Shown piece after piece: positions 1 through 60,227 of a DNA stretch of 60,227 nucleotides. The first letter of the stretch is position 1. Every line of letters starts with the position of its first letter. Below the pieces are notes generated by a model. That model was not told the DNA's origin. It saw only the letters and a list, made by a program, of their open reading frames with translations, and searched no databases. The translations under genes and the position numbers were made by a program. The DNA is from Clostridia bacterium. Its GTDB lineage: Bacteria > Bacillota > Clostridia > Oscillospirales > Acutalibacteraceae. The stretch spans positions 1 to 60,227 of the forward strand of contig JAFUPX010000016.1 in NCBI GenBank assembly GCA_017472575.1, read 5' to 3'.

Positions 1-390
1 CCTGCTGCTGCCTCTACCCTACTGCATTTTTTTGAAGATACAAAAACAGGTCCTGAGGACTATGATGTTGTTTACACGGGTGATTTAGGCTATGTAGGAA
101 CAAATCTTTTATATGAACTGCTCGAAAGAAGAGGTGTTGATATCCGTTGCCGCCACAGCGACTGCGGGCTTATAATCTACGACCGCGAAAATCAGGATGT
201 TCACGCAGGCGGTTCAGGCTGCGGATGCTCGGCATCTGTCTTGGCATCCTTTATAATGCACCGTTTTGAAGAAAAGGATTTCAGTAACATTCTTTTTATG
301 TCCACCGGTGCGCTTATGAGTCCCACCTCATCCAATCAAGGTGAAAATATCCCCGCAATAGCACATTTGATAAACATCAAAAGTAATTGA
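1..390 (+). CDS. spoVAD: SpoVAD, stage V sporulation protein AD (3' part)
   Basis: C-terminal 129 residues of the thiolase-like SpoVAD protein, cut by the window start and ending at TGA 388-390. The recognisable family block is GDLGYVGTNLLYELL followed by HSDCGLIIYD and QDVHAGGSGCGCSA, then the LFMSTGALMSP stretch near the end. In the family, SpoVAD is a spore inner-membrane-associated protein that binds dipicolinic acid and works with the SpoVA channel in DPA uptake and release, so the organism should make endospores. In many Clostridia spoVAE follows spoVAD; here no spoVA gene follows and a new promoter overlaps the stop codon. The N-terminal part cannot be judged. Confidence 0.93.
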   Translation, partial: PAAASTLLHFFEDTKTGPEDYDVVYTGDLGYVGTNLLYELLERRGVDIRCRHSDCGLIIYDRENQDVHAGGSGCGCSASVLASFIMHRFEEKDFSNILFMSTGALMSPTSSNQGENIPAIAHLINIKSN

Positions 391-415
391 CAAAATTCGC
401 TTAAAAAAGTATAAT
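387..415 (+). promoter_or_regulatory. Consensus sigma-A promoter for mgtE
   Basis: TTGACA at 387-392 and TATAAT at 410-415 with a 17-bp spacer, a perfect match to the vegetative consensus. The -35 box overlaps the spoVAD TGA stop. Transcription should start near 422, about 74 nt before the mgtE ATG, which separates mgtE from the sporulation operon. Confidence 0.8.
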
Positions 416-440
416 AAATAAATGTAATAAAATATCTGAT

Positions 441-463
441 AACCTCGTCAAATAGGCGGGGTT
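441..463 (+). other. Short hairpin in the mgtE leader
   Basis: A 9-bp stem including two G-U pairs (441-449 with 455-463, loop AAATA) is followed by an A/T-rich tail without a clean T-run. It could be a weak terminator for spoVA read-through or a leader hairpin. It is too small to be an M-box magnesium riboswitch. Confidence 0.4.
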
Positions 464-495
464 ATTAGATTTAATTTGTGATAGGAGGAGCAGCT

Positions 496-1872
496 ATGGA
501 AGAAAAAATTCTTGAAGAACAGATTTACGAGCTGATTGAAAAAAGGCAGTTTTCCAAGCTGCGAAGTCTCCTTGAAGATATGAATGCCGCCGATATTGCC
601 GAGCTTTTTGAAGAAGTTTCCGATAAGGATGTTACGGTTATTTTCAGAATTTTGCCTAAAGAGTTAGCAGCAGAGGTTTTCGTTGAAATGGATTCTGACC
701 GTCAGCAGCTGCTTATTGAAGCTTTTAGTGATAAAGAGCTACGCGAGGTAATGGACGAGCTTTTTATGGACGATACTGTTGATATTATCGACGAAATGCC
801 TGCCACTGTTGCCAAACGAATTTTAAAACAGACCGACGCGGCAACAAGAAAAATGATTAATCAGCTGCTGGCTTACCCTGATGACAGCGCCGGTAGTATT
901 ATGACCACTGAGTATATCGACCTTAAAAAGGATATGACCGTGGAGGATGCCTTTGACCGTATACGCAAAATCGGTACAGATTCGGAACAGATATACACCT
1001 GCTATGTTACTGACCGCAGCCGTCACCTTTTAGGCATTGTATCGGTTAAGGATTTACTGCTTAACTCTAAGGACTGTGTTCTTAAAGAAATAATGGACGA
1101 TAACATCATCTTTGCCAACACGCTTGACGATAAGGAAGATGTTGCAGGAATGTTCGAAAAGTACGATATTCTTGCCCTGCCGGTTGTTGACAAGGAAAAC
1201 CGTCTTGTAGGTATCGTTACGGTTGACGATGCTATCGACGTTATGCAGGAAGAGGCATCCGAGGATATCGAAAAGATGGCGGCTATTTTGCCGAGTGAGA
1301 AAACCTATCTTAAGACAGGAGTTTTTGAAACCTTTAAGGCTCGTATACCTTGGCTTTTATTTCTTATGATTTCCGCAACCTTTACGGGTGCAATTATTTC
1401 AAGCTTTGAAGACAAGCTCACTAAGTATGCGGCTCTTATCGCCTTTATACCTATGCTTATGGGAACAGGCGGTAACTCGGGAAGTCAGTCATCGGTTACT
1501 GTTATACGTGCGCTTTCTCTCGGAGATATTGAGTTTAAAGACATTTGGCGTGTTATATGGAAGGAGCTGCGAGTTTCTCTTGTTTGCGGAGTTATTTTGG
1601 GAGTAGTAAACTTCATAAAGCTTTATTTGGTAGATTATCTTCTGCTTCACAGCTTCGATTCAGCAGTTGTTGTGGCAGAAATGCTTACAGTCTGCTTAAC
1701 ACTTGTGTTTGTTGTTATAGTTGCAAAGCTGGTAGGAAGTATATTGCCGATTTTGGCTAAGAAAATCGGGTTTGACCCTGCTGTTATGGCGAGTCCGCTG
1801 GTTACAACTATACTTGATGCTGTTTCGCTTATAATTTATTTCGGCATTGCCGCACAGATTTTAGGATTTTAG
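496..1872 (+). CDS. mgtE: MgtE family magnesium transporter
   Basis: A 458-residue protein matching MgtE length and order: an N-terminal helical MgtE_N domain (about 1-125), a CBS pair (about 130-250, beginning IMTTEYIDL), and a C-terminal five-helix membrane domain (about 275-458) with the pore-region motif GTGGNSGSQ. The family forms homodimeric Mg2+ channels in the cytoplasmic membrane, closed when cytosolic Mg2+ fills the N and CBS domains. ATG 496 is chosen because AGGAGG lies at 483-488; an in-frame GTG at 478 would place the Shine-Dalgarno inside the gene. The next gene follows after 12 nt, so the two are probably co-transcribed. No magnesium riboswitch is visible in the short leader. 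Confidence 0.95.
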   Translation: MEEKILEEQIYELIEKRQFSKLRSLLEDMNAADIAELFEEVSDKDVTVIFRILPKELAAEVFVEMDSDRQQLLIEAFSDKELREVMDELFMDDTVDIIDEMPATVAKRILKQTDAATRKMINQLLAYPDDSAGSIMTTEYIDLKKDMTVEDAFDRIRKIGTDSEQIYTCYVTDRSRHLLGIVSVKDLLLNSKDCVLKEIMDDNIIFANTLDDKEDVAGMFEKYDILALPVVDKENRLVGIVTVDDAIDVMQEEASEDIEKMAAILPSEKTYLKTGVFETFKARIPWLLFLMISATFTGAIISSFEDKLTKYAALIAFIPMLMGTGGNSGSQSSVTVIRALSLGDIEFKDIWRVIWKELRVSLVCGVILGVVNFIKLYLVDYLLLHSFDSAVVVAEMLTVCLTLVFVVIVAKLVGSILPILAKKIGFDPAVMASPLVTTILDAVSLIIYFGIAAQILGF

Positions 1873-1884
1873 GGAGAGTAAAAA

Positions 1885-3369
1885 ATGGTTAAAAAGGGAT
1901 TTGACAATGATAAATATATAAAGCTGCAATCGCAGAATATACGCGACCGTATCGCAGCTTTTGGAGACAAGCTCTATATGGAGTTCGGAGGAAAGCTGTT
2001 TGACGATTACCACGCCGCCCGTGTTCTCCCCGGCTTTGAGCCTGATGCCAAGGTTAAAATGCTCCTTGAGCTTAAGGACGATGCCGAGATAGTTATTGTT
2101 ATTAATGCCGACGCGATAGAGAAAAATAAGCGCAGAGGAGATTTAGGTATTACCTATGATCTTGACACCCTCCGCCTTATTGATGCTTTTCGTGGTATAG
2201 GTCTTTATGTGGGCAGTGTTGTTATTACCCGATATACAGGTCAGCCCTTAGCTCTTGCATTTGAAAACAGGCTCAAAACACTCGGTATAAATGTTTACCG
2301 CCATTATCCCATTAAGGATTACCCCTCAAATCTTCCCTTTATAGTAAGTGATGAAGGCTTCGGCAAAAACGACTACATAGCTACCACAAGAAAGCTTGTT
2401 GTTGTAACCGCTCCCGGACCCGGAAGCGGAAAAATGGCTACCTGCCTTTCTCAGCTTTACCACGAGCATAAGCGCGGGGTAAAGGCAGGCTATGCAAAAT
2501 TTGAGACCTTCCCCATTTGGAATATTCCCTTAAACCATCCTGTAAACTTAGCATACGAGGCAGCAACAGCTGACCTTAACGATGTTAATATGATTGACAG
2601 CTTCCATTTAGAGGCTTACGGTGAAACCACCGTAAACTACAACAGAGATATCGAGATTTTCCCTGTTTTGAATGCAATAATGGAACAGATTTTAGGAGAG
2701 TCGCCTTACAAGAGTCCTACAGATATGGGAGTTAATATGGCAGGCTACGGAATTGTTGATGATGAGGCTGTCCGCGCCGCCGCAAAGCAGGAAATACTGC
2801 GCCGCTATTACAACGCTCTTGTCAATTTAAGACAAGGTATGGGAACTGAGAGCGAGGTTACAAGAATTGAGCTTCTGATGAACCGCGTCAAGGTTTCCGC
2901 CAAGGACAGACCTGTTGTTGCCGCCGCATTTAAAAAAGCGGAGAATACCGGAAACCCTGCAACGGCAATTGAGCTTCCTGACGGCAGAATAGTCACAGGA
3001 AAGACTTCATCGCTTTTGGGAGCAAGCTCCTCAATGCTGTTGAACTGCCTTAAAGAGCTTGCCGGAATTGATGACAGCGTTGAGCTTATCTCCCCCGACA
3101 TCATCGAGCCTATTCAAGATTTAAAGACCGGAATTATGGGCAACCACAATCCGAGACTTCATACTGACGAGGTGCTTATAGCCCTTTCAATCTGCGCCGC
3201 AACAGAGGCTGTGGCAAAAAAAGCGCTCGACCAGCTCCACAACCTTAAAGGGCTTGAAGCTCATTCAAGCGTTATACTTTCCCGCGTAGACGAAAATGTT
3301 TTCCGAAAGCTCGGAGTTAATATGACCTACGAGCCGCAGTATCAAACTAAAAAATTATATCATAATTAA
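1885..3369 (+). CDS. UPF0371/DUF1846 family protein
   Basis: A 494-residue protein of the DUF1846 (UPF0371) family, recognised from its N-terminus (KGFDNDKYIKLQSQNIRDRI) and full family length. Structures of relatives exist but no firm function is known to me. A glycine-rich GPGSGKM segment at residues 178-184 looks like a nucleotide-binding P-loop, and the region before it resembles a Rossmann-like half; ATP binding is inference. The Shine-Dalgarno GGGAG precedes ATG 1885 and the gene lies 12 nt after mgtE, suggesting one operon, although a functional tie to magnesium is not shown. It ends at a strong bidirectional terminator. Confidence 0.9.
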   Translation: MVKKGFDNDKYIKLQSQNIRDRIAAFGDKLYMEFGGKLFDDYHAARVLPGFEPDAKVKMLLELKDDAEIVIVINADAIEKNKRRGDLGITYDLDTLRLIDAFRGIGLYVGSVVITRYTGQPLALAFENRLKTLGINVYRHYPIKDYPSNLPFIVSDEGFGKNDYIATTRKLVVVTAPGPGSGKMATCLSQLYHEHKRGVKAGYAKFETFPIWNIPLNHPVNLAYEAATADLNDVNMIDSFHLEAYGETTVNYNRDIEIFPVLNAIMEQILGESPYKSPTDMGVNMAGYGIVDDEAVRAAAKQEILRRYYNALVNLRQGMGTESEVTRIELLMNRVKVSAKDRPVVAAAFKKAENTGNPATAIELPDGRIVTGKTSSLLGASSSMLLNCLKELAGIDDSVELISPDIIEPIQDLKTGIMGNHNPRLHTDEVLIALSICAATEAVAKKALDQLHNLKGLEAHSSVILSRVDENVFRKLGVNMTYEPQYQTKKLYHN

Positions 3370-3370
3370 A

Positions 3371-3407
3371 AAAAGGCTTCTTCAAAAATGAAGAAGCCGT
3401 TTTTTAA
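3371..3407. terminator. Bidirectional rho-independent terminator
   Basis: Perfect 9-bp stem GGCTTCTTC (3375-3383) with GAAGAAGCC (3390-3398) and a 6-nt loop, with an A-run before it and a T-run after it. It can stop both the UPF0371 transcript (+) and the converging two-gene islet (-). Confidence 0.9.
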
Positions 3408-3655
3408 TCACCGAATTTTTCTTTTATTTGCTCGTTTACTCTTGCATTCATACCGTTAGGCAGCAAAATCATATCTTTTTCGTCAATACTTATAGTCGCT
3501 ATATCGTTTTTTTCTCCGTATTGCGGAAAATTAACAAGCCAAGATGAATCTATATTTCTCTCATCACATATCCAACCCTGCATTCCCTTATGCACGCCCT
3601 CTTTTGCATATCTTTCTTTTTCAACTGTTACTTCAATACAATCCATTTCTTTCAT
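3404..3655 (-). CDS. DUF4926-like small protein, candidate immunity partner
   Basis: An 83-residue protein starting MKEMDCIEVTVEKERY. It has the look of the DUF4926 family: a short beta-rich protein with an early 'D-x-x-E-V/L-T' strand, a glycine turn (HKGMQGW), and a late 'ISIDEKDMILLP' strand. ATG 3655 is chosen because GGAGGAG lies 8 nt before it and only 2 nt separate it from the stop of the gene ahead, so the two are translationally coupled. DUF4926 proteins are, from memory, often encoded next to DUF6883 proteins, which suggests an immunity or antitoxin role; this is inference. The DNA is visibly richer in A+T than the neighbouring genes. Confidence 0.6.
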   Translation of the reverse strand: MKEMDCIEVTVEKERYAKEGVHKGMQGWICDERNIDSSWLVNFPQYGEKNDIATISIDEKDMILLPNGMNARVNEQIKEKFGD

Positions 3656-3657
3656 TT

Positions 3658-4215
3658 CTATTCTCCTCCATACGGTGTTGATAAATTGATTTTTCCATTT
3701 GGCCATACCATCCATCCACTTATAAAAGAAACCGTATCTTTTTTGTCTTTTCTTGGTATTTCTATTCTGATACTTATTCTTTGCCCATATTTATTTAACA
3801 AACCAAGTTTATATTCTCCTGATACATATTTTTCTAATGCTTGTTTTTCAAACTCTTCCTTTAACCATTGCGAATCTTCAATAGTATATCCCCAGTTTTC
3901 AAACATTTTTTGTTTTCCGTGTTGATAAAGATTTTCGGGGTCAAATAAATACGGATCAAACTTGCTGTAGTCGCTTATTGAGGTTGCGTTATTTAATACT
4001 TCATCATAAGAAAGCGGTTCTAATATACAATGACAATACTGATGATGCGGATAAGTCGGCTTATTATCATACGAAAACCAACATTCATCTAATCTAAGAC
4101 AAATATCACAATGATTTTCGCTCATATTTCTATGTATCCACTTAATCCAATTAGGCATTTCAGGTGGTTCTGTGTCCCAAACACCTGCTGAAAACAATTC
4201 ACTTAATAAATCCAT
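3658..4215 (-). CDS. DUF6883-like protein with Cys/His knuckle, candidate orphan toxin
   Basis: A 185-residue protein in two parts. Residues about 30-70 hold a probable zinc knuckle: C36-x2-C39, then HH at 57-58 and C61-x-C63, resembling the C-terminal end of phage minor-head (SPP1 gp7/Mu gpF) proteins that carry toxin or effector tails. Residues about 83-185 resemble DUF6883, with an HGKQKMFENWGY block and a final GWMVWPNGKINLSTPYGG strand pair. No head-morphogenesis domain precedes it and there is no signal peptide, so it looks like a detached C-terminal cassette. It has its own promoter and the Shine-Dalgarno AAGGAG. Toxin function is inferred from domain resemblance and from the coupled DUF4926-like gene. 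The activity, possibly nuclease, is unknown. Confidence 0.55.
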   Translation of the reverse strand: MDLLSELFSAGVWDTEPPEMPNWIKWIHRNMSENHCDICLRLDECWFSYDNKPTYPHHQYCHCILEPLSYDEVLNNATSISDYSKFDPYLFDPENLYQHGKQKMFENWGYTIEDSQWLKEEFEKQALEKYVSGEYKLGLLNKYGQRISIRIEIPRKDKKDTVSFISGWMVWPNGKINLSTPYGGE

Positions 4216-4264
4216 TTTTATAATACTCCTTTATAATACAAAATGCAAATCAATCTGTGGCTAT

Positions 4265-4294
4265 ATTGTAAAGGAATATCTATATGATATTCAA
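4265..4294 (-). promoter_or_regulatory. Promoter of the toxin-like islet with operator-like dyad
   Basis: On the minus strand TTGAAT (4289-4294) and TACAAT (4265-4270) are 18 bp apart. A perfect inverted repeat, GAATATC (4274-4280) and GATATTC (4286-4292) with a 5-bp centre, fills the spacer and touches the -35 box. A third GAATATC copy lies upstream at 4307-4313. This is the classical position for a repressor site, so autoregulation is plausible. Confidence 0.55.
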
Positions 4295-4360
4295 TGACAT
4301 CTTTTGGAATATCTTATTTCAGTTTTTCTACGTAAACAAAAAGTATATCATAATACAATA

Positions 4361-4396
4361 AGGGGCTGTCTGGCTAAAAAAGCGAGACAGCCCCTT
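4361..4396 (-). terminator. Terminator hairpin downstream of secA
   Basis: An 11-bp perfect stem pairs 4361-4371 with 4385-4395 just past the secA stop. The tail on the minus strand is A/T-rich but not a clean T-run, so termination may be partial. Confidence 0.7.
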
Positions 4397-4401
4397 GTAT
4401 A

Positions 4402-7128
4402 TTAATCCATATCTTTTCCGCAGCAGCGTTTATATTTCTTTCCGCTTCCGCAGGGGCAAAGAGCGTTTTTGCTTACAACACCTTTTCCTCTTACGGTCTG
4501 CGGCTTATCGCCGGTGCCGGTTTCCTCGGCAACCTTTTCGCGTTTTACCTGCTCATCCTTGCGCACTCTTACAGAAAGTACCAGTTTTGCAGTCTGCTCG
4601 CGGATAGTATCGGTCATAGCCGAGAACATATCATAGCTGTCGTTACGGTATTCAACCACAGGGTCATGCTGACCGTATGCACGAAGACCTATACCCTGAC
4701 GCAGCTGGTCCATATTATCAATATGATCCATCCAGTTGGTATCAACGCTTCTAAGCAGCATTACGCGCTCTATTTCGCGCATAGTGGAAGAACCGAACTC
4801 CTCCTCGCGCTTAGCGTAAATAGCGTGAGCCTTTTCCTTTAAGCTCTCAGCCACCTTTTCACTGGTTAAGCTGTTTAACTCATCTGTTGTATACTGTAAA
4901 TCTTCGGGCGAAGTTATCCATCCGAGGAAATAATCGCGCAGTCCCTTAAAATCCCAGTTATCAGCAACAGGGTCGCTTAAGAATATCTTGCAGTAGGAGT
5001 CAACCGTATCATCAATCATTTTCATAACCGTGTCGGTGATGTTATCCCCGTCAAGCACACGGTTGCGCTGTTCGTAAATAAGCTCACGCTGCTTATTCAT
5101 AACATCATCATACTGGAGGACATTCTTACGAATTGCGAAGTTCATGCCCTCTTTCTTCTTCTGCGCTCCCTCGATTGTACGGGATAACATTCCGCTTTCA
5201 AGCGGAACATTTTCTTCAACCTTTAAGGTATCCATCATAGTGGAAATTCTTTCTCCTCCGTAAAGACGCATCAAATCGTCTTCAAGAGAAATATAGAATT
5301 TGGTAACACCGGGGTCACCCTGACGGCCCGCTCGGCCTCTTAACTGATTGTCTATTCTTCTTGAATCGTGGCGTTCTGTACCTATAATGCAAAGTCCGCC
5401 CGCTTCTCTTACCTTTTCAGCCTCGGGAGCTATCTCTGCCTTAAACTTCTCGTAAAACTCTTTATAAGCGGCTCTGGCGGCGATAATATCGGGGTCGTCT
5501 GTTTCGGCGAAGCCTGTTGCCTCTGTAATAATTTCCTCGCTTAAGCCATCATGCCTTAGCTGAGCTTTGGCAAGATACTCTGCATTACCGCCGAGCATAA
5601 TATCGGTTCCGCGTCCCGCCATATTTGTAGCTATTGTAACGGCACCGAATTTACCCGCCTGAGCGATAATCTCGGCTTCCTTTTCGTGATGCTTAGCGTT
5701 TAAAACATTGTGCTTTATACCCTTTTTCTTAAGCAGTGCGGATAAAAGCTCGGATTTTTCAATTGTTACCGTACCCACAAGCACCGGCTGACCCTTTGCG
5801 TGGCACTCGGCGATTTTGTCAATAACCGCGAAATACTTAGCCTTTTCGGTCTTATATACCGCATCATTTTCGTCAATTCTGGCAAGGGGTTTGTTGGTAG
5901 GAATTTCAATAACATCCAGCTTGTAAATTTCCTGAAACTCGCCTTCCTCGGTCATAGCCGTACCGGTCATACCCGAAAGCTTGTTATAAAGGCGGAAGAA
6001 ATTCTGGAAGGTTATTGTGGCAAGAGTTTTAGACTCGCGGGCAACCTTAACTCCCTCTTTTGCTTCAATAGCCTGATGCAGACCCTCGTTATACCGTCTG
6101 CCGAACATAAGGCGGCCGGTAAATTCGTCAACTATGATTACCTCGCCATCCTTAACAACATAGTCAACATCCCTTTTCATAATACCGTGGGCGCGTATTG
6201 CCTGATTAACATGGTGAGCAATGGCAATATTCTCTGTATCGTTAAGGTTTTCAATATTAAAGTATTCCTCTGCCTTTTTAACGCCTGAGGGAGTAAGTGT
6301 TGCGGTGCGTGCCTTTTCGTCTACAACATAGTCACCGTCGTAATTTGTGTCCTCATCGCTCGCCTTATCGTCCATTTCCTTAACCTTAACCATTTTAAGG
6401 GATTTTGCGAAACGGTTTGCGGCGGCATAAAGGTCGGTCGATTTATCGCTCTGACCCGAAATAATAAGCGGAGTACGCGCCTCGTCGATAAGGATAGAGT
6501 CCACCTCATCAACAATAGCAAAGTTATGTCCGCGCTGAACACGCTGCTCCTTGTAAATTACCATATTATCGCGCAAATAATCGAAGCCTAATTCGTTGTT
6601 TGTGCAGTAGGTTATATCAGCCTCGTAAGCAGCCTTTTTAGCCTCGTGGTCCATACCATGAATAATAAGACCTACGCTAAGCCCCATAAAGCGGTATAAT
6701 TTACCCATCCACTCAGAGTCACGCTTGGCAAGATAATCGTTTACGGTTACTATATGGACTCCCTTGCCACTAAGTGCGTTTAGGTATGCAGGAAGAGTTG
6801 CAACCAAGGTTTTACCCTCACCTGTTTTCATTTCGCTTATTCTTCCCTGATGAAGAATAATTCCGCCGATTATCTGAACGGGGAAATGCCTCATACCAAG
6901 CACCCTATCCCCTGCCTCGCGGCAGGCGGCAAAAGTCTCAGGAAGTATGTCATCAAGAGTTTATCCGTTTGCAAGGCGTTCTTTAAACTCCGCTGTTTTA
7001 TTTTTAAGTGCCTCGTCCGAAAGAGCCTTATACTCCTCCTCCAAATCGAGCACTGCCTTTTGTAAGGGCAATATTCTTTTTATTTCCTTTTCGCTGTAAT
7101 TTCCGAAAAGAGCCTTTAATAAATTCAT
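4402..7128 (-). CDS. secA: Preprotein translocase ATPase SecA, interrupted by an in-frame TAA
   Basis: Full-length SecA reading frame from ATG 7128 (Shine-Dalgarno GAGGT) to the stop at 4402, 909 codons including two stops. It shows the N-terminus [19 protein letters not shown], the Q-motif [10 protein letters not shown], Walker A MKTGEGKT, the [15 protein letters not shown] helicase block, GRAGRQGD, and a C-terminal zinc-binding SEC-C motif ([13 protein letters not shown]). SecA drives Sec-dependent protein export at the membrane and is essential. Codon 56 (6961-6963) reads TAA where the family has lysine in GKTLDD, with the frame intact on both sides. Restart at GTG 6903, preceded by AGGGG, would give an 833-residue protein lacking 75 residues. 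A base error or a strain mutation is the simplest explanation. No second secA is in the window. Confidence 0.93.
6961..6963 (-). other. secA: In-frame TAA stop in secA (codon 56)
   Basis: The minus strand reads GCA AAC GGA TAA ACT CTT GAT GAC, where relatives have A-N-G-K-T-L-D-D. One base (AAA to TAA, plus-strand T to A at 6963) restores lysine. TAA also terminates many neighbouring genes, so stop-codon reassignment is not an explanation. Confidence 0.9.
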
Positions 7129-7193
7129 ATTCTTACCTCAAATCAGTAAATTCATCATATTATTATATAATAATTTTATTAACAAATAAAGTA

Positions 7194-8150
7194 TTATTTT
7201 AGTAAAATGGTATTTTTATCCGTTTTTTTAAGTCCGGAGGTTAAAATAAGCTCACCGTTTTTATCAATAAACACCGCCTCATATCCTGAAAGGCTTTCAA
7301 TAAGCTCTGTACCCTGCTCTTTTCCAATCAAAAAGCAAACGGTTGAAAGCGCATCACAGTCAAAGGAGCTATCCCCTATTATTGTAACACTCAAAAGGTC
7401 ATTTTCTACTCCGTAGCCTGTTTCTTTATCTAAAATATGGTGGTAGATAACCCCGTCCTTTTCGATATACCGCTGATAAATTCCCGATGTAACGGCGGAT
7501 TTATCCTTTAGCTTTAAAACGGCGCTTACTTCGCTTTCCTCGAAAGGAGTTTGTATCCCCACATTATATTCCTTACCGAAAACCAGTACATTTCCACCGA
7601 GATTAATTATTCCCTCGGTTACACCTTTTTCCTTGAAATACTCAAGTAAGCGGTCTGCTATATATCCCTTTGCAACAGCTCCGAGGTCTATTTTTTTGCC
7701 GTTTAAATTAACCATATTACCGTTAATTTCTATGCTCTGATAATCAATATTTTTAAGCGCTTCGGCAATTTCATCCTTAGAGGGGATAATTTGATTTTCA
7801 AAGTCCCAAAGATTGCTTAATTCACAAACCGTTATGTCAAACTTACCGCCGGAAATTTCCGAATAGTAAATTGAGCGGTCGATAATCTCCCGCGTATCGC
7901 TCGACACTTCAACAAAGTCATTCGAGGAATTAAGTAACGATACCTCGCTTGTTTCTACCGTTCGGCTTAATTTGTTTTCATACTCTTTGCAGACCTCGAA
8001 AGCGCCGTCCAGCGTATCATCATCGCAGGCGGCGGTGAGCTTTACAAAGGTATTAAGCATAAACCTTGTATCGGTATTTTCCTTTTTATCACTGCATCCG
8101 CAGAGAAGTAAAAGGACGAGTATCACATTAACGCTTAAAAACTTTCTCAT
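7194..8150 (-). CDS. apbE: FAD:protein FMN transferase (ApbE), lipoprotein
   Basis: A 318-residue ApbE-family protein. It begins with a lipoprotein signal peptide ending in the lipobox LLCGC (Cys19) and has the family segments DTRFMLNTFVKL, GGKFDITVCEL, DLGAVAKGYIADRL and the late DALSTVCFLIG. ApbE enzymes use FAD to attach FMN to a Ser/Thr of partner redox proteins (such as Rnf/Nqr subunits or extracellular flavoproteins), with Mg2+, outside the membrane. ATG 8150 is preferred over 8165 because the upstream ATG overlaps the -10 box. No Shine-Dalgarno precedes it, consistent with a leaderless message. It is divergent from the NusG-II/Gx pair, a recurring association. Confidence 0.92.
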   Translation of the reverse strand: MRKFLSVNVILVLLLLCGCSDKKENTDTRFMLNTFVKLTAACDDDTLDGAFEVCKEYENKLSRTVETSEVSLLNSSNDFVEVSSDTREIIDRSIYYSEISGGKFDITVCELSNLWDFENQIIPSKDEIAEALKNIDYQSIEINGNMVNLNGKKIDLGAVAKGYIADRLLEYFKEKGVTEGIINLGGNVLVFGKEYNVGIQTPFEESEVSAVLKLKDKSAVTSGIYQRYIEKDGVIYHHILDKETGYGVENDLLSVTIIGDSSFDCDALSTVCFLIGKEQGTELIESLSGYEAVFIDKNGELILTSGLKKTDKNTILLK

Positions 8151-8156
8151 AGAAAT

Positions 8157-8185
8157 ATTATACATTGTCTTTTATTTTTTGTAAA
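8157..8185 (-). promoter_or_regulatory. apbE promoter predicting a leaderless mRNA
   Basis: Minus strand TTTACA (8180-8185), 17-bp spacer, TATAAT (8157-8162). The +1 expected 7 nt downstream coincides with the A of the ATG at 8150, and there is no ribosome-binding site. Confidence 0.65.
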
Positions 8186-8235
8186 GATGTGTTAAAATTA
8201 AAATACTTATGTAATTATACATTTGAGGTGATACC

Positions 8236-8553
8236 GTGCTGAAAAAAGGAGATTACATAATTTTCCTTAGTATTGCGTTTTTAGGTGTCGCTCTGCTGTT
8301 CTTTAATTTTTTCGGTAAACAGACGGGAAAAACGGTTATTATAACCGAAAAGGGCGAAACGGTTTATGAAGGCAGCCTTTCTGATGATAAAACAGTCACC
8401 CTTTCGGGAAACACGGTTGTTATTGAAAACGGCTGTGCTTATATTGAAAGCGCCAACTGCAAAAATCAGGTCTGCGTAAACACGGGTGAAATTTCCGAAA
8501 AGGGAGAAACTATTGTCTGTACCCCTAACAGGGTTGTTGTAGAGGTAGAATAA
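8236..8553 (+). CDS. NusG domain II-containing membrane protein
   Basis: A 105-residue protein with one N-terminal transmembrane helix (about 8-26) and an outward beta-rich domain of the NusG_II family, including the conserved ESANCKNQVCVNTGEI cysteine block and the closing IVCTPNRVVVEVE strand. GTG 8236 is preceded by GAGGTGAT. The function is not established. The family commonly sits beside Gx transporters and ApbE, so a role in a membrane redox or flavinylation pathway is inferred. Its stop overlaps the next start by 1 nt, so the two are coupled. Confidence 0.85.
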   Translation: MLKKGDYIIFLSIAFLGVALLFFNFFGKQTGKTVIITEKGETVYEGSLSDDKTVTLSGNTVVIENGCAYIESANCKNQVCVNTGEISEKGETIVCTPNRVVVEVE

Positions 8554-9044
8554 TGGCTAAAAAAATCAGCACTTATGCTTTGCTTGCCTGCGTCTGCCTT
8601 ATTTTCGGTTATATAGAAAGCCTTGTTCCGCTGACCGCCGCTATACCAGGAATTAAACTAGGTCTTTCAAATTCGGTTGCTTTGCTGTTACTAACAAAGC
8701 GCGATATAAAGGGTGCGCTGGCGGTTAATATAACTCGAATACTGCTCTCTGCTCTGCTTTTCGGCAGTCCGTTTTCTCTTGTATTTTCTCTTTCCGGAGC
8801 GTTAGGGTCTATGGCGGCTATGCTTTTATTTTTAAAGGTTAAAAGCGTTTCGGTAGTGGGTCTTAGCGCGCTCGGCGGCACAGTGCATAATATTTTTCAA
8901 CTGCTCGCTGCTTTTTTTGTTTTGGGAAGTGCGGTTAAATATTATCTTCCCTTTTTAATCCTTGCCGGAGGAATAAGCGGAGCACTCACGGGAATAATCT
9001 CAGAGCTAATTTTAAAAAAAGTGAAGACAAACGGAAAATTTTAG
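8553..9044 (+). CDS. Gx transporter family protein (Hpre_diP_synt_I)
   Basis: A 163-residue protein with about five hydrophobic helices, matching the family named both Gx transporter and heptaprenyl diphosphate synthase component I. Signature pieces are the start of ALLACVCLIFGYIESLVP and GIKLGLSNSVALL. ATG 8553 overlaps the preceding TAA. Relatives sit with NusG-II proteins and ApbE in many Firmicutes, including loci linked to flavin-based electron transfer. The true substrate is unknown, and the prenyl-synthase label is probably historical. It is followed after 38 nt by asnB with no terminator between them. Confidence 0.85.
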   Translation: MAKKISTYALLACVCLIFGYIESLVPLTAAIPGIKLGLSNSVALLLLTKRDIKGALAVNITRILLSALLFGSPFSLVFSLSGALGSMAAMLLFLKVKSVSVVGLSALGGTVHNIFQLLAAFFVLGSAVKYYLPFLILAGGISGALTGIISELILKKVKTNGKF

Positions 9045-9082
9045 TGTATAATAATATTAATTTATCTTAGGGAGTTTTAATA

Positions 9083-10924
9083 ATGTGTGGTTTTACAGGA
9101 TTTACTAATACTATCGGGGACAACGGCACCGTTCTCGAAAAAATGATGAACCGTATAATACACAGAGGTCCCGACTCAGCGGGAAAATATGTCGATAATG
9201 ATATCGCTCTGGGCTTCAGAAGGCTTAGTATTATAGACCTTGCCGAGGGCGACCAGCCTATGTTTAATGAGGACAAGTCCTTAGTTCTCGTTTTCAACGG
9301 TGAAATTTACAACTTTAAGGAATTAAAAGCTCAGCTTATCAAAGAGGGTCATACCTTCGCTAACAATTCGGACAGTGAGGTTCTGCTCCACGGCTACGAG
9401 CAATGGGGCAAGGAGCTTGTTAAAAAGCTTCGCGGAATGTTCGCTTTTGTTATTTTTGACAGAAAGGATAAAAGCATTTTCGCCGCCCGCGATATGTTTG
9501 GAATTAAACCTTTTTATTACACCTTTATGGAGGGCAGTTTTATTTTCGGTTCAGAAATAAAATCGTTTTTAGACCACCCTTCCTTTAAAAAGGAGCTTAA
9601 CGAGGAAGCTCTGGCTCACTACCTTTCTTTCCAGTATTCTCCAACTGAGGAAACCTTCTTTAAAAATGTTTTCAAGCTCCCTCCTGCTCACTGCTTTACC
9701 TATAAAAACGGCGAAATGGTTAAGGAGCGTTACTTTCGCCCCGATTTTAACGAGAAGGACGGCGTTTTAGAATACTATGCCGACTTAACCGATGCGGCTG
9801 TAAGAGAGTCTGTAAAGGCTCACAAGATAGCAGATGTTGAGGTTGGCTCTTTCCTTTCAAGCGGAATAGACTCAAGCTATATTGCAGAAGCCGCTCAGGT
9901 TGACAAAACCTTTACCGTAGGCTTTGAAAGTCCTGACGGGGACCGTTACAACGAAATCCACTTTGCAAAGCAGTTTGCCGACACAATAAAGGTTGAAAAT
10001 ATCTCAAAGGTAATAACTCCCGAGGAATATTGGAACACTTTCCCTGAAATCCAATACCATATGGACGAGCCTTTGGCTGACCCTGCCGCAATTGCGCTTT
10101 ACTTTGTAAGTAAATTAGCCAGCGAGCATGTTAAGGTTGTAATGTCAGGCGAGGGAGCGGACGAGCTTTTCGGCGGTTACCGTATTTATCAGGAGCCGAT
10201 AACTCTCACCGCCTACGATAAAATTCCCTTTGCAATCCGCAGGATAATAGGAAAAATCTGCTCTGTTCTTCCCCAAAAGCACGGTATAAACTACCTTGTC
10301 CGCCGAGGAAAGACTATTGAAGAACGCTTTATCGGCAACGCAAATATTTTCAGCGTAAAGCAGAGAAACAAAATCCTTAAAAGCGAAATCGCAAAAAAAG
10401 CAGTTACACCTGCCGAGCTTTGCTCAAAGTTCTACAAAGAGGTTAATGACAAGGACGACATTACAAAAATGCAGTACCTTGATATAAATATGTGGCTTAT
10501 GGGTGATATTCTGCTCAAAGCCGACAAAACAAGTATGGCAAACTCATTGGAGCTGCGCGTACCTTTCCTTGATAAGCATATAATGGAGCTTGCCGAAACT
10601 ATTCCGCTAAAATGCAGAGTAAGCACTATTACAACAAAGCTGGCATTAAGAAAAGCAGCGGAAAAAACATTGCCTAAGCGTACAGCCGATAAGGATAAAT
10701 TAGGCTTCCCTGTGCCTATCCGTGTATGGCTAAAGGAGGAGCAGTATTACAACAGAGTTAAAACTGCTTTCACAAGCGACTATGCCGAAAAATTCTTCGA
10801 TACCTCCGCTTTGGTTGCACTTCTCGACCTGCATAAATCCGGCAAAGAGGATGTAAGCCGCAAAATCTGGACGGTATATACCTTCCTTGTATGGTATGAA
10901 AGATTTTTTATAAAAGAGAGTTAA
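9083..10924 (+). CDS. asnB: Asparagine synthase (glutamine-hydrolysing)
   Basis: A 613-residue class-II glutamine amidotransferase. After Met removal the nucleophile Cys2 is exposed (MCGFTG). The glutaminase domain covers about 1-190, and the synthetase domain carries the PPi-loop motif FLSSGIDSS near residue 260. It makes asparagine from aspartate, ATP and glutamine-derived ammonia in the cytosol. The Shine-Dalgarno AGGGAG lies before ATG 9083. There is no T-box or other leader; the 38-nt gap suggests read-through from the Gx gene. A strong terminator follows directly. Length and motifs are intact. A specialised use, such as amidating a peptide or cell-wall precursor, is not suggested by the context. 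Confidence 0.95.
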   Translation: MCGFTGFTNTIGDNGTVLEKMMNRIIHRGPDSAGKYVDNDIALGFRRLSIIDLAEGDQPMFNEDKSLVLVFNGEIYNFKELKAQLIKEGHTFANNSDSEVLLHGYEQWGKELVKKLRGMFAFVIFDRKDKSIFAARDMFGIKPFYYTFMEGSFIFGSEIKSFLDHPSFKKELNEEALAHYLSFQYSPTEETFFKNVFKLPPAHCFTYKNGEMVKERYFRPDFNEKDGVLEYYADLTDAAVRESVKAHKIADVEVGSFLSSGIDSSYIAEAAQVDKTFTVGFESPDGDRYNEIHFAKQFADTIKVENISKVITPEEYWNTFPEIQYHMDEPLADPAAIALYFVSKLASEHVKVVMSGEGADELFGGYRIYQEPITLTAYDKIPFAIRRIIGKICSVLPQKHGINYLVRRGKTIEERFIGNANIFSVKQRNKILKSEIAKKAVTPAELCSKFYKEVNDKDDITKMQYLDINMWLMGDILLKADKTSMANSLELRVPFLDKHIMELAETIPLKCRVSTITTKLALRKAAEKTLPKRTADKDKLGFPVPIRVWLKEEQYYNRVKTAFTSDYAEKFFDTSALVALLDLHKSGKEDVSRKIWTVYTFLVWYERFFIKES

Positions 10925-10968
10925 AATGTAAGGGACGGATATTTTATCCGTCCCTTACATTTTACATT
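10925..10968 (+). terminator. Strong terminator after asnB, shared with the RHH gene
   Basis: A perfect 16-bp stem (10925-10940 with 10946-10961, loop of 5 nt) is followed by a T-rich tail. The arms also work in reverse for the converging SPFH/RHH operon. Confidence 0.88.
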
Positions 10969-11122
10969 ATTCTTTATCTTTTTTTCTTTTTTTAACGCAC
11001 TGTGTTAATAGATATTCAATTTGTCCGTTAACAGAGCGAAAATCGTCCTCAGCCCAAGCGGCTATTTCATCATACAACTTTGCCGAGAGCCTCAAGGGTA
11101 CCTGTTTTTTACCGTCTGCCAT
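10967..11122 (-). CDS. Arc-like ribbon-helix-helix protein (51 aa)
   Basis: A 51-residue protein, MADGKKQVPLRLSAKLYDEI and onward, ending in a basic KKRKKDKE tail. The pattern of a short strand (QVPLRLS), helix (KLYDEIAAWAE), turn and helix (VNGQIEYLLTQCV) is that of Arc/MetJ-type DNA-binding proteins, in which paired strands of a dimer enter the major groove. The ATG lies 1 nt after the SPFH stop (TGA-t-ATG) with AGGAAG before it, so it is the second gene of that operon. The operon promoter carries two TGATATCA palindromes, making this protein the likely autorepressor. A toxin-antitoxin role is less likely since the partner is an SPFH membrane protein. Confidence 0.8.
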   Translation of the reverse strand: MADGKKQVPLRLSAKLYDEIAAWAEDDFRSVNGQIEYLLTQCVKKRKKDKE

Positions 11123-11123
11123 A

Positions 11124-12131
11124 TCAGTAAAGACTTCCTGAATTTACTACAGGCTGGGCATCGTGGTTTCCGCAAAGCACTACAAGCAGATTTGAAACCA
11201 TAGCCGCCTTGCGCTCATCGTCAAGGTCAACTACATTGTTTTCCTTTAAGCGCTCAAGCGCCATTTCAACCATACCTACAGCACCGTCTACTATCATTTT
11301 CCTTGCATCAATTATAGCAGATGCCTGCTGGCGCTGGAGCATAACAGCGGCAATCTCTGTTGCATAGGCAAGATAGGTTATTCTCGCTTCTATTACCTCA
11401 ATTCCTGCCTCGTCAACACGAGCCTGAATTTCGTCCCTTATGCGCTGGGCAACAATATCACTTGAACCGCGAAGACTTCCGTCGTCAGCCTCGCCGTCTC
11501 CTGTTGTGTCAACATTCGGTGCTACATCGTACGGATAAAGACGGACTATATTCCTGAGCGCACTGTCGCATTGCAAGGATAAAAACTCCTTGTAGTTATC
11601 AACATTGAATACCGCTTTGGCGGTATCAACTATTCTCCACGTAACAGCTATACCGATTTCGATAGGATTGCCGAGGCAGTCGTTTATCTTCTGGCGGCTG
11701 TTGTTAAGGGTCATAATTTTTAAAGAGATTTTCTTTGAGGCAATTTCGGCTGCCTCAGGATTTCCTGCAGCAGCAGTAAGCTTAAGGTTCGATACATCAC
11801 CGCTTTGATTAAGCTTGGTTTTGGCTGCCGGATTAACGCTTGAACAGAAAGGATTTACATAGTAAAAGCCATCCCCCTTCAATGTGCCTATATACTTACC
11901 GAAAAGGGTAAGCACAAGAGCCTCCTGAGGCTTTAAAATGCGAAGTCCGCAAAAGGGCAGCCAGCTTACCGCCAGAACAATAAGGCTTATAATCATTAGC
12001 ACCGGTGAATTTCCGTTTTCTAAGCTTACAGCACCGACTATTGTTCCTGCAATTGAGGCTATAAACACAATTAAGGTTATAAGTAAAACCGCCATACCGT
12101 TTTTCTTTGTTGATAAAATCTTTTCCTGCAT
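11124..12131 (-). CDS. SPFH/Band 7 domain membrane protein
   Basis: A 335-residue protein with two N-terminal transmembrane segments (about 12-35 and 42-60), then an SPFH domain (LKPQEALVLTLFGKYIGTLKG and onward) and a C-terminal coiled region (EIAAVMLQRQQASAIIDARK). SPFH proteins oligomerise and organise membrane microdomains, often with proteases; the specific role here is unknown. ATG 12131 follows TTAGGAGGTC with 7-nt spacing; the upstream in-frame start lies inside the operator. It is coupled to the RHH gene. The consensus promoter is overlaid by palindromes, so expression is probably tightly controlled. Confidence 0.88.
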   Translation of the reverse strand: MQEKILSTKKNGMAVLLITLIVFIASIAGTIVGAVSLENGNSPVLMIISLIVLAVSWLPFCGLRILKPQEALVLTLFGKYIGTLKGDGFYYVNPFCSSVNPAAKTKLNQSGDVSNLKLTAAAGNPEAAEIASKKISLKIMTLNNSRQKINDCLGNPIEIGIAVTWRIVDTAKAVFNVDNYKEFLSLQCDSALRNIVRLYPYDVAPNVDTTGDGEADDGSLRGSSDIVAQRIRDEIQARVDEAGIEVIEARITYLAYATEIAAVMLQRQQASAIIDARKMIVDGAVGMVEMALERLKENNVVDLDDERKAAMVSNLLVVLCGNHDAQPVVNSGSLY

Positions 12132-12152
12132 AATAAGACCTCCTAAGTCTTT

Positions 12153-12191
12153 TGATATCAAAATGATATCATATTAATACGCACTTGTCAA
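12153..12191 (-). promoter_or_regulatory. SPFH-RHH promoter with tandem TGATATCA operators
   Basis: Minus strand TTGACA (12186-12191), 17-bp spacer, TATCAT (12163-12168). Two identical 8-bp palindromes TGATATCA lie at 12164-12171, over the -10, and 12153-12160, around the start site. Their centres are 11 bp apart, one helical turn, as expected for cooperative RHH dimers. Confidence 0.75.
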
Positions 12192-12195
12192 GTGT

Positions 12196-12224
12196 TTGAC
12201 TTTATTCTTTTTAAATGTTAAAAT
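12196..12224 (+). promoter_or_regulatory. SDR gene promoter predicting a leaderless mRNA
   Basis: TTGACT (12196-12201), 17-bp spacer, TAAAAT (12219-12224). The expected +1 is A12231, the first base of the ATG. No Shine-Dalgarno is present. The -35 box is only 4 bp from the opposing SPFH -35 box. Confidence 0.65.
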
Positions 12225-12230
12225 TGTTTT

Positions 12231-13115
12231 ATGAACATAAAAAAATGGATAGAAAAAAACACCTCTTCGCTTTTTGGGAAAACGGTAGCTGTAACAGGCT
12301 CAACCGGCGGCTTAGGCCGCGAAATATGCAAATATCTGGCTTTTTTAGGCGCAGACCTTATCTTGCTTGACAGAAACCCCGAAAAGGCGGCGGCTCTAAA
12401 ACAGGAGCTTAATAAAGAATACCCTAAAACCGATATTTTAACTTTCACTGTGAATTTGGAAAGTGAGGAGTCGGTTATTTCTGTATGCGAAAAATTAGAG
12501 AACCTGCCGATAGATTTCTTTCTTCATAACGCAGGTGCCTACAGTATTCCAAGGCATAAGTGCAAAACCGGTTTTGATAATGTTTTTCAGATAAATTTTG
12601 CCTCACCCTGTTACATAATAAACCGTCTTCTCCCCACTCTGAGAGAAAGAAAAGGCAAGGTTATCGTTGTAGGGAGCATTGCGCATAACTATTCAAAATC
12701 TGATGCTTACGAGCCCGATTTTGCCTCAAAAAAGAAAGCTAGCCTTGTATACGGAAACGCAAAGCGCTATCTTATGTTTTCTCTTTTCTCTCTTTTCAAA
12801 AACGAAACCGAGGTAAGCCTTGCCGTAGCCCACCCCGGTATTACCTTTACAAACATAACCGCACACTACCCGAAACTGATTTTTGCGCTTATAAAGCATC
12901 CTATGAAGATTATTTTTATGAAACCTAAATCCGCCGCTTTGAGCATTATATCAGCCTTTTTTACCGATTGCAGATACTGTGAATGGATAGGTCCCCGTTA
13001 TTTTAATATCTGGGGCAGACCTAAAAAACAAAAGCTTAAAACCTGCGGTGAAGAAGAAATTCAACAAATCTCCCTCTCAGCGGAAAATATTTTAAGGCAA
13101 TATACATTAGAGTAA
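12231..13115 (+). CDS. SDR family NAD(P)-dependent oxidoreductase
   Basis: A 294-residue short-chain dehydrogenase/reductase. The cofactor motif TGSTGGLG is at residues 22-29, the HNAG motif appears in FFLHNAGAY, and the catalytic serine sits in VGSIAH with Y174-x3-K178 (YGNAK). The C-terminal part includes an insertion with hydrophobic residues (LIFALIKHPMKIIFMKP) as in retinol-dehydrogenase-like members. The substrate cannot be read from the sequence. It is transcribed from its own promoter back to back with the SPFH operon, which raises possible co-regulation by the RHH protein. The start is the only ATG near the promoter, with no ribosome-binding site. Confidence 0.88.
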   Translation: MNIKKWIEKNTSSLFGKTVAVTGSTGGLGREICKYLAFLGADLILLDRNPEKAAALKQELNKEYPKTDILTFTVNLESEESVISVCEKLENLPIDFFLHNAGAYSIPRHKCKTGFDNVFQINFASPCYIINRLLPTLRERKGKVIVVGSIAHNYSKSDAYEPDFASKKKASLVYGNAKRYLMFSLFSLFKNETEVSLAVAHPGITFTNITAHYPKLIFALIKHPMKIIFMKPKSAALSIISAFFTDCRYCEWIGPRYFNIWGRPKKQKLKTCGEEEIQQISLSAENILRQYTLE

Positions 13116-13159
13116 AAAATATACAATATTTATTCACCTTATTTACTAATTTATTTGAA

Positions 13160-13188
13160 TTGACAAAGCAAAATCTTTTATGTATAAT
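13160..13188 (+). promoter_or_regulatory. Consensus promoter of the pfl operon
   Basis: TTGACA (13160-13165), 17-bp spacer, TATAAT (13183-13188), a perfect sigma-A match. The start is expected near 13195, immediately before the riboswitch P1 stem. Confidence 0.85.
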
Positions 13189-13195
13189 ATAAATA

Positions 13196-13302
13196 CACTT
13201 TACATGACTGACGGATTTCGCGGATTACCGCGGGGGAATGTAAATGTTGCTATGCCGACCGTCTGGGCGATTCAGTTTATTAATGCTGATTTGCCCTTTT
13301 TT
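13196..13302 (+). ncRNA. ZTP (pfl-motif) riboswitch
   Basis: The leader between the promoter and pflB has the pfl-motif architecture. The P1 stem pairs TTTACAT (13199-13205) with ATGTAAA (13238-13244), enclosing the conserved GACTGACGGA and CCGCGGGGGAA strands. A linker follows, then the signature CCGTCTGGGC near 13259-13268 that forms the pseudoknot. This class binds ZTP/ZMP, signals of 10-formyl-tetrahydrofolate shortage. Formate from Pfl feeds that pool, so ligand-induced read-through fits. The match is by eye; the CCGTCTGGGC form differs by one base from the usual CCGCCTGGGC. Confidence 0.85.
13265..13302 (+). terminator. Riboswitch-controlled intrinsic terminator
   Basis: GGGCGATTCAG (13265-13275) pairs with CTGATTTGCCC (13286-13296) with one mismatch, followed by six T. 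The 5' arm reuses the GGGC of the aptamer pseudoknot, so aptamer and terminator exclude each other. Confidence 0.82.
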
Positions 13303-13339
13303 GTTATACGGCAAGTCAAGCAGGAAAGTAGGTAAAAAA

Positions 13340-15571
13340 ATGGAACATAAAAACTGGAACGGATTTAAAAACGGAGTATGGCAGAATGAAATTAATGTAC
13401 GTGATTTTATTCAGACCAACTACAAGGAGTTTACAGGTGACAGCAGCTTCCTTGCAGGTGCTACCGAGCGTACCCGTAAGCTGATGGAAAAGGTTGAAGA
13501 GCTTTTTGCTCTGGAGCGTCAGCGCGGAGGTGTTCTGGATGTTGATACCGATACGGTTTCCTCTTTGACAAGCTACTCTCCCGGATATATTGATAAAGAA
13601 AATGAAATAATTGTAGGTATGCAGACCGACAGTCCCTTAAAACGCGGAGTAAACCCCTTCGGCGGAATAAGAATGGCGCGTCAGGCATGCGAGGCATACG
13701 GCTATAAGCTCGGTTCAAAGGTAGAAGAGGAATTCCGTTTCCGCACCACACATAACGACGGTGTATTCCGTGCATATACAGACGAAATGCGTAAAGCGCG
13801 TAAGTGCCATGTGATTACAGGTCTTCCCGATGCCTACGGCAGAGGCAGAATTATCGGGGACTACCGCCGTGTTGCCTTATACGGTGTTGACCGACTGATT
13901 GAAGAAAAGAAAAAGGATAAAAACAGCCTTGCAGCCGATAATTTCGGTGCTGACGAGGTGCGTCTTGATGAGGAGCTTTTCCAGCAGATAGCATTTTTAG
14001 GTAAGCTTAAAGAAATGGCTAATATGTACGGCTTTGACATCAGTCAGCCTGCCGCTGACACCCGAGAGGCTATTCAGTGGACCTATTTCGCCTATCTTGC
14101 TTCAATAAAGGAGCAGAACGGCGCCGCTATGTCTATAGGAAGAGTAAGCACATTTTTCGATATCTATATTGAGCGTGATTTAGCAAATGGAGTTCTCACC
14201 GAAGAGGGAGCTCAGGAGCTGATAGACGATTTCGTTATGAAGCTGCGAATTGCCCGTCATTTGCGCACCCCCGAATATAACGAGCTTTTCGGCGGTGATC
14301 CTATGTGGATTACCGAGGCTGTAGGCGGTATGGGAGAGGACGGCAGAACCCTTGTAACCAAGGCAAGCTTCCGTATACTCAACACACTTTATACACTCGG
14401 TTCTTCTCCCGAACCTAATCTTACGGTGCTTTGGTCAACCTCGTTACCTGAGAATTTCAAAAAATTCTGTGCTAAGGTTTCTGCGGATACCGATTCTATT
14501 CAGTACGAGAATGACGATATTATGCGCCCTATTTACGGGGACGATTATGCTATTGCCTGCTGTGTTTCGGCTATGAAGGTAGGCAAACAGATGCAGTTAT
14601 TCGGAGCTCGATGTAATCTTGCAAAGCTGTTGCTTATTGCTATTAACGGAGGCTATGATGCCACAAGTGATATGCATATTGGACCCCAAATGCCTGTTAT
14701 GGACGGCGAAAAGCTTGATTTTGATGCTGTTATGGAAAGATTTGATATTTATATCGAATGGCTGAGCCGTTTGTATGTAAATACAATGAATATTATCCAT
14801 TATATGCACGATAAGTATGCTTATGAAAAGACTCAGATGGCATTGCACGATACCGATGTCACTCGCTTTATGGCTTTCGGTATTGCGGGACTTTCGGTAG
14901 TTACCGATTCGCTTAGTGCTATAAAATTTGCCGAAGTCCGTCCTGTAAAGAATGAGCAGGGCTTTATCACAGAGTTTGAGACCGTGGGAGAATTCCCTAA
15001 ATACGGCAATGATGATGACAGGGTAGATATCATAGCAAAGGATATGGCTCATAAGGTGATTACCGAGCTTCGCAAGACACCTACCTACCGCAATGCTGTT
15101 CATACGCTTTCTGTTTTAACCATAACCTCGAATGTTATGTACGGCAAAAACACAGGTGCTACACCTGACGGTAGAGCCGCAGGCGCACCCTTTGCTCCGG
15201 GTGCCAATCCTATGCACAACCGCGAGGAAAACGGCGCACTCGCTTCCCTTAACTCTGTAGCCAAAATAAGCTACGATGATTGCAGGGACGGTATTTCCAA
15301 TACCTTTTCTATCACCCCCGAGGCTTTGGGAAGAACAGAAGAAGAGCGAATTAATAATCTTGTTTCCATTCTGGACGGTTATTTTGCTAAGAAAGCGCAT
15401 CATATTAATGTAAATGTTCTGAACCGCGAAACACTTATAAAAGCATACGAGGATCCGGAAGCCTATCCTAACCTTACTATACGAGTTTCCGGATATGCTG
15501 TTAACTTCCACAAGCTCTCCCGTGAGCAGCAGAGAGAGGTTATCAGCCGTACCTTCCACGAGAATATATGA
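13340..15571 (+). CDS. pflB: Pyruvate formate-lyase
   Basis: A 743-residue formate C-acetyltransferase (glycyl radical enzyme) that cleaves pyruvate with CoA to acetyl-CoA and formate in anaerobic fermentation. The adjacent catalytic cysteines are C407-C408 in [10 protein letters not shown], and the radical glycine is G718 in RVSGYAVNF near the C-terminus. ATG 13340 follows AGGAAAGTAGG; the frame stays open upstream to 13244 but that part lies inside the riboswitch. The gene overlaps pflA by 4 nt (ATGA). Expression should depend on the ZTP riboswitch. The enzyme needs the activase encoded next. Confidence 0.97.
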
Positions 15572-16287
15572 GTAATTCAGCAGTTACCGGCCGTATTCAT
15601 TCCATACAGAGTCTCGGTGCTCTGGACGGCCCCGGTGTACGATTTGTGGTTTTTATGCAGGGCTGTAATCTGCGCTGCGGATGCTGTCATAATCCCGATA
15701 CATGGGATTTTTCCGGCGGTGAAATATTCACTCCTGAAAAAATAGTGGAAAAGGCGAAGCACTACCGTGAATATTTCGGAACAAAAGGCGGAATCACTGT
15801 TTCTGGTGGAGAGCCTCTTTTGCAGGCGGAATTTGTTCGTGAGGTTTTTTCCCTTTGCCATAAAGAAGGGATTAACACCTGCCTTGATACTTCGGGAAGT
15901 ATTTTAAACGAGGATGTCAAAGCACTTTTAGCTGAAACAGACAGGGTTTTGTTAGATTTAAAATATACCTCTGATTCACTTTATAGGCAACATGTAGGTT
16001 GCGATATGGAAGCAGTTCTCAGGTTTCTTTCGTATCTTAACGAGAAACAGATTCCCACTACCCTGCGTCAGGTAATTATCCCTACACTTAATGATAATAA
16101 GCAAAATATCTTTGCGCTGAAAGCGATTGCCGAAAAGTATAAATGCGTGGAAAAAACCGAGCTTTTACCGTTCAGAAAGATGTGTCAGGTAAAGTATGAT
16201 AAGCTCGGAAAAGAATTCGCATTTGCTCATATCCCTGAGCCTGAGCCAAAAACTATGGCTGAGCTTGAAAAAATTTTAAACGAGTAA
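15568..16287 (+). CDS. pflA: Pyruvate formate-lyase activating enzyme
   Basis: A 239-residue radical SAM enzyme that abstracts hydrogen from the PflB glycine. The 4Fe-4S site is C33-x3-C37-x2-C40 ([15 protein letters not shown]), followed by the GGEP motif in [10 protein letters not shown]. Length and motifs match PflA. It overlaps the pflB stop by 4 nt and ends at a strong terminator, so the two genes form one operon under the ZTP riboswitch. The extra cysteine at 39 gives a CGCC string instead of the common CxYC; the third ligand spacing is still kept. Confidence 0.96.
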
Positions 16288-16289
16288 TA

Positions 16290-16327
16290 AAAAAGCGGAG
16301 ACAGATTTGTTCTATCTCCGCTTTTTT
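16290..16327. terminator. Bidirectional terminator between pflA and the his operon
   Basis: A stem pairs AAAAGCGGAGA (16291-16301) with TCTCCGCTTTT (16315-16325), flanked by A and T runs. It serves both the pfl operon (+) and the end of the his operon (-). Confidence 0.9.
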
Positions 16328-17081
16328 AATCATTTAAAAATTTACTGTATTCCTCAAACCCAAAGCAAAGGTTTTCGGCGGTGTGGCTGTCACTGTTTAA
16401 AATCAAGCCTCCGCCTTTTTGTTTTATGTAATTTATAATATCTGCTGACGGATAAGGGCTTTGTTTATAGCCTCTCGAAATCGCCCCCGTGTTTATTTCA
16501 AAAGGCTTATCTGTCACTATAAGCTTATCGGCGGCTGTCTGCCATGCGTTAACATAGCGTGGGTCTTTTTCGTCAAAAAAGGAATACTGCTCATTAAATT
16601 TTGTTATTAAGTCAAAATGACCTATTATATCAATGCTTGTTTTTTTAACCAGTGCCGCTACGGTTCGGTAGTATTCCTCTGCAAAGGCATAAAAATCACC
16701 GTTAAAATGCTTTTGAACAGCGCTTTTGAGAATTTCGGCGCTTCCGTCAACAGGAATATATTCTCCGTCCGCCTTGATATAATGCACCGACCCGATAACA
16801 TAATCGTAGCCAACAGTTGGTTCTTCGGAGTAGTAATCCTGCTCAACTCCGCAAAGAATTTTTATCTTTCCTTTATATTTCTCCTTAAGAGCGGCAATTT
16901 CAGCGCGGTACCTTGCGGTATTTTGTTTGGACATACAATAGCTTTCGTCAAAAAAAGTGTAGCTGTGACCTGAAAAGCCAATACATTTCATTCCGCGATT
17001 AAGTGCCGCAAGAACTAAATCCTCAGGAGTGTTTTTTCCGTCGCAATAGGTGGTGTGAACGTGAAGATCCTGTAAGATCAT
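16326..17081 (-). CDS. hisJ: PHP-type histidinol-phosphatase
   Basis: A 251-residue PHP-domain phosphoesterase that hydrolyses L-histidinol phosphate to histidinol. Metal ligands are visible in [39 protein letters not shown] and the last NSDSH. It fills the step missing from HisB here, which is the dehydratase only. It overlaps hisIE by 4 nt and is the last gene of the operon. The PHP type is usual in Firmicutes; the symbol hisK is also used for this family. Confidence 0.92.
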
Positions 17082-17728
17082 TTAGTCATCTTCTCCTGTT
17101 TTACTTTGTGGTCTATTACATGGCGGGAGGCAAGCTCATTGTGAATGTCCTCAAGCGAGATACCTGCTTCAATCATCAGTACCATTACATGGTAAGCGAG
17201 GTCTGCAATCTCATAGATAGTCTCATTTTTATCCTCGGCCTTGGCGGCGATAATAACCTCGGTTGACTCCTCACCGACCTTTTTTAGTATCTTATCCAAG
17301 CCTTTCTGGAAAAGATAGGTTGTGTAGGAGCCTTCCTTTTGCTCGGTTTTTCTGCCCTCGATAAGCTTTATCAGCTGTTCGAGAGAAAATTCGTGAAGCT
17401 CGTCATTCTGCCAGACTTTATTTTCAAAGCAGGTCTGTGTTCCGAGATGGCACGCAGGACCCTCAGGCTTTACAACAACTACAAGCGCATCCTTATCGCA
17501 ATCAGCTGTTATGGAGACTATATGCTGATAATTACCGCTGGTCTCACCTTTAAGCCACAGTTCGTTTCGGGAACGGCTCCAAAAGCAGGTAAGCTTTTTC
17601 TCCATAGAGATTTTAAGGCTTTCCTCGTTCATATAGGCAAGAGTGAGTACCTTTTTTGAAACCTCGTCCACAACAATCGCAGGGATAAGTCCGTTTTCAT
17701 CAAATTTAAGTTCTTTTATATCTATCAT
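17078..17728 (-). CDS. hisI: Bifunctional PR-AMP cyclohydrolase/PR-ATP pyrophosphohydrolase
   Basis: A 216-residue HisIE fusion covering steps 2 and 3 of histidine synthesis. The HisI half (about 1-115) has the metal and substrate motif [23 protein letters not shown] plus [12 protein letters not shown]. The HisE half (about 120-216) has the helical MazG-like motif [12 protein letters not shown] with acidic metal ligands. The fusion length is normal. It lies 3 nt after hisF and overlaps hisJ by 4 nt. Confidence 0.95.
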
Positions 17729-17731
17729 AGT

Positions 17732-18496
17732 TTATCTCTCCAATCTAACGGGAATATTGTTTTTTGCCATTTGGGCTTTAAGGTCATTTATTTTAACCTC
17801 TCCGAAATGGAATATAGAAGCCGCAAGTCCGGCATCAACCTTGGGCAGAGTGTTAAACAGTGTAATAAAATCCTCAGTACAGCCTGCACCGCCCGAAGCG
17901 ATAACAGGAACCGACACCGCATCTGATACCTTTTCGAGCATTTCAAGGTCAAAGCCTTTTTTAACGCCGTCGGTATCAATTGAGTTTACAACAACCTCTC
18001 CGGCACCTGAGTCCACACATCGCTTTATCCATTCTATAGCTTCCATACCGGTGTTTTCTCTGCCGCCCTTTGCAAACACCCGAAATACACCGTCTACACG
18101 CTTTATATCAGCAAACAGCACAACACATTGGTCGCCGTAGAGCTTTGCCGCCTCATATACAAGAGCAGGATTGCGAATTGCGCCCGAATTAACGCTTACC
18201 TTATCGGCACCGCATTTAAGCACCCTGTCAAAATCGGCAACGGTATTAATTCCTCCGCCTACAGTGAGCGGAATAAACACGCTCTTTGCGGTCTCGCAAA
18301 GGATATCCGTAAAGAGCTTTCGCCCTTCAGCCGAGGCAGTTATATCATAAAAGACAAGCTCGTCGGCACCGTTTTCGCTATAGTATTTTGCAAGCTCTAC
18401 AGGGGAGGCAACATCCCCAAGCCCCTTAAAATTTACTCCTTTAACGACCCTGCCGTCCTTAACATCAAGGCAGGGTATTATTCGTTTTGTAATCAT
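17732..18496 (-). CDS. hisF: Imidazole glycerol phosphate synthase cyclase subunit
   Basis: A 254-residue (beta/alpha)8 barrel that combines ammonia from HisH with PRFAR to give IGP and AICAR. The catalytic aspartates are in IIPCLDVKDGRVVKG and in INSIDTDGVKKGFD; phosphate loops are VGGGI and ASGGAG. It overlaps hisA by 4 nt. AICAR (ZMP) produced here is the riboswitch ligand relevant to the neighbouring pfl leader, a metabolic link worth noting. Confidence 0.97.
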   Translation of the reverse strand: MITKRIIPCLDVKDGRVVKGVNFKGLGDVASPVELAKYYSENGADELVFYDITASAEGRKLFTDILCETAKSVFIPLTVGGGINTVADFDRVLKCGADKVSVNSGAIRNPALVYEAAKLYGDQCVVLFADIKRVDGVFRVFAKGGRENTGMEAIEWIKRCVDSGAGEVVVNSIDTDGVKKGFDLEMLEKVSDAVSVPVIASGGAGCTEDFITLFNTLPKVDAGLAASIFHFGEVKINDLKAQMAKNNIPVRLER

Positions 18497-19206
18497 CGTG
18501 CCACCTCAACAGCTTCCTTTAGGTTTACAGCACCTGTATAATAAGCCTTGCCTATAATTGCACCGTATAAATCCATTTCTCTAAGTCGGCGAACATCCTC
18601 AAGCGTGGAAACTCCGCCTGACGCTACAATCTGCAAATCAAATTTTTCGGACATTTGCTTATATAAGGGTATATTTGTACCCTGCATTGCACCGTCCTTT
18701 GATATATCGGTGCATATAAGAGTTTTAACACCTAAATTTTGCATTTTTTCGCAAAATTCAAAGGCAGGAAGGTCTGATTTTTCAGTCCAGCCCTTTATGG
18801 CTACAAGACCATCCTTAATATCAACGCCAACCGCAATTTTCTCGCCGTATTTTTCAACTGCTGTTTTAACCAAAGCTTCATCTTTAACAGCCGCCGTTCC
18901 GAGAATTACTCGGTCTATTCCGGCATTTATATATCGGTCTATAACCTCCATAGAGCGAATACCTCCGCCTATTTCACAGAAAAGTCTGCTTTTCTGTTTA
19001 ATTTTACATACTGTTTCAAGATTGGGAGTAGCTCCTGTCTTTGCGCCCTCTAAGTCCACAATATGAATATGTGTAGCTCCGCTTTTTACAAAATCCAATG
19101 CTATTTCGGGAGGGTTCTCGCTGTAGACCGTCATCTGATTGTAATCTCCCTTATAAAGGCGCACTGCTTTGCCCTCATATAGGTCGATTGCGGGAAATAT
19201 TATCAT
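18493..19206 (-). CDS. hisA: ProFAR isomerase (HisA)
   Basis: A 237-residue (beta/alpha)8 barrel that isomerises ProFAR to PRFAR. It has the IFPAIDLYEGKAVRLYKG start with the catalytic Asp, ICTDISKDGAMQGTN with the second Asp, and phosphate-binding GGGIRS and ASGGV loops. It lies 3 nt after hisH and overlaps hisF. The family is paralogous to HisF; order and sequence separate the two clearly. Confidence 0.96.
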   Translation of the reverse strand: MIIFPAIDLYEGKAVRLYKGDYNQMTVYSENPPEIALDFVKSGATHIHIVDLEGAKTGATPNLETVCKIKQKSRLFCEIGGGIRSMEVIDRYINAGIDRVILGTAAVKDEALVKTAVEKYGEKIAVGVDIKDGLVAIKGWTEKSDLPAFEFCEKMQNLGVKTLICTDISKDGAMQGTNIPLYKQMSEKFDLQIVASGGVSTLEDVRRLREMDLYGAIIGKAYYTGAVNLKEAVEVAR

Positions 19207-19209
19207 TTT

Positions 19210-19827
19210 TTAACCCTCCGTTTCGCAAAATGCACGCAAAATATTAAGACCTGTTTCTCCGCTTTTTTCGGGGTGGAACTGACAGCCGAAAACATTACCG
19301 CTTGCCACCGCCGCGGTAACAGGCACGCCGTAATCAGCAGTTGCTGTAACAGCCTCGTCACACTCTGTGGCATAATAAGAATGAACGAAGTAGACAAAGT
19401 CACCGTCATTAATATATTTAAACAAGGGACAGGCTTTGTCCTTTATTTTTAAGGCATTCCAGCCCATATGCGGAATTTTTAAACTCTCAGGTATCGCACC
19501 TTCAAGGGGACGCACCGCTCCTTTTATCAGACCTAGTCCCTTATGCTCGCCGTATTCATAGCTTTTTTCAAACAAAAGCTGCATTCCGAGGCAAATTCCG
19601 AGTATCGGCTTTCCCTTTTTTGCTTCGGAAATTACAAGCTTGGCAAGTCCTGCAGATGATAGCTTTTCGGCGGCATCCTCAAAAGCGCCTACCCCCGGCA
19701 GAATTATTCTGTCTGCGCTTTTTATTAGTTCGGGGTCCGAGGTTACGAGAGCTTTAGCACCGATAGCGGCAAGAGAGCTTTTAAGAGAAAAAAGGTTGCC
19801 TACGCCATAATCAATAACGGCGATCAT
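19210..19827 (-). CDS. hisH: Imidazole glycerol phosphate synthase glutaminase subunit
   Basis: A 205-residue class-I glutamine amidotransferase that supplies ammonia to HisF. The nucleophile is in GICLGMQLLF, and the His-Glu pair in GCQFHPEKSG. ATG 19827 (overlapping the hisB stop by 1 nt, TGATG) is preferred over the TTG at 19830 for its spacing from the upstream G-rich Shine-Dalgarno (AGGGGG). Confidence 0.96.
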   Translation of the reverse strand: MIAVIDYGVGNLFSLKSSLAAIGAKALVTSDPELIKSADRIILPGVGAFEDAAEKLSSAGLAKLVISEAKKGKPILGICLGMQLLFEKSYEYGEHKGLGLIKGAVRPLEGAIPESLKIPHMGWNALKIKDKACPLFKYINDGDFVYFVHSYYATECDEAVTATADYGVPVTAAVASGNVFGCQFHPEKSGETGLNILRAFCETEG

Positions 19828-20414
19828 CAAAGAACCCCCTTTGTGGAGGGAAGATCATCTGCAAACGCAGGGTCAACTGCAACTGCCGCTCTGAGACTTC
19901 TTGCAACCGACTTAAAGGCACCCTCGATAATGTGGTGTGAGTTTTTGCCTGAAAGTGAGCGGATGTGCAAAGTGCAGTCGGCATTGCGTACAAAGCTGAG
20001 CCAAAATTCCTCTACAAGCTCGGTATCAAAGGTTCCAACCTTTTCGGAGGGAATCTGCAAATCGTATACAAGGCAGCCTCTGCCCGAAATATCAACCGCC
20101 GAGAGAATTAAAGCCTCGTCCATAGGGAGTATCATATTTCCGTAGCGGTTTATACCCTTTTTTTCGCCGAGAGCCTTTGAAAATACCTGACCTAACACAA
20201 TACCGATATCCTCGGCGGTGTGGTGGTCGTCAACCTCAGTGTCACCCTTGCAGGTGAGTGTTAAATCAAACCGTGCGTGCTTTGCAAGGAGGGTAAGCAT
20301 ATGGTCTAAAAATCCGCAGCCGGAAGAAATTTTGCTTTCTCCCCTGCCGTCAATATTAAGCTCTAATGTAATATCCGTTTCCGCTGTTTGTCGGGTAATT
20401 TTTGCGGTTCTCAT
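19827..20414 (-). CDS. hisB: Imidazoleglycerol-phosphate dehydratase
   Basis: A 195-residue monofunctional IGPD converting IGP to imidazole-acetol phosphate. The two manganese-binding blocks are visible: GCGFLDHMLTLLAKHARFD with DDHHTAEDIG, and later KNSHHIIEGAFK. There is no N-terminal phosphatase domain, consistent with a separate HisJ. Overlaps of a few nt on both sides keep it in the operon. Confidence 0.97.
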   Translation of the reverse strand: MRTAKITRQTAETDITLELNIDGRGESKISSGCGFLDHMLTLLAKHARFDLTLTCKGDTEVDDHHTAEDIGIVLGQVFSKALGEKKGINRYGNMILPMDEALILSAVDISGRGCLVYDLQIPSEKVGTFDTELVEEFWLSFVRNADCTLHIRSLSGKNSHHIIEGAFKSVARSLRAAVAVDPAFADDLPSTKGVL

Positions 20415-21475
20415 ACTTGTTCCTCCAATATTTTTTTAATTTCATTTATCAGTGCTTGCATTTGCTCCTTAGTTCCTATTGTGATGCGGTTGTATTCGCT
20501 GATTTTCTCTTTATCAAAGTGGCGCACCAGAATTCCGTTCTTCTTTAGCTTTAAATACAATTCTTTACCGCTGATTTTAGGATGCTTTGCAAAAACAAAG
20601 TTTGCACTTGATTCAGTTAAGCTAAAGCCGAGCTTTTGAAGCTGTTCGGCAGTGAATTGGCGGTTTTCTATAATAGTACGGCAATTTTGAACGGTATAGT
20701 CATTATTGTTAAGACTTGCTGTTCCTGCCGCTAAGGTTAAACGGTTGATGTTATAAGGATTAGTGGAATACTTAATGGTATTAAGGTCCTGAATAAGAGC
20801 TTTACAGCCGATACCGAAGCCAAGCCTTGCTCCCGCCATTGAACGGGATTTTGAAAAGGTTCCTGTAACCAGTAAATTATCATACTTCTTTATAAGCGGA
20901 ATACAGGATTCTCCACCAAAATCCACATAAGCCTCATCTATTACAACAACGCTTTCGCTGTTGTTAATTATAATTTCCTCAATTTCGCTGACCGTAAGCG
21001 CAATGCCTGTAGGTGCGTTGGGGTTTGCAATAAAAACGGTTTTTCCGCTCCTGAAATAATCGTTAATACCAATAGTGAAATCGTCCCTTAAAGGAATTTC
21101 GCTGTAGGGAACACCGTTTATCTGAGCAAATACCGAATAAAATCCGTAGGTAATGTCCGGAAAAACAGCAGGGTGCGATTTATCGCAAAATGCCATAAAG
21201 GCGAAGTTAAGAATTTCGTCCGACCCGTTGGTAAGAAGAACTTCTTCAGTATCAACCCCTAACTGCTTTGCAAGCAGAGCGGTAAGCTCCCTACATTCGG
21301 GATCGGGATAAAGAGCTAAGCTTCCTGCGGCATTTTCCACTGCCTGCCTAACTGCATCGTGCGGCTCAAAGGGGGATTCGTTGGTGTTTAGCTTTATGTA
21401 TTTCATATCCTTTGGCTGTTCGCCTGGGGTATAGGGAGTAAGATTTTTATATTTCTCACTAAAAAAACGGCTCAT
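20411..21475 (-). CDS. hisC: Histidinol-phosphate aminotransferase
   Basis: A 354-residue fold-type I PLP enzyme converting imidazole-acetol phosphate and glutamate to histidinol phosphate. Motifs are NTNESPF near the N-terminus, NPNAPTG, VIDEAYVDF, and the PLP lysine in GTFSKSRSMAGARLG. It overlaps hisD and hisB by 4 nt each. Some Firmicutes HisC also act on aromatic amino acids, which cannot be decided here. Confidence 0.95.
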   Translation of the reverse strand: MSRFFSEKYKNLTPYTPGEQPKDMKYIKLNTNESPFEPHDAVRQAVENAAGSLALYPDPECRELTALLAKQLGVDTEEVLLTNGSDEILNFAFMAFCDKSHPAVFPDITYGFYSVFAQINGVPYSEIPLRDDFTIGINDYFRSGKTVFIANPNAPTGIALTVSEIEEIIINNSESVVVIDEAYVDFGGESCIPLIKKYDNLLVTGTFSKSRSMAGARLGFGIGCKALIQDLNTIKYSTNPYNINRLTLAAGTASLNNNDYTVQNCRTIIENRQFTAEQLQKLGFSLTESSANFVFAKHPKISGKELYLKLKKNGILVRHFDKEKISEYNRITIGTKEQMQALINEIKKILEEQV

Positions 21476-22752
21476 TTCTTCTCCTCCGTACGGATAACGG
21501 CACTTTTTGCGTGAGCGGTAAGACCCTCAAGCGTTGCAAAATAACCAACATCCTCTGCAACACGAGAAAGAGCATCCTTAGTGTAATATGTATACTGAGT
21601 CTTCTTTACAAAATCGTCTACAGACAGCGGACTTGAAAATTTCGCAGTTCCGCTGGTCGGCAGGGTGTGGTTGGGGCCTGCAAAGTAATCTCCCAAGGCC
21701 TCGGGGCAGTTTTTACCCATAAAAACCGACCCTGCGTGACGGATACTGTCAAGCCAGTCAAAGGGATTGTCAACACATAATTCAAGGTGCTCAGGGGCGA
21801 TCTCGTTGGCTATCTCGATAGCGGATTTAAGATTTTCTGCAACAATTATTTTGCCGTTGTTATCAATAGAAGCTCTTGCAATCTCACTGCGTGAAAGCTG
21901 AGGAATCTGCACCTCAAGCTCTGCCTGAACTGCCTTTGCAAGATTGTAAGAATCAGTAACCAATACGGCACTTGCCATTTTATCATGCTCCGCCTGAGAA
22001 AGCAGATCTGCCGCGGCGTGGCTCGGGTTGGTAGTACCGTCGGCAACTATGAGAATTTCACTGGGGCCTGCTATCATATCTATTGAAACAGTGCCGAAAA
22101 CCTGCTTTTTGGCTTCGGCTACAAATGCGTTTCCGGGACCTACGATTTTATCTACCTTGGGGATAGTTTCGGTGCCGTAAGCCAAAGCGGCTATTGCTTG
22201 CGCTCCGCCTACCTTAAATATTTTATCAACTCCCGCAACATACGCCGCCGCAAGAATAACGGGATTTATCTTGCCGTCCTTATTCGGAGGAGTAACCATA
22301 ACCACCTCAGGGCAACCCGCTATTTTAGCAGGAATAGCGTCCATCAAAACGGTTGAAGGATAGGCGGCTGTTCCACCCGGAACATAGAGTCCCGCCCTGT
22401 CAACAGGAATTACCTTTTGTCCTAAAACTATACCGTTTTCATCATTTATAATAAAGCTATTGCGAACCTGTTTTTCGTGAAATTTGCGGATGTTTGCCGC
22501 CGCTTTTTCAAGTATTTGAATAAATTTCGGCTCAACGCTGTTTACTGCTTCTTTAATTTCCTCTGCGGAAACCTGTAGACAATCAAGCGAGGCTTTATCA
22601 AATTTTTCGCAGTATTCAAAGAGCGCTTGGTCGCCCTTTGCTCTTACATTTGCGATAATATCCGAAACAATGTCCTCAACATTGATTTCGGGTACGGTTC
22701 TTGCAAATATATCCTCGTTTGCAACCTCGCCGTATTTAAGTATTTTAATCAT
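21472..22752 (-). CDS. hisD: Histidinol dehydrogenase
   Basis: A 426-residue zinc enzyme that oxidises histidinol to histidine with two NAD+. Family blocks include VPGGTAAYPSTVLM, VGPGNAFVAEAK, GPSEILIVAD and SQAEHDKMASA, and the zinc/catalytic EHLEL and GPNHTLPTSGTA regions. The start follows GGGAG and lies 8 nt inside the hisG end, so translation is coupled. Confidence 0.96.
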   Translation of the reverse strand: MIKILKYGEVANEDIFARTVPEINVEDIVSDIIANVRAKGDQALFEYCEKFDKASLDCLQVSAEEIKEAVNSVEPKFIQILEKAAANIRKFHEKQVRNSFIINDENGIVLGQKVIPVDRAGLYVPGGTAAYPSTVLMDAIPAKIAGCPEVVMVTPPNKDGKINPVILAAAYVAGVDKIFKVGGAQAIAALAYGTETIPKVDKIVGPGNAFVAEAKKQVFGTVSIDMIAGPSEILIVADGTTNPSHAAADLLSQAEHDKMASAVLVTDSYNLAKAVQAELEVQIPQLSRSEIARASIDNNGKIIVAENLKSAIEIANEIAPEHLELCVDNPFDWLDSIRHAGSVFMGKNCPEALGDYFAGPNHTLPTSGTAKFSSPLSVDDFVKKTQYTYYTKDALSRVAEDVGYFATLEGLTAHAKSAVIRTEEKK

Positions 22753-23371
22753 TTTTCTGCAACTCCCGCATAATTTTTGTTATCTGGCTGTTTTTAAACT
22801 TAAAGCTTGTTTTGTTGGCAATAAGTCTTGCACTTATCGGTACTATAGTTTCAATAACCTCAAGATTGTTTTCTTTAAGCGTTGTTCCGGTTTCAACTAT
22901 ATCCACTATTACATCCGAAAGCCCGAGTATAGGCGCGATTTCGATAGAGCCGTTCAGGTGAATAATGTCAATATCTCTGCCGATGCTGCTGTAATAATTT
23001 TGTGCTATGCGGCTGAATTTCGTTGCAACGCAAAGAGTGCGGTTCGGGTCATCCCTGAAATCCTTTTTCGCCGCAACTGCCATCCTACATTTGCCGAAGC
23101 CGAGGTCCATAAGCTCATATACCTCCGGCTCGTATTCAAGCAGTATATCTTTCCCTGCAACTCCTATATCAGCTGCTCCTCTTTCAACATAAATGGCAAC
23201 GTCCGAAGGCTTAACCCAGAAATATCTTACGCCCGCTTCTTCGTTTTCAAAAATCAGCTTGCGGTTGTTTTCCTTTATAGAGGGACATTCAAACCCTGCT
23301 TTTTCAAACATATCGTAAACCTTTTCGCCTAGCCTGCCTTTCGGAAGGGCAATATTAAGCATTTGTTTCAA
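22745..23371 (-). CDS. hisG: ATP phosphoribosyltransferase, short form
   Basis: A 208-residue HisG of the short type, which lacks the C-terminal regulatory domain and needs HisZ. It catalyses the first step, ATP plus PRPP to PR-ATP. Motifs are ALPKGRLG at the start and the PRPP loop VDIVETGTTLKEN. The start is read as TTG 23371, overlapping the hisZ stop (TTGA) with GGGGGAGA 5-6 nt upstream; ATG 23362 is a weaker alternative. Confidence 0.94.
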   Translation of the reverse strand: MKQMLNIALPKGRLGEKVYDMFEKAGFECPSIKENNRKLIFENEEAGVRYFWVKPSDVAIYVERGAADIGVAGKDILLEYEPEVYELMDLGFGKCRMAVAAKKDFRDDPNRTLCVATKFSRIAQNYYSSIGRDIDIIHLNGSIEIAPILGLSDVIVDIVETGTTLKENNLEVIETIVPISARLIANKTSFKFKNSQITKIMRELQKND

Positions 23372-24306
23372 AAAATCTCCCCCTTTTGATTTTCTAAACG
23401 TTCAAGCATATCAAGATAAACCGCAAAGCCTACAGCTCCTGATTTACGGTTCATTTTTTCCATCAGCTTGTCATACTGACCGCCCGAAAGAACGCTGTTG
23501 GGAATTCCGTTTATAAAGCCCTTGAAAACTATTCCGTTATAGTATTTCATATCGCTTACTACAGAAAAATCAATTCTGAGCATTTCTTTAAGCTCATTTC
23601 CCTCAAAGGGAGCTAATGCCGCTTCAAGCTGTTCTACTGCTTCGGATAATTCAGGTATATCCTTCAATTTCGGTAAAATCTCATCGGGTGTTCCGTAAAA
23701 GGATATTATGTCTGCCAGCAATTCAGCCTTTTCAGGCTCAATTCCGTTATCAGCGCATATAGCAGAGATTTCGTGAAGATTTTTCTCTGCGGCGCACTTC
23801 ATTAAAGCCTGTTTCATTTCGTAAGAAACGGAAAAGCTATCAATTATTGAAGAAAGAACTCCGAGATGAGAAATATCCAGTATCGCATCCGCTGAAATAT
23901 TTTTAAGGCTTTGAGCCGCAAGCATAAGCACCTCAAAAATACAGTAGTTATCAATATTGCCGATACACTCAAGTCCTACCTGCATAATCTCCTTAAACAC
24001 TTTAGTGCCTTTGGAGATTCTGTAAACATTTTCGTTGTAATACAGCTTTTGAACAGTTTCACAGGCATCCTTGCTGTTTTTTATAATGGAGAGCGTTACA
24101 TCGGGCTTGAGCGCCATTAATTTACCGTTGGTATCGGTAAAGGTTATAACACTGTCCGATATAAGAAAGTCCTTATTTTTTACATATAGGTCATATTCCT
24201 CAAACTTGCTCATTTTGTAAGGGGCATAGCCGTACTTACTGTAAAGCGAGCGAAGTGAGAAAATAATCTTTTCATCGTAATTTAAAACATTATCGTTAAT
24301 TTGCAT
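23368..24306 (-). CDS. hisZ: ATP phosphoribosyltransferase regulatory subunit
   Basis: A 312-residue HisS-like paralogue without tRNA-synthetase activity that forms a complex with short HisG and confers histidine feedback. It keeps the class-II fold (KMSKFEEYDLY, MALKPDVTLSI, VSDMKYYNGIVFKGF, SGGQYDKL) but lacks the anticodon-binding domain of the true HisS at 50830. ATG 24306 is chosen because GGAGG lies 6 nt upstream and it overlaps the yerC end by 11 nt; the upstream in-frame start lacks a site. Confidence 0.92.
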   Translation of the reverse strand: MQINDNVLNYDEKIIFSLRSLYSKYGYAPYKMSKFEEYDLYVKNKDFLISDSVITFTDTNGKLMALKPDVTLSIIKNSKDACETVQKLYYNENVYRISKGTKVFKEIMQVGLECIGNIDNYCIFEVLMLAAQSLKNISADAILDISHLGVLSSIIDSFSVSYEMKQALMKCAAEKNLHEISAICADNGIEPEKAELLADIISFYGTPDEILPKLKDIPELSEAVEQLEAALAPFEGNELKEMLRIDFSVVSDMKYYNGIVFKGFINGIPNSVLSGGQYDKLMEKMNRKSGAVGFAVYLDMLERLENQKGEIF

Positions 24307-24601
24307 TGTTTTCCTCCGAGGCTTTAAGGCTGTCAATAGCGGCTCTGTAGCCGCCGCTGCCGTAGTTCAGGCACTTGCTTACCCTGCTTATAGTGGCTGT
24401 GCTTATACCGACCTCTTTTGATATGGTCTGATAGTTACAGCCTTGGTCAAGCAAGAATGCGGCATCCAACCGCTGAGCCATATCCTGTATTTCCTTTATA
24501 GTGCAGATATCTTCAAATAAACGGTAGCAATCCTCTACGGTTTCCAAATGCAGAACCGCTTGGAACAAGCGGTCAATAGATTTTGAATGAAAGCCTGCCA
24601 T
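24296..24601 (-). CDS. yerC: TrpR-like regulator YerC/YecD (HisR)
   Basis: A 101-residue TrpR-superfamily repressor with the helix-turn-helix NYQTISKEVGISTATISRVSK near residues 57-77. It is the first gene of the histidine operon. In Firmicutes, orthologues have been proposed as HisR, a histidine-responsive repressor of his genes. ATG 24601 follows GGGAGA; the TTG five codons upstream would overlap that site. A perfect palindrome in the operon promoter strongly suggests direct autoregulation. Co-repressor identity (histidine) is inference. Confidence 0.9.
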   Translation of the reverse strand: MAGFHSKSIDRLFQAVLHLETVEDCYRLFEDICTIKEIQDMAQRLDAAFLLDQGCNYQTISKEVGISTATISRVSKCLNYGSGGYRAAIDSLKASEENNAN

Positions 24602-24634
24602 AATAATATCTCCCAATTAATTTATTTGTTTATC

Positions 24635-24663
24635 ATTTTATCACTTTATCACGATAAAGTCAA
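24635..24663 (-). promoter_or_regulatory. his operon promoter with perfect HisR-type operator
   Basis: Minus strand TTGACT (24658-24663), 17-bp spacer, TAAAAT (24635-24640). An 18-bp site, ACTTTATC-AC-GATAAAGT at 24643-24660, has perfect 8-bp arms and lies in the spacer touching the -35. Binding there would block polymerase. Confidence 0.82.
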
Positions 24664-24784
24664 CCGTTTATTTGTAAATTCTTGATTTTACATAGATTTA
24701 ACATACTTATGATAACAGATTTTACATTGAAACATTAAAATAAGGAAAAATGTTAAAAGAAAGTAAATGTAAAGGAAAGATAAT

Positions 24785-26530
24785 ATGAGTATTTTTAACG
24801 CACTAAATCTGCTTGGCGGACTTTGTCTGTTTTTATTCGGTATGAATCTTATGGGCGAGGCTCTTGAGCGCAGAGCCGGAAACGGGCTTAAAACTCTTCT
24901 CGGAAAGCTAACCACAAAAAAATCAGCCGGATTTTTAACAGGACTCGGCGTTACTGCTGTTATCCAAAGCTCTTCTGCTACAACCGTTATGGTTGTCGGC
25001 TTTGTTAACTCAGGATTACTTGCCTTAAAGCAGGCTATAAATGTTATAATGGGTGCCAATGTCGGAACAACGGTTACGGCATGGCTGTTAAGTCTCAGCG
25101 GAATAGATAGCAAAAACACCTTTGTTCAGCTCCTAAAGCCAACATCCTTTACACCTATTCTCGCTTTAGTGGGCGTTATATTTTATATGTTCTGCAAATC
25201 GGGCAAGAAAAAGGATACAGGTCTTATTCTGTTAGGCTTCGCAACCCTTATGTTCGGTATGGATACAATGTCCGCCGCAGTTTCGGGTCTTAAGGATGTT
25301 CCTGAATTTCAGCGCCTTTTCCTTATGTTTAAAAATCCGATACTCGGCGTGCTTGCAGGAACAATTTTAACTGCTATTATCCAGTCTAGCTCGGCTTCGG
25401 TTGGTATCTTGCAGGCTCTCGCTATGACAGGTCAGGTTTCATACGGTGCGGCAATTCCCATTATAATGGGTCAGAATATCGGCACATGTATAACCGCAAT
25501 ACTTTCTTCAATCGGAACAAACAAAAACGCAAAAAGAGCGGCTTTGGTACACCTTTCCTTTAATGTTATAGGAACAACGGTTCTTTTGTCGGTATTCTCG
25601 GTGGTTAAGTATGCATTTGCACCTGCCTTGCTTGATGAATCCGCTTCACTTGTAGGCATAGCTGTGGCTCACTCGGTATTCAATATTATTTGTACTATTT
25701 TACTTTTACCTATGTCCAGCTTGCTTGAAAAGCTGGTTATAAAGCTTGTACCGGATGCAAAGACTCCCGAAAAGGAGCAAATGCTCGACGAGAGGCTTTT
25801 AACAACACCTGCTGTTGCACTTGAACGCTGCCGTGCTGTTGCGGCTGAAATGGCAAAATGTTCGGTTGAGAGTATTTGCTGTGCTGTAGATACTCTTAAG
25901 GAGTATTCACCGAAAATTGCCGCAAAGGTAAGAGAATATGAAGAAAAATCGGATAATTACGAGGATGTTTTAGGCTCCTATCTTGTTAAGCTGAGTGCTC
26001 TTCAGTTAGACGAGCGTGACAGCGCCGAGGCGACTATACTTTTGAAAGCTATAGGTGATTTTGAGCGCATTTCCGACCACAGCGTTAACATCCTTGAATC
26101 GGTTGAGGAAATGAACGGTAAGGGAATAAAGCTCTCAGGAGAGGCGCTTAAAGAAATGACCGTTTTAACCGACGCTGTAAAGGAAATCCTTTCCCTTTCT
26201 CTTTCTGCTTTTGTTAATCGTGACGAAAGCTCGGTAAACTCGGTTGAGCCTTTGGAGCAGGTTATTGACAGGCTTAAGGAAAAAATCCGTTCAAGACATA
26301 TCTTACGTTTACAACAAGGAGACTGTACTATCGAGGTAGGCTTTGTGTGGTCTGACCTGCTTACCGATTTTGAGCGTATTTCGGACCATTGCTCCAATAT
26401 TGCCGGAGGAATTATCGACTTTGAAAACAACGATATGAATATCCACGAAAACTTAAGAGCTATAAAGGCGGAAAGTCCTGAATTTAAAGAAAAAACAGCT
26501 GAGTATAAGAAAAAATATGCTCTTTCTTAG
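24785..26530 (+). CDS. Na+/phosphate cotransporter with PhoU-like domain
   Basis: A 581-residue protein of the NptA/YjbB family. Two PNaS repeats in the membrane part (about 1-330) each carry the QSSSAT/QSSSAS motif (VIQSSSATTVMVVGF and IIQSSSASVGILQA). The cytosolic tail (about 345-570) has PhoU-like helices with repeated DFERISDH motifs. It imports, or possibly exports, phosphate with sodium. The Shine-Dalgarno AAAGGAAAG precedes ATG 24785. It is divergent from the his operon; its own promoter is not clear. A terminator follows directly. Confidence 0.92.
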   Translation: MSIFNALNLLGGLCLFLFGMNLMGEALERRAGNGLKTLLGKLTTKKSAGFLTGLGVTAVIQSSSATTVMVVGFVNSGLLALKQAINVIMGANVGTTVTAWLLSLSGIDSKNTFVQLLKPTSFTPILALVGVIFYMFCKSGKKKDTGLILLGFATLMFGMDTMSAAVSGLKDVPEFQRLFLMFKNPILGVLAGTILTAIIQSSSASVGILQALAMTGQVSYGAAIPIIMGQNIGTCITAILSSIGTNKNAKRAALVHLSFNVIGTTVLLSVFSVVKYAFAPALLDESASLVGIAVAHSVFNIICTILLLPMSSLLEKLVIKLVPDAKTPEKEQMLDERLLTTPAVALERCRAVAAEMAKCSVESICCAVDTLKEYSPKIAAKVREYEEKSDNYEDVLGSYLVKLSALQLDERDSAEATILLKAIGDFERISDHSVNILESVEEMNGKGIKLSGEALKEMTVLTDAVKEILSLSLSAFVNRDESSVNSVEPLEQVIDRLKEKIRSRHILRLQQGDCTIEVGFVWSDLLTDFERISDHCSNIAGGIIDFENNDMNIHENLRAIKAESPEFKEKTAEYKKKYALS

Positions 26531-26558
26531 AAAAAAGGCGGAAATTCCGCCTTTTTTT
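26531..26558 (+). terminator. Terminator after the Na/Pi symporter gene
   Basis: A perfect 11-bp stem, 26531-26541 with 26547-26557, has a GGCGG/CCGCC core with A and T runs as its outer arms. Confidence 0.88.
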
Positions 26559-26559
26559 C

Positions 26560-26588
26560 TTGTTATAATGGGTTAAAAGTTTTATAAT
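26560..26588 (+). promoter_or_regulatory. Promoter of the ABC exporter gene
   Basis: TTGTTA (26560-26565), 17-bp spacer, TATAAT (26583-26588), directly after the previous terminator. Confidence 0.65.
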
Positions 26589-26616
26589 ATATGTATTAAA
26601 ATTAAAGAGGTAAAAT

Positions 26617-28335
26617 ATGTTAAAAAGATTTTTGGCTTATTATAAGCCCCATAAGAAAATATTTACATTAGATATGCTGGCTTCTTTCGCCTCGGCACTT
26701 ATAGGTCTTGTGTATCCTATCGTTACGCGCAAAATGCTTAATGACCTTATTCCAAATAAGAATTACAGCTTAATAGTAGCTTTCGGTCTTGCGCTTTTAG
26801 CACTTTATTTTGTGTGTATGCTTCTGCAGTATTTTATTCAGTATCAGGGGCATATTATGGGTGTTAAGATGCAGGCACAGATGCGAAGCGATATGTTTAA
26901 GCACCTACAAAAGCTTCCCTTCAGCTTTTATGATAACCACGAAACCGGAAAGATTATGTCCAGAATGACTAATGACCTTTTCGATATAACCGAGCTTGCT
27001 CACCACGGCCCCGAAAATATTATTATTTCTTCTATTACCGTAATAATATCCTTTATTTATCTTTCAACCATAAATATCTGGCTGGCGCTGATAATCTTTA
27101 CCTGCGTACCGCTGCTTATATTTATTTCCTCGTCAACGAGGAAAAGAATGAAAAATGCCTTTCGCTTAAGCAAGCAGGCGGTTGCTAAAATAAACGCTTC
27201 TTTACAAAGCAGTATTTCGGGTATACGGGTTACCAAGGCATTTACAAACTCCGAAAAGGAAATTGAAAAGTTTGAGGAGGGCAACAGCCAGTTTAAGGAA
27301 GCAAGCCGAGAGGCTTATAAAGCAATGGGCATTTTCCATTCCTCAACAACCTTTGTAACAAATATTTTTAATGTTGTAGTTTTAATAGCGGGCGGACTTT
27401 TTCTTTACGGCGGTAAAATAACCTTTGCGGATTATTCTGCATTTATTGTATCTGTTAATCTGTTTATTTCTCCTATTACAACCCTTATCCGTTTTATGGA
27501 GTCCTTCCAGAACGGTGTTACAGGCTTTGAGCGTTTTATAGAGGTGCTGGATACTCCGCCTGAGCCTGAAAGAACCAACGCTAAATCTGCCGAACGCTTA
27601 AAGGGAAATATAAGCTTTAAAAATGTTTCGTGCAGTTATTCGGGAAGTAAAGAGGTGCTGAAAAATATTAACCTTGATATTAAGCAGGGCGAGACATTTG
27701 CGCTTGTAGGTCCAAGCGGAGGAGGAAAAACGACAGCCTGCCATCTTATTCCGCATTTTTACGAAACCTCCTCAGGAGAAATTACTATTGACGGTATAAA
27801 TATCGAGGATTTAACCCTTGAAAGCCTTCGCCGTAATATAGGAATAGTTCAGCAGGATATTTACCTTTTTAATTCAAGCATAAAGGAAAACATTCTTTAC
27901 GGCTGCTATGAGGCGACAGACGAAGAGGTTATCGAAGCGGCGAAACGAGCCGGAATACACGAATATATAATGAGCCTTGAAAACGGTTATGATACCGTTA
28001 TCGGAGAGCGCGGAGTCCGACTTTCGGGAGGTCAAAAGCAACGCCTTTGCATCGCGCGTGTATTCCTTAAAAATCCGCCTATACTTATTCTTGACGAAGC
28101 CACCAGCGCGCTTGACAGCATAACCGAAATTATGATTCAAAAATCACTTGATGAGTTGTGTCAAGGCAGAACAACGGTTGTTGTAGCTCACCGCCTTTCA
28201 ACCATAAAAAATGCTGACAGAATTGCCGTTATAGCTGACGGTAAGGTAGCCGAGGAGGGTACACATTCCGCACTTTTAGAGAAAAACGGAATGTATGCCG
28301 AGCTTTACAATCAACAGTATAAGGAGGGCTGTTAA
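26617..28335 (+). CDS. ABC exporter half-transporter (MsbA/LmrA type)
   Basis: A 572-residue fusion of a six-helix membrane domain (about 1-315) and an ATPase domain (about 330-572). Walker A is GPSGGGKT at 365-372, the signature is LSGGQKQR, and Walker B is ILILDEATSALD followed by the H-loop VAHRLST. It should act as a homodimer exporting a lipid, drug or peptide; the substrate cannot be read. The Shine-Dalgarno AGAGG precedes the ATG. It overlaps tcdA by 1 nt, which may be accidental rather than functional. Confidence 0.93.
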   Translation: MLKRFLAYYKPHKKIFTLDMLASFASALIGLVYPIVTRKMLNDLIPNKNYSLIVAFGLALLALYFVCMLLQYFIQYQGHIMGVKMQAQMRSDMFKHLQKLPFSFYDNHETGKIMSRMTNDLFDITELAHHGPENIIISSITVIISFIYLSTINIWLALIIFTCVPLLIFISSSTRKRMKNAFRLSKQAVAKINASLQSSISGIRVTKAFTNSEKEIEKFEEGNSQFKEASREAYKAMGIFHSSTTFVTNIFNVVVLIAGGLFLYGGKITFADYSAFIVSVNLFISPITTLIRFMESFQNGVTGFERFIEVLDTPPEPERTNAKSAERLKGNISFKNVSCSYSGSKEVLKNINLDIKQGETFALVGPSGGGKTTACHLIPHFYETSSGEITIDGINIEDLTLESLRRNIGIVQQDIYLFNSSIKENILYGCYEATDEEVIEAAKRAGIHEYIMSLENGYDTVIGERGVRLSGGQKQRLCIARVFLKNPPILILDEATSALDSITEIMIQKSLDELCQGRTTVVVAHRLSTIKNADRIAVIADGKVAEEGTHSALLEKNGMYAELYNQQYKEGC

Positions 28336-29036
28336 TGACAGACGAAAGATTTTCCAGAACAGCTAAGCTTATCGGGGAAAATGCAGTTGAAATCTTAAAA
28401 AACGCAAAGGTAGCGGTTTTCGGTGCCGGAGGAGTAGGCGGATATGTAATAGAGGCTCTCGCAAGGGCGGGAGTTGGAAATATTGATATTGTTGACGGCG
28501 ATACAGTTGCCCTATCAAATATAAACCGCCAAATAATTGCTCTTGAAAGTACTTTGGGCAAAAATAAGGCAGAGACTGCGGCTGAGCGGTGCCTCGATAT
28601 TAACCCTGAGATTAAGGCTCACGCTCTGGGTGTTTTTTTCACCGAGGAAACCTATAATGATTTTGATTTATCAAAGTATGATTATATAGTGGACGCAGTT
28701 GACAGCGTTACCGCCAAGATAGAGCTTATAGTCAGAGCAAAGGCTTTAAATGTTCCGATAATCAGCTCCATGGGAGCGGGAAATAAGCTTGACCCGACAG
28801 CCTTTAAGGTTTCTGATATTTATAAAACAAGTGTTTGTCCACTTGCGCGGGTAATGCGCAGAGAACTGAAAAAAAGAGATATAAAAAGCTTAAAGGTTGT
28901 TTACTCCGCCGAGGAACCCATAATTCCTTTAACCAAAGAACAGGGACGAAAAGTTCCCCCTGCAAGCATTTCCTTTGTTCCGTCTGTTGCAGGGCTTATA
29001 ATTGCTGGTGAAGTTATAAAGGATTTAATAAAGTAG
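28335..29036 (+). CDS. tcdA: tRNA threonylcarbamoyladenosine dehydratase
   Basis: A 233-residue ThiF/E1-like protein of the TcdA (CsdL) family, which cyclises the t6A modification of tRNA to ct6A using ATP. It has the N-terminal RFSRTAKLIGENAVEILK, the nucleotide motif VFGAGGVGGYVIEALARAG, and the NINRQI arginine finger. In the window tsaD acts earlier in the same t6A pathway. The start overlaps the ABC exporter stop (TAATG). Confidence 0.9.
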   Translation: MTDERFSRTAKLIGENAVEILKNAKVAVFGAGGVGGYVIEALARAGVGNIDIVDGDTVALSNINRQIIALESTLGKNKAETAAERCLDINPEIKAHALGVFFTEETYNDFDLSKYDYIVDAVDSVTAKIELIVRAKALNVPIISSMGAGNKLDPTAFKVSDIYKTSVCPLARVMRRELKKRDIKSLKVVYSAEEPIIPLTKEQGRKVPPASISFVPSVAGLIIAGEVIKDLIK

Positions 29037-29108
29037 TATAGAATCCCTTACAAAACAACAATTTTAATAACAATTTGTATTTTATTACTCTAACCTAATT
29101 TCAAAAAC

Positions 29109-29150
29109 AAACCTCCTTAGGTACATATAAGTACTTAAGGAGGTTTTTTT
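29109..29150. terminator. Bidirectional terminator between tcdA and malQ
   Basis: A stem of about 15 bp (29110-29124 with 29131-29145, one G-U pair) is flanked by an A-rich and a T-run tail, between converging genes. Confidence 0.88.
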
Positions 29151-29204
29151 AAAATTTCTATAGTAATTTGGTTATCTGCATCCGATATCAGTTTAAAGGA
29201 AGCT

Positions 29205-30686
29205 TTAACGGTTTCTTCCTTTGCTTAATTCACGAACGGTGTCGGCAAGGTCATCGTTCAGCATATCAACGCTGTATCTCCATTGCCAGTTACCCGAAAG
29301 TGTTCCAGGTGTGTTCATCCGAGCCGAGGTATCGAGCTGTAAATAATCCTGAAGAGGAACAATAACCAGCCTTGCCTTTGATTTCATACCGAAACGTATA
29401 AGCCTGATAACAGGAGGAATATTTTTCTCCCCTGCAACAATTTTTTCAAACATTATCTTTTCTTTTTTTGATACCGAGTTAAGCCAGCCAAGCGAAGTAT
29501 CGTTATCGTGAGTGCCGGTATAGCAAACACAGTTCTTGCCGTAATTTTTAGGTAGAAATTTATTCTGCAAATCCGTATTAAAAGCGAACTGCAAAACCTT
29601 CATATTCGGAAAACCGCTCTCTTGGACCAGCTTATCAACCTCAGGCGACTCCTCACCTAAATCCTCGGCAATTATTTTAACCTTGCCGAAAGTTCGGCTT
29701 ATGCTGTTCCAGAATGACATTCCTGCGCCCTTTTCCCATTTTCCGGATTTCGCATTTTCAGCACCGTAGGGAATAGTATAATAATCGGCGAAGGCGCGAA
29801 AATGGTCTATTCTTATAACATCAAACATTTCAAGGCTGTGCTTTAAACGCCTTTTCCACCAATCGTAATCTGTTTTTTTGAGGTAATCCCAGTCATAAAT
29901 AGGGTTTCCCCAAAGCTGACCGTCATTTGAAAAAATATCAGGCGGCACTCCTGCAACAAGTACAGGTGTCATATCCCGTCCCAATCGGAAAACATCAGGA
30001 TTTTTCCATACGTCCGAGCTGTCAAACGATACATAAAACGGCAAATCACCTATTATTTTTATTTTGTGCCTCGCCGCATAGGTTTTAAGAGCAAAGTACT
30101 GCTTAAAAAACAAAAATTGAGATATTTTATAAAATGCTATCTCCTGCTTATGCTCTGAACGGAAGCGCTCAAGCGCCCCCGGGAGACGGTATTTAAGACC
30201 GTCCTCAAACCTATCAAATGTCTCTCCTCCGTAGCTTTCTTTCACCGCCATATACAAAGCATAATCATTTATCCAGAACTCGTTGTGATGCAAAAATTGC
30301 AAATAATCGGGATTTCTTGTATCAAACCCTTTTACCGCCTTTTTAAGTAAAGGCAGCTTTATTTTTCGGGCAGCGCGATAGTCTGTTTTACCGCTCTCGG
30401 GACTTGCAGGCAAATCGCTCTGAGTTAAAAGTCCCTCTTCACACAAAAGCTCAAGGTCAATAAATAAAATTTCCCCTGCAAATGCACTAACAGATTTATA
30501 AGGCGAATTCCCCTCCCCCACAGGGCAAAGCGGAAGTATCTGCCAATAACGCTGCTTTGCCTTATGAAGAAAATCTACAAATTCATACGCTCTTTTGCCG
30601 AAGGAGCCTATGCAGTAATCCGAGGGAAGCGAGGAAATATGCAGCAAAATTCCGCTTTCTCTATCACAGTTACCCCTTAACAGCAC
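29205..30686 (-). CDS. malQ: 4-alpha-glucanotransferase (amylomaltase)
   Basis: A 493-residue GH77 enzyme that transfers maltodextrin segments in the cytosol. The family N-terminus RESGILLHISSLPSDYCIGSFG is followed by the nucleophile region VIRIDHFRAFADYY, the acid/base area IIAEDLG, and the late YTGTHDNDT. GTG 30686 is chosen because AAGGGAG lies upstream and no in-frame start exists closer to RESGILL. It begins inside the permease gene and overlaps it by 17 nt, so translation is coupled. With the ABC genes ahead it forms an alpha-glucan uptake and processing operon. Confidence 0.93.
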   Translation of the reverse strand: MLLRGNCDRESGILLHISSLPSDYCIGSFGKRAYEFVDFLHKAKQRYWQILPLCPVGEGNSPYKSVSAFAGEILFIDLELLCEEGLLTQSDLPASPESGKTDYRAARKIKLPLLKKAVKGFDTRNPDYLQFLHHNEFWINDYALYMAVKESYGGETFDRFEDGLKYRLPGALERFRSEHKQEIAFYKISQFLFFKQYFALKTYAARHKIKIIGDLPFYVSFDSSDVWKNPDVFRLGRDMTPVLVAGVPPDIFSNDGQLWGNPIYDWDYLKKTDYDWWKRRLKHSLEMFDVIRIDHFRAFADYYTIPYGAENAKSGKWEKGAGMSFWNSISRTFGKVKIIAEDLGEESPEVDKLVQESGFPNMKVLQFAFNTDLQNKFLPKNYGKNCVCYTGTHDNDTSLGWLNSVSKKEKIMFEKIVAGEKNIPPVIRLIRFGMKSKARLVIVPLQDYLQLDTSARMNTPGTLSGNWQWRYSVDMLNDDLADTVRELSKGRNR

Positions 30687-31503
30687 CCGAAGCCACTCCC
30701 TTAATAATATACTTCTGACAGGACAAATAGAAAATAACAACCGGTATAATAGCCAACACCAGCATAGCCATCATAGCCCCCATATCCACAGAGCCGTAAC
30801 CGCCCTTTAAATACTGAACAGCTATCGGAATAGTTTTATAATCGTGTCCTATAACAAGATAGGGCAACAGATAATCGTTCCATATCCACATTGTATTGAG
30901 TATGGCTACGGTTATGGCAGTCGGCTTTAAAATAGGGAAAACTATCCGCCAATAGGTTTGGGCAGGGTTGCAGCCGTCAATAGTAGCAGCTTCTTCTATC
31001 TGAACCGGAACAGATTTTATAAAACCGGTAAACATAAAGGTTGAAAGTCCTGCGCCAAATCCTAAATAGATAAGGATTATTCCGATTGGATTATCAAGAC
31101 CTAGGGTGTTTGCGGTTTTGGACATTGTAAACATAACCATCTGAAACGGTACTATCATCGAGAAAACAAGCGCGTAATAAAAAATAGAGGTAAACACCGA
31201 CTTAACTCGCACAATATACCACGCGGTCATAGAAGTAAATACAACTATTGCCAGCACCGAAAATACTGTTATAAACAGAGACCATCCAAAGGCGGAGAAA
31301 AAGCCTGTATCAGCTACACCCGTAGTGTAGTTTGTAATCCCTGCAAAGGTATCACCATTAGGCAGAACAAAAGGGGTCTGACTTATAGAAAACTTGTTTT
31401 TAAACGAGTTCATCAGCACAACAAATATAGGAAACAGAAATACTGCCGCCGCAAAAACCAACAGCGCGAACATTATTCTGTTTGCAGTTTTTGAATGCTC
31501 CAT
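30670..31503 (-). CDS. Carbohydrate ABC transporter permease (MalG type)
   Basis: A 277-residue permease with six transmembrane helices. The EAA motif that docks the ATPase is visible as EEAATIDGCNPAQTYWRIVFPILKP. It pairs with the MalF-type permease to import a sugar, probably a maltodextrin given malQ downstream. It overlaps both neighbours. No ATPase gene is in the operon, so a shared MsmX-like ATPase elsewhere is expected. Confidence 0.93.
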   Translation of the reverse strand: MEHSKTANRIMFALLVFAAAVFLFPIFVVLMNSFKNKFSISQTPFVLPNGDTFAGITNYTTGVADTGFFSAFGWSLFITVFSVLAIVVFTSMTAWYIVRVKSVFTSIFYYALVFSMIVPFQMVMFTMSKTANTLGLDNPIGIILIYLGFGAGLSTFMFTGFIKSVPVQIEEAATIDGCNPAQTYWRIVFPILKPTAITVAILNTMWIWNDYLLPYLVIGHDYKTIPIAVQYLKGGYGSVDMGAMMAMLVLAIIPVVIFYLSCQKYIIKGVASGAVKG

Positions 31504-32348
31504 CAGCTTTCAACCTCTTTTCTTCTTGTAAACCATAGCTGTAACAACGCAATAACTGCAACAACCAAAAAGAACATTACAGCCTTTGCCTGCCCTACAC
31601 CCTCATAACCGCTTCTTGAATAAAAGGTATTATAAATATCAAGAGCCACCATTTGGGTCTGCTTAGAGGGTGCGCCGGCGGTAAGAGCCAGATTAGGGTC
31701 AAACATCTTAAATGAATTGGTAATGGTTAAAAACAGGCATATTGTAACCGACGGCATAACCGACGGTATAATTATCCTGAAAAGTGTAGTAAAACTATTT
31801 GCGCCGTCGACCTTTGCCGCCTCTAAAATATCGGTTGAAATGTTCTGAATACCGGCTATATAAATTATCATCATATAACCTATCATCTGCCAATTCATAA
31901 GAATAACAAGTCCCCAGAAGCCGAAGGTAGGATTAGAGGTTATGGAATATCCGTATTTATAAAGAACACCGTTTATTATAAGCTGCCAGATATAGCCGAG
32001 AACAATTCCGCCGATAAGATTAGGCATAAAAAACACCGTTCTGAAAAGGTTTGTTCCCTTTATGCCCCTTGTCAGCATAAGTGCTAAGGCAAATGCCAAT
32101 ACATTTATGCTGAACACAGAGACAACCGCAAATTTCACCGTAAACCAAAGAGAGAATAAAAACTCATTATTCTCACTGAAGGCTTTGATATAGTTAGCAA
32201 AGCCTACAAACTGCGCGTCGGAAACGGTTCTGAATTCGGTGAAGGAAAGGTAAACACCCATCAGAAACGGTACTGCAAAGGCGATAACAAAGGCTATAAG
32301 CGTAGGCAGAACAAACAACGCAAAATATTTTTTCACTGCCTTGCCCAT
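31503..32348 (-). CDS. Sugar ABC transporter permease (MalF type)
   Basis: A 281-residue permease with six helices and an EAA loop reading LEAAKVDGANSFTTLFRIIIPSVMP. It lacks the large periplasmic P2 insertion of E. coli MalF, as usual in Gram-positives. It lies 8 nt after the binding-protein gene and overlaps the next permease start by 1 nt. Confidence 0.93.
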   Translation of the reverse strand: MGKAVKKYFALFVLPTLIAFVIAFAVPFLMGVYLSFTEFRTVSDAQFVGFANYIKAFSENNEFLFSLWFTVKFAVVSVFSINVLAFALALMLTRGIKGTNLFRTVFFMPNLIGGIVLGYIWQLIINGVLYKYGYSITSNPTFGFWGLVILMNWQMIGYMMIIYIAGIQNISTDILEAAKVDGANSFTTLFRIIIPSVMPSVTICLFLTITNSFKMFDPNLALTAGAPSKQTQMVALDIYNTFYSRSGYEGVGQAKAVMFFLVVAVIALLQLWFTRRKEVES

Positions 32349-32356
32349 TATTTATC

Positions 32357-33691
32357 TCACCTTTCGCTCTTCCATTTGTTAATTAATTCTTTTTTGAATT
32401 CGTCCCATTTTCTAGTACCCTGAGCATAGTCTAAAAGATAGCTTCCTATATGACTTTTAAACTCCTCGCTCGGGAAGGATGTGAAAATCCACGGAACAGT
32501 CTTTACAGAATCGTCATTCATATATCTTACAACCTCTTTAGCCAAGGGATCGTTAGGAAGCTCATCCTCTGTAAAAGTGTTAAAGGGGGTTATATAATCA
32601 AGCTTGTTTGTAACAAAATCCTTTCCGGTTGTGCTTGAAAAAAGCCAATCAAGAAAATCAAGCGACGCTTTCTGCTGTTCCTGGGTTACATTTTTGTTTA
32701 TAGCAATATAATTTTCAGTTCCGATGCAGAGTCCCTGCCCTTTTTCACCGTCAATACCGGTATAAATCGGCATAAACTTAATATCGTTGGCTTTAACTGT
32801 ATTTCCTTCAACATCTGAAATCTGTGACCATGCCCAGTTTCCGTTTTGTACCATAGCCACCTTGCCTAGCGCAAACTCTGCCATTGAATCGGCTGTTGAT
32901 TTCGAGCCTAAAAGAGTTTTCTCTGTAATTGAATTGTTTATATAAAGGTCAAAAATATTTTCAAAATTCTGATGATACTTAAATTCTATATCCTTTAAAT
33001 TAAGTCCTGCGAGAGTGGGGTCATCATAATCCGTATTCTCACTGAATTCGTAGTAAAGCGGAACATTTAAAAGGTGCGTCTGCCAGCGCCAGTCTTCTCC
33101 GGAGGAAAGCGAGGTTGAAGCAAAAACACCCTCTATTCCAAGCTTTGAAAGGTTAGCCGTCATATCCCCAACAACTGCTTTCAAGGTATCAAAGCTATTT
33201 ATTTCGTCAGTTGAGGTAATATCAGTCTTCTTTTCGGGCAAAGCAAAATAACGTTGCATTATCGCATCATTATAAATAATCCCGTAGCCCTCAACGACAT
33301 AAGGTACAGCGTAAACACCGTCATCCTCCTTGATTGCAAGCGTATCGTCAGATAAATAAGAGTATAACTTACTGTCCTTAATATCAAGGCAATAGTCCTT
33401 CCATTCGTTATATCCGATGGGTCCGTTTACCTGAAATATTGTCGGTGCGTCCGACTTGGCTATCTCAGATTTAAGGGTCTGCTCATAAGTGTTCGCAGCA
33501 GCGGTTACAACCTTTACCGAAATACCTGTTTCTTTTTCATAAGCAGCAGCAATCTCCTTATAAGCATTTGCTGCTTCAGGCTTAAAGTTTAAAAAATAAA
33601 CCTGTGATTTTTTCTTTCCGCATGCTGTAAGGCTAATAGACATACAAATAACTACAATCACCAACAACAATGCAGTAACTTTCTTTTTCAT
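32357..33691 (-). CDS. Extracellular sugar-binding lipoprotein
   Basis: A 444-residue ABC substrate-binding protein of the maltose/multiple-sugar class. It has a signal peptide with lipobox LTAC and lipid-attachment Cys24, then a mature domain with the family pattern AYEKETGISVKVVTAA and a late QQKASLDFLDWLFSS. It would sit on the outer face of the membrane and feed the two permeases. The Shine-Dalgarno AGGAGG precedes the ATG. An inverted repeat lies in the 5' region. Confidence 0.92.
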   Translation of the reverse strand: MKKKVTALLLVIVVICMSISLTACGKKKSQVYFLNFKPEAANAYKEIAAAYEKETGISVKVVTAAANTYEQTLKSEIAKSDAPTIFQVNGPIGYNEWKDYCLDIKDSKLYSYLSDDTLAIKEDDGVYAVPYVVEGYGIIYNDAIMQRYFALPEKKTDITSTDEINSFDTLKAVVGDMTANLSKLGIEGVFASTSLSSGEDWRWQTHLLNVPLYYEFSENTDYDDPTLAGLNLKDIEFKYHQNFENIFDLYINNSITEKTLLGSKSTADSMAEFALGKVAMVQNGNWAWSQISDVEGNTVKANDIKFMPIYTGIDGEKGQGLCIGTENYIAINKNVTQEQQKASLDFLDWLFSSTTGKDFVTNKLDYITPFNTFTEDELPNDPLAKEVVRYMNDDSVKTVPWIFTSFPSEEFKSHIGSYLLDYAQGTRKWDEFKKELINKWKSER

Positions 33692-33704
33692 ATTGAAACC
33701 TCCT

Positions 33705-33730
33705 GTAATGATTTCTTTTTATATCATTAC
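33705..33730. promoter_or_regulatory. Inverted repeat ahead of the sugar ABC operon
   Basis: Perfect 8-bp arms GTAATGAT (33705-33712) and ATCATTAC (33723-33730) with a 10-bp centre lie just upstream of the Shine-Dalgarno. It is a candidate regulator site. No convincing -35/-10 pair was found here. Confidence 0.4.
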
Positions 33731-33785
33731 CCATGAGCGCAAAAGAATTCAAAAATTAAAAATTTAAAAAATTTCAATTTTTATC

Positions 33786-33814
33786 TTGACTTTAGTTTTT
33801 TAATATGGTATAGT
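33786..33814 (+). promoter_or_regulatory. tRNA promoter
   Basis: TTGACT (33786-33791), 17-bp spacer, TATAGT (33809-33814), about 20 nt before the first tRNA. Confidence 0.8.
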
Positions 33815-33834
33815 ATTTAGGCACTTTGAAAAAC

Positions 33835-33910
33835 GCTGGTGTAGCTCAGTTGGTAGAGCAGCTGATTTGTAATCAGCAGGTCGGGGGTTCGAGTCCGTCC
33901 ACCAGCTCCA
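33835..33910 (+). tRNA. tRNA-Thr (TGT)
   Basis: A complete 76-nt cloverleaf with CCA encoded. The acceptor GCTGGTG pairs with CACCAGC, the anticodon stem GCTGA/TCAGC encloses the loop TTTGTAA with anticodon TGT, and the T-arm has the GGTTCGAGTCC core. Confidence 0.97.
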
Positions 33911-33936
33911 GTATCTTTTCAAAGTAAATTAAATAT

Positions 33937-34022
33937 GGGAGAGTTCCCGAGTGGCCAAAGGGGACAGACTGTAAATCTGCTGCTTTTCAGCTTCGATGGT
34001 TCGAATCCGTCCTCTCCCACCA
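33937..34022 (+). tRNA. tRNA-Tyr (GTA)
   Basis: An 86-nt class-II tRNA with a long variable arm. The acceptor GGGAGAG pairs with CTCTCCC, the anticodon loop is CTGTAAA with anticodon GTA, the T-loop is GGTTCGAATCC, and CCA is encoded at 34020-34022. It is co-transcribed with tRNA-Thr 26 nt upstream. Confidence 0.97.
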
Positions 34023-34068
34023 AAACGAAAATCCTGTCGATTATTATCGGCAGGGTTTTCGTTTTGTA
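34022..34068 (+). terminator. Terminator of the tRNA operon
   Basis: A long stem pairs 34022-34041 with 34046-34065 (imperfect) and ends in a T-rich tract. Confidence 0.8.
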
Positions 34069-34190
34069 TTATTCACTATTCATTATTCAATATTCATCAT
34101 TCATTTGACAGGATTTTCAATGAATGATGAAATCGCTTCGCTGATGAATAATGAATAATTTCGGTGTCGGCTTTGCCGACGAATTATAAA
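34069..34190. repeat. MITE-like A/T-rich inverted repeat
   Basis: A run of ATTCATT-type repeats folds back on itself: 13-bp perfect arms 34093-34105 with 34119-34131, plus partial outer arms to about 34159. A GTCGG-CTTTG-CCGAC hairpin (34166-34180) follows. No gene is present between the tRNA terminator and 34304. It resembles small dispersed intergenic repeats of Clostridia; other copies in the genome are needed to prove mobility. Confidence 0.5.
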
Positions 34191-34264
34191 TGATATGTAT
34201 TGGTTCGAACACATAGGTAAAAAACACAAAAGACAGCAAATTTATACTACCCTTTTAAGCTGAA

Positions 34265-34300
34265 AATCCCTGACGGTAATATCATTTACCGTCAGGGATT
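34265..34300 (-). terminator. Terminator of the murD-CDF operon
   Basis: A perfect 15-bp stem, 34265-34279 with 34286-34300, lies just beyond the CDF stop. Confidence 0.82.
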
Positions 34301-34303
34301 AAA

Positions 34304-35488
34304 TTATATTCCTGTAAAATCGTTATCGAAGGTTATAACACAACAATATGTAGGGTCTATTATTTTGGCTGCCTCGCAGATTTTCTCGTTTAATTCCTTA
34401 AAGGACATCTTTACAGCCGACGGAACTACCACATCAAAAATAAGATTAGTGCGGTTTTCTCCGCTCGGGGTCATACGGAAATCATGCAAAGACAATTTTT
34501 CGTTAATTTTATGTATTTCCCCTAATATGGCTTCCTTGGCTTGCAAAACCGAAGCGTTATCTGTATCTATGGGGTCCATATGTATAACAAGCAGAATATC
34601 CAGTTTTTCGTTTATTATCTTTTCGCAGAGGTCTATCTGCTCATGGCAACGAACGATGTCAATATTCTGCGGAACCTCAACATGAACCGATGCAAACTGT
34701 CTGCCAGGACCGTAATTATGAACGATAAGATCGTGTATACCTACAAATTCCTCAAAAGAGAGAATAGTATTTTCAATATCCTCTATAAGCTCCCTTTCAG
34801 GAGGACCGCCTAAAATAGAATTAAGTGTGTCCTTAGCGGAAGATATTCCCGACCATATAATAAACAGACCCACAGCCGCCGCCATAACCGCATCCAGATT
34901 AAACGGAACAGAGACAAGTATTGATATAACAACACTTATAAGAATAACAAGGGTTGCGATACTGTCATTAACGCTATCCTGTGCGGTAGCTATAAGAGCG
35001 TCCGACTTAATTTTCCTGCCTATTTTGCGATTAAAAAGAAACATCCAGAATTTTATAACAACCGAAACGCAAAGAACGATTATAGAAACCGCCGAATAAA
35101 CAGGCGCGCTTTCGCCCGAAATCAGGGTCTTAACAGAGGAGGTAACCAGCTCAAAGCCTACAAGAATGATAAGCATTGCAACAAGGAATGCCGACATATA
35201 CTCTATTCTGCCGTGACCAAACGGGTGGTCACTGTCCGCAGGCTTGCCTGCAAGCTTAAAGCCTATCATTGTGATAATCGAGGAACCCATATCCGAAAGA
35301 TTATTCAGTCCGTCCGCCACAATGGAAATACTGGCAGTTGTTAATCCAACCGTTATCTTTATAAGACAAAGCAGAATATTACAGGCTATTCCTACAATAC
35401 TGCCAAGTGTTCCGTAGCTTTTTCGGACATTTATGTTTTTTACATCCTCACTGTTTTTAATAAAAAGCTTTATTAAAAATCCTGTCAT
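34304..35488 (-). CDS. Cation diffusion facilitator transporter
   Basis: A 394-residue CDF protein with six membrane helices (about 25-215), the HxxxD-type metal site at DHPFGHGRIEY, and a C-terminal cytosolic domain (about 225-310, YGPGRQFASVHVEV) that binds metal and dimerises. It exports Zn2+, Mn2+ or Fe2+ by proton antiport. About 80 extra residues extend beyond the usual CDF C-domain as a second small alpha/beta unit (residues 310-394). It overlaps ddl by 1 nt and is the last gene of the operon. Confidence 0.92.
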   Translation of the reverse strand: MTGFLIKLFIKNSEDVKNINVRKSYGTLGSIVGIACNILLCLIKITVGLTTASISIVADGLNNLSDMGSSIITMIGFKLAGKPADSDHPFGHGRIEYMSAFLVAMLIILVGFELVTSSVKTLISGESAPVYSAVSIIVLCVSVVIKFWMFLFNRKIGRKIKSDALIATAQDSVNDSIATLVILISVVISILVSVPFNLDAVMAAAVGLFIIWSGISSAKDTLNSILGGPPERELIEDIENTILSFEEFVGIHDLIVHNYGPGRQFASVHVEVPQNIDIVRCHEQIDLCEKIINEKLDILLVIHMDPIDTDNASVLQAKEAILGEIHKINEKLSLHDFRMTPSGENRTNLIFDVVVPSAVKMSFKELNEKICEAAKIIDPTYCCVITFDNDFTGI

Positions 35489-36681
35489 TAAAGCTTGGCT
35501 CCTTTTGCACCCTTACTGCCGAAGGATACGCCCGAAAGGATATTTGTATTTATTGTAAAGGTAAGGTTATCCCTGTTTCTTGCTCTGCGGAAAGCAAGCT
35601 CAACAAGGCGGTCAATCATATCAGAATATTTAAGCCCTGTAGCCTCCCAAAGATAAAACGCAAGAGAGCCGGGAATGGTGTTTATTTCGTTTGCATAAAC
35701 AGTGTTTGAGGAAGTATCTATCATAAAGTCTATTCTAACAACGCCGTTAGCACCTAAAGCCTTGAAAATATCGCAGGCGAGCGCCCTTATCTCGTCAGAT
35801 TTCTCCTTTGATAAATCAGCGGGGATTTTTCTACCCAAGGAAGCCATACCCTTGCTGGCTCCCGATTTATCGGCATTACCCATATACTTATCCTCGTAGG
35901 ACAGTATATCATCGTTCATAAAAGGCTCCTCACAAACACTCGCCTCGCAGAAATCGGCATCGCCTAAAACCGAGCAGTTTATCTCCCTTAAATCGGTTAT
36001 TGCTCGCTCTGCTAAAATGCGGTCCGAAAAAGAGAATGCAAGCTCTAAAGCCTCAGCAAGCTTTTCTTTTGAAGAAACCTTTGTTATTCCCACGCTTGAG
36101 CCTAAATTTACGGGCTTGATTATAAGCGGAAGACCGGTTTTTTCGATGATTTTTTCTTCTATTTTTATTTTATCCGCAGTGTATTCCCTTGCTCTGACCT
36201 GAATACTTTCAAGCACCGGAATACCTGCCTTTTCCATAACGGACTTAAAAATATACTTATCCATTCCTACTGCGGAGGATAAAATATCACAGCCTATGTA
36301 AGGCAAACCCAAGTATTCAAAGTAACCCTCGACAGTGCCGTCCTCACAGTTTGTGCCGTGAACTACCGGAAATGCAATGTCTACAACCGTATCCTTTTTG
36401 TTTCCAAAAAATCCGGTTTTTTCATAGCGCATAACAACCTTACCGTTTTTGCGTGTAAAGTATACAGGACTGCTGTTTTTAAGAAGCTCGGGTAAGTTGC
36501 GGTACTGCTCTATCTCGAACAGCTTTTCTCCGGTATACATCTCCCCCTCTTTGGTTACATAAACAGGGGTTACATCATATTTTTCTCTGTTTATTGCACG
36601 CATTGCCTGAACAGCTGAGATTATTGATACCTCGTGTTCAACCGAGCGGCAACCGAAAAATACTGCTATATTGGTTTTCAC
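35488..36681 (-). CDS. ddl: D-alanine--D-alanine ligase
   Basis: A 397-residue ATP-grasp ligase making D-Ala-D-Ala for peptidoglycan. Motifs are FFGCRSVEHEVSIISA at the start, LPLIIKPVNLGSSVGI (ATP loop), RIDFMID and NEINTIPGSLAFYLWEATG at the active site. The serine/tyrosine loop cannot settle D-Ala versus D-Lac, but the common D-Ala form is likely. GTG 36681 follows AGGAG. It directly follows the MurF-like gene whose substrate it makes. Confidence 0.93.
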   Translation of the reverse strand: MKTNIAVFFGCRSVEHEVSIISAVQAMRAINREKYDVTPVYVTKEGEMYTGEKLFEIEQYRNLPELLKNSSPVYFTRKNGKVVMRYEKTGFFGNKKDTVVDIAFPVVHGTNCEDGTVEGYFEYLGLPYIGCDILSSAVGMDKYIFKSVMEKAGIPVLESIQVRAREYTADKIKIEEKIIEKTGLPLIIKPVNLGSSVGITKVSSKEKLAEALELAFSFSDRILAERAITDLREINCSVLGDADFCEASVCEEPFMNDDILSYEDKYMGNADKSGASKGMASLGRKIPADLSKEKSDEIRALACDIFKALGANGVVRIDFMIDTSSNTVYANEINTIPGSLAFYLWEATGLKYSDMIDRLVELAFRRARNRDNLTFTINTNILSGVSFGSKGAKGAKL

Positions 36682-36693
36682 TTTCCAACACTC

Positions 36694-38271
36694 CTAATTA
36701 AGATAATTATCCGGCAAATCGTTTTCTACAAGAGTTACGGTCGCCGTGTCAGCCAACTCAGAGACAACCTCCACCGCCTCTTTAAAGCTTGAAACAATAT
36801 ATATTTTCTCTTTATCAAATCCGCTCTGTATTGCCGCTTCGTACATCGGCTTTGAGCGGTTTTTGCCAACGAGTATTATTATATCACAATATTTTGCCGC
36901 TTCAAGACCCAAAGCAAAGTTACATTCGTATTCCTTTGCGCCAAGCTCTATAAGACCGGGTGTGATAATAACCTTTTTCATTCCTTCAAAAGAGCCTAAA
37001 ACTCGCACTGCCTCCAGACAGCCCTCAGGGTTTGCGTTATAAGCGTCGTCAATCATAAGAGAGCCGTTTATAAAGCTCTTAAGCTCCAAACGGTGTTCTG
37101 TAGGCTTTAATGAGGAAACAGCATATTTTATATCCTCTGCCCCTACTCCTAAAGTATATGCAACAGCAGCAGCCGCTACGATATCGGTAACGCTGTGCAG
37201 ACCTAAAAGACGGGTAGTAACCTTTATTCTTTCGCCCTTTAAAACCAAATCAAAGGTTGAACCCGAGGCAGAATAGGTGATATTTTCAGCGTAAAATTCA
37301 CAGTCACCGTCGCAGCCGTAAACCCTGTATCCGCCCTTTATGCGTTTCCTTATGGCAGGAGAATCACCGTTTATAAACACCTCGCCGTTCTTTTGCTTTA
37401 CTGCATCCGCTAATTCAAACTTTGTTTTATATACATTATCAATCGTTTTAAAGGTTTCAAGGTGCTGAGGACCTACCGATGTAATAATTCCCAAATCGGG
37501 ATGAACTATATCGCAGATTTCCTTTATATCCCCTATGTTTTTCGCACCCATTTCGCAAACAAAAACTTCTGTGGGAGCAGTTATACTTTCGCGTACGGTT
37601 CTTACAACCCCCATAGGCGTATTAAAGCTTTGCGGAGTACATACAACATTAAACTTTTCACTTAAAATACGGGTTAAAATAAATTTTGTTGTAGTTTTGC
37701 CGTAGCTTCCAGTTATTCCGATAACCTTTAAACCGCTCTTATTTTTAAGTATTTTTTTCGCATCGTTTATATAATATCTTGCAAAGGCTTTTTCTATAGG
37801 AAGTGTAACCGCCCAGCAAACAAAAGTTAGTATAGGTGTTACTATAGAAGCCATAAAGCAAAAAACTAAACAAATTTCTCCGCCGAGCGTCTTAGAAAAC
37901 AACGAAAAGAAAATAATAAGCAAAGCCAAAATAATAACCGCACTGCCGAAAAGTCTTTTAATTCTGCCTGTAAAAACAAGCGGCTTTATCGACTTTTTTT
38001 GTGTTCGCAAACACAGCGAAATTCTAACCCCTAAAACAAATGCAAGAAATATTGCCTGAACCAAATATCTTCCCGAGCTGTAAAGCAGGGACGATACACA
38101 AAAAAGAATTGCCGTTATGCAAAGAGTGACCGAATAAGAATCCCTTACCCAGCCCCAGTATCTTGACGGGAAATAGGAATTCTGCTGTAGCATTTGCAGT
38201 TGGCGGGTAAGAGAAAAAATCCCTCCGACAGCGGCAAATATCAAAGAAAGAATAATAAAAATAAAATCCAT
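36694..38271 (-). CDS. MurF-like Mur ligase with membrane domain
   Basis: A 525-residue protein in which the usual cytosolic N-terminal MurF domain is replaced by about five or six membrane helices (residues 1-165). The Mur ligase core follows, with P-loop GITGSYGKTTTK near 185-197, CEMGAKNIGDI, VGPQHLETF, the MurF-like DDAYNANPEG and an ending LVENDLPDNYLN. It is probably the UDP-MurNAc-tripeptide--D-Ala-D-Ala ligase or a close relative working at the membrane. Ddl downstream supports this. ATG 38271 fits AAGGA better than TTG 38280. Whether a soluble MurF also exists elsewhere is unknown. Confidence 0.82.
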   Translation of the reverse strand: MDFIFIILSLIFAAVGGIFSLTRQLQMLQQNSYFPSRYWGWVRDSYSVTLCITAILFCVSSLLYSSGRYLVQAIFLAFVLGVRISLCLRTQKKSIKPLVFTGRIKRLFGSAVIILALLIIFFSLFSKTLGGEICLVFCFMASIVTPILTFVCWAVTLPIEKAFARYYINDAKKILKNKSGLKVIGITGSYGKTTTKFILTRILSEKFNVVCTPQSFNTPMGVVRTVRESITAPTEVFVCEMGAKNIGDIKEICDIVHPDLGIITSVGPQHLETFKTIDNVYKTKFELADAVKQKNGEVFINGDSPAIRKRIKGGYRVYGCDGDCEFYAENITYSASGSTFDLVLKGERIKVTTRLLGLHSVTDIVAAAAVAYTLGVGAEDIKYAVSSLKPTEHRLELKSFINGSLMIDDAYNANPEGCLEAVRVLGSFEGMKKVIITPGLIELGAKEYECNFALGLEAAKYCDIIILVGKNRSKPMYEAAIQSGFDKEKIYIVSSFKEAVEVVSELADTATVTLVENDLPDNYLN

Positions 38272-38284
38272 AAGTATCAATTCC

Positions 38285-39043
38285 TTATTTTATAAAGCTT
38301 TTTAAAATCGCGTGAGCTTCATAGGGTTTTTCGCAGAAAGAATAATGACCTGTTCCTTTAATAACGCATAGTCCCGCATCGGGAATAAGGGATTCTATTA
38401 TTTTAGCATCGGACAAAGGAGTAGCAGTGTCATTCTCTCCCCATATAAGTAAGGTTGGGCAGGAAATATTGTGAATTATATCCCTTAAATCTGTGTTTAC
38501 AAGGCTTACCATAGTTTTACGCAATACTTCAGGCGCAGCATTGTAATCAGCCGAGCCGTAATGATTTCTTGCTTTTTGGTGCAGACCCTCAGAGTGATTT
38601 TTTATTACAGGCAATGTTAAAGCCCTTTTTATCACCTTAAAGCTTTTTGCCCTGAATTTTTGTTTAAGGCTTTTTTTAGGTATCAGTCCTGCTGAGTCAA
38701 GCAAAACAATTTTTGGCGGCTTAACCAGCTTTTGCGCCGCCATTTTAAGTATGACCCTTCCGCCGTGGGAGTGACCTATCATTATTGGATTTTCAAGTCC
38801 TGTTTTTTTCATAAATTCCAGAACAAAATTGCAATAATCGTCTAAGTCCCAAGGCTCTTTCATAGTTTCGGAGCCTTTGCAGCCGGGGAAATTCACCGCA
38901 ACCAGACGGCAACGGTCCGAAAGGGCGGAAAAAATCCCTTTATACACATCAAAAGAAGAGTTCCAGCCGTGAAGCAAAAGCACAGGTATTCCCGTACCCT
39001 CCTCCTTATATTCTATGTTAAGACCGCAAATTTCAGTCTGCAT
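38285..39043 (-). CDS. Alpha/beta hydrolase
   Basis: A 252-residue alpha/beta-hydrolase fold protein. The oxyanion region is LLLHGWNSS, the nucleophile elbow GHSHGG (Ser near residue 93), the acid in IWGENDTATPL, and the histidine in KGTGHYSF. No signal peptide is present. The substrate is unknown; in this envelope operon a lipid or ester hydrolase is possible. The Shine-Dalgarno GGAGAAGG precedes the ATG. Confidence 0.87.
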   Translation of the reverse strand: MQTEICGLNIEYKEEGTGIPVLLLHGWNSSFDVYKGIFSALSDRCRLVAVNFPGCKGSETMKEPWDLDDYCNFVLEFMKKTGLENPIMIGHSHGGRVILKMAAQKLVKPPKIVLLDSAGLIPKKSLKQKFRAKSFKVIKRALTLPVIKNHSEGLHQKARNHYGSADYNAAPEVLRKTMVSLVNTDLRDIIHNISCPTLLIWGENDTATPLSDAKIIESLIPDAGLCVIKGTGHYSFCEKPYEAHAILKSFIK

Positions 39044-39056
39044 AACCTTCTCCTTT

Positions 39057-39722
39057 TCAGATTAAATATAATCCCGATTTCAATATAACTATACGGTAAT
39101 CGTTTACCTTTATATACTGATAAACCGGTTCATCAAAGCTTTCAAATTCAAAAAGATTGTAGGATTTTAAGTTTAACTGAATTAATTTGTTTGAGCCGGA
39201 GTTACAAATCATAGCGTTTTCGCCATCAATAAATATATCGCGAGGCTCGGAAAAGGGAGAGGATTTTCCGCCTATGCGAAGCTCCTCACGCATAGTGTTA
39301 AGGCTGAATTTCAGCAAAACATCCGCCTGCTTATAGCAAGCCCAGAGGCTCTTACGGTAAATTTTTATATCGGACGGCGCAAAGGTGCGGTAGGTAAGCT
39401 CCCCCGACCAAAGAACCGATGCATCAACATCGAGCAAGGTTGCGGTGCCGTCCTCCTCAAGCAAAAATACCTTTCCGCCCGGCTGAACGAGAGATTTAAC
39501 CGTTATATGGTTTTTGCAGTAAGCCGATACCGCCTTATAATTGTTTCCAAACTTTGTAAGCAGATAAATATTTTTGGCAACATCCGAGAACTGCCCGTCA
39601 AAAGTGAGCATTTTATAGGCAACTATAATGTTATCGTCAATTTTTTCTTTACAGTATGCAAAAATAAATCCGTTTGAAAGAGGCAGAACTTCAAAAACCT
39701 CTCCGGCAAAAATCTGTTTCAT
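39057..39722 (-). CDS. Uncharacterised protein, possible beta-propeller fragment
   Basis: A 221-residue protein that I do not recognise. It has no signal peptide, membrane helix or cysteine motif. Regular short strands with turn residues (KVFLLEEDGTATLLDVDASVLWSGEL, NAMICNSGSNKLIQLNL) suggest a WD40/NHL-like propeller of four or so blades. The Shine-Dalgarno AGGATGAG and a 6-nt gap after the PLP lyase place it firmly in the operon. No function is proposed. Confidence 0.75.
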   Translation of the reverse strand: MKQIFAGEVFEVLPLSNGFIFAYCKEKIDDNIIVAYKMLTFDGQFSDVAKNIYLLTKFGNNYKAVSAYCKNHITVKSLVQPGGKVFLLEEDGTATLLDVDASVLWSGELTYRTFAPSDIKIYRKSLWACYKQADVLLKFSLNTMREELRIGGKSSPFSEPRDIFIDGENAMICNSGSNKLIQLNLKSYNLFEFESFDEPVYQYIKVNDYRIVILKSGLYLI

Positions 39723-39728
39723 TTTTTC

Positions 39729-41003
39729 TCATCCTAATTTTAATTGATTTGCTTCAAGCATTTTTTGAGCGGCAAGCAAAATTCCTGCCTTTGCGCTGTG
39801 AAAATTAAGACCGCCCTGCATCCATGCGGCATACGGCTCTCTCAGAGGAGCATCCGCAGAAAGCTCGATAGATGAGCCTAATGTAAATGCGCCTGCCGCC
39901 ATAATAACCTTATCGTCATACCCGGGCATATCCCAAGGCTCGGGAGAAAGGAAGGAGTCCACAGGGGCGCCTGACTGCATTCCCTTGCAGAAAGCAATAA
40001 GCGCTTGCTCGTTTCCAAGCGTAAGGCACTGGATAATATCTCCTCTTTTTTCATCATATCGCGGAGTAACACTATAGCCTAACTCCTCAAACAACGCAGA
40101 GGCAAAAACGGCTGTTTTAACCGCTTCTCCGGTCACGTGCGGAGCCGAAAAAAGACCTAAATAAAGCTCTCGGCTGTGACCTAAAGAGGCTCCTACCTCT
40201 CTGCCAACACCCGGACAGGTCATTCTGTAAGCGCATTTCTCAACAAGCTCTTTTTTTCCTGCTATATATCCTCCGCAGGGAGCAATTCCTCCGCCGGGAT
40301 TTTTTATAAGGGAGCCTGCAACAAGGTCCGCTCCCACTTCGCACGGTTCCTTTGTTTCTACAAATTCACCGTAGCAGTTATCAACCATAATAACTGTATC
40401 GGGACTAACGCTTTTTACCGTTTCGCAAAGCTTTTCAATATCCGAAACCGTAAGGCTCGGACGCAGACTGTAGCCGCGCGAGCGCTGAATATATGCCATT
40501 TTGTAACTGTCCTTTTCCAGCGCTTCGGAAATCGCATTCAAATCGGGAGTGCCGTCATTTTTCAATGCCACCTCGTTATATTCTACACCGAAATCAGCTA
40601 AAGAGCCGTCAGAATACCCGTTTATTCCGAATACACCTAAGATAGTATCGTAGGGTCTGCCGGTAAGGCAAAGTATTTTATCTCCGGGACGAAGCACTCC
40701 AAATAAAGCAACAGTTAAGGTATGTGTTCCTGAAGCAAAGGAGTGGCGCATTAAAGCATCTTCCGCTCCCATACAGTCCGCCATAACCCTTTCAAGTGTT
40801 TCTCTGCCGTGGTCATCATATCCATAGCCTGTAGAGCCTGACATCGTAGACTCGCTGACCTCGTTATCAATAAAGGCTTTCAGCACCTTCTGCTGATTGT
40901 ATTCAGTAATTTTTTCGCGCTGCGCAAAAGCAGCTTCGCACTTTTTCATTGCTTTTTCCGAAAGGGACAAAAGCCTTTCATCTATATTAAACAACCCATT
41001 CAT
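39729..41003 (-). CDS. Methionine gamma-lyase/aluminium-resistance family PLP enzyme
   Basis: A 424-residue member of the family annotated as aluminium resistance protein (Met_gamma_lyase, PF06838-type). It shows FIDNEVSESTMSGSTGYGYDD, MRHSFASGTHTL and the PLP lysine in AGSLIKNPGGGIAPCGGY. The fold is Cys/Met-metabolism type I; the substrate is unsettled despite the names. It overlaps the GNAT-like gene by 4 nt (ATGA). Confidence 0.9.
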   Translation of the reverse strand: MNGLFNIDERLLSLSEKAMKKCEAAFAQREKITEYNQQKVLKAFIDNEVSESTMSGSTGYGYDDHGRETLERVMADCMGAEDALMRHSFASGTHTLTVALFGVLRPGDKILCLTGRPYDTILGVFGINGYSDGSLADFGVEYNEVALKNDGTPDLNAISEALEKDSYKMAYIQRSRGYSLRPSLTVSDIEKLCETVKSVSPDTVIMVDNCYGEFVETKEPCEVGADLVAGSLIKNPGGGIAPCGGYIAGKKELVEKCAYRMTCPGVGREVGASLGHSRELYLGLFSAPHVTGEAVKTAVFASALFEELGYSVTPRYDEKRGDIIQCLTLGNEQALIAFCKGMQSGAPVDSFLSPEPWDMPGYDDKVIMAAGAFTLGSSIELSADAPLREPYAAWMQGGLNFHSAKAGILLAAQKMLEANQLKLG

Positions 41004-41683
41004 TTATTTTTCACCCAATATCCTGCTTTATAAATTTCCTTAAATCCGTTTTTCTCGTAAAAGCCTTTAACCGCACTGCGGCAACAAACTAAAAATTCTC
41101 TGCCGAGGTTATATTTTAAAAGAGCTGTAAGAGCAATACTTCCATATCCTTTTTCATGGCTTGCAATACCGTTGAGTATAGCATAATTTCCGGTATTAAG
41201 CGCAATGCCTGCGCATTTTCCCTTAAGTGCGAAATAATCGGCATACCCTTTGTTTTTTCGGCGGCAGTAATCCACCGCAAAATCAGGATAGGACGGCAGT
41301 TCAAGTACAGGTACATTTAAAAGCCCGTAAATCTCCTCGCTTGTAAGGTCATCCCTTTGCTCACACTCGGTTACATCAGCCTTTCTATGCATGATATGCA
41401 CCTTTTTTTGAGGCTCTAATCCTATTTTTTCAAAATTTTCTTCACTTGTAAAGATACTCGAAGGAGAAATAACCGAAATAAATTCTTTTAATTCCTCTTG
41501 ATGCGGATTTGTTCCCGAAATTATCATATTGCCGTCTGAAAGAGATATAAGTGTATCTGTTCCCTCCTGTTCCCAGAAAAGCACAGACTTATCGTCCTTA
41601 TAAGAGTCGAACAGACAGTGCAGCTTTGTAAGCTCGGCGCTTAAAGTATTAATTTCAGGCAACTCTTTTATTAATTTTATCAT
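41000..41683 (-). CDS. GNAT-like acetyltransferase
   Basis: A 227-residue protein. Its C-terminal half looks like a GNAT domain: ADYFALKGKCAGIAL, ASHEKGYGSIALTALLKY (acetyl-CoA loop) and AVKGFYEKNGFKEI. The N-terminal half is a degenerate similar fold. ATG 41683 follows AGGAAG and overlaps the M42 stop; an upstream TTG is possible. The acceptor is unknown. Confidence 0.7.
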   Translation of the reverse strand: MIKLIKELPEINTLSAELTKLHCLFDSYKDDKSVLFWEQEGTDTLISLSDGNMIISGTNPHQEELKEFISVISPSSIFTSEENFEKIGLEPQKKVHIMHRKADVTECEQRDDLTSEEIYGLLNVPVLELPSYPDFAVDYCRRKNKGYADYFALKGKCAGIALNTGNYAILNGIASHEKGYGSIALTALLKYNLGREFLVCCRSAVKGFYEKNGFKEIYKAGYWVKNK

Positions 41684-42690
41684 TCTAAACTTCCTGAACA
41701 AATTTTATTAATCATATATTTTGAGAGTGTAAGGGCAGACTCAAAATCCCTTTTATCGGCAACACAGCTTGCGGTGTGAATATACCTGCAGGGAACCGAA
41801 ATGCTAAGTGTTCTTACACCATTACGGTTTAGATGAACCACTCCCGAGTTGTTACCTCCTGTAACAGCGCATTTGCTCTGACATTTTATGCCGCTGTTTA
41901 ACGCAGCATTATAATAAGCCCTGTCATAAACGGTTGCCCTATCCATAAAGGAAACAGCGGCACCCTCTCCTAAAACACATACTCTGTTTTCCTTTGAAAC
42001 TCCTGCTATATCGGCGGCGGTGGTTGCTTCAAGGATAATTGCGCTGTCGGGATTAACACTATAGGCAGCGGTCTTTGCTCCTCTCAATCCTATCTCCTCA
42101 CCTGTTGTGAAAGTAGCATAAAAGTCATATTCGCTTGTCATTTGCAACAGCTTTATAAGAATTGCACAGCCGATACGGTCGTCAATAGCCTTGGACATAA
42201 CCTTTTCGCCCGATACTATAAACGGCTCGTCAATTACTCCGTAATCACCGAGACTGATTATCTCCTCTGCCTCGGCTTTGCTTTTCGCGCCGATATCTAT
42301 ATACAGACTTTCCTTTTCAGGGCATTTTTTTGCTTCTTCGGCAGAAATAAGATGAACTGCCTTACTTCCTACAACTCCTGTAATTTCCGAATTGATTTTA
42401 ACCCTTTTACCCATTAATGAAGCTGTATCTATCGTGCCTACGGTTTTAAATTTTAAAAATCCTTCGGCTGTGATGTAGGTTATTATAATGCCTACCTCGT
42501 CCATATGAGCATCTACCATAAGTTTTTTGGCAGATGTATTTTTTCCTTTTTTAAATGCGATTATATTACCTAAGTTATCTGTTTTATATTCGCAAAAGCC
42601 ATCTATTTGAGTTTTAATAAATTCTGCAACATTTGCTTCGCTTCCAGAGGGGGCGTTTAACTCACAAAGGCTTTTAAGAAGCTCAGTCAT
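41680..42690 (-). CDS. M42 family metallopeptidase (second copy)
   Basis: A 336-residue M42 glutamyl/deblocking aminopeptidase-like enzyme with two metal ions. Metal ligands are visible in DAHMDEVGIII, SKAIDDRIGC and TTGEEIGLRGA, and the late RYIHTASCV histidine. M42 enzymes assemble into dodecameric tetrahedra that trim peptides in the cytosol. It starts 8 nt inside the preceding paralogue, from which it differs clearly, so the pair is an old duplication. Confidence 0.9.
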   Translation of the reverse strand: MTELLKSLCELNAPSGSEANVAEFIKTQIDGFCEYKTDNLGNIIAFKKGKNTSAKKLMVDAHMDEVGIIITYITAEGFLKFKTVGTIDTASLMGKRVKINSEITGVVGSKAVHLISAEEAKKCPEKESLYIDIGAKSKAEAEEIISLGDYGVIDEPFIVSGEKVMSKAIDDRIGCAILIKLLQMTSEYDFYATFTTGEEIGLRGAKTAAYSVNPDSAIILEATTAADIAGVSKENRVCVLGEGAAVSFMDRATVYDRAYYNAALNSGIKCQSKCAVTGGNNSGVVHLNRNGVRTLSISVPCRYIHTASCVADKRDFESALTLSKYMINKICSGSLE

Positions 42691-43699
42691 TCATAACCCC
42701 TCCCGAAAGTATATATTTTTCAAGCAAATCGCAAACCGCCTTAATATCTTTTAAGTCAACAACCTCGGCGGCGGTATGCATATTGCGAAGAGGTATCGAA
42801 ACAAGACCTGTTCTGACACCCTGCCTCGTAACAGAGATAACATCTGCATCAGTCCCTGTTCTCGCTCCCATAATTTCACTTTGCGCAGGAATACCGTTTT
42901 CCTTTGCGATATTGGTAAGCTTTTTGCTTATCACACCGTCAAGCGCGGGAGAGTAGCCTATCATTGCGCCCTCGGATAATTTTCCGCACTCCTCTTTGGA
43001 TATGTCCGGACCGTCCCCAAAGCTTACATCTATCGCAATGGCCTCGTCGGGATTAATCCTGAAAGCGGCGGTTTTACTGCCGCGCGTGCCTAATTCCTCG
43101 GCATCACATACGGCGAATTTAACCGTAATGGGAAGCTTTTTACCCGAAAAACGGCGCGCTAATTCCAAAAGACATACAACACCGGCGCGGTCGTCAACAG
43201 CCTTTGAGGTGACTCTGTCTGACAAAAGCGAAGCCGGAGAGGTATCAGAGGTTACAAAATCCCCTACACTTATAATTTCCTTAGCTTTACCGCCTAAAAG
43301 AGTATCTATTTTAAGTTTGCTTATATCGCTGTATTCGGTCTCACCGTCCGACAAATGGGGTGGTGCACTGCAAAACACTCCTGTTACTTTTTCTTTGCCG
43401 TGAACAGTAACTCTTTTGGCTGGAAGTGTCCGCAAATCAATTCCTCCGCATTTTGCAACGGTGAGAAAGCCCTCATCGTCAACATCGGTGACAACAAAGG
43501 CAACCTCATCAATATGAGCATCCAGCATAAGCGTATATTCGCTCTCACCCTTTAAGGTGCCGATAACTGTAAGATTATCGGCTTTCTCAGCTTGAGTGTA
43601 TTTTTTTAAAATTTCAAAAGCGAAATCCGCGGCAGAGGAAACATTGCCGACAGCGTCCCTTTCGCAAAGGGAGAAAAGAAGCTCTTTTATTTCTTTCAC
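42683..43699 (-). CDS. M42 family metallopeptidase (first copy)
   Basis: A 338-residue M42 paralogue of the next gene with the same ligand pattern: DAHIDEVAFVV, SKAVDDRAGV, CDAEELGTRGS and RNMHTAAEV. It overlaps murD by 4 nt. Differing specificities of the two copies, or hetero-oligomers, are possible. A link to peptidoglycan peptide recycling is inferred only from the murD neighbour. Confidence 0.9.
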   Translation of the reverse strand: MKEIKELLFSLCERDAVGNVSSAADFAFEILKKYTQAEKADNLTVIGTLKGESEYTLMLDAHIDEVAFVVTDVDDEGFLTVAKCGGIDLRTLPAKRVTVHGKEKVTGVFCSAPPHLSDGETEYSDISKLKIDTLLGGKAKEIISVGDFVTSDTSPASLLSDRVTSKAVDDRAGVVCLLELARRFSGKKLPITVKFAVCDAEELGTRGSKTAAFRINPDEAIAIDVSFGDGPDISKEECGKLSEGAMIGYSPALDGVISKKLTNIAKENGIPAQSEIMGARTGTDADVISVTRQGVRTGLVSIPLRNMHTAAEVVDLKDIKAVCDLLEKYILSGGVMND

Positions 43700-45075
43700 A
43701 GCTTATTTACCATCTCTTTAAAGTAATTTCCGCGGGCAACAAAGTTGGGGAATGCATCAAAGCTGGCGCAAGCAGGGCTTAAGGTTACTATATCTCCGCT
43801 TTGTGCATCCTCATGACAGCGCTTTACAGCCTCGGCTATATCCTTAACCCTTACTATTTCGGGACTTCCCGAATAGCTCTTATGTTGTTTTATGCAGTTC
43901 TCTATCTTATCGGCAGTGTCTCCGCAGAGATACAACCTTTTTACCTTTTCTATTACATAAGGCGCCATCGGCTCAAAGGGAATGTGCTTATCATATCCGC
44001 CTGCAATAAGGAAAACCTTCTGGCGGAAAGCCTTTAAGCCGGCGATAGTTCTTGTAGGACTTGAAGCTATCGAATCGTTAAAGTATTTAACTCCGTTTAC
44101 CTCTCTTACAAACTCTATTCTATGCTCAACTCCGGCAAATTCCTTTGCTACCTTGCGTATACTGTCAACCCCGACATATCCCCAAACGGCAGAAATTGCA
44201 GCAAGATAGTTTGCAACATTATGGTCACCTAAAATAGTGATATCGTCCCTATGCATAATGGGAACGTCAATTCCTCGGTAGGCGATGTGAACAGTACCGT
44301 CGGTATCAAGCCAAGCACCGTTTTTAAGAGGACTTTCCATACTAAAGCTTAATGACTGACCTCTTACATACTTCTTGAAATCTCTCGTTATGTCATTATC
44401 AACATTAAGCACTGTTCTTGAAAAGGCATTCTGATGAAGCAAAATATTTTTCTTTGCCTCAACATATTCATCCATATCCTTGTGGATATCAAGGTGGTTG
44501 GGGGCAACATTGGTAACAACCGCAATATCAGGACTTTTTCTCATTGAGATAAGCTGAAAGGAGGATAACTCAACAACAACAAAATCCTCTGAGGTTATAT
44601 TCTCTATTTCGGGTAGTAACGGCTTTCCGATATTTCCTCCTACAAAAACTCTCTTACCCTCGGCCTCAAGCATTTTTGCAATAAGCGTGGTGGTGGTGGT
44701 TTTTCCGTCCGACCCTGTAACGGCAAAAATAGTTGCGGGGCAAAGGTCAAAGAAAACCTCCATTTCGCTTGTAACCGCGATACCCTTTTTGCGTGCGTCC
44801 TCAAGCTCGGGAAGATTAAAGCTCATCCCGGGGGTTCGGAATATTATGTCAACCTCAAGGCGGTCAAGATATCCGTCCCCAAGGCGAAGCTCAGCTCCCG
44901 CCGCCTCCAATTCATCCGCAATAGCGCCTATCTGTTCTCTTGAACGGCGGTCACAGGCGAAAACCCGAGCGCCCTTCGATAAAAAGTTTAATATTAAAGG
45001 AGTATTGCTTACTCCTATTCCGCACATAGCGATTTTTTTACCCTGTATCTGCTTAAAAAACTGATTGCAATCCAA
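43696..45075 (-). CDS. murD: UDP-N-acetylmuramoyl-alanine--D-glutamate ligase
   Basis: A 459-residue Mur ligase adding D-glutamate to UDP-MurNAc-L-Ala. The N-terminal domain has IAMCGIGVSNTPLI, the P-loop is VTGSDGKTTTTTLIAKML near residue 120, and later NVAPNHLDIHKDM and the C-terminal LSPACASFDAFPNF are typical of MurD. TTG 45075 follows TGGAGG with 8-nt spacing. It is the first gene of a ten-gene operon. Confidence 0.94.
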   Translation of the reverse strand: MDCNQFFKQIQGKKIAMCGIGVSNTPLILNFLSKGARVFACDRRSREQIGAIADELEAAGAELRLGDGYLDRLEVDIIFRTPGMSFNLPELEDARKKGIAVTSEMEVFFDLCPATIFAVTGSDGKTTTTTLIAKMLEAEGKRVFVGGNIGKPLLPEIENITSEDFVVVELSSFQLISMRKSPDIAVVTNVAPNHLDIHKDMDEYVEAKKNILLHQNAFSRTVLNVDNDITRDFKKYVRGQSLSFSMESPLKNGAWLDTDGTVHIAYRGIDVPIMHRDDITILGDHNVANYLAAISAVWGYVGVDSIRKVAKEFAGVEHRIEFVREVNGVKYFNDSIASSPTRTIAGLKAFRQKVFLIAGGYDKHIPFEPMAPYVIEKVKRLYLCGDTADKIENCIKQHKSYSGSPEIVRVKDIAEAVKRCHEDAQSGDIVTLSPACASFDAFPNFVARGNYFKEMVNKL

Positions 45076-45109
45076 TTTTGAAGCCTCCAGTATACTTTAT
45101 TACTTATAT

Positions 45110-45138
45110 ATTATACTTAGTAAGAGCGTAAATATCAA
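45110..45138 (-). promoter_or_regulatory. Promoter of the murD operon
   Basis: Minus strand TTGATA (45133-45138), 17-bp spacer, TATAAT (45110-45115), about 35 nt before the murD start. Confidence 0.8.
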
Positions 45139-45193
45139 TTATAATTTGAAAAAATATTCCAATAAATCCGCAAAGCTACTCAAATACGGTATA

Positions 45194-45214
45194 TTTTGCA
45201 GATACATTGCAAAA
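45194..45214. promoter_or_regulatory. Inverted repeat ahead of the GPH-GH2 operon
   Basis: Perfect 7-bp arms TTTTGCA (45194-45200) and TGCAAAA (45208-45214) with a 7-bp centre lie just after a TATATT (45190-45195) that may be the -10. It is a candidate operator for a sugar-responsive regulator, which is not encoded nearby. Confidence 0.4.
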
Positions 45215-45241
45215 ATAACCGTTAGGAGATGAATTTGTTCT

Positions 45242-46651
45242 ATGGAAAAGAAGAGCGGTCTTCGTCCTTTCGGTATAAGGGACAAGCTGGGATATTTATT
45301 CGGCGACTTCGGCAATGATTTCACATTTATCCTTTCAACCACAATTCTTATGAAATTTTACACCGATATTATGGGTGTCAGTGCGGCGGTAGTAGGTGCA
45401 GTTATGATGATTACCCGCTTTCTTGATGCGTTTACCGATGTAACTATGGGCAGAATTTGCGACAGAAGCAAGGGCAATGCACACGGTAAATTCAAGCCTT
45501 GGATACTGCGTATGTGCGTTCCGGTTGCCCTTACTTCGTTCCTAATGTATCAAAGCTCACTTGCCGATATGCCTTTAACATTTAAAATTATATATCTTTT
45601 TGTAACATATATTCTTTGGGGCTCGGTATTTTATACATCAATCAACATTCCCTACGGCTCAATGGCTTCAGCTGTTTCAGCTGAACCTGAGGACAGGCAG
45701 TCTCTTTCAACCTTCCGCACAATGGGCGGAATGCTGGCAGGTATGATTATCGGCATTGGTCTCCCTTTGTTGGCTTATGAAAAGGTTGGAGGGAAAGAAA
45801 CACTGATAGGCAGTAAGGTAACAATGCTTGCAGGTGTTTTCTCTTTGCTTGCAATAATATGCTATCTGCTATGCTATTATTTGGTTACGGAGCGCATTCG
45901 CCCTGAGGCAGGAGAAAATGTTTTCAAAAACAACTCGGTAGGTAAAATGCTGATTAACGCAATCAAAAACCGAGCGTTGATTTCTATAATCGTTGCATCA
46001 ATAGTTATGCTTTTAGCTCAGCTTACAATGCAGTCTATGGCAAACTATGTGTTCCCTGATTACTATAACAACTCAAAAGCGCAGTCTGCTTCAACAGCGT
46101 TGATGATGGTCAGTATGACTATTGCCGCTGTTTCTGCAAAGCCGCTTACAAGAAAATTCGGTAAGGCTGAGGTAAGCGCAGTTTCAAGTCTTTTTGCGGC
46201 TTTACTTTGTCTTGCTACATTTGTTATCCGCCCCGCGAATGTATGGATATATATAACACTTCAAACCCTTTGCTGGCTGGGACTCGGTATATTTTCAATG
46301 GTAAACTGGGCGCTTATTACCGATGTTATAGACTATTCCGAGCTTAAAAACGGTATCAGAGAGGACGGCTCGGTTTACGCTATTTATTCCTTTGCAAGAA
46401 AGCTCGGTCAGGCAGCCGCGGCAGGACTTTCGGGCTGGCTTCTTACTATTATCGGTTACAGCGAGAAAGCTGCGGCAGAGGGTCAACGGCAGAGCGAGCC
46501 TGTTCTTAACGGAATATTCAATATCTCAACCCTCGTTCCGGCGGTAGGATTTTTAGCTCTTGCGTTAGTATTGCAGTTCTGGTATCCCCTTCATAAGAAG
46601 CAGGTTGATGAAAATGTTGCGGCTTTAAAGGAAAAGCATGCACAAAAATAA
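45242..46651 (+). CDS. GPH-family sugar:cation symporter
   Basis: A 469-residue major-facilitator protein of the glycoside-pentoside-hexuronide family with 12 helices. It shows the early GDFGNDFTF and TMGRICDRSKGNAHGKFKPWIL loop and the late ITDVIDYSELKNGIREDGSVYA, both family hallmarks. It co-transports a glycoside with Na+ or H+. ATG 45242 has AGGAGA 12 nt upstream, a long spacing. The GH2 gene 26 nt downstream suggests a beta-galactoside or beta-glucuronide substrate. Confidence 0.92.
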   Translation: MEKKSGLRPFGIRDKLGYLFGDFGNDFTFILSTTILMKFYTDIMGVSAAVVGAVMMITRFLDAFTDVTMGRICDRSKGNAHGKFKPWILRMCVPVALTSFLMYQSSLADMPLTFKIIYLFVTYILWGSVFYTSINIPYGSMASAVSAEPEDRQSLSTFRTMGGMLAGMIIGIGLPLLAYEKVGGKETLIGSKVTMLAGVFSLLAIICYLLCYYLVTERIRPEAGENVFKNNSVGKMLINAIKNRALISIIVASIVMLLAQLTMQSMANYVFPDYYNNSKAQSASTALMMVSMTIAAVSAKPLTRKFGKAEVSAVSSLFAALLCLATFVIRPANVWIYITLQTLCWLGLGIFSMVNWALITDVIDYSELKNGIREDGSVYAIYSFARKLGQAAAAGLSGWLLTIIGYSEKAAAEGQRQSEPVLNGIFNISTLVPAVGFLALALVLQFWYPLHKKQVDENVAALKEKHAQK

Positions 46652-46677
46652 TCCATATATTTCGAGGAGGAACAAAA

Positions 46678-48924
46678 ATGAGAAAAATTGTAAACATTAA
46701 TTTCAAATGGGCGTTCACAAAACAGGCTGACAGTCTACCTGCTGAGCTGCCTAAAAATTGGGATATCGTTAATATACCCCATTGTTGGAATGCTATTGAC
46801 GGTCAGGACGGAGGCAACGATTACTACCGCGGCACCTGCTATTACGCTAAGAAAATCGAAAAAGGCGAACTTCCCAAGGCAGACCGTTATTATCTTGAAA
46901 TAAAAGGTGCAAACTCCTCTTCCGAGGCTTATGTCAACGGTAAAAAGCTTGCTTCTCACGACGGCGGCTATTCCACCTGGAGAGTAGATATAACCGATGC
47001 CTTAGAGCCTGAAAACCTTATTGTTATAACAGTTAACAACTCTGAAAATAACAGGGTTTATCCACAGATGGCTGATTTCACCTTCTACGGCGGACTGTAT
47101 CGCGATGTGAATATTATTTGCGTAAGCGAATCGCATTTTGACCTTGATTATTACGGCGGCACCGGTCTTAAGGTAACTCCTACAGTTGATGGAGAGAACG
47201 CAAGTATCGAAGTTGAATGCTGGCTTACAAACAGCAAAATCGGTCAAAAGCTAAAATATACCTTAAAGGATGCCGAAGGCAAAAATGTTGCAGAATGTGA
47301 AAGCGACGATACCATAGCAACCCTTACAATAAACAATGTTCGCCTGTGGCACGGAAGACGCGACCCTTATCTTTATACCGCCGAGGTTTCTCTTTGCGAG
47401 GACGGCAAGCTCCTTGATAATGTGTCCTCACGCTTTGGCTGCCGTACCTTTAAAATTGACCCTGATAACGGATTTATTCTAAACGGAGAGGAATATCCCC
47501 TGCGCGGAGTTTCCCGCCATCAGGACCGCTGGGGTTTGGGCAACGCGCTTTTACCCGAGCATCATAAAGAAGATATTGACCTTATCTGCGAAATGGGCGC
47601 TACGACTGTCCGCCTTGCCCACTATCAGCACGACCAATATTTCTATGATTTGTGTGATGAGAGAGGTCTTGTAATATGGGCGGAAATTCCTTATATTTCA
47701 AAGCATATGCCCTCCGGCAGAGATAATACAATTTCTCAGATGACCGAGCTTATTGTTCAGAACTATAACCACCCGAGTATAGTTGTATGGGGTCTTTCAA
47801 ATGAGATAACAATGTCGGGTGAGAGCGACCCAGACCTTATAGAGAACCACAATATCCTTAATGACCTTGTTCACGAAATGGACAAAACCCGTCTAACCAC
47901 TATGGCGTGTCTTACTATGTGCGATATGGACAGCACCTATGTCCATATTCCTGATGTTGTATCCTACAACCATTATTTTGGCTGGTACGGCGGAGAGACC
48001 TCTATGAACGGACCTTGGTTTGATAGGTTCCATGAAAAATATCCTAATACTCCCATCGGCTGCAGTGAATACGGATGCGAGGCGCTTAACTGGCACACCT
48101 CAAACCCTGTTCAGGGCGACTATACCGAAGAATATCAGGCATATTACCACGAGGAGCTTATCAAGCAGTTCTTCGCAAGAAAATATTTGTGGGCAACCCA
48201 TGTCTGGAATATGTTTGACTTCGGTGCTGACGCACGCAATGAGGGCGGCGAAAACGGACAAAACCACAAGGGACTTGTAACCTTTGACCGCAAATACAAA
48301 AAGGACTCCTTCTATGCCTATAAGGCATGGCTTTCAGAGGAGCCGTTTGTTCATATCTGCGGCAAACGCTATGTTGACCGCGTTGAGGAAACAACCAAAA
48401 TCACTGTTTATTCTAATCTTCCCGAGGTTGAGCTCTTTGCAAACGGTGTAAGTCTCGGAAAAATTGCAAGTACAGAGCATTTCTTCTATTTTGATGTTCC
48501 GAACTCCGGTGAAACAGTTTTAAAGGCTGTTGCCTCAGAGCAGACCGATGAGAGCTTTATCCGCAAGGTTGATAAATTTAACGATAATTACAGAATGAGA
48601 GAAAAAGGCGCTGTTCTTAACTGGTTTGATATAACCGCGCCGGACGGCTATTTCTCACTTAACGATAAATTAAGCGATATCGTTGCAACTGTTAAGGGCA
48701 AGGTACTTTTTGCCGGACTAGCCGCTAAAATGATGAAGCAGTTAAGCGGATCAAAGCCTGCCGGAATGGATATTGGAGCCGGTATGATGCAGATGATGGG
48801 CGGTTTTACTGTTATCAGACTTACGGGTCTTATGGGTACTGCAGGAGTTGAAATGACAAAGGAACAGCTTCTCGACCTTAATGCTCAGCTTAACAAAATT
48901 AAAAAACCTGATAAAGAGGATTAA
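46678..48924 (+). CDS. Glycoside hydrolase family 2 (beta-galactosidase-like)
   Basis: A 748-residue cytosolic GH2 enzyme: jelly-roll domain (about 1-150), Ig-like domain (160-260) and catalytic barrel (265-560). The acid/base is E376 in WGLSNE and the nucleophile E464 in GCSEYG. An Ig-like domain follows, then a C-terminal helical tail (about 655-748) rich in methionine and ending MTKEQLLDLNAQLNKIKK, seen in some clostridial GH2 enzymes and of unknown role. Beta-galactosidase is the best guess; beta-glucuronidase is not excluded. It is co-transcribed with the GPH symporter. Confidence 0.88.
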   Translation: MRKIVNINFKWAFTKQADSLPAELPKNWDIVNIPHCWNAIDGQDGGNDYYRGTCYYAKKIEKGELPKADRYYLEIKGANSSSEAYVNGKKLASHDGGYSTWRVDITDALEPENLIVITVNNSENNRVYPQMADFTFYGGLYRDVNIICVSESHFDLDYYGGTGLKVTPTVDGENASIEVECWLTNSKIGQKLKYTLKDAEGKNVAECESDDTIATLTINNVRLWHGRRDPYLYTAEVSLCEDGKLLDNVSSRFGCRTFKIDPDNGFILNGEEYPLRGVSRHQDRWGLGNALLPEHHKEDIDLICEMGATTVRLAHYQHDQYFYDLCDERGLVIWAEIPYISKHMPSGRDNTISQMTELIVQNYNHPSIVVWGLSNEITMSGESDPDLIENHNILNDLVHEMDKTRLTTMACLTMCDMDSTYVHIPDVVSYNHYFGWYGGETSMNGPWFDRFHEKYPNTPIGCSEYGCEALNWHTSNPVQGDYTEEYQAYYHEELIKQFFARKYLWATHVWNMFDFGADARNEGGENGQNHKGLVTFDRKYKKDSFYAYKAWLSEEPFVHICGKRYVDRVEETTKITVYSNLPEVELFANGVSLGKIASTEHFFYFDVPNSGETVLKAVASEQTDESFIRKVDKFNDNYRMREKGAVLNWFDITAPDGYFSLNDKLSDIVATVKGKVLFAGLAAKMMKQLSGSKPAGMDIGAGMMQMMGGFTVIRLTGLMGTAGVEMTKEQLLDLNAQLNKIKKPDKED

Positions 48925-48955
48925 AAAAGAAATAGCATAACTTGCAAAATATAAA

Positions 48956-48998
48956 AAATATCCCGCACATTTCCATCTGAAATATGCGGGATATTTTA
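48956..48998. terminator. Bidirectional terminator between the GH2 gene and aspS
   Basis: A 17-bp stem with one mismatch (48956-48972 with 48980-48996) has A and T runs as its outer arms. It reaches into the aspS stop codon. Confidence 0.85.
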
Positions 48999-50777
48999 TT
49001 CTTCACTAGTAACAGCTATTGCAAGATCGGAAAGCTGAATCTCGTCTACCTCTGCGGGAGCACCGGACATCAGTTCGCTTGAATTTGCAACCTTGGGGAA
49101 TGCGATAACATCACGGATAGAGTCACTGCCTGTCATAATCATAGCGAGGCGGTCAAGTCCTATTCCCATTCCGCCGTGAGGTGGTGCGCCGTACTTAAAC
49201 GCGTTTGTTAAGAAACCGAATTTAAGCTCTGCTTCTTCGTCACTAAGTCCCAAAGCGCTGAACATCTTTTTCTGAAGCTCAGGGTCGGTTATACGAATAG
49301 AGCCGCTCGATAACTCGGTACCGTTAAGAACAAGGTCATAAGCCTTGGCATAAACCTTTTCGGGAGCGGAATCGAGATACTGAACGCATTCGTCAAGAGG
49401 AGCGGTAAAGGGATGGTGCATTGCATCCCAATTACCCGTTTCCTCGTTATATTCAAAGAACGGAAACTCTGTTATCCAAAGGAAATTATAACCCTCGGGA
49501 ATAATTTGAAGCCGCTTTGCAACGGTCAGGCGAAGAGCACCGAGAACAGGCAAAGCAACCTTTTTCTTATCTGCGACAATAAGAACAACATCGCCCTTTT
49601 CTGCGCCTGTTCTTTCAAGTATTGCCTGCATTTCACACTCTGTTAAGAACTTTGCAAATGAGCAGTTGGGTGTTTCCTCGCTCCAGCGGATAAAGGCAAG
49701 ACCCTTAGCCCCTATTCCCTTTGCTTCCTCGGTTAATTTATCTATTTCTTTACGTGTGTAAACACCTGCGGCATTTTTAGCGTTAATAGCTCTGACAGTT
49801 CCGCCGTTTTTAACTGTATCGGCGAATACACCGAAGCCGCAATTTTCTACGATATCCGATAAATCGGTTATCTTCATATCAAAGCGGGTATCGGGCTTGT
49901 CCGAGCCGTACATCTCCATAGCGTCATTAAATGTAAGCCTCGGCAGAGGGGTGGCAATCTCCACACCCAAAACCTCTTTAAACAAACGGCTTACATAGCC
50001 CTCGGCAACGGCAAAAATATCCTCCATTTCTACAAAGGACATTTCCATATCTATCTGAGTGAATTCAGGTTGACGGTCAGCTCTTAAATCCTCATCACGG
50101 TAACAGCGGGCAAGCTGAATATACCTGTCAAACCCTGAAAGCATAAGTATTTGCTTATACATCTGGGGTGACTGCGGAAGAGCAAAAAACTTACCCTTAT
50201 GAACTCTTGACGGCACAAGATAATCTCTCGCTCCCTCAGGAGTTGATTTAACCATTGTAGGTGTCTCAATCTCGATAAAGCCGTTTTCATCGAAATAGTC
50301 CCTTGTAACCTTTGCTATCTTATGTCGCATTATTATGTTTTTCTGCAAAGAGGGACGGCGTAAATCAAGATATCTGTATTTAAGTCTTAATTCCTCTTTT
50401 GCGGCGGTATCATCAAGAATTTCAAAGGGAGGAGTTTCGGCACAGCCCAAAATTTTAAGGCAATTTACTTCAAGTTCTATTTCGCCCGTGGGAATATCCT
50501 TATTAACAGAGGAACGGATTCTAACCTTTCCCTTTGCCATAACAACATATTCGCTGTGCAATATTGATGCCTTTTCAAAAATATCCTTTTCGGTATTCTC
50601 ATCAAAAGCAAGCTGGATAATGCCTGTTCTATCCCTTAAATCAGCAAAGATAAGTCCGCCTAAATCGCGCTGACGCTGAATCCAGCCGCAAACAACTATT
50701 TCTCTTCCCTCATCCTTTGCTGTTAATTCTCCGCAATAATCGGTACGCTTCATACCGTCCATTCTGTCAAGCTTCAA
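48996..50777 (-). CDS. aspS: Aspartyl-tRNA synthetase
   Basis: A 593-residue bacterial-type AspRS: an OB-fold anticodon-binding domain (about 1-130), the class-II core with RYLDLRRPSLQ, FIEIETPTMVKSTPEGARDYL and late GIGLDRLAMI, and the bacterial GAD insert in the middle. The length is normal. TTG 50777 is preferred because GAGGG lies 8 nt upstream; two later ATGs (50762, 50753) lack a site. It is unknown whether it also charges tRNA-Asn. Confidence 0.96.
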   Translation of the reverse strand: MKLDRMDGMKRTDYCGELTAKDEGREIVVCGWIQRQRDLGGLIFADLRDRTGIIQLAFDENTEKDIFEKASILHSEYVVMAKGKVRIRSSVNKDIPTGEIELEVNCLKILGCAETPPFEILDDTAAKEELRLKYRYLDLRRPSLQKNIIMRHKIAKVTRDYFDENGFIEIETPTMVKSTPEGARDYLVPSRVHKGKFFALPQSPQMYKQILMLSGFDRYIQLARCYRDEDLRADRQPEFTQIDMEMSFVEMEDIFAVAEGYVSRLFKEVLGVEIATPLPRLTFNDAMEMYGSDKPDTRFDMKITDLSDIVENCGFGVFADTVKNGGTVRAINAKNAAGVYTRKEIDKLTEEAKGIGAKGLAFIRWSEETPNCSFAKFLTECEMQAILERTGAEKGDVVLIVADKKKVALPVLGALRLTVAKRLQIIPEGYNFLWITEFPFFEYNEETGNWDAMHHPFTAPLDECVQYLDSAPEKVYAKAYDLVLNGTELSSGSIRITDPELQKKMFSALGLSDEEAELKFGFLTNAFKYGAPPHGGMGIGLDRLAMIMTGSDSIRDVIAFPKVANSSELMSGAPAEVDEIQLSDLAIAVTSEE

Positions 50778-50829
50778 AAAAGCACCCTCTTTAAATTAAG
50801 CCATTCCCGAAAGAATGACTTTTATGATA

Positions 50830-52140
50830 TTATTGATTAAAAACAGTCTCAGTGAGCTCTGCCAAAGCAATTTCATTTATAGCTTTTCCAAGTTGATCCG
50901 CTATATCGGCAAGCTTAATTTCCTGCTCGGTTCCTGTTTCCATATTTTTAAGGCGGATAATTCCGCTGTCTATTTCATTATCACCCAAAACAGCTGAGAA
51001 TTTAGCGTTCTGCTTGTTTGCATACTTCATCTGCGCCTTTAAGCCTCTGCCGCAAATATCGGTTTGAGCAGAAAATCCGCTTTTTCTAAGCTCGGCGCAA
51101 ATTCTTGTAGCTTCAAAAGCCGCTTTCTCACCCATCGAAGCAATATAAATATCACAGCCTGATTTTAAAGGTAGCTGTGTTCCCTGACTTTTAAGCACAA
51201 GCATAAGTCTCTCAATTCCCATTGCAAAGCCGAGAGACGGAACCTGCGGACCTCCCATTTGAGAGATAAGTCCGTCATACCTTCCTCCTCCGCAAACTGT
51301 TGACTGAGCACCTATATCACCCGAAACAAACTCGAAAACGGTTCTTGTGTAATAATCAAGCCCTCTTACAATATGCGGATTAACTTTATACTTTATTCCG
51401 GCGGCATCTAAATGAGCCTTAACCTTTTCGAAATGAGACTTACAATCGTCACAAAGATAGTCTATAACAACCGGAGCCTTTGCCGCAATTTCAGAACAAA
51501 CAGGAGACTTACAGTCAAGTATACGCATAGGATTGCGTTCAAGACGGTCATTACAGGTATCGCAAAGTTCGGTTTTTCTTGATGCAAAATATTCCTTAAG
51601 AGCCTTATGATACTCTTTTCTGCATTCAGGACAGCCAATAGAATTTATTTCAAGCGAAATGTTTTCTATTCCTATATTTTCAAGTACCTGCCCAGCAAGG
51701 GAAATTACCTCAGCATCAGCCGCAGGGTCAGCCGCTCCCATACACTCAACACCGAACTGGTGGAATTCGCGAAGTCTTCCTGCCTGTGGCTTTTCATAGC
51801 GATAGCAACCGCCTATATAGCAAACCTTTGCAGGTAAGGCGCCGTTTACTATTCCGTTTTCTATAGCACTTCGGATAACTCCGGCAGTAAGCTCGGGACG
51901 AAGCGTTATAGAGCGGCCGCCTTTATCATCAAAGGTGTACATTTCCTTTTGTACAACATCGGTCGTGTCTCCAACACTGCGCTGAAACACCTCTGTATGC
52001 TCAAAAACCGGAACACGGATTTCCTTAAACCCGAAAAGCTCAGCGGTTTCAAGCATTTTTCTTTCTACAAACTGCCAGCTTCCGCTCTGCTCCGGTAATA
52101 TATCGTTTGTGCCCTTAACGGCACGGTTTATTTCTGCCAA
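50830..52140 (-). CDS. hisS: Histidyl-tRNA synthetase
   Basis: A 436-residue class-II enzyme with KGTNDILPEQSGSW at the start, TLRPELTAGVIR (motif 2 region), the HisRS-specific IVRGLDYYTRTVFEFV and CGGGRYDGLI, and a C-terminal anticodon-binding domain. It has the anticodon domain that HisZ lacks. TTG 52140 follows AAGGAAT. No T-box is present upstream; it follows mgsA after 18 nt. Confidence 0.96.
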   Translation of the reverse strand: MAEINRAVKGTNDILPEQSGSWQFVERKMLETAELFGFKEIRVPVFEHTEVFQRSVGDTTDVVQKEMYTFDDKGGRSITLRPELTAGVIRSAIENGIVNGALPAKVCYIGGCYRYEKPQAGRLREFHQFGVECMGAADPAADAEVISLAGQVLENIGIENISLEINSIGCPECRKEYHKALKEYFASRKTELCDTCNDRLERNPMRILDCKSPVCSEIAAKAPVVIDYLCDDCKSHFEKVKAHLDAAGIKYKVNPHIVRGLDYYTRTVFEFVSGDIGAQSTVCGGGRYDGLISQMGGPQVPSLGFAMGIERLMLVLKSQGTQLPLKSGCDIYIASMGEKAAFEATRICAELRKSGFSAQTDICGRGLKAQMKYANKQNAKFSAVLGDNEIDSGIIRLKNMETGTEQEIKLADIADQLGKAINEIALAELTETVFNQ

Positions 52141-52158
52141 ATATGACCATTCCTTTAG

Positions 52159-52560
52159 TTACTTGTTTTTTATAATATCACGCCACGCAAAATCTCCACG
52201 CTCAAGACCGTGGATAAGAACCTCAGCAGTTGCAATATTTGTTGCAACCGGAATATTGTGAACATCACAAAGTCTGAGAAGCGCTCGCTCGTCCGGCTCA
52301 TTCGACTTGGGATTTAACGGATCCCTGAATAAAAGCAGGAGATCTATTTCATCGCAGCCTATTCTTGAAGCAATCTGCTGAGCTCCGCCCTGAGCACCGG
52401 CAAGAAAACGTGTGATATTAAGACCTGTTGCTTCGGAAACTGTTTTGCCTGTTGTTCCCGTGGCAACAAGATTATGCCGGCTTAAGATGCCGCAGTAAGC
52501 TATACAGAACTGCACCATGAGTTCTTTTTTAGCATCGTGTGCAATAAGTGCAATTGTCAT
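52159..52560 (-). CDS. mgsA: Methylglyoxal synthase
   Basis: A 133-residue enzyme turning dihydroxyacetone phosphate into methylglyoxal and phosphate, a bypass of lower glycolysis. Family pieces are IALIAHDAKKELM, VATGTTG (phosphate binding), GAQGGAQQIAS, the catalytic aspartate in LLFRDPLN and the histidine in CDVHNIPVATN. The Shine-Dalgarno GAGGAG precedes ATG 52560. Confidence 0.95.
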   Translation of the reverse strand: MTIALIAHDAKKELMVQFCIAYCGILSRHNLVATGTTGKTVSEATGLNITRFLAGAQGGAQQIASRIGCDEIDLLLLFRDPLNPKSNEPDERALLRLCDVHNIPVATNIATAEVLIHGLERGDFAWRDIIKNK

Positions 52561-52573
52561 AAATAAAACTCCT

Positions 52574-53305
52574 CTATATTTTTTTAGGCTTGGGCAACAA
52601 AACGTTTTTACCCTCTAAGCGATCCGCAATTCTGCAAAAAGCCTTCATAGCATTTCCTTTTCTTTTCAAGGTGTGTAAAACCGAAAAGAAACCGAGCTCC
52701 TCGCTGTGCGGAACTATTCCTACAAGCTGCAAGGCTGCAGCGTCGATAATATCGTCAACATTCTTATGAATACCGTGACGCATTATACTGTAATCAAAAT
52801 TATTTATTATAAGGCGGGAATTAAGCTTTAATTTATTAAGCTCCTGCCTTACTGCCGCCGCATCTCTCACCGATACAGGGTCGGGTGACGCAACTGTTAA
52901 AAATAATGTATCCTCGGGAAGTGCTGTATAAAGAGAAAAGTCCATTCCCGCTGGAAAATCAAAAATAACTATATCATATTTCTGCTTTGCTTGATCTGCA
53001 AAGCCTGCCAAAGAGAAAGCATCTATCATACCGATTTGAGACGGAGCCGGAATAAGACTTAAGCCTTTTATTTTTTCAGGGTTGTAGACCGCATCCTCAA
53101 TATCCTTGCCGAGAAGAATATCCGAAAGGTCAAAAACGGTGGATTTATCAACCCCGAGCATAAGGTCGAGACATCTCAGCCCCTCATCCATATCAACCAG
53201 TAAAACTTTTTTAGCTTTGGCGCAAAACGCAAGAGCGAGTCCTATAGATACAGTGGATTTACCCACACCGCCTTTACCGGAAGTGACAGCAAAAACCTTT
53301 CCCAT
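52574..53305 (-). CDS. minD: MinD-family septum-site ATPase
   Basis: A 243-residue ParA/MinD ATPase with the deviant Walker A VTSGKGGVGKST near residues 7-17 and VDMDEGLRCLDLMLG. A C-terminal KGNAMKAFCRIADRL segment may form the membrane-targeting helix. It positions the division site or serves as a related spatial regulator. It lies beside mreBCD as in many Firmicutes, but no minC or minE is in the window. GAGGTGAG precedes ATG 53305. Confidence 0.88.
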   Translation of the reverse strand: MGKVFAVTSGKGGVGKSTVSIGLALAFCAKAKKVLLVDMDEGLRCLDLMLGVDKSTVFDLSDILLGKDIEDAVYNPEKIKGLSLIPAPSQIGMIDAFSLAGFADQAKQKYDIVIFDFPAGMDFSLYTALPEDTLFLTVASPDPVSVRDAAAVRQELNKLKLNSRLIINNFDYSIMRHGIHKNVDDIIDAAALQLVGIVPHSEELGFFSVLHTLKRKGNAMKAFCRIADRLEGKNVLLPKPKKI

Positions 53306-53331
53306 AAGCTCACCTCACCTTTTATTACAAA

Positions 53332-53360
53332 ATTTTAACATAAAATGTTTTTTATGTCAA
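53332..53360 (-). promoter_or_regulatory. Promoter of minD-mgsA-hisS-aspS
   Basis: Minus strand TTGACA (53355-53360), 17-bp spacer, TAAAAT (53332-53337). The -35 box overlaps the stop codon of the PBP gene, so minD can be transcribed apart from the mre genes. Confidence 0.75.
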
Positions 53361-55351
53361 TCCAAAACAACAAAGGGCTTTGTATCCTCTGAAGTGTTGT
53401 AATCTGAGAAAAAGTATGCATCAAGAATACTTCTTACAATAGAACCTGCTGAATAGCCCGAACTACCGTGCTCCAAAACTACCGATATTGCAATTTCAGG
53501 ATTATCAAAAGGAGCAAAAGCGATAAATACGCTATGGTCTGCGGCATTTGTAACCTGAGAGGTACCTGTTTTACCTCCGACCTTTATCGGATAATCTCCA
53601 AGGGTTGCCTGACCGGTACCGTCTACAGTAACAGAAAGCATACCTTCCTTAACCGCGGCAAGTGCCTTTTCGCTCATCTGTACCTGATTAACAATTTCAG
53701 GCTCCTTATCCTCATAAACAGTTGAAAAATCATAGGATACTACCTTATCAATAAGGGTTACATCGTAATGAGCTCCTCCGTTTGCAAGGGTTGCGGAGTA
53801 ATTTGCAAGCTGTAAGGGAGTAAATGCATTAAGCTGACCTATGGAAAACTGGAGAGTATCTCCACCCATACCGTCAGATTCAGGCTGTATTATAAGACCT
53901 GCGCTGTCGTCAACCTCAACTCCCGTGCTTGTTCCCAGACCAAACTGCTTAAAATAATCGGTAAGTGTCATTGCTCCTACCCTTCTTCCAAGCTCAAAAA
54001 AGAAATAGTTACAGCTTTTCGAAAGGGCGGTTTTTAAGTTTATAAAGCCGTGTGTTCCCATACAGCTGGGCGTATAGTCGCTGAAATAGGTGTATGTATG
54101 AACACAGCGAATTGTTTCCTCAAGATTATATTTACTGTTATCTATTGCCGCAATAGCTACTATAGGCTTTATTGTTGAACCGATAGGATAAATTCCCTTA
54201 AATGCCCTGTTTGTTAATGGCTTTGCAGGATTATTTTTAATAGCCTCGTAATTTTCTCCAAGCGTTGCAGAATCATAGGTAGGATAGTTTGCGGCACATA
54301 TAACCGAACCTGAATTAACCTCAATCGCTACCGCCGCTCCCGCAACCGCCGTACCGCCCCCAGCCTGCAAGGACTGTACCGTCTGAGCTAAGGAATCCTG
54401 AGCCTTTCGTTGAATAACCTTATCTAATGTAAGCATAACGGTTTTCCCTGCTTGAGGCTCCTTAGTAACCTCGCTTGAGATTATATTTCCGTTAGCGTCT
54501 ATACGGTAGGATATTTCACCGTCCGTTCCGCGAAGATACTCCTCCGCCCAATATTCAATACCGCTTTTCCCTACCTTATCATTATAGGAATAGCCTCTTG
54601 CCTTGTAGTTTTCACCCTTTTCAGGGTTGTCCCAGTCCTCCTCGTAGATAGGACCTACAGAACCGATGAGATTAACTGCCAAAGAAGTGTCAGTATACTC
54701 TCTAAAGGGAACAACATCCACCGAAACTCCCGAAAGCATAAAGCCTGATTCCGAGATTTTTCTCATAAGCTCGGTGGGGATGTCCTCCGCGAAGGTATAA
54801 GGATATGAAATCGAGAAATCGGAAATATCCATACCGTACCGCACAGCCATTATTTTACGCTGCTCATCTGCGGTATAATCTTCAAGCTCGTATTTTTCAA
54901 TCATTCTTACAATACAGTTTTCAGCCGTTGCATAATGTGCAAGCTCCAATGTACCGATAAGCTTGTCCGTATTCTCGCCCTCTATAAAGCTATACGGCTG
55001 TGTCTTAGTTATGGGAAGCTTGTCTATCCACTCAGTTGCGTATTCATCGAGCAGATTTACAAGTGCTAAGATAACATCGTTAAGATTATCTCCAACATAG
55101 GCTTTATTGAAAACAATATTATAGCCGTCTCTGTTGATAGCTATTTGTCTGCCGTAGCAATCGAGGATTTCTCCTCTCGGAGCCTTTAAAACAGCAGTCC
55201 TTACAGACGCGGCTCCGCCTGTATTATCAGTATATTTATCGGCATTTGCTATTTGCAGGGAATAAACCCTTGCAGTATAAAGCAGTACCGCAATAATCAG
55301 AATAACCGAGAGAACAGTTAACTGAAACTGACTCTTTTTCTTAAAAGGCAA
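53357..55351 (-). CDS. mrdA: Penicillin-binding protein 2 (class B transpeptidase)
   Basis: A 664-residue membrane-anchored transpeptidase: one N-terminal helix, a dimerisation domain (about 45-300) and the transpeptidase domain. The active serine is in YPIGSTIKPI, the second motif is SKSCN, and the third KTGT in VGGKTGTSQV. It crosslinks peptidoglycan during cell elongation with MreBCD. TTG 55351 follows GGAGGCGG. Confidence 0.93.
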   Translation of the reverse strand: MPFKKKSQFQLTVLSVILIIAVLLYTARVYSLQIANADKYTDNTGGAASVRTAVLKAPRGEILDCYGRQIAINRDGYNIVFNKAYVGDNLNDVILALVNLLDEYATEWIDKLPITKTQPYSFIEGENTDKLIGTLELAHYATAENCIVRMIEKYELEDYTADEQRKIMAVRYGMDISDFSISYPYTFAEDIPTELMRKISESGFMLSGVSVDVVPFREYTDTSLAVNLIGSVGPIYEEDWDNPEKGENYKARGYSYNDKVGKSGIEYWAEEYLRGTDGEISYRIDANGNIISSEVTKEPQAGKTVMLTLDKVIQRKAQDSLAQTVQSLQAGGGTAVAGAAVAIEVNSGSVICAANYPTYDSATLGENYEAIKNNPAKPLTNRAFKGIYPIGSTIKPIVAIAAIDNSKYNLEETIRCVHTYTYFSDYTPSCMGTHGFINLKTALSKSCNYFFFELGRRVGAMTLTDYFKQFGLGTSTGVEVDDSAGLIIQPESDGMGGDTLQFSIGQLNAFTPLQLANYSATLANGGAHYDVTLIDKVVSYDFSTVYEDKEPEIVNQVQMSEKALAAVKEGMLSVTVDGTGQATLGDYPIKVGGKTGTSQVTNAADHSVFIAFAPFDNPEIAISVVLEHGSSGYSAGSIVRSILDAYFFSDYNTSEDTKPFVVLD

Positions 55352-55366
55352 AATACCGCCTCCTTT

Positions 55367-55879
55367 TTATGAAACTATTTTTCTGTAGAATGCTCTTTCA
55401 AGAAAGAAAAACGGAATTATAAAAACCGCACTGTAAATCGCGGATGGTATCGCGTAATCTAATAAGTAAGTAAGCGAAGAAGAAATAGTGCTGTCAAAAG
55501 CATAAAATATAAGCCATTTCAAGCAAAAGTAAAATAGATTTCCCAGTATAGACAGCACAGCAACTGAACGTATATTCCGATTGAAAAGATACTTTGAAAT
55601 CAGCGAAGTAAAAAGACCGATAAAAAGTAAAACAAGAGCATTAAAGCAATACACCTCGCTTGATGCACCGTCCATAAAAATCCCAAAAAACAGCCCCGTT
55701 AAGGCAGAAGCAAGCTCATCGTTAAACATAGAAAAAGCTGTAAGCATAGGTAAAATAAGCAACGGGGTTGCATTTTTTACCGTAAGTATTCCGCCAAGAC
55801 TGTAATGGCCGATAAAAAGCAGTGCAAAAATAAGGAGATTAAACGCGAAAGCTATATATCTGTCCTTTGCTTTACGCAT
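55367..55879 (-). CDS. mreD: Rod shape-determining protein MreD
   Basis: A 170-residue polytopic membrane protein with about five or six helices. Its length, hydrophobicity and position between mreC and the PBP gene identify it; the sequence itself is weakly conserved. It bridges MreC to the elongation machinery. Its ATG overlaps the mreC stop by 1 nt. Confidence 0.88.
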   Translation of the reverse strand: MRKAKDRYIAFAFNLLIFALLFIGHYSLGGILTVKNATPLLILPMLTAFSMFNDELASALTGLFFGIFMDGASSEVYCFNALVLLFIGLFTSLISKYLFNRNIRSVAVLSILGNLFYFCLKWLIFYAFDSTISSSLTYLLDYAIPSAIYSAVFIIPFFFLERAFYRKIVS

Positions 55880-56742
55880 TATTCCTCACCCTCTTCTGTC
55901 AAAACTCCGCCCTTACCGTCAAAATCTGTTATAACCATAACACCCCGTATTTCCTCCATATCAACAAAAGGCTTTACCGAAGCAAAGATAGAAGTGTTAT
56001 ACTTATCACTGCCAATCGTTTCTATACTTCCTACAAGCAGTCCGTCCGGAAAAATTCCCTCTCCGGAGGTAACAACATAGTCTCCTACCGCTATATTACA
56101 GGAGCGCGAAAGATTATAAAATTTACATTTTCCCTCTTTGGCAAGGTCTATTTCTCCTGAAACAATACCTGAATCGTTTGTTCTGTTATCAAGAGCGCCG
56201 AGAGTTATTTCCGAGCTTAAAATCGTTGTAACCTTAGAGGTTGTAAGACCTACCTCGGTTATGTAGCCCACAAGTCCCTGTTCTGTTATAACAGGATCGT
56301 ATTCTTCAATTCCCGAAAGAGAGCCGCTGTTTATAACAAATCCTCCGTATGGGTCTGACGAATCCCTTGAAATAAGAGATGCCGCTGTAAATTTAAAATC
56401 AGGATTTTTCTCCTTTATCTCAAGGTAATTCTTGTAAAAATCGTTTTCATATATTGCCCTGTCATACTCGGCAAGCTTCTCCCGAAGCTCGGCATTTTCC
56501 TGTTCAAGCTCAGCATTTTCAAGCAGGAGGGCATTACCGTCCGAATAAGCCTTGTAAATATCAGATATTCCGTTTGAAATGCTTGTTGCAAAGGAACGGA
56601 AAGGTGCGGTTATCGTTCCGATAAGATTGGCCTGCGGAGCGATAACTCCTCCCACAGCCGCACATATTACAGAAACGGCGGCAACTATTGCTACAATTAC
56701 CAATATAATTTTAAACTGTCTGCTGCGAAAGAAAAATCGCAT
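55879..56742 (-). CDS. mreC: Rod shape-determining protein MreC
   Basis: A 287-residue protein with one N-terminal helix (about 12-33), a coiled coil (about 70-95, NALLLENAELEQENAELREK) and the extracellular double beta-barrel with AASLISRDSSDPYGGFVINSGS and SGEGIFPDGLLVG. It scaffolds PBP2 outside the membrane. It lies 31 nt after mreB. Confidence 0.94.
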   Translation of the reverse strand: MRFFFRSRQFKIILVIVAIVAAVSVICAAVGGVIAPQANLIGTITAPFRSFATSISNGISDIYKAYSDGNALLLENAELEQENAELREKLAEYDRAIYENDFYKNYLEIKEKNPDFKFTAASLISRDSSDPYGGFVINSGSLSGIEEYDPVITEQGLVGYITEVGLTTSKVTTILSSEITLGALDNRTNDSGIVSGEIDLAKEGKCKFYNLSRSCNIAVGDYVVTSGEGIFPDGLLVGSIETIGSDKYNTSIFASVKPFVDMEEIRGVMVITDFDGKGGVLTEEGEE

Positions 56743-56773
56743 TTTTAGCCTCCGAAATTATTTATAAAAATTT

Positions 56774-57793
56774 TTATCTGAAGCGTTTTCCTCTTCTGAA
56801 AACATAATTTTCAAATCCGCTGTCCGCCTCAAGTCGCTTAGCAGTACCTAAAACAACACAGTCAAGCGGATTTGCCGCAACACTTACCGGCATACCTGTT
56901 TCCTCTGCAATAAGCTCGGCAAGTCCGCGAAGCAGTGCTCCGCCGCCTGTCAGAGTAATGCCGCGGTCAATAATATCCGCCGAAAGCTCCGGAGGAGTTT
57001 TTTCGAGTGTTGTGCGTATGGTATCAATAATCTGAGAAATCGGGTCGGTCATAGCCTTACGCACCTCCTCTGAGGTGATTATTACATTTTTAGGAAGACC
57101 GTCTACAAGGTTTCTGCCCTTAATTTCAATGCTTGTCTCATTTTCATAGGGCTTTGCAGAGCCTATTTCTATCTTTATCTGCTCTGCAGTGCGTTCACCT
57201 ATCAGCAAATTATGCTTTTTCCTTACATAACCGATAATTGCCTCGTCAAGGTCGTCCCCTGCTATTCTTATAGACTGCGCGGTTACTATATCTCCGAGGG
57301 AAATAACCGCAACCTCGCTGGTTCCGCCTCCTATATCGACCACCATACTGCCTGCGGCATCCCAAACGGGAAGTCCCGCTCCAACTGCCGCCGCCATAGG
57401 CTCCTCAACCAAATCTATATCCGTTGCTCCTGCCTGCTTTGCAGCATCATAAACAGCTCGGCTTTCAACCTCTGTTACTCCTGCCGGAATACAAACAACC
57501 ATTCTTACTCTTGAAAAGAAAGAACCCTTAAGAGCCTGACGGATAAATCTTTTAAGCATTGCCGCTGTAACATCAAAGTCGGCAATAACGCCGTCCTTTA
57601 AAGGACGGACAGCCACTATTGAGCCTGGCGTTCTGCCTATCATTTCCTTTGCCTCAGTTCCTACTGCGCGAACGGCATCATTGCGCACATCGTAAGCCAC
57701 AACAGATGGCTCTCTCATTATTATTCCTTTTCCTTTAACGCAGACCAGAGTGTTAGCAGTACCAAGGTCAACGCCGATATCTCTTGTAAACAT
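56774..57793 (-). CDS. mreB: Rod shape-determining actin homologue MreB
   Basis: A 339-residue actin-fold ATPase: phosphate-1 motif [19 protein letters not shown], phosphate-2 [17 protein letters not shown], and the adenosine motif [11 protein letters not shown]. It forms membrane filaments that guide wall synthesis. GGGGAG precedes the ATG. It could be Mbl rather than MreB sensu stricto, but position ahead of mreCD favours MreB. Confidence 0.95.
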
Positions 57794-57817
57794 ATTTTTC
57801 TCCCCTAAAAATTTTTA

Positions 57818-58711
57818 TCAATTCTTTGGAACTATCAGCCTAATTGCGCTGTGAAGGTTCTTTATTTCTATTTTGTCCTCTCCGGGGGCATATTCACCGT
57901 CCAAAGTCCAGGAAACACCGTCCGCACCCAAAACCTCAACCTGTTTTGTGTGGAAAAACTCTATTCCCTCGCGGTTTAAATCCTGTTTTAAAAGACCGTC
58001 AATAATAGGCTGGAGCTTTAAAATATTGTCCGGCTTTCTTATAAGCACAACCTCGAAAGAGCCGTCGTTCAGCTTTACCTTGGTAGTATCAAACTTAACT
58101 ATTCCGCCAACGGACATTGAGTTTGAAACCGCACCAAACAGAAAATCGTCCTCTATTTCCCTATCATCACACTTAAACTTAAGATGAATAGCCTTGATAT
58201 TTCCAAGACTCTTGACTCCCTCAAAAAAGTATGCCGCCTGACCGAAAACATTCTTAATATCCTGCGGAGCTGAGTAAGAAGCCTCTGTAAATGCTCCAAA
58301 TGAAGCGGTATAGGAAAAATATTTTCCGTTAAAGCTGCCTATATCAAGGCTTATTTCCTCGCCGTTCAGAATGTCCTTAGCCGCCGTTGGAATAGATTTT
58401 GAAATATTAAGCCCTGAGGACCATTCGTTAAGAGTGCCGGACGGAATATAACCGAGTGTTACATTGAGCGAGGAATTCATAAGACCTGTTATAACCTCAT
58501 TAAGGGTCCCATCCCCTCCGCAGACTACGATAATATCGTAATCGTCTTCTCTCAGTGTTTCCACTTTTTTTGTTGCGTCGGTGCGCTCCTTTGTAGGATA
58601 AACAGTGACCTCATATCCGCCCGAAGAAAATATGGAAACAACCTCTAAAAGCTCGTTTTTCATTTTTGCCCGTCCCGAACAGGGGTTTACAATTAAAAGC
58701 ATTTTTTTCAT
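57818..58711 (-). CDS. Diacylglycerol/lipid kinase family protein
   Basis: A 297-residue DagK/YegS-type lipid kinase with LLIVNPCSGRAKMKNEL at the start and the nucleotide motif VVCGGDGTLNEVITGLM, followed by GYIPSGTLNEWSSGLNI. It would phosphorylate diacylglycerol or a similar lipid at the membrane. ATG 58711 (MKKMLL) follows GGAGATTAAA; the upstream in-frame start has no site. Confidence 0.9.
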   Translation of the reverse strand: MKKMLLIVNPCSGRAKMKNELLEVVSIFSSGGYEVTVYPTKERTDATKKVETLREDDYDIIVVCGGDGTLNEVITGLMNSSLNVTLGYIPSGTLNEWSSGLNISKSIPTAAKDILNGEEISLDIGSFNGKYFSYTASFGAFTEASYSAPQDIKNVFGQAAYFFEGVKSLGNIKAIHLKFKCDDREIEDDFLFGAVSNSMSVGGIVKFDTTKVKLNDGSFEVVLIRKPDNILKLQPIIDGLLKQDLNREGIEFFHTKQVEVLGADGVSWTLDGEYAPGEDKIEIKNLHSAIRLIVPKN

Positions 58712-58747
58712 TTTAATCTCCATTCTGCCGCTAAAGTTCCGGCACAA

Positions 58748-58870
58748 ACAGGTATGAAAATCTCCAATAGCGACAGCTGGAGATTAAATCGGCATGTATC
58801 GAGGTTGCTACTGTGCTGGCAAGCGATACGCCGTCCCTATATTGCGGATTAGCGTGATTTTCACGCTAAT
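58748..58870 (-). other. Structured intergenic region between tsaD and the lipid-kinase gene
   Basis: No gene is present. Read on the minus strand it folds into three units: a perfect 10-bp hairpin right at the tsaD stop (58848-58857 with 58861-58870, 3-nt loop, no T-run); a nested stem around GGCGTATCG and CGATACATGCC enclosing TTGC/GCAA; and AATCTCCA/TGGAGATT followed by TTTTC. It could be a terminator plus leader or an unknown RNA element; I do not recognise a known class. Confidence 0.45.
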
Positions 58871-59877
58871 CACCTGTAATTAATCGGAAGAGTTGCCGTT
58901 GCGTTCAAATCCGTTCCGCCAATATTTCCGCTCTCAAACTCATAAAAAGCCTGAACCCCTACCATTGCCGCATTATCTCCGCAGTATTTAAGTGCGGGAT
59001 AACAAAGCTTAAAGCCTCTTTGCAAGCATTCCTTTTCCATGCGGCTTCTGAGCTCGCTGTTAGCCGAAACACCGCCTGCAATTGCAATTTTTTTATATCC
59101 CTTTTCCTCTGCCGCACGCATAGTCTTTTCAATCAGCATATCGCATACTCTCTGTCTGAGAGTTGCCGCAACAACCGGAATATCAATACTCTCTCCCTTT
59201 TGCTCTTTATTATGCAAAAGATTTATTACAGCGGTTTTAAGACCGGAAAAGCTGAAATCATACTCCCCTGTACTCGTATGCGGATAGGGCAGCGGATAGG
59301 CTTTGGTATCAGCGGCAGTTGCTATTTTATCAAGGGTTACTCCGCCGGGGTATTCAAGACCCATAGCCCTTGCCGCTTTATCAAAGCATTCTCCTGCGGC
59401 ATCGTCCTTAGTTGAGCCTAAAATCTTAAATGAAGTATAGTCTGTAACCTCGGCTAGAACCGTATTACCGCCTGAAACAAGCAGACAAAGAAAAGGAGGT
59501 TCCAAATCTTCATTATCAATATAATTTGCCGCAATATGAGAGCGCAGATGATGCACCGGAATAAGCGGAACACCGAGAGAGAGAGCCAATCCCTTTGCAA
59601 AGTTTACTCCTACAAGCAGTGCGCCTATAAGCCCGGGAGCAAAGGTGACGGCTACCGCATCAATGTCGGCATAAGTTATTCCTGCAACCCTTAGTGCTTC
59701 GGTACAAACGGCTGAGATAGCCTCGGTATGTCTTCTGGAGGCAATTTCCGGAACAACACCGCCGTAAATCCTATGCTCCGCAATCTGAGTTGCAACTATA
59801 TTCGATAAAACCTTTCTTCTGTCAGTTACCGCAACGGCGGTTTCGTCACAGGAGCTTTCAATACTTAAAATTATCAT
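58870..59877 (-). CDS. tsaD: tRNA N6-threonylcarbamoyltransferase TsaD
   Basis: A 335-residue ASKHA-fold enzyme that transfers threonylcarbamoyl to A37 of ANN-decoding tRNAs with TsaB and TsaE. Motifs are ILSIESSCDETAVAV, SRRHTEAI, the metal site VHHLRSHIAANYID, LVSGGNTVL and the late GVSANSELR. It lies 2 nt after rimI, in the usual tsaB-rimI-tsaD order. Confidence 0.97.
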   Translation of the reverse strand: MIILSIESSCDETAVAVTDRRKVLSNIVATQIAEHRIYGGVVPEIASRRHTEAISAVCTEALRVAGITYADIDAVAVTFAPGLIGALLVGVNFAKGLALSLGVPLIPVHHLRSHIAANYIDNEDLEPPFLCLLVSGGNTVLAEVTDYTSFKILGSTKDDAAGECFDKAARAMGLEYPGGVTLDKIATAADTKAYPLPYPHTSTGEYDFSFSGLKTAVINLLHNKEQKGESIDIPVVAATLRQRVCDMLIEKTMRAAEEKGYKKIAIAGGVSANSELRSRMEKECLQRGFKLCYPALKYCGDNAAMVGVQAFYEFESGNIGGTDLNATATLPINYR

Positions 59878-59879
59878 TC

Positions 59880-60227
59880 TTAAAATCTCACAGTCATTAT
59901 CAATGCGTTTTCCTTTGGATTTGTATAAAAATTCTTTCTTTCACCCTCCGGCTTAAAGCCCTCGTTTTCATAAAGAGCTATTGCCGCAGAATTAGATTTT
60001 CTTACCTCAAGTGATAAAAAGGCAAGTCCGTTCTTCTTAGAATAGCTTATTGCTTTTCTTACAAGAGCGGTTGCAACGCCCATTCTTCTGTACTTCGGAA
60101 AAACCGCAACATTTGTTATATATCCTTCATCTAAAACTACATTAAAGCCTATATACCCCATAATATGGTCGGCATTTTCAGCAACAAAAAATTTTGTGCC
60201 TCTTTTAAAGGACTCAAGCAGTGCATC
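59880..60227 (-). CDS. rimI: Ribosomal protein S18-alanine N-acetyltransferase (5' part beyond the window)
   Basis: A GNAT domain open to the window edge; 115 residues are visible, including the 22 codons before the internal Met at 60161 (DALLESFKRGTKFFVAEN and on). The acetyl-CoA loop is FPKYRRMGVATALVRKAI and the end is ALYENEGFKPEGERKNFY. RimI acetylates the N-terminus of S18. The tsaD neighbour supports the call. Confidence 0.9.
   Translation of the reverse strand, partial: DALLESFKRGTKFFVAENADHIMGYIGFNVVLDEGYITNVAVFPKYRRMGVATALVRKAISYSKKNGLAFLSLEVRKSNSAAIALYENEGFKPEGERKNFYTNPKENALIMTVRF

Follow-up and report, generated by a model that had tools for sequence, protein, structure and literature searches.

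An in-frame stop codon in secA of a Clostridia draft genome, very probably a fault of the assembly

The interrupted secA frame and its codon 56

The window analysed here, a stretch of 60,227 nucleotides from a gut-dwelling Clostridia bacterium, carries a secA gene with a stop codon near its beginning, and raises the question of whether such a stop belongs to the living organism or to its assembly. The window is contig C38 of genome G000, which comprises 1,206,920 bases in 46 contigs (completeness 81.62, contamination 0.14). The secA frame has 908 codons and a stop and, read from the letters, contains no internal stop besides the TAA at codon 56 (Table 1), as the sequence-only reading had described. 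The SecA_DEAD profile matches the frame at 439.8 bits (cut-off 24.6) with one TAA inside the match, and SecA_PP_bind also scores above its cut-off. The encoded protein is 87% identical to that of the sister genome G031, which passes the NCBIfam SecA models, TIGR00963 included, and both flanks of the stop match SecA. The whole window frame is thus like that of the SecA preprotein translocase (TIGR00963 / PF07517) and differs by one TAA at codon 56, which keeps it from being an uninterrupted full-length SecA frame. As a fact of sequence, a TAA within a frame conserved on both sides exceeds what chance would give. Because of this TAA, the mechanical ORF call begins at GTG 6903, and the warning that start-site tools would return a SecA short by 75 residues proves correct. 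Immediately upstream of secA, at positions 7194-8165 of the minus strand, lies an ApbE-like gene (FAD:protein FMN transferase) with an NCBIfam score under the curated cut-off.

Table 1. Positions of the secA features in the window and of other interrupted genes and twin contig ends in genome G000
Feature	Location	Strand	Remarks
secA frame	window 4402..7128	minus	begins with ATG 7128; the natural TAA has its end at 4402; one interruption
In-frame TAA, codon 56 of secA	window 6961..6963	minus	Glu in relatives from the genus
GTG, codon 76 of secA	window 6901..6903	minus	start in the mechanical ORF call, 833-aa product; plain Val codon in relatives
GAGG, Shine-Dalgarno-like	window 7136..7139	minus	7 nt upstream of ATG 7128; ordinary start
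In-frame TAA in infB (IF-2)	L074 (G000:C6) 10317	minus	Glu 519 of sister; position 519 of 888
Adjacent TGA TGA in D-Ala-D-Ala carboxypeptidase gene (Peptidase_S11)	L074 (G000:C6) 17418-17423	plus	Arg-Cys in sister
Frame change mid-gene in truB	L074 (G000:C6) about 7475-7412	minus	C-terminal part continues into ribF
TAA in flavoprotein gene (FAD_binding_2)	end of C20, G000		at Glu 107; basis: G031 alignment
Flavoprotein twin	L083 1-441 (C15) vs L087 8978-9418 (C20)		96.8% identical; GAA in C15, TAA in C20
AAA_23 + AAA_27 ATPase twin	L079 6632-6816 (C11 end) vs L117 2-186 (C30 start)		96.8% identical

Codon 56 is strongly conserved among close relatives. It encodes Glu in all 29 congener loci (26 GAA, 3 GAG) and in all 36 relatives that cover the position (32 GAA, 4 GAG), drawn from a set of 38 sequences that includes our own. 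The stop had been read as replacing the Lys of a GKTLDD motif through a plus-strand T to A change at 6963. Since the relatives have Glu and not Lys, neither part of that reading holds, and their codons imply a Glu ancestor and a different change. Among 80 named loci matching the G000 SecA, 79 cover the codon and have Glu (70), Ala (4), Lys (3), Gln (1) or Val (1), and never a stop; the solved SecA chain 1tf2, the best match, has Ala at the aligned position. Because the named loci vary there and 1tf2 has Ala, the identity of the residue at codon 56 is non-critical, while a stop there is critical.

The comparison with sister genomes that the sequence-only reading had proposed found no stop at codon 56 in any relative examined, none of which is from the same species, and among these the stop is private to the G000 assembly. 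In a search of the genus (70 genomes), 60 of the 69 congeners have one uninterrupted secA frame of 906-936 aa spanning codon 56. The other nine comprise G026, with a frameshift elsewhere in secA (L036, G026:C18, about 5800 in the contig), three genomes matched in pieces on two contigs, three with partial matches and two without a match. An exact search for a 39-base stretch in genome contigs gave 0 matches, in a collection from which own or near-own records may be excluded. In a survey of the order covering 394 genomes, of which 382 matched, G000 and G094 are the genomes with a secA stop among the best matches listed. G094 belongs to another family of the order and has an in-frame TAA at secA residue 146 (L308, G094:C131). 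The order relatives G039, G043 and G057 were considered as further cases of an in-frame TAA and rejected, being free of stops across the aligned range. In the metagenome-assembled genome RGIG8367, a TAG replaces the Glu of DEVD in secA (L280 position 1174, JAGAEK010000115.1); DEVD is a motif that we presume to have a role in SecA. The secA breaks of G026, G094 and RGIG8367 are isolated, private and unlike one another, which counts in favour of an assembly fault in G000 as well.

Other broken genes and overlapping contig ends

We aligned the ORFs of the sister genome G031 to a 625-kb portion of G000 that contains the window, and retained stops with conserved flanks. In-frame stops were found in 4 of 227 G000 genes (81,447 codons): secA, infB, a flavoprotein gene and a D-Ala-D-Ala carboxypeptidase gene. 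The reciprocal comparison under the same filter detected none in 232 G031 genes (82,074 codons), a small contrast (one-sided Fisher p 0.059). A further 80 kb of G000 provided 43 alignments (15,638 codons) and no additional stops. Several other candidates were set aside. The rows L149:1696-2205 and L156:1185-1925, with two stops each, lack a Pfam family, are overlapped by ORFs in other frames and were taken as non-coding. The row L156:9948-11153 was dropped for a stop at residue 23, before the start of its Radical SAM domain at 34, and L166:10338-11174 because over 900 bases separate its two matches, presumably a repeat. The two remaining rows with a frame change correspond to the truB-ribF stretch; the change lies in G000 and not in G031, which makes truB a fifth broken gene of G000. 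A looser alignment pass produced more rows with stops, most of them in the first 31 query residues, the rest being short matches of low identity, matches near the query end or the truB stretch.

The stop in infB is located within the match to the GTP-binding domain (393-547), so no internal restart could be expected to yield a working IF-2. All 29 other congener loci have Glu, Gly or Ser at this site and none has a stop, and the other matches to infB in the G000 letters searched are 28-34% identical at most. Stops had been flagged in the infB of nine other congeners. Eight of these were examined (G080 was left out): two flags lie at query residues 2 and 6, before the likely start, and the other six sequences are stop-free in the aligned range. 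The infB of the congener G084 contains a short gap and a frame change (L227, G084:C1, about 92084 in the contig). A cell in which secA and infB are both cut short should not live, and it is implausible that a viable genome would have acquired two independent breaks in genes of this kind, both being essential.

The interruptions of infB, truB and the carboxypeptidase gene fall within 11 kb of contig C6, where they affect 3 of the 14 sister-aligned genes, which suggests locally poor sequence. After the frame change, truB and ribF form one running frame in G000 and are two separate genes in the sister. Three of the four stop-bearing genes could have changed from GAA to TAA, compared with a 10.2% share of one-step chances (binomial 0.0039, a value that rests on small numbers and on the assumed codon before the change). 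Neither secA nor infB has a raised number of private missense changes at columns that are otherwise invariant, the counts being 3/538 in secA with the stop included (others 0-9) and 4/539 in infB (others 0-10). This test is weak because, as we calculate, secA and infB together should have gained no more than about one additional change.

Overlapping contig ends inside one draft genome offer an internal check on stop codons that needs no reads. In a search covering about 58% of the G000 letters, window included, we detected seven pairs of contig ends that overlap at 96-100% identity, over 2,120 bp with 61 differences (41 transitions and 20 transversions). The same places are therefore present in the G000 assembly in more than one version. 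Two of the seven pairs consist of a twin with stops and a twin that lacks them. The flavoprotein twins differ in 14 codons, ten of them silently, as in true strain variation. In the twins of the AAA-domain ATPase all five differing codons alter the protein, and within 61 codons C11 has TAA and TGA where C30 has GAA and TTA; these two stops are visible only through the comparison of the twin contigs. The disagreement of twins at stop codons means that the G000 letters include stops that are not fixed in the sampled population. Many of the twin differences resemble real strain variation, so that some of the stops may be true variants of a strain, located in genes it can do without. The secA stretch has no twin in the letters searched. 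Unlike both twin cases, the secA stop is away from the contig ends, lying 6,963 bases from the start of a contig of 60,227 bases.

The nature of the genome can be judged from its relatives. Fifteen of the 80 named loci match the G000 SecA at 81% identity or more; by their titles, all belong to metagenome-assembled genomes, under the labels Clostridia, Oscillospiraceae or Ruminococcaceae, and a ruminant host is named in ten of the titles. From these relatives and from its fragmentation, we infer that G000 is itself a metagenome-assembled genome. Cooley and Wright (2024, PMC11017572) report that the internal stops of assemblies frequently have a technical origin, become more common at low coverage and track assembly error. 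The breaks in G000 resemble the spurious pseudogenes with internal stops discussed there: they are isolated, occur several to an assembly in genes intact in relatives and are mostly stops. The two cases differ in that their study drew on public genomes with reads, reassembly and simulation, whereas G000 is known by its assembly letters alone and adds a mixture of strains at its contig ends. A literature search for metagenome-derived genomes with premature stops in essential genes found none.

The direction of the changes offers a further comparison. Oxidative damage (8-oxoguanine) is described in PMC12390751 as a known source of G-to-T sequencing artefacts. The internal TAA codons of G000 fit this pattern in that they sit at Glu of a relative or twin, and a change of GAA to TAA is G-to-T. 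They depart from it in being few, and the twin ends overall have 41 transitions to 20 transversions. An error of the G-to-T type behind the stops is thus possible.

It is very probable that the secA TAA is a single-base fault of a mixed assembly, either a base error or a non-viable minority haplotype, and not something that functions in the organism. This explanation is favoured because the stop is private, other genes of G000 are broken and twin contig ends disagree at stop codons; the sequence-only reading had named assembly error as one of three unranked alternatives. In a metagenome-type assembly with several near-identical versions of some places, the TAA would have originated from an error of base calling or consensus, or from a non-viable minority molecule taken up by the assembler. 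That low read depth was the cause is conjecture. The stops of the twin contigs directly support a similar origin for the secA stop, which we nevertheless only infer, since the secA stretch is without a twin and the contig end is 7 kb away.

Competing explanations

The best placed of the alternatives is a recent and real loss of secA function, in a sequenced lineage that is dying or that encodes another SecA in a part of its genome absent from the assembly, and we regard it as very improbable. One SecA was found in G000: in the profile search SecA_DEAD exceeds its cut-off at the window locus only, and SecA_PP_bind matches nowhere else. A second SecA_DEAD match, on C19, reaches 18.9 bits, under the cut-off of 24.6, and was rejected as a second copy. 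The absence of another secA from the window, noted earlier, thus extends to the rest of the genome as far as it is assembled; because G000 is 81.62% complete, there is some room for a missing copy. A second, partial SecA-like match was found in one of the 69 congeners (G028:C22:3754-4926, 47% identity), possibly an accessory SecA or a remnant. Elsewhere in the genus, a second match is either a split copy or, in four genomes, a short match to the C-terminal tail. A real loss would also have to accommodate infB, which is broken too and has only the distant matches given above.

The N-terminal part of secA shows no decay, and decay of this part was accordingly rejected as a candidate. With codon 56 excluded, the identity of residues 1-75 to relatives, taken as a ratio to that of residues 76-500, holds a middle position, with rank 14 of 36. 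Codon differences in residues 1-75 were counted against six relatives; silent changes outnumber replacements in five comparisons and equal them, 23 to 23, in the sixth. The secA stop, if real, would therefore be very recent.

A real nonsense codon followed by a restart at GTG 6903, or at the nearby Met of GMRHFP, would give an N-terminally shortened, working SecA, and is less likely still. The GTG is preceded by AGGGG 5 nt upstream, and the short product retains the VQ and GEGKT motifs, whose roles in SecA we take as given. The codon itself is poorly suited to a conserved start: in 35 relatives it is GTA (16), GTG (14) or GTT (5), a Val codon with a varying third base, and 3 of 36 sequences, our own included, have a Shine-Dalgarno-like string ahead of it. 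A conserved restart codon with a ribosome-binding site is thus lacking at GTG 6903, and the proposed rescue by restart finds no support among the relatives. Solved SecA chains align across most of the stretch that a restart would lose, the best from about residue 12. As for published work on the N-terminus, PMC5456053 cites a paper whose title names dispensable as well as required N-terminal residues, and one SecA-SecY structure does not show the first 13 residues (PMC6599042). On the other side, according to PMC5456053, SecA requires its first 25 N-terminal residues together with another domain to insert into the membrane, and deletions at the N-terminus have strong effects on its ATPase activity. 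A restart at GTG 6903 would also leave infB, truB and the twin contigs unexplained.

Decoding of UAA as Glu, by general or context-dependent recoding or by a suppressor tRNA, is barely credible, even though the four internal TAA codons in real G000 genes (secA, infB, flavoprotein and AAA-domain ATPase) all correspond to Glu in the sister or in a twin contig. TAA terminates 147 of the 232 G000 genes with sister matches, and two class-I release-factor genes (RF-1 family) are present, both stop-free. No tRNA with a UUA anticodon occurs among the 21 of 22 tRNA matches of this incomplete genome that were read by ARAGORN, the 22nd being a partial match under the cut-off at a contig end. Stop-codon reassignment is therefore not what the genome displays, and we rejected both a suppressor tRNA and the loss of a release factor, as well as the read-through proposed in the sequence-only reading. 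The other internal stops of G000 are TGA at Arg, Cys and Leu, twin contigs of the same assembly have GAA, and the truB frameshift would not be explained by UAA recoding. It would be very surprising if scattered Glu codons had become UAA and were read as Glu by a tRNA encoded in the unassembled part, with SecA, IF-2 and others made at full length while UAA ends most genes.

What the stop would mean

With a fault of the mixed assembly as the preferred explanation, the living population would most likely have an intact secA with Glu at codon 56, translated into a full-length SecA from ATG 7128. The SecA short by 75 residues and the cut IF-2 of G000 should accordingly not be annotated as truncated proteins or pseudogenes. 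The secA stop most likely has little biological significance and does not represent new biology.
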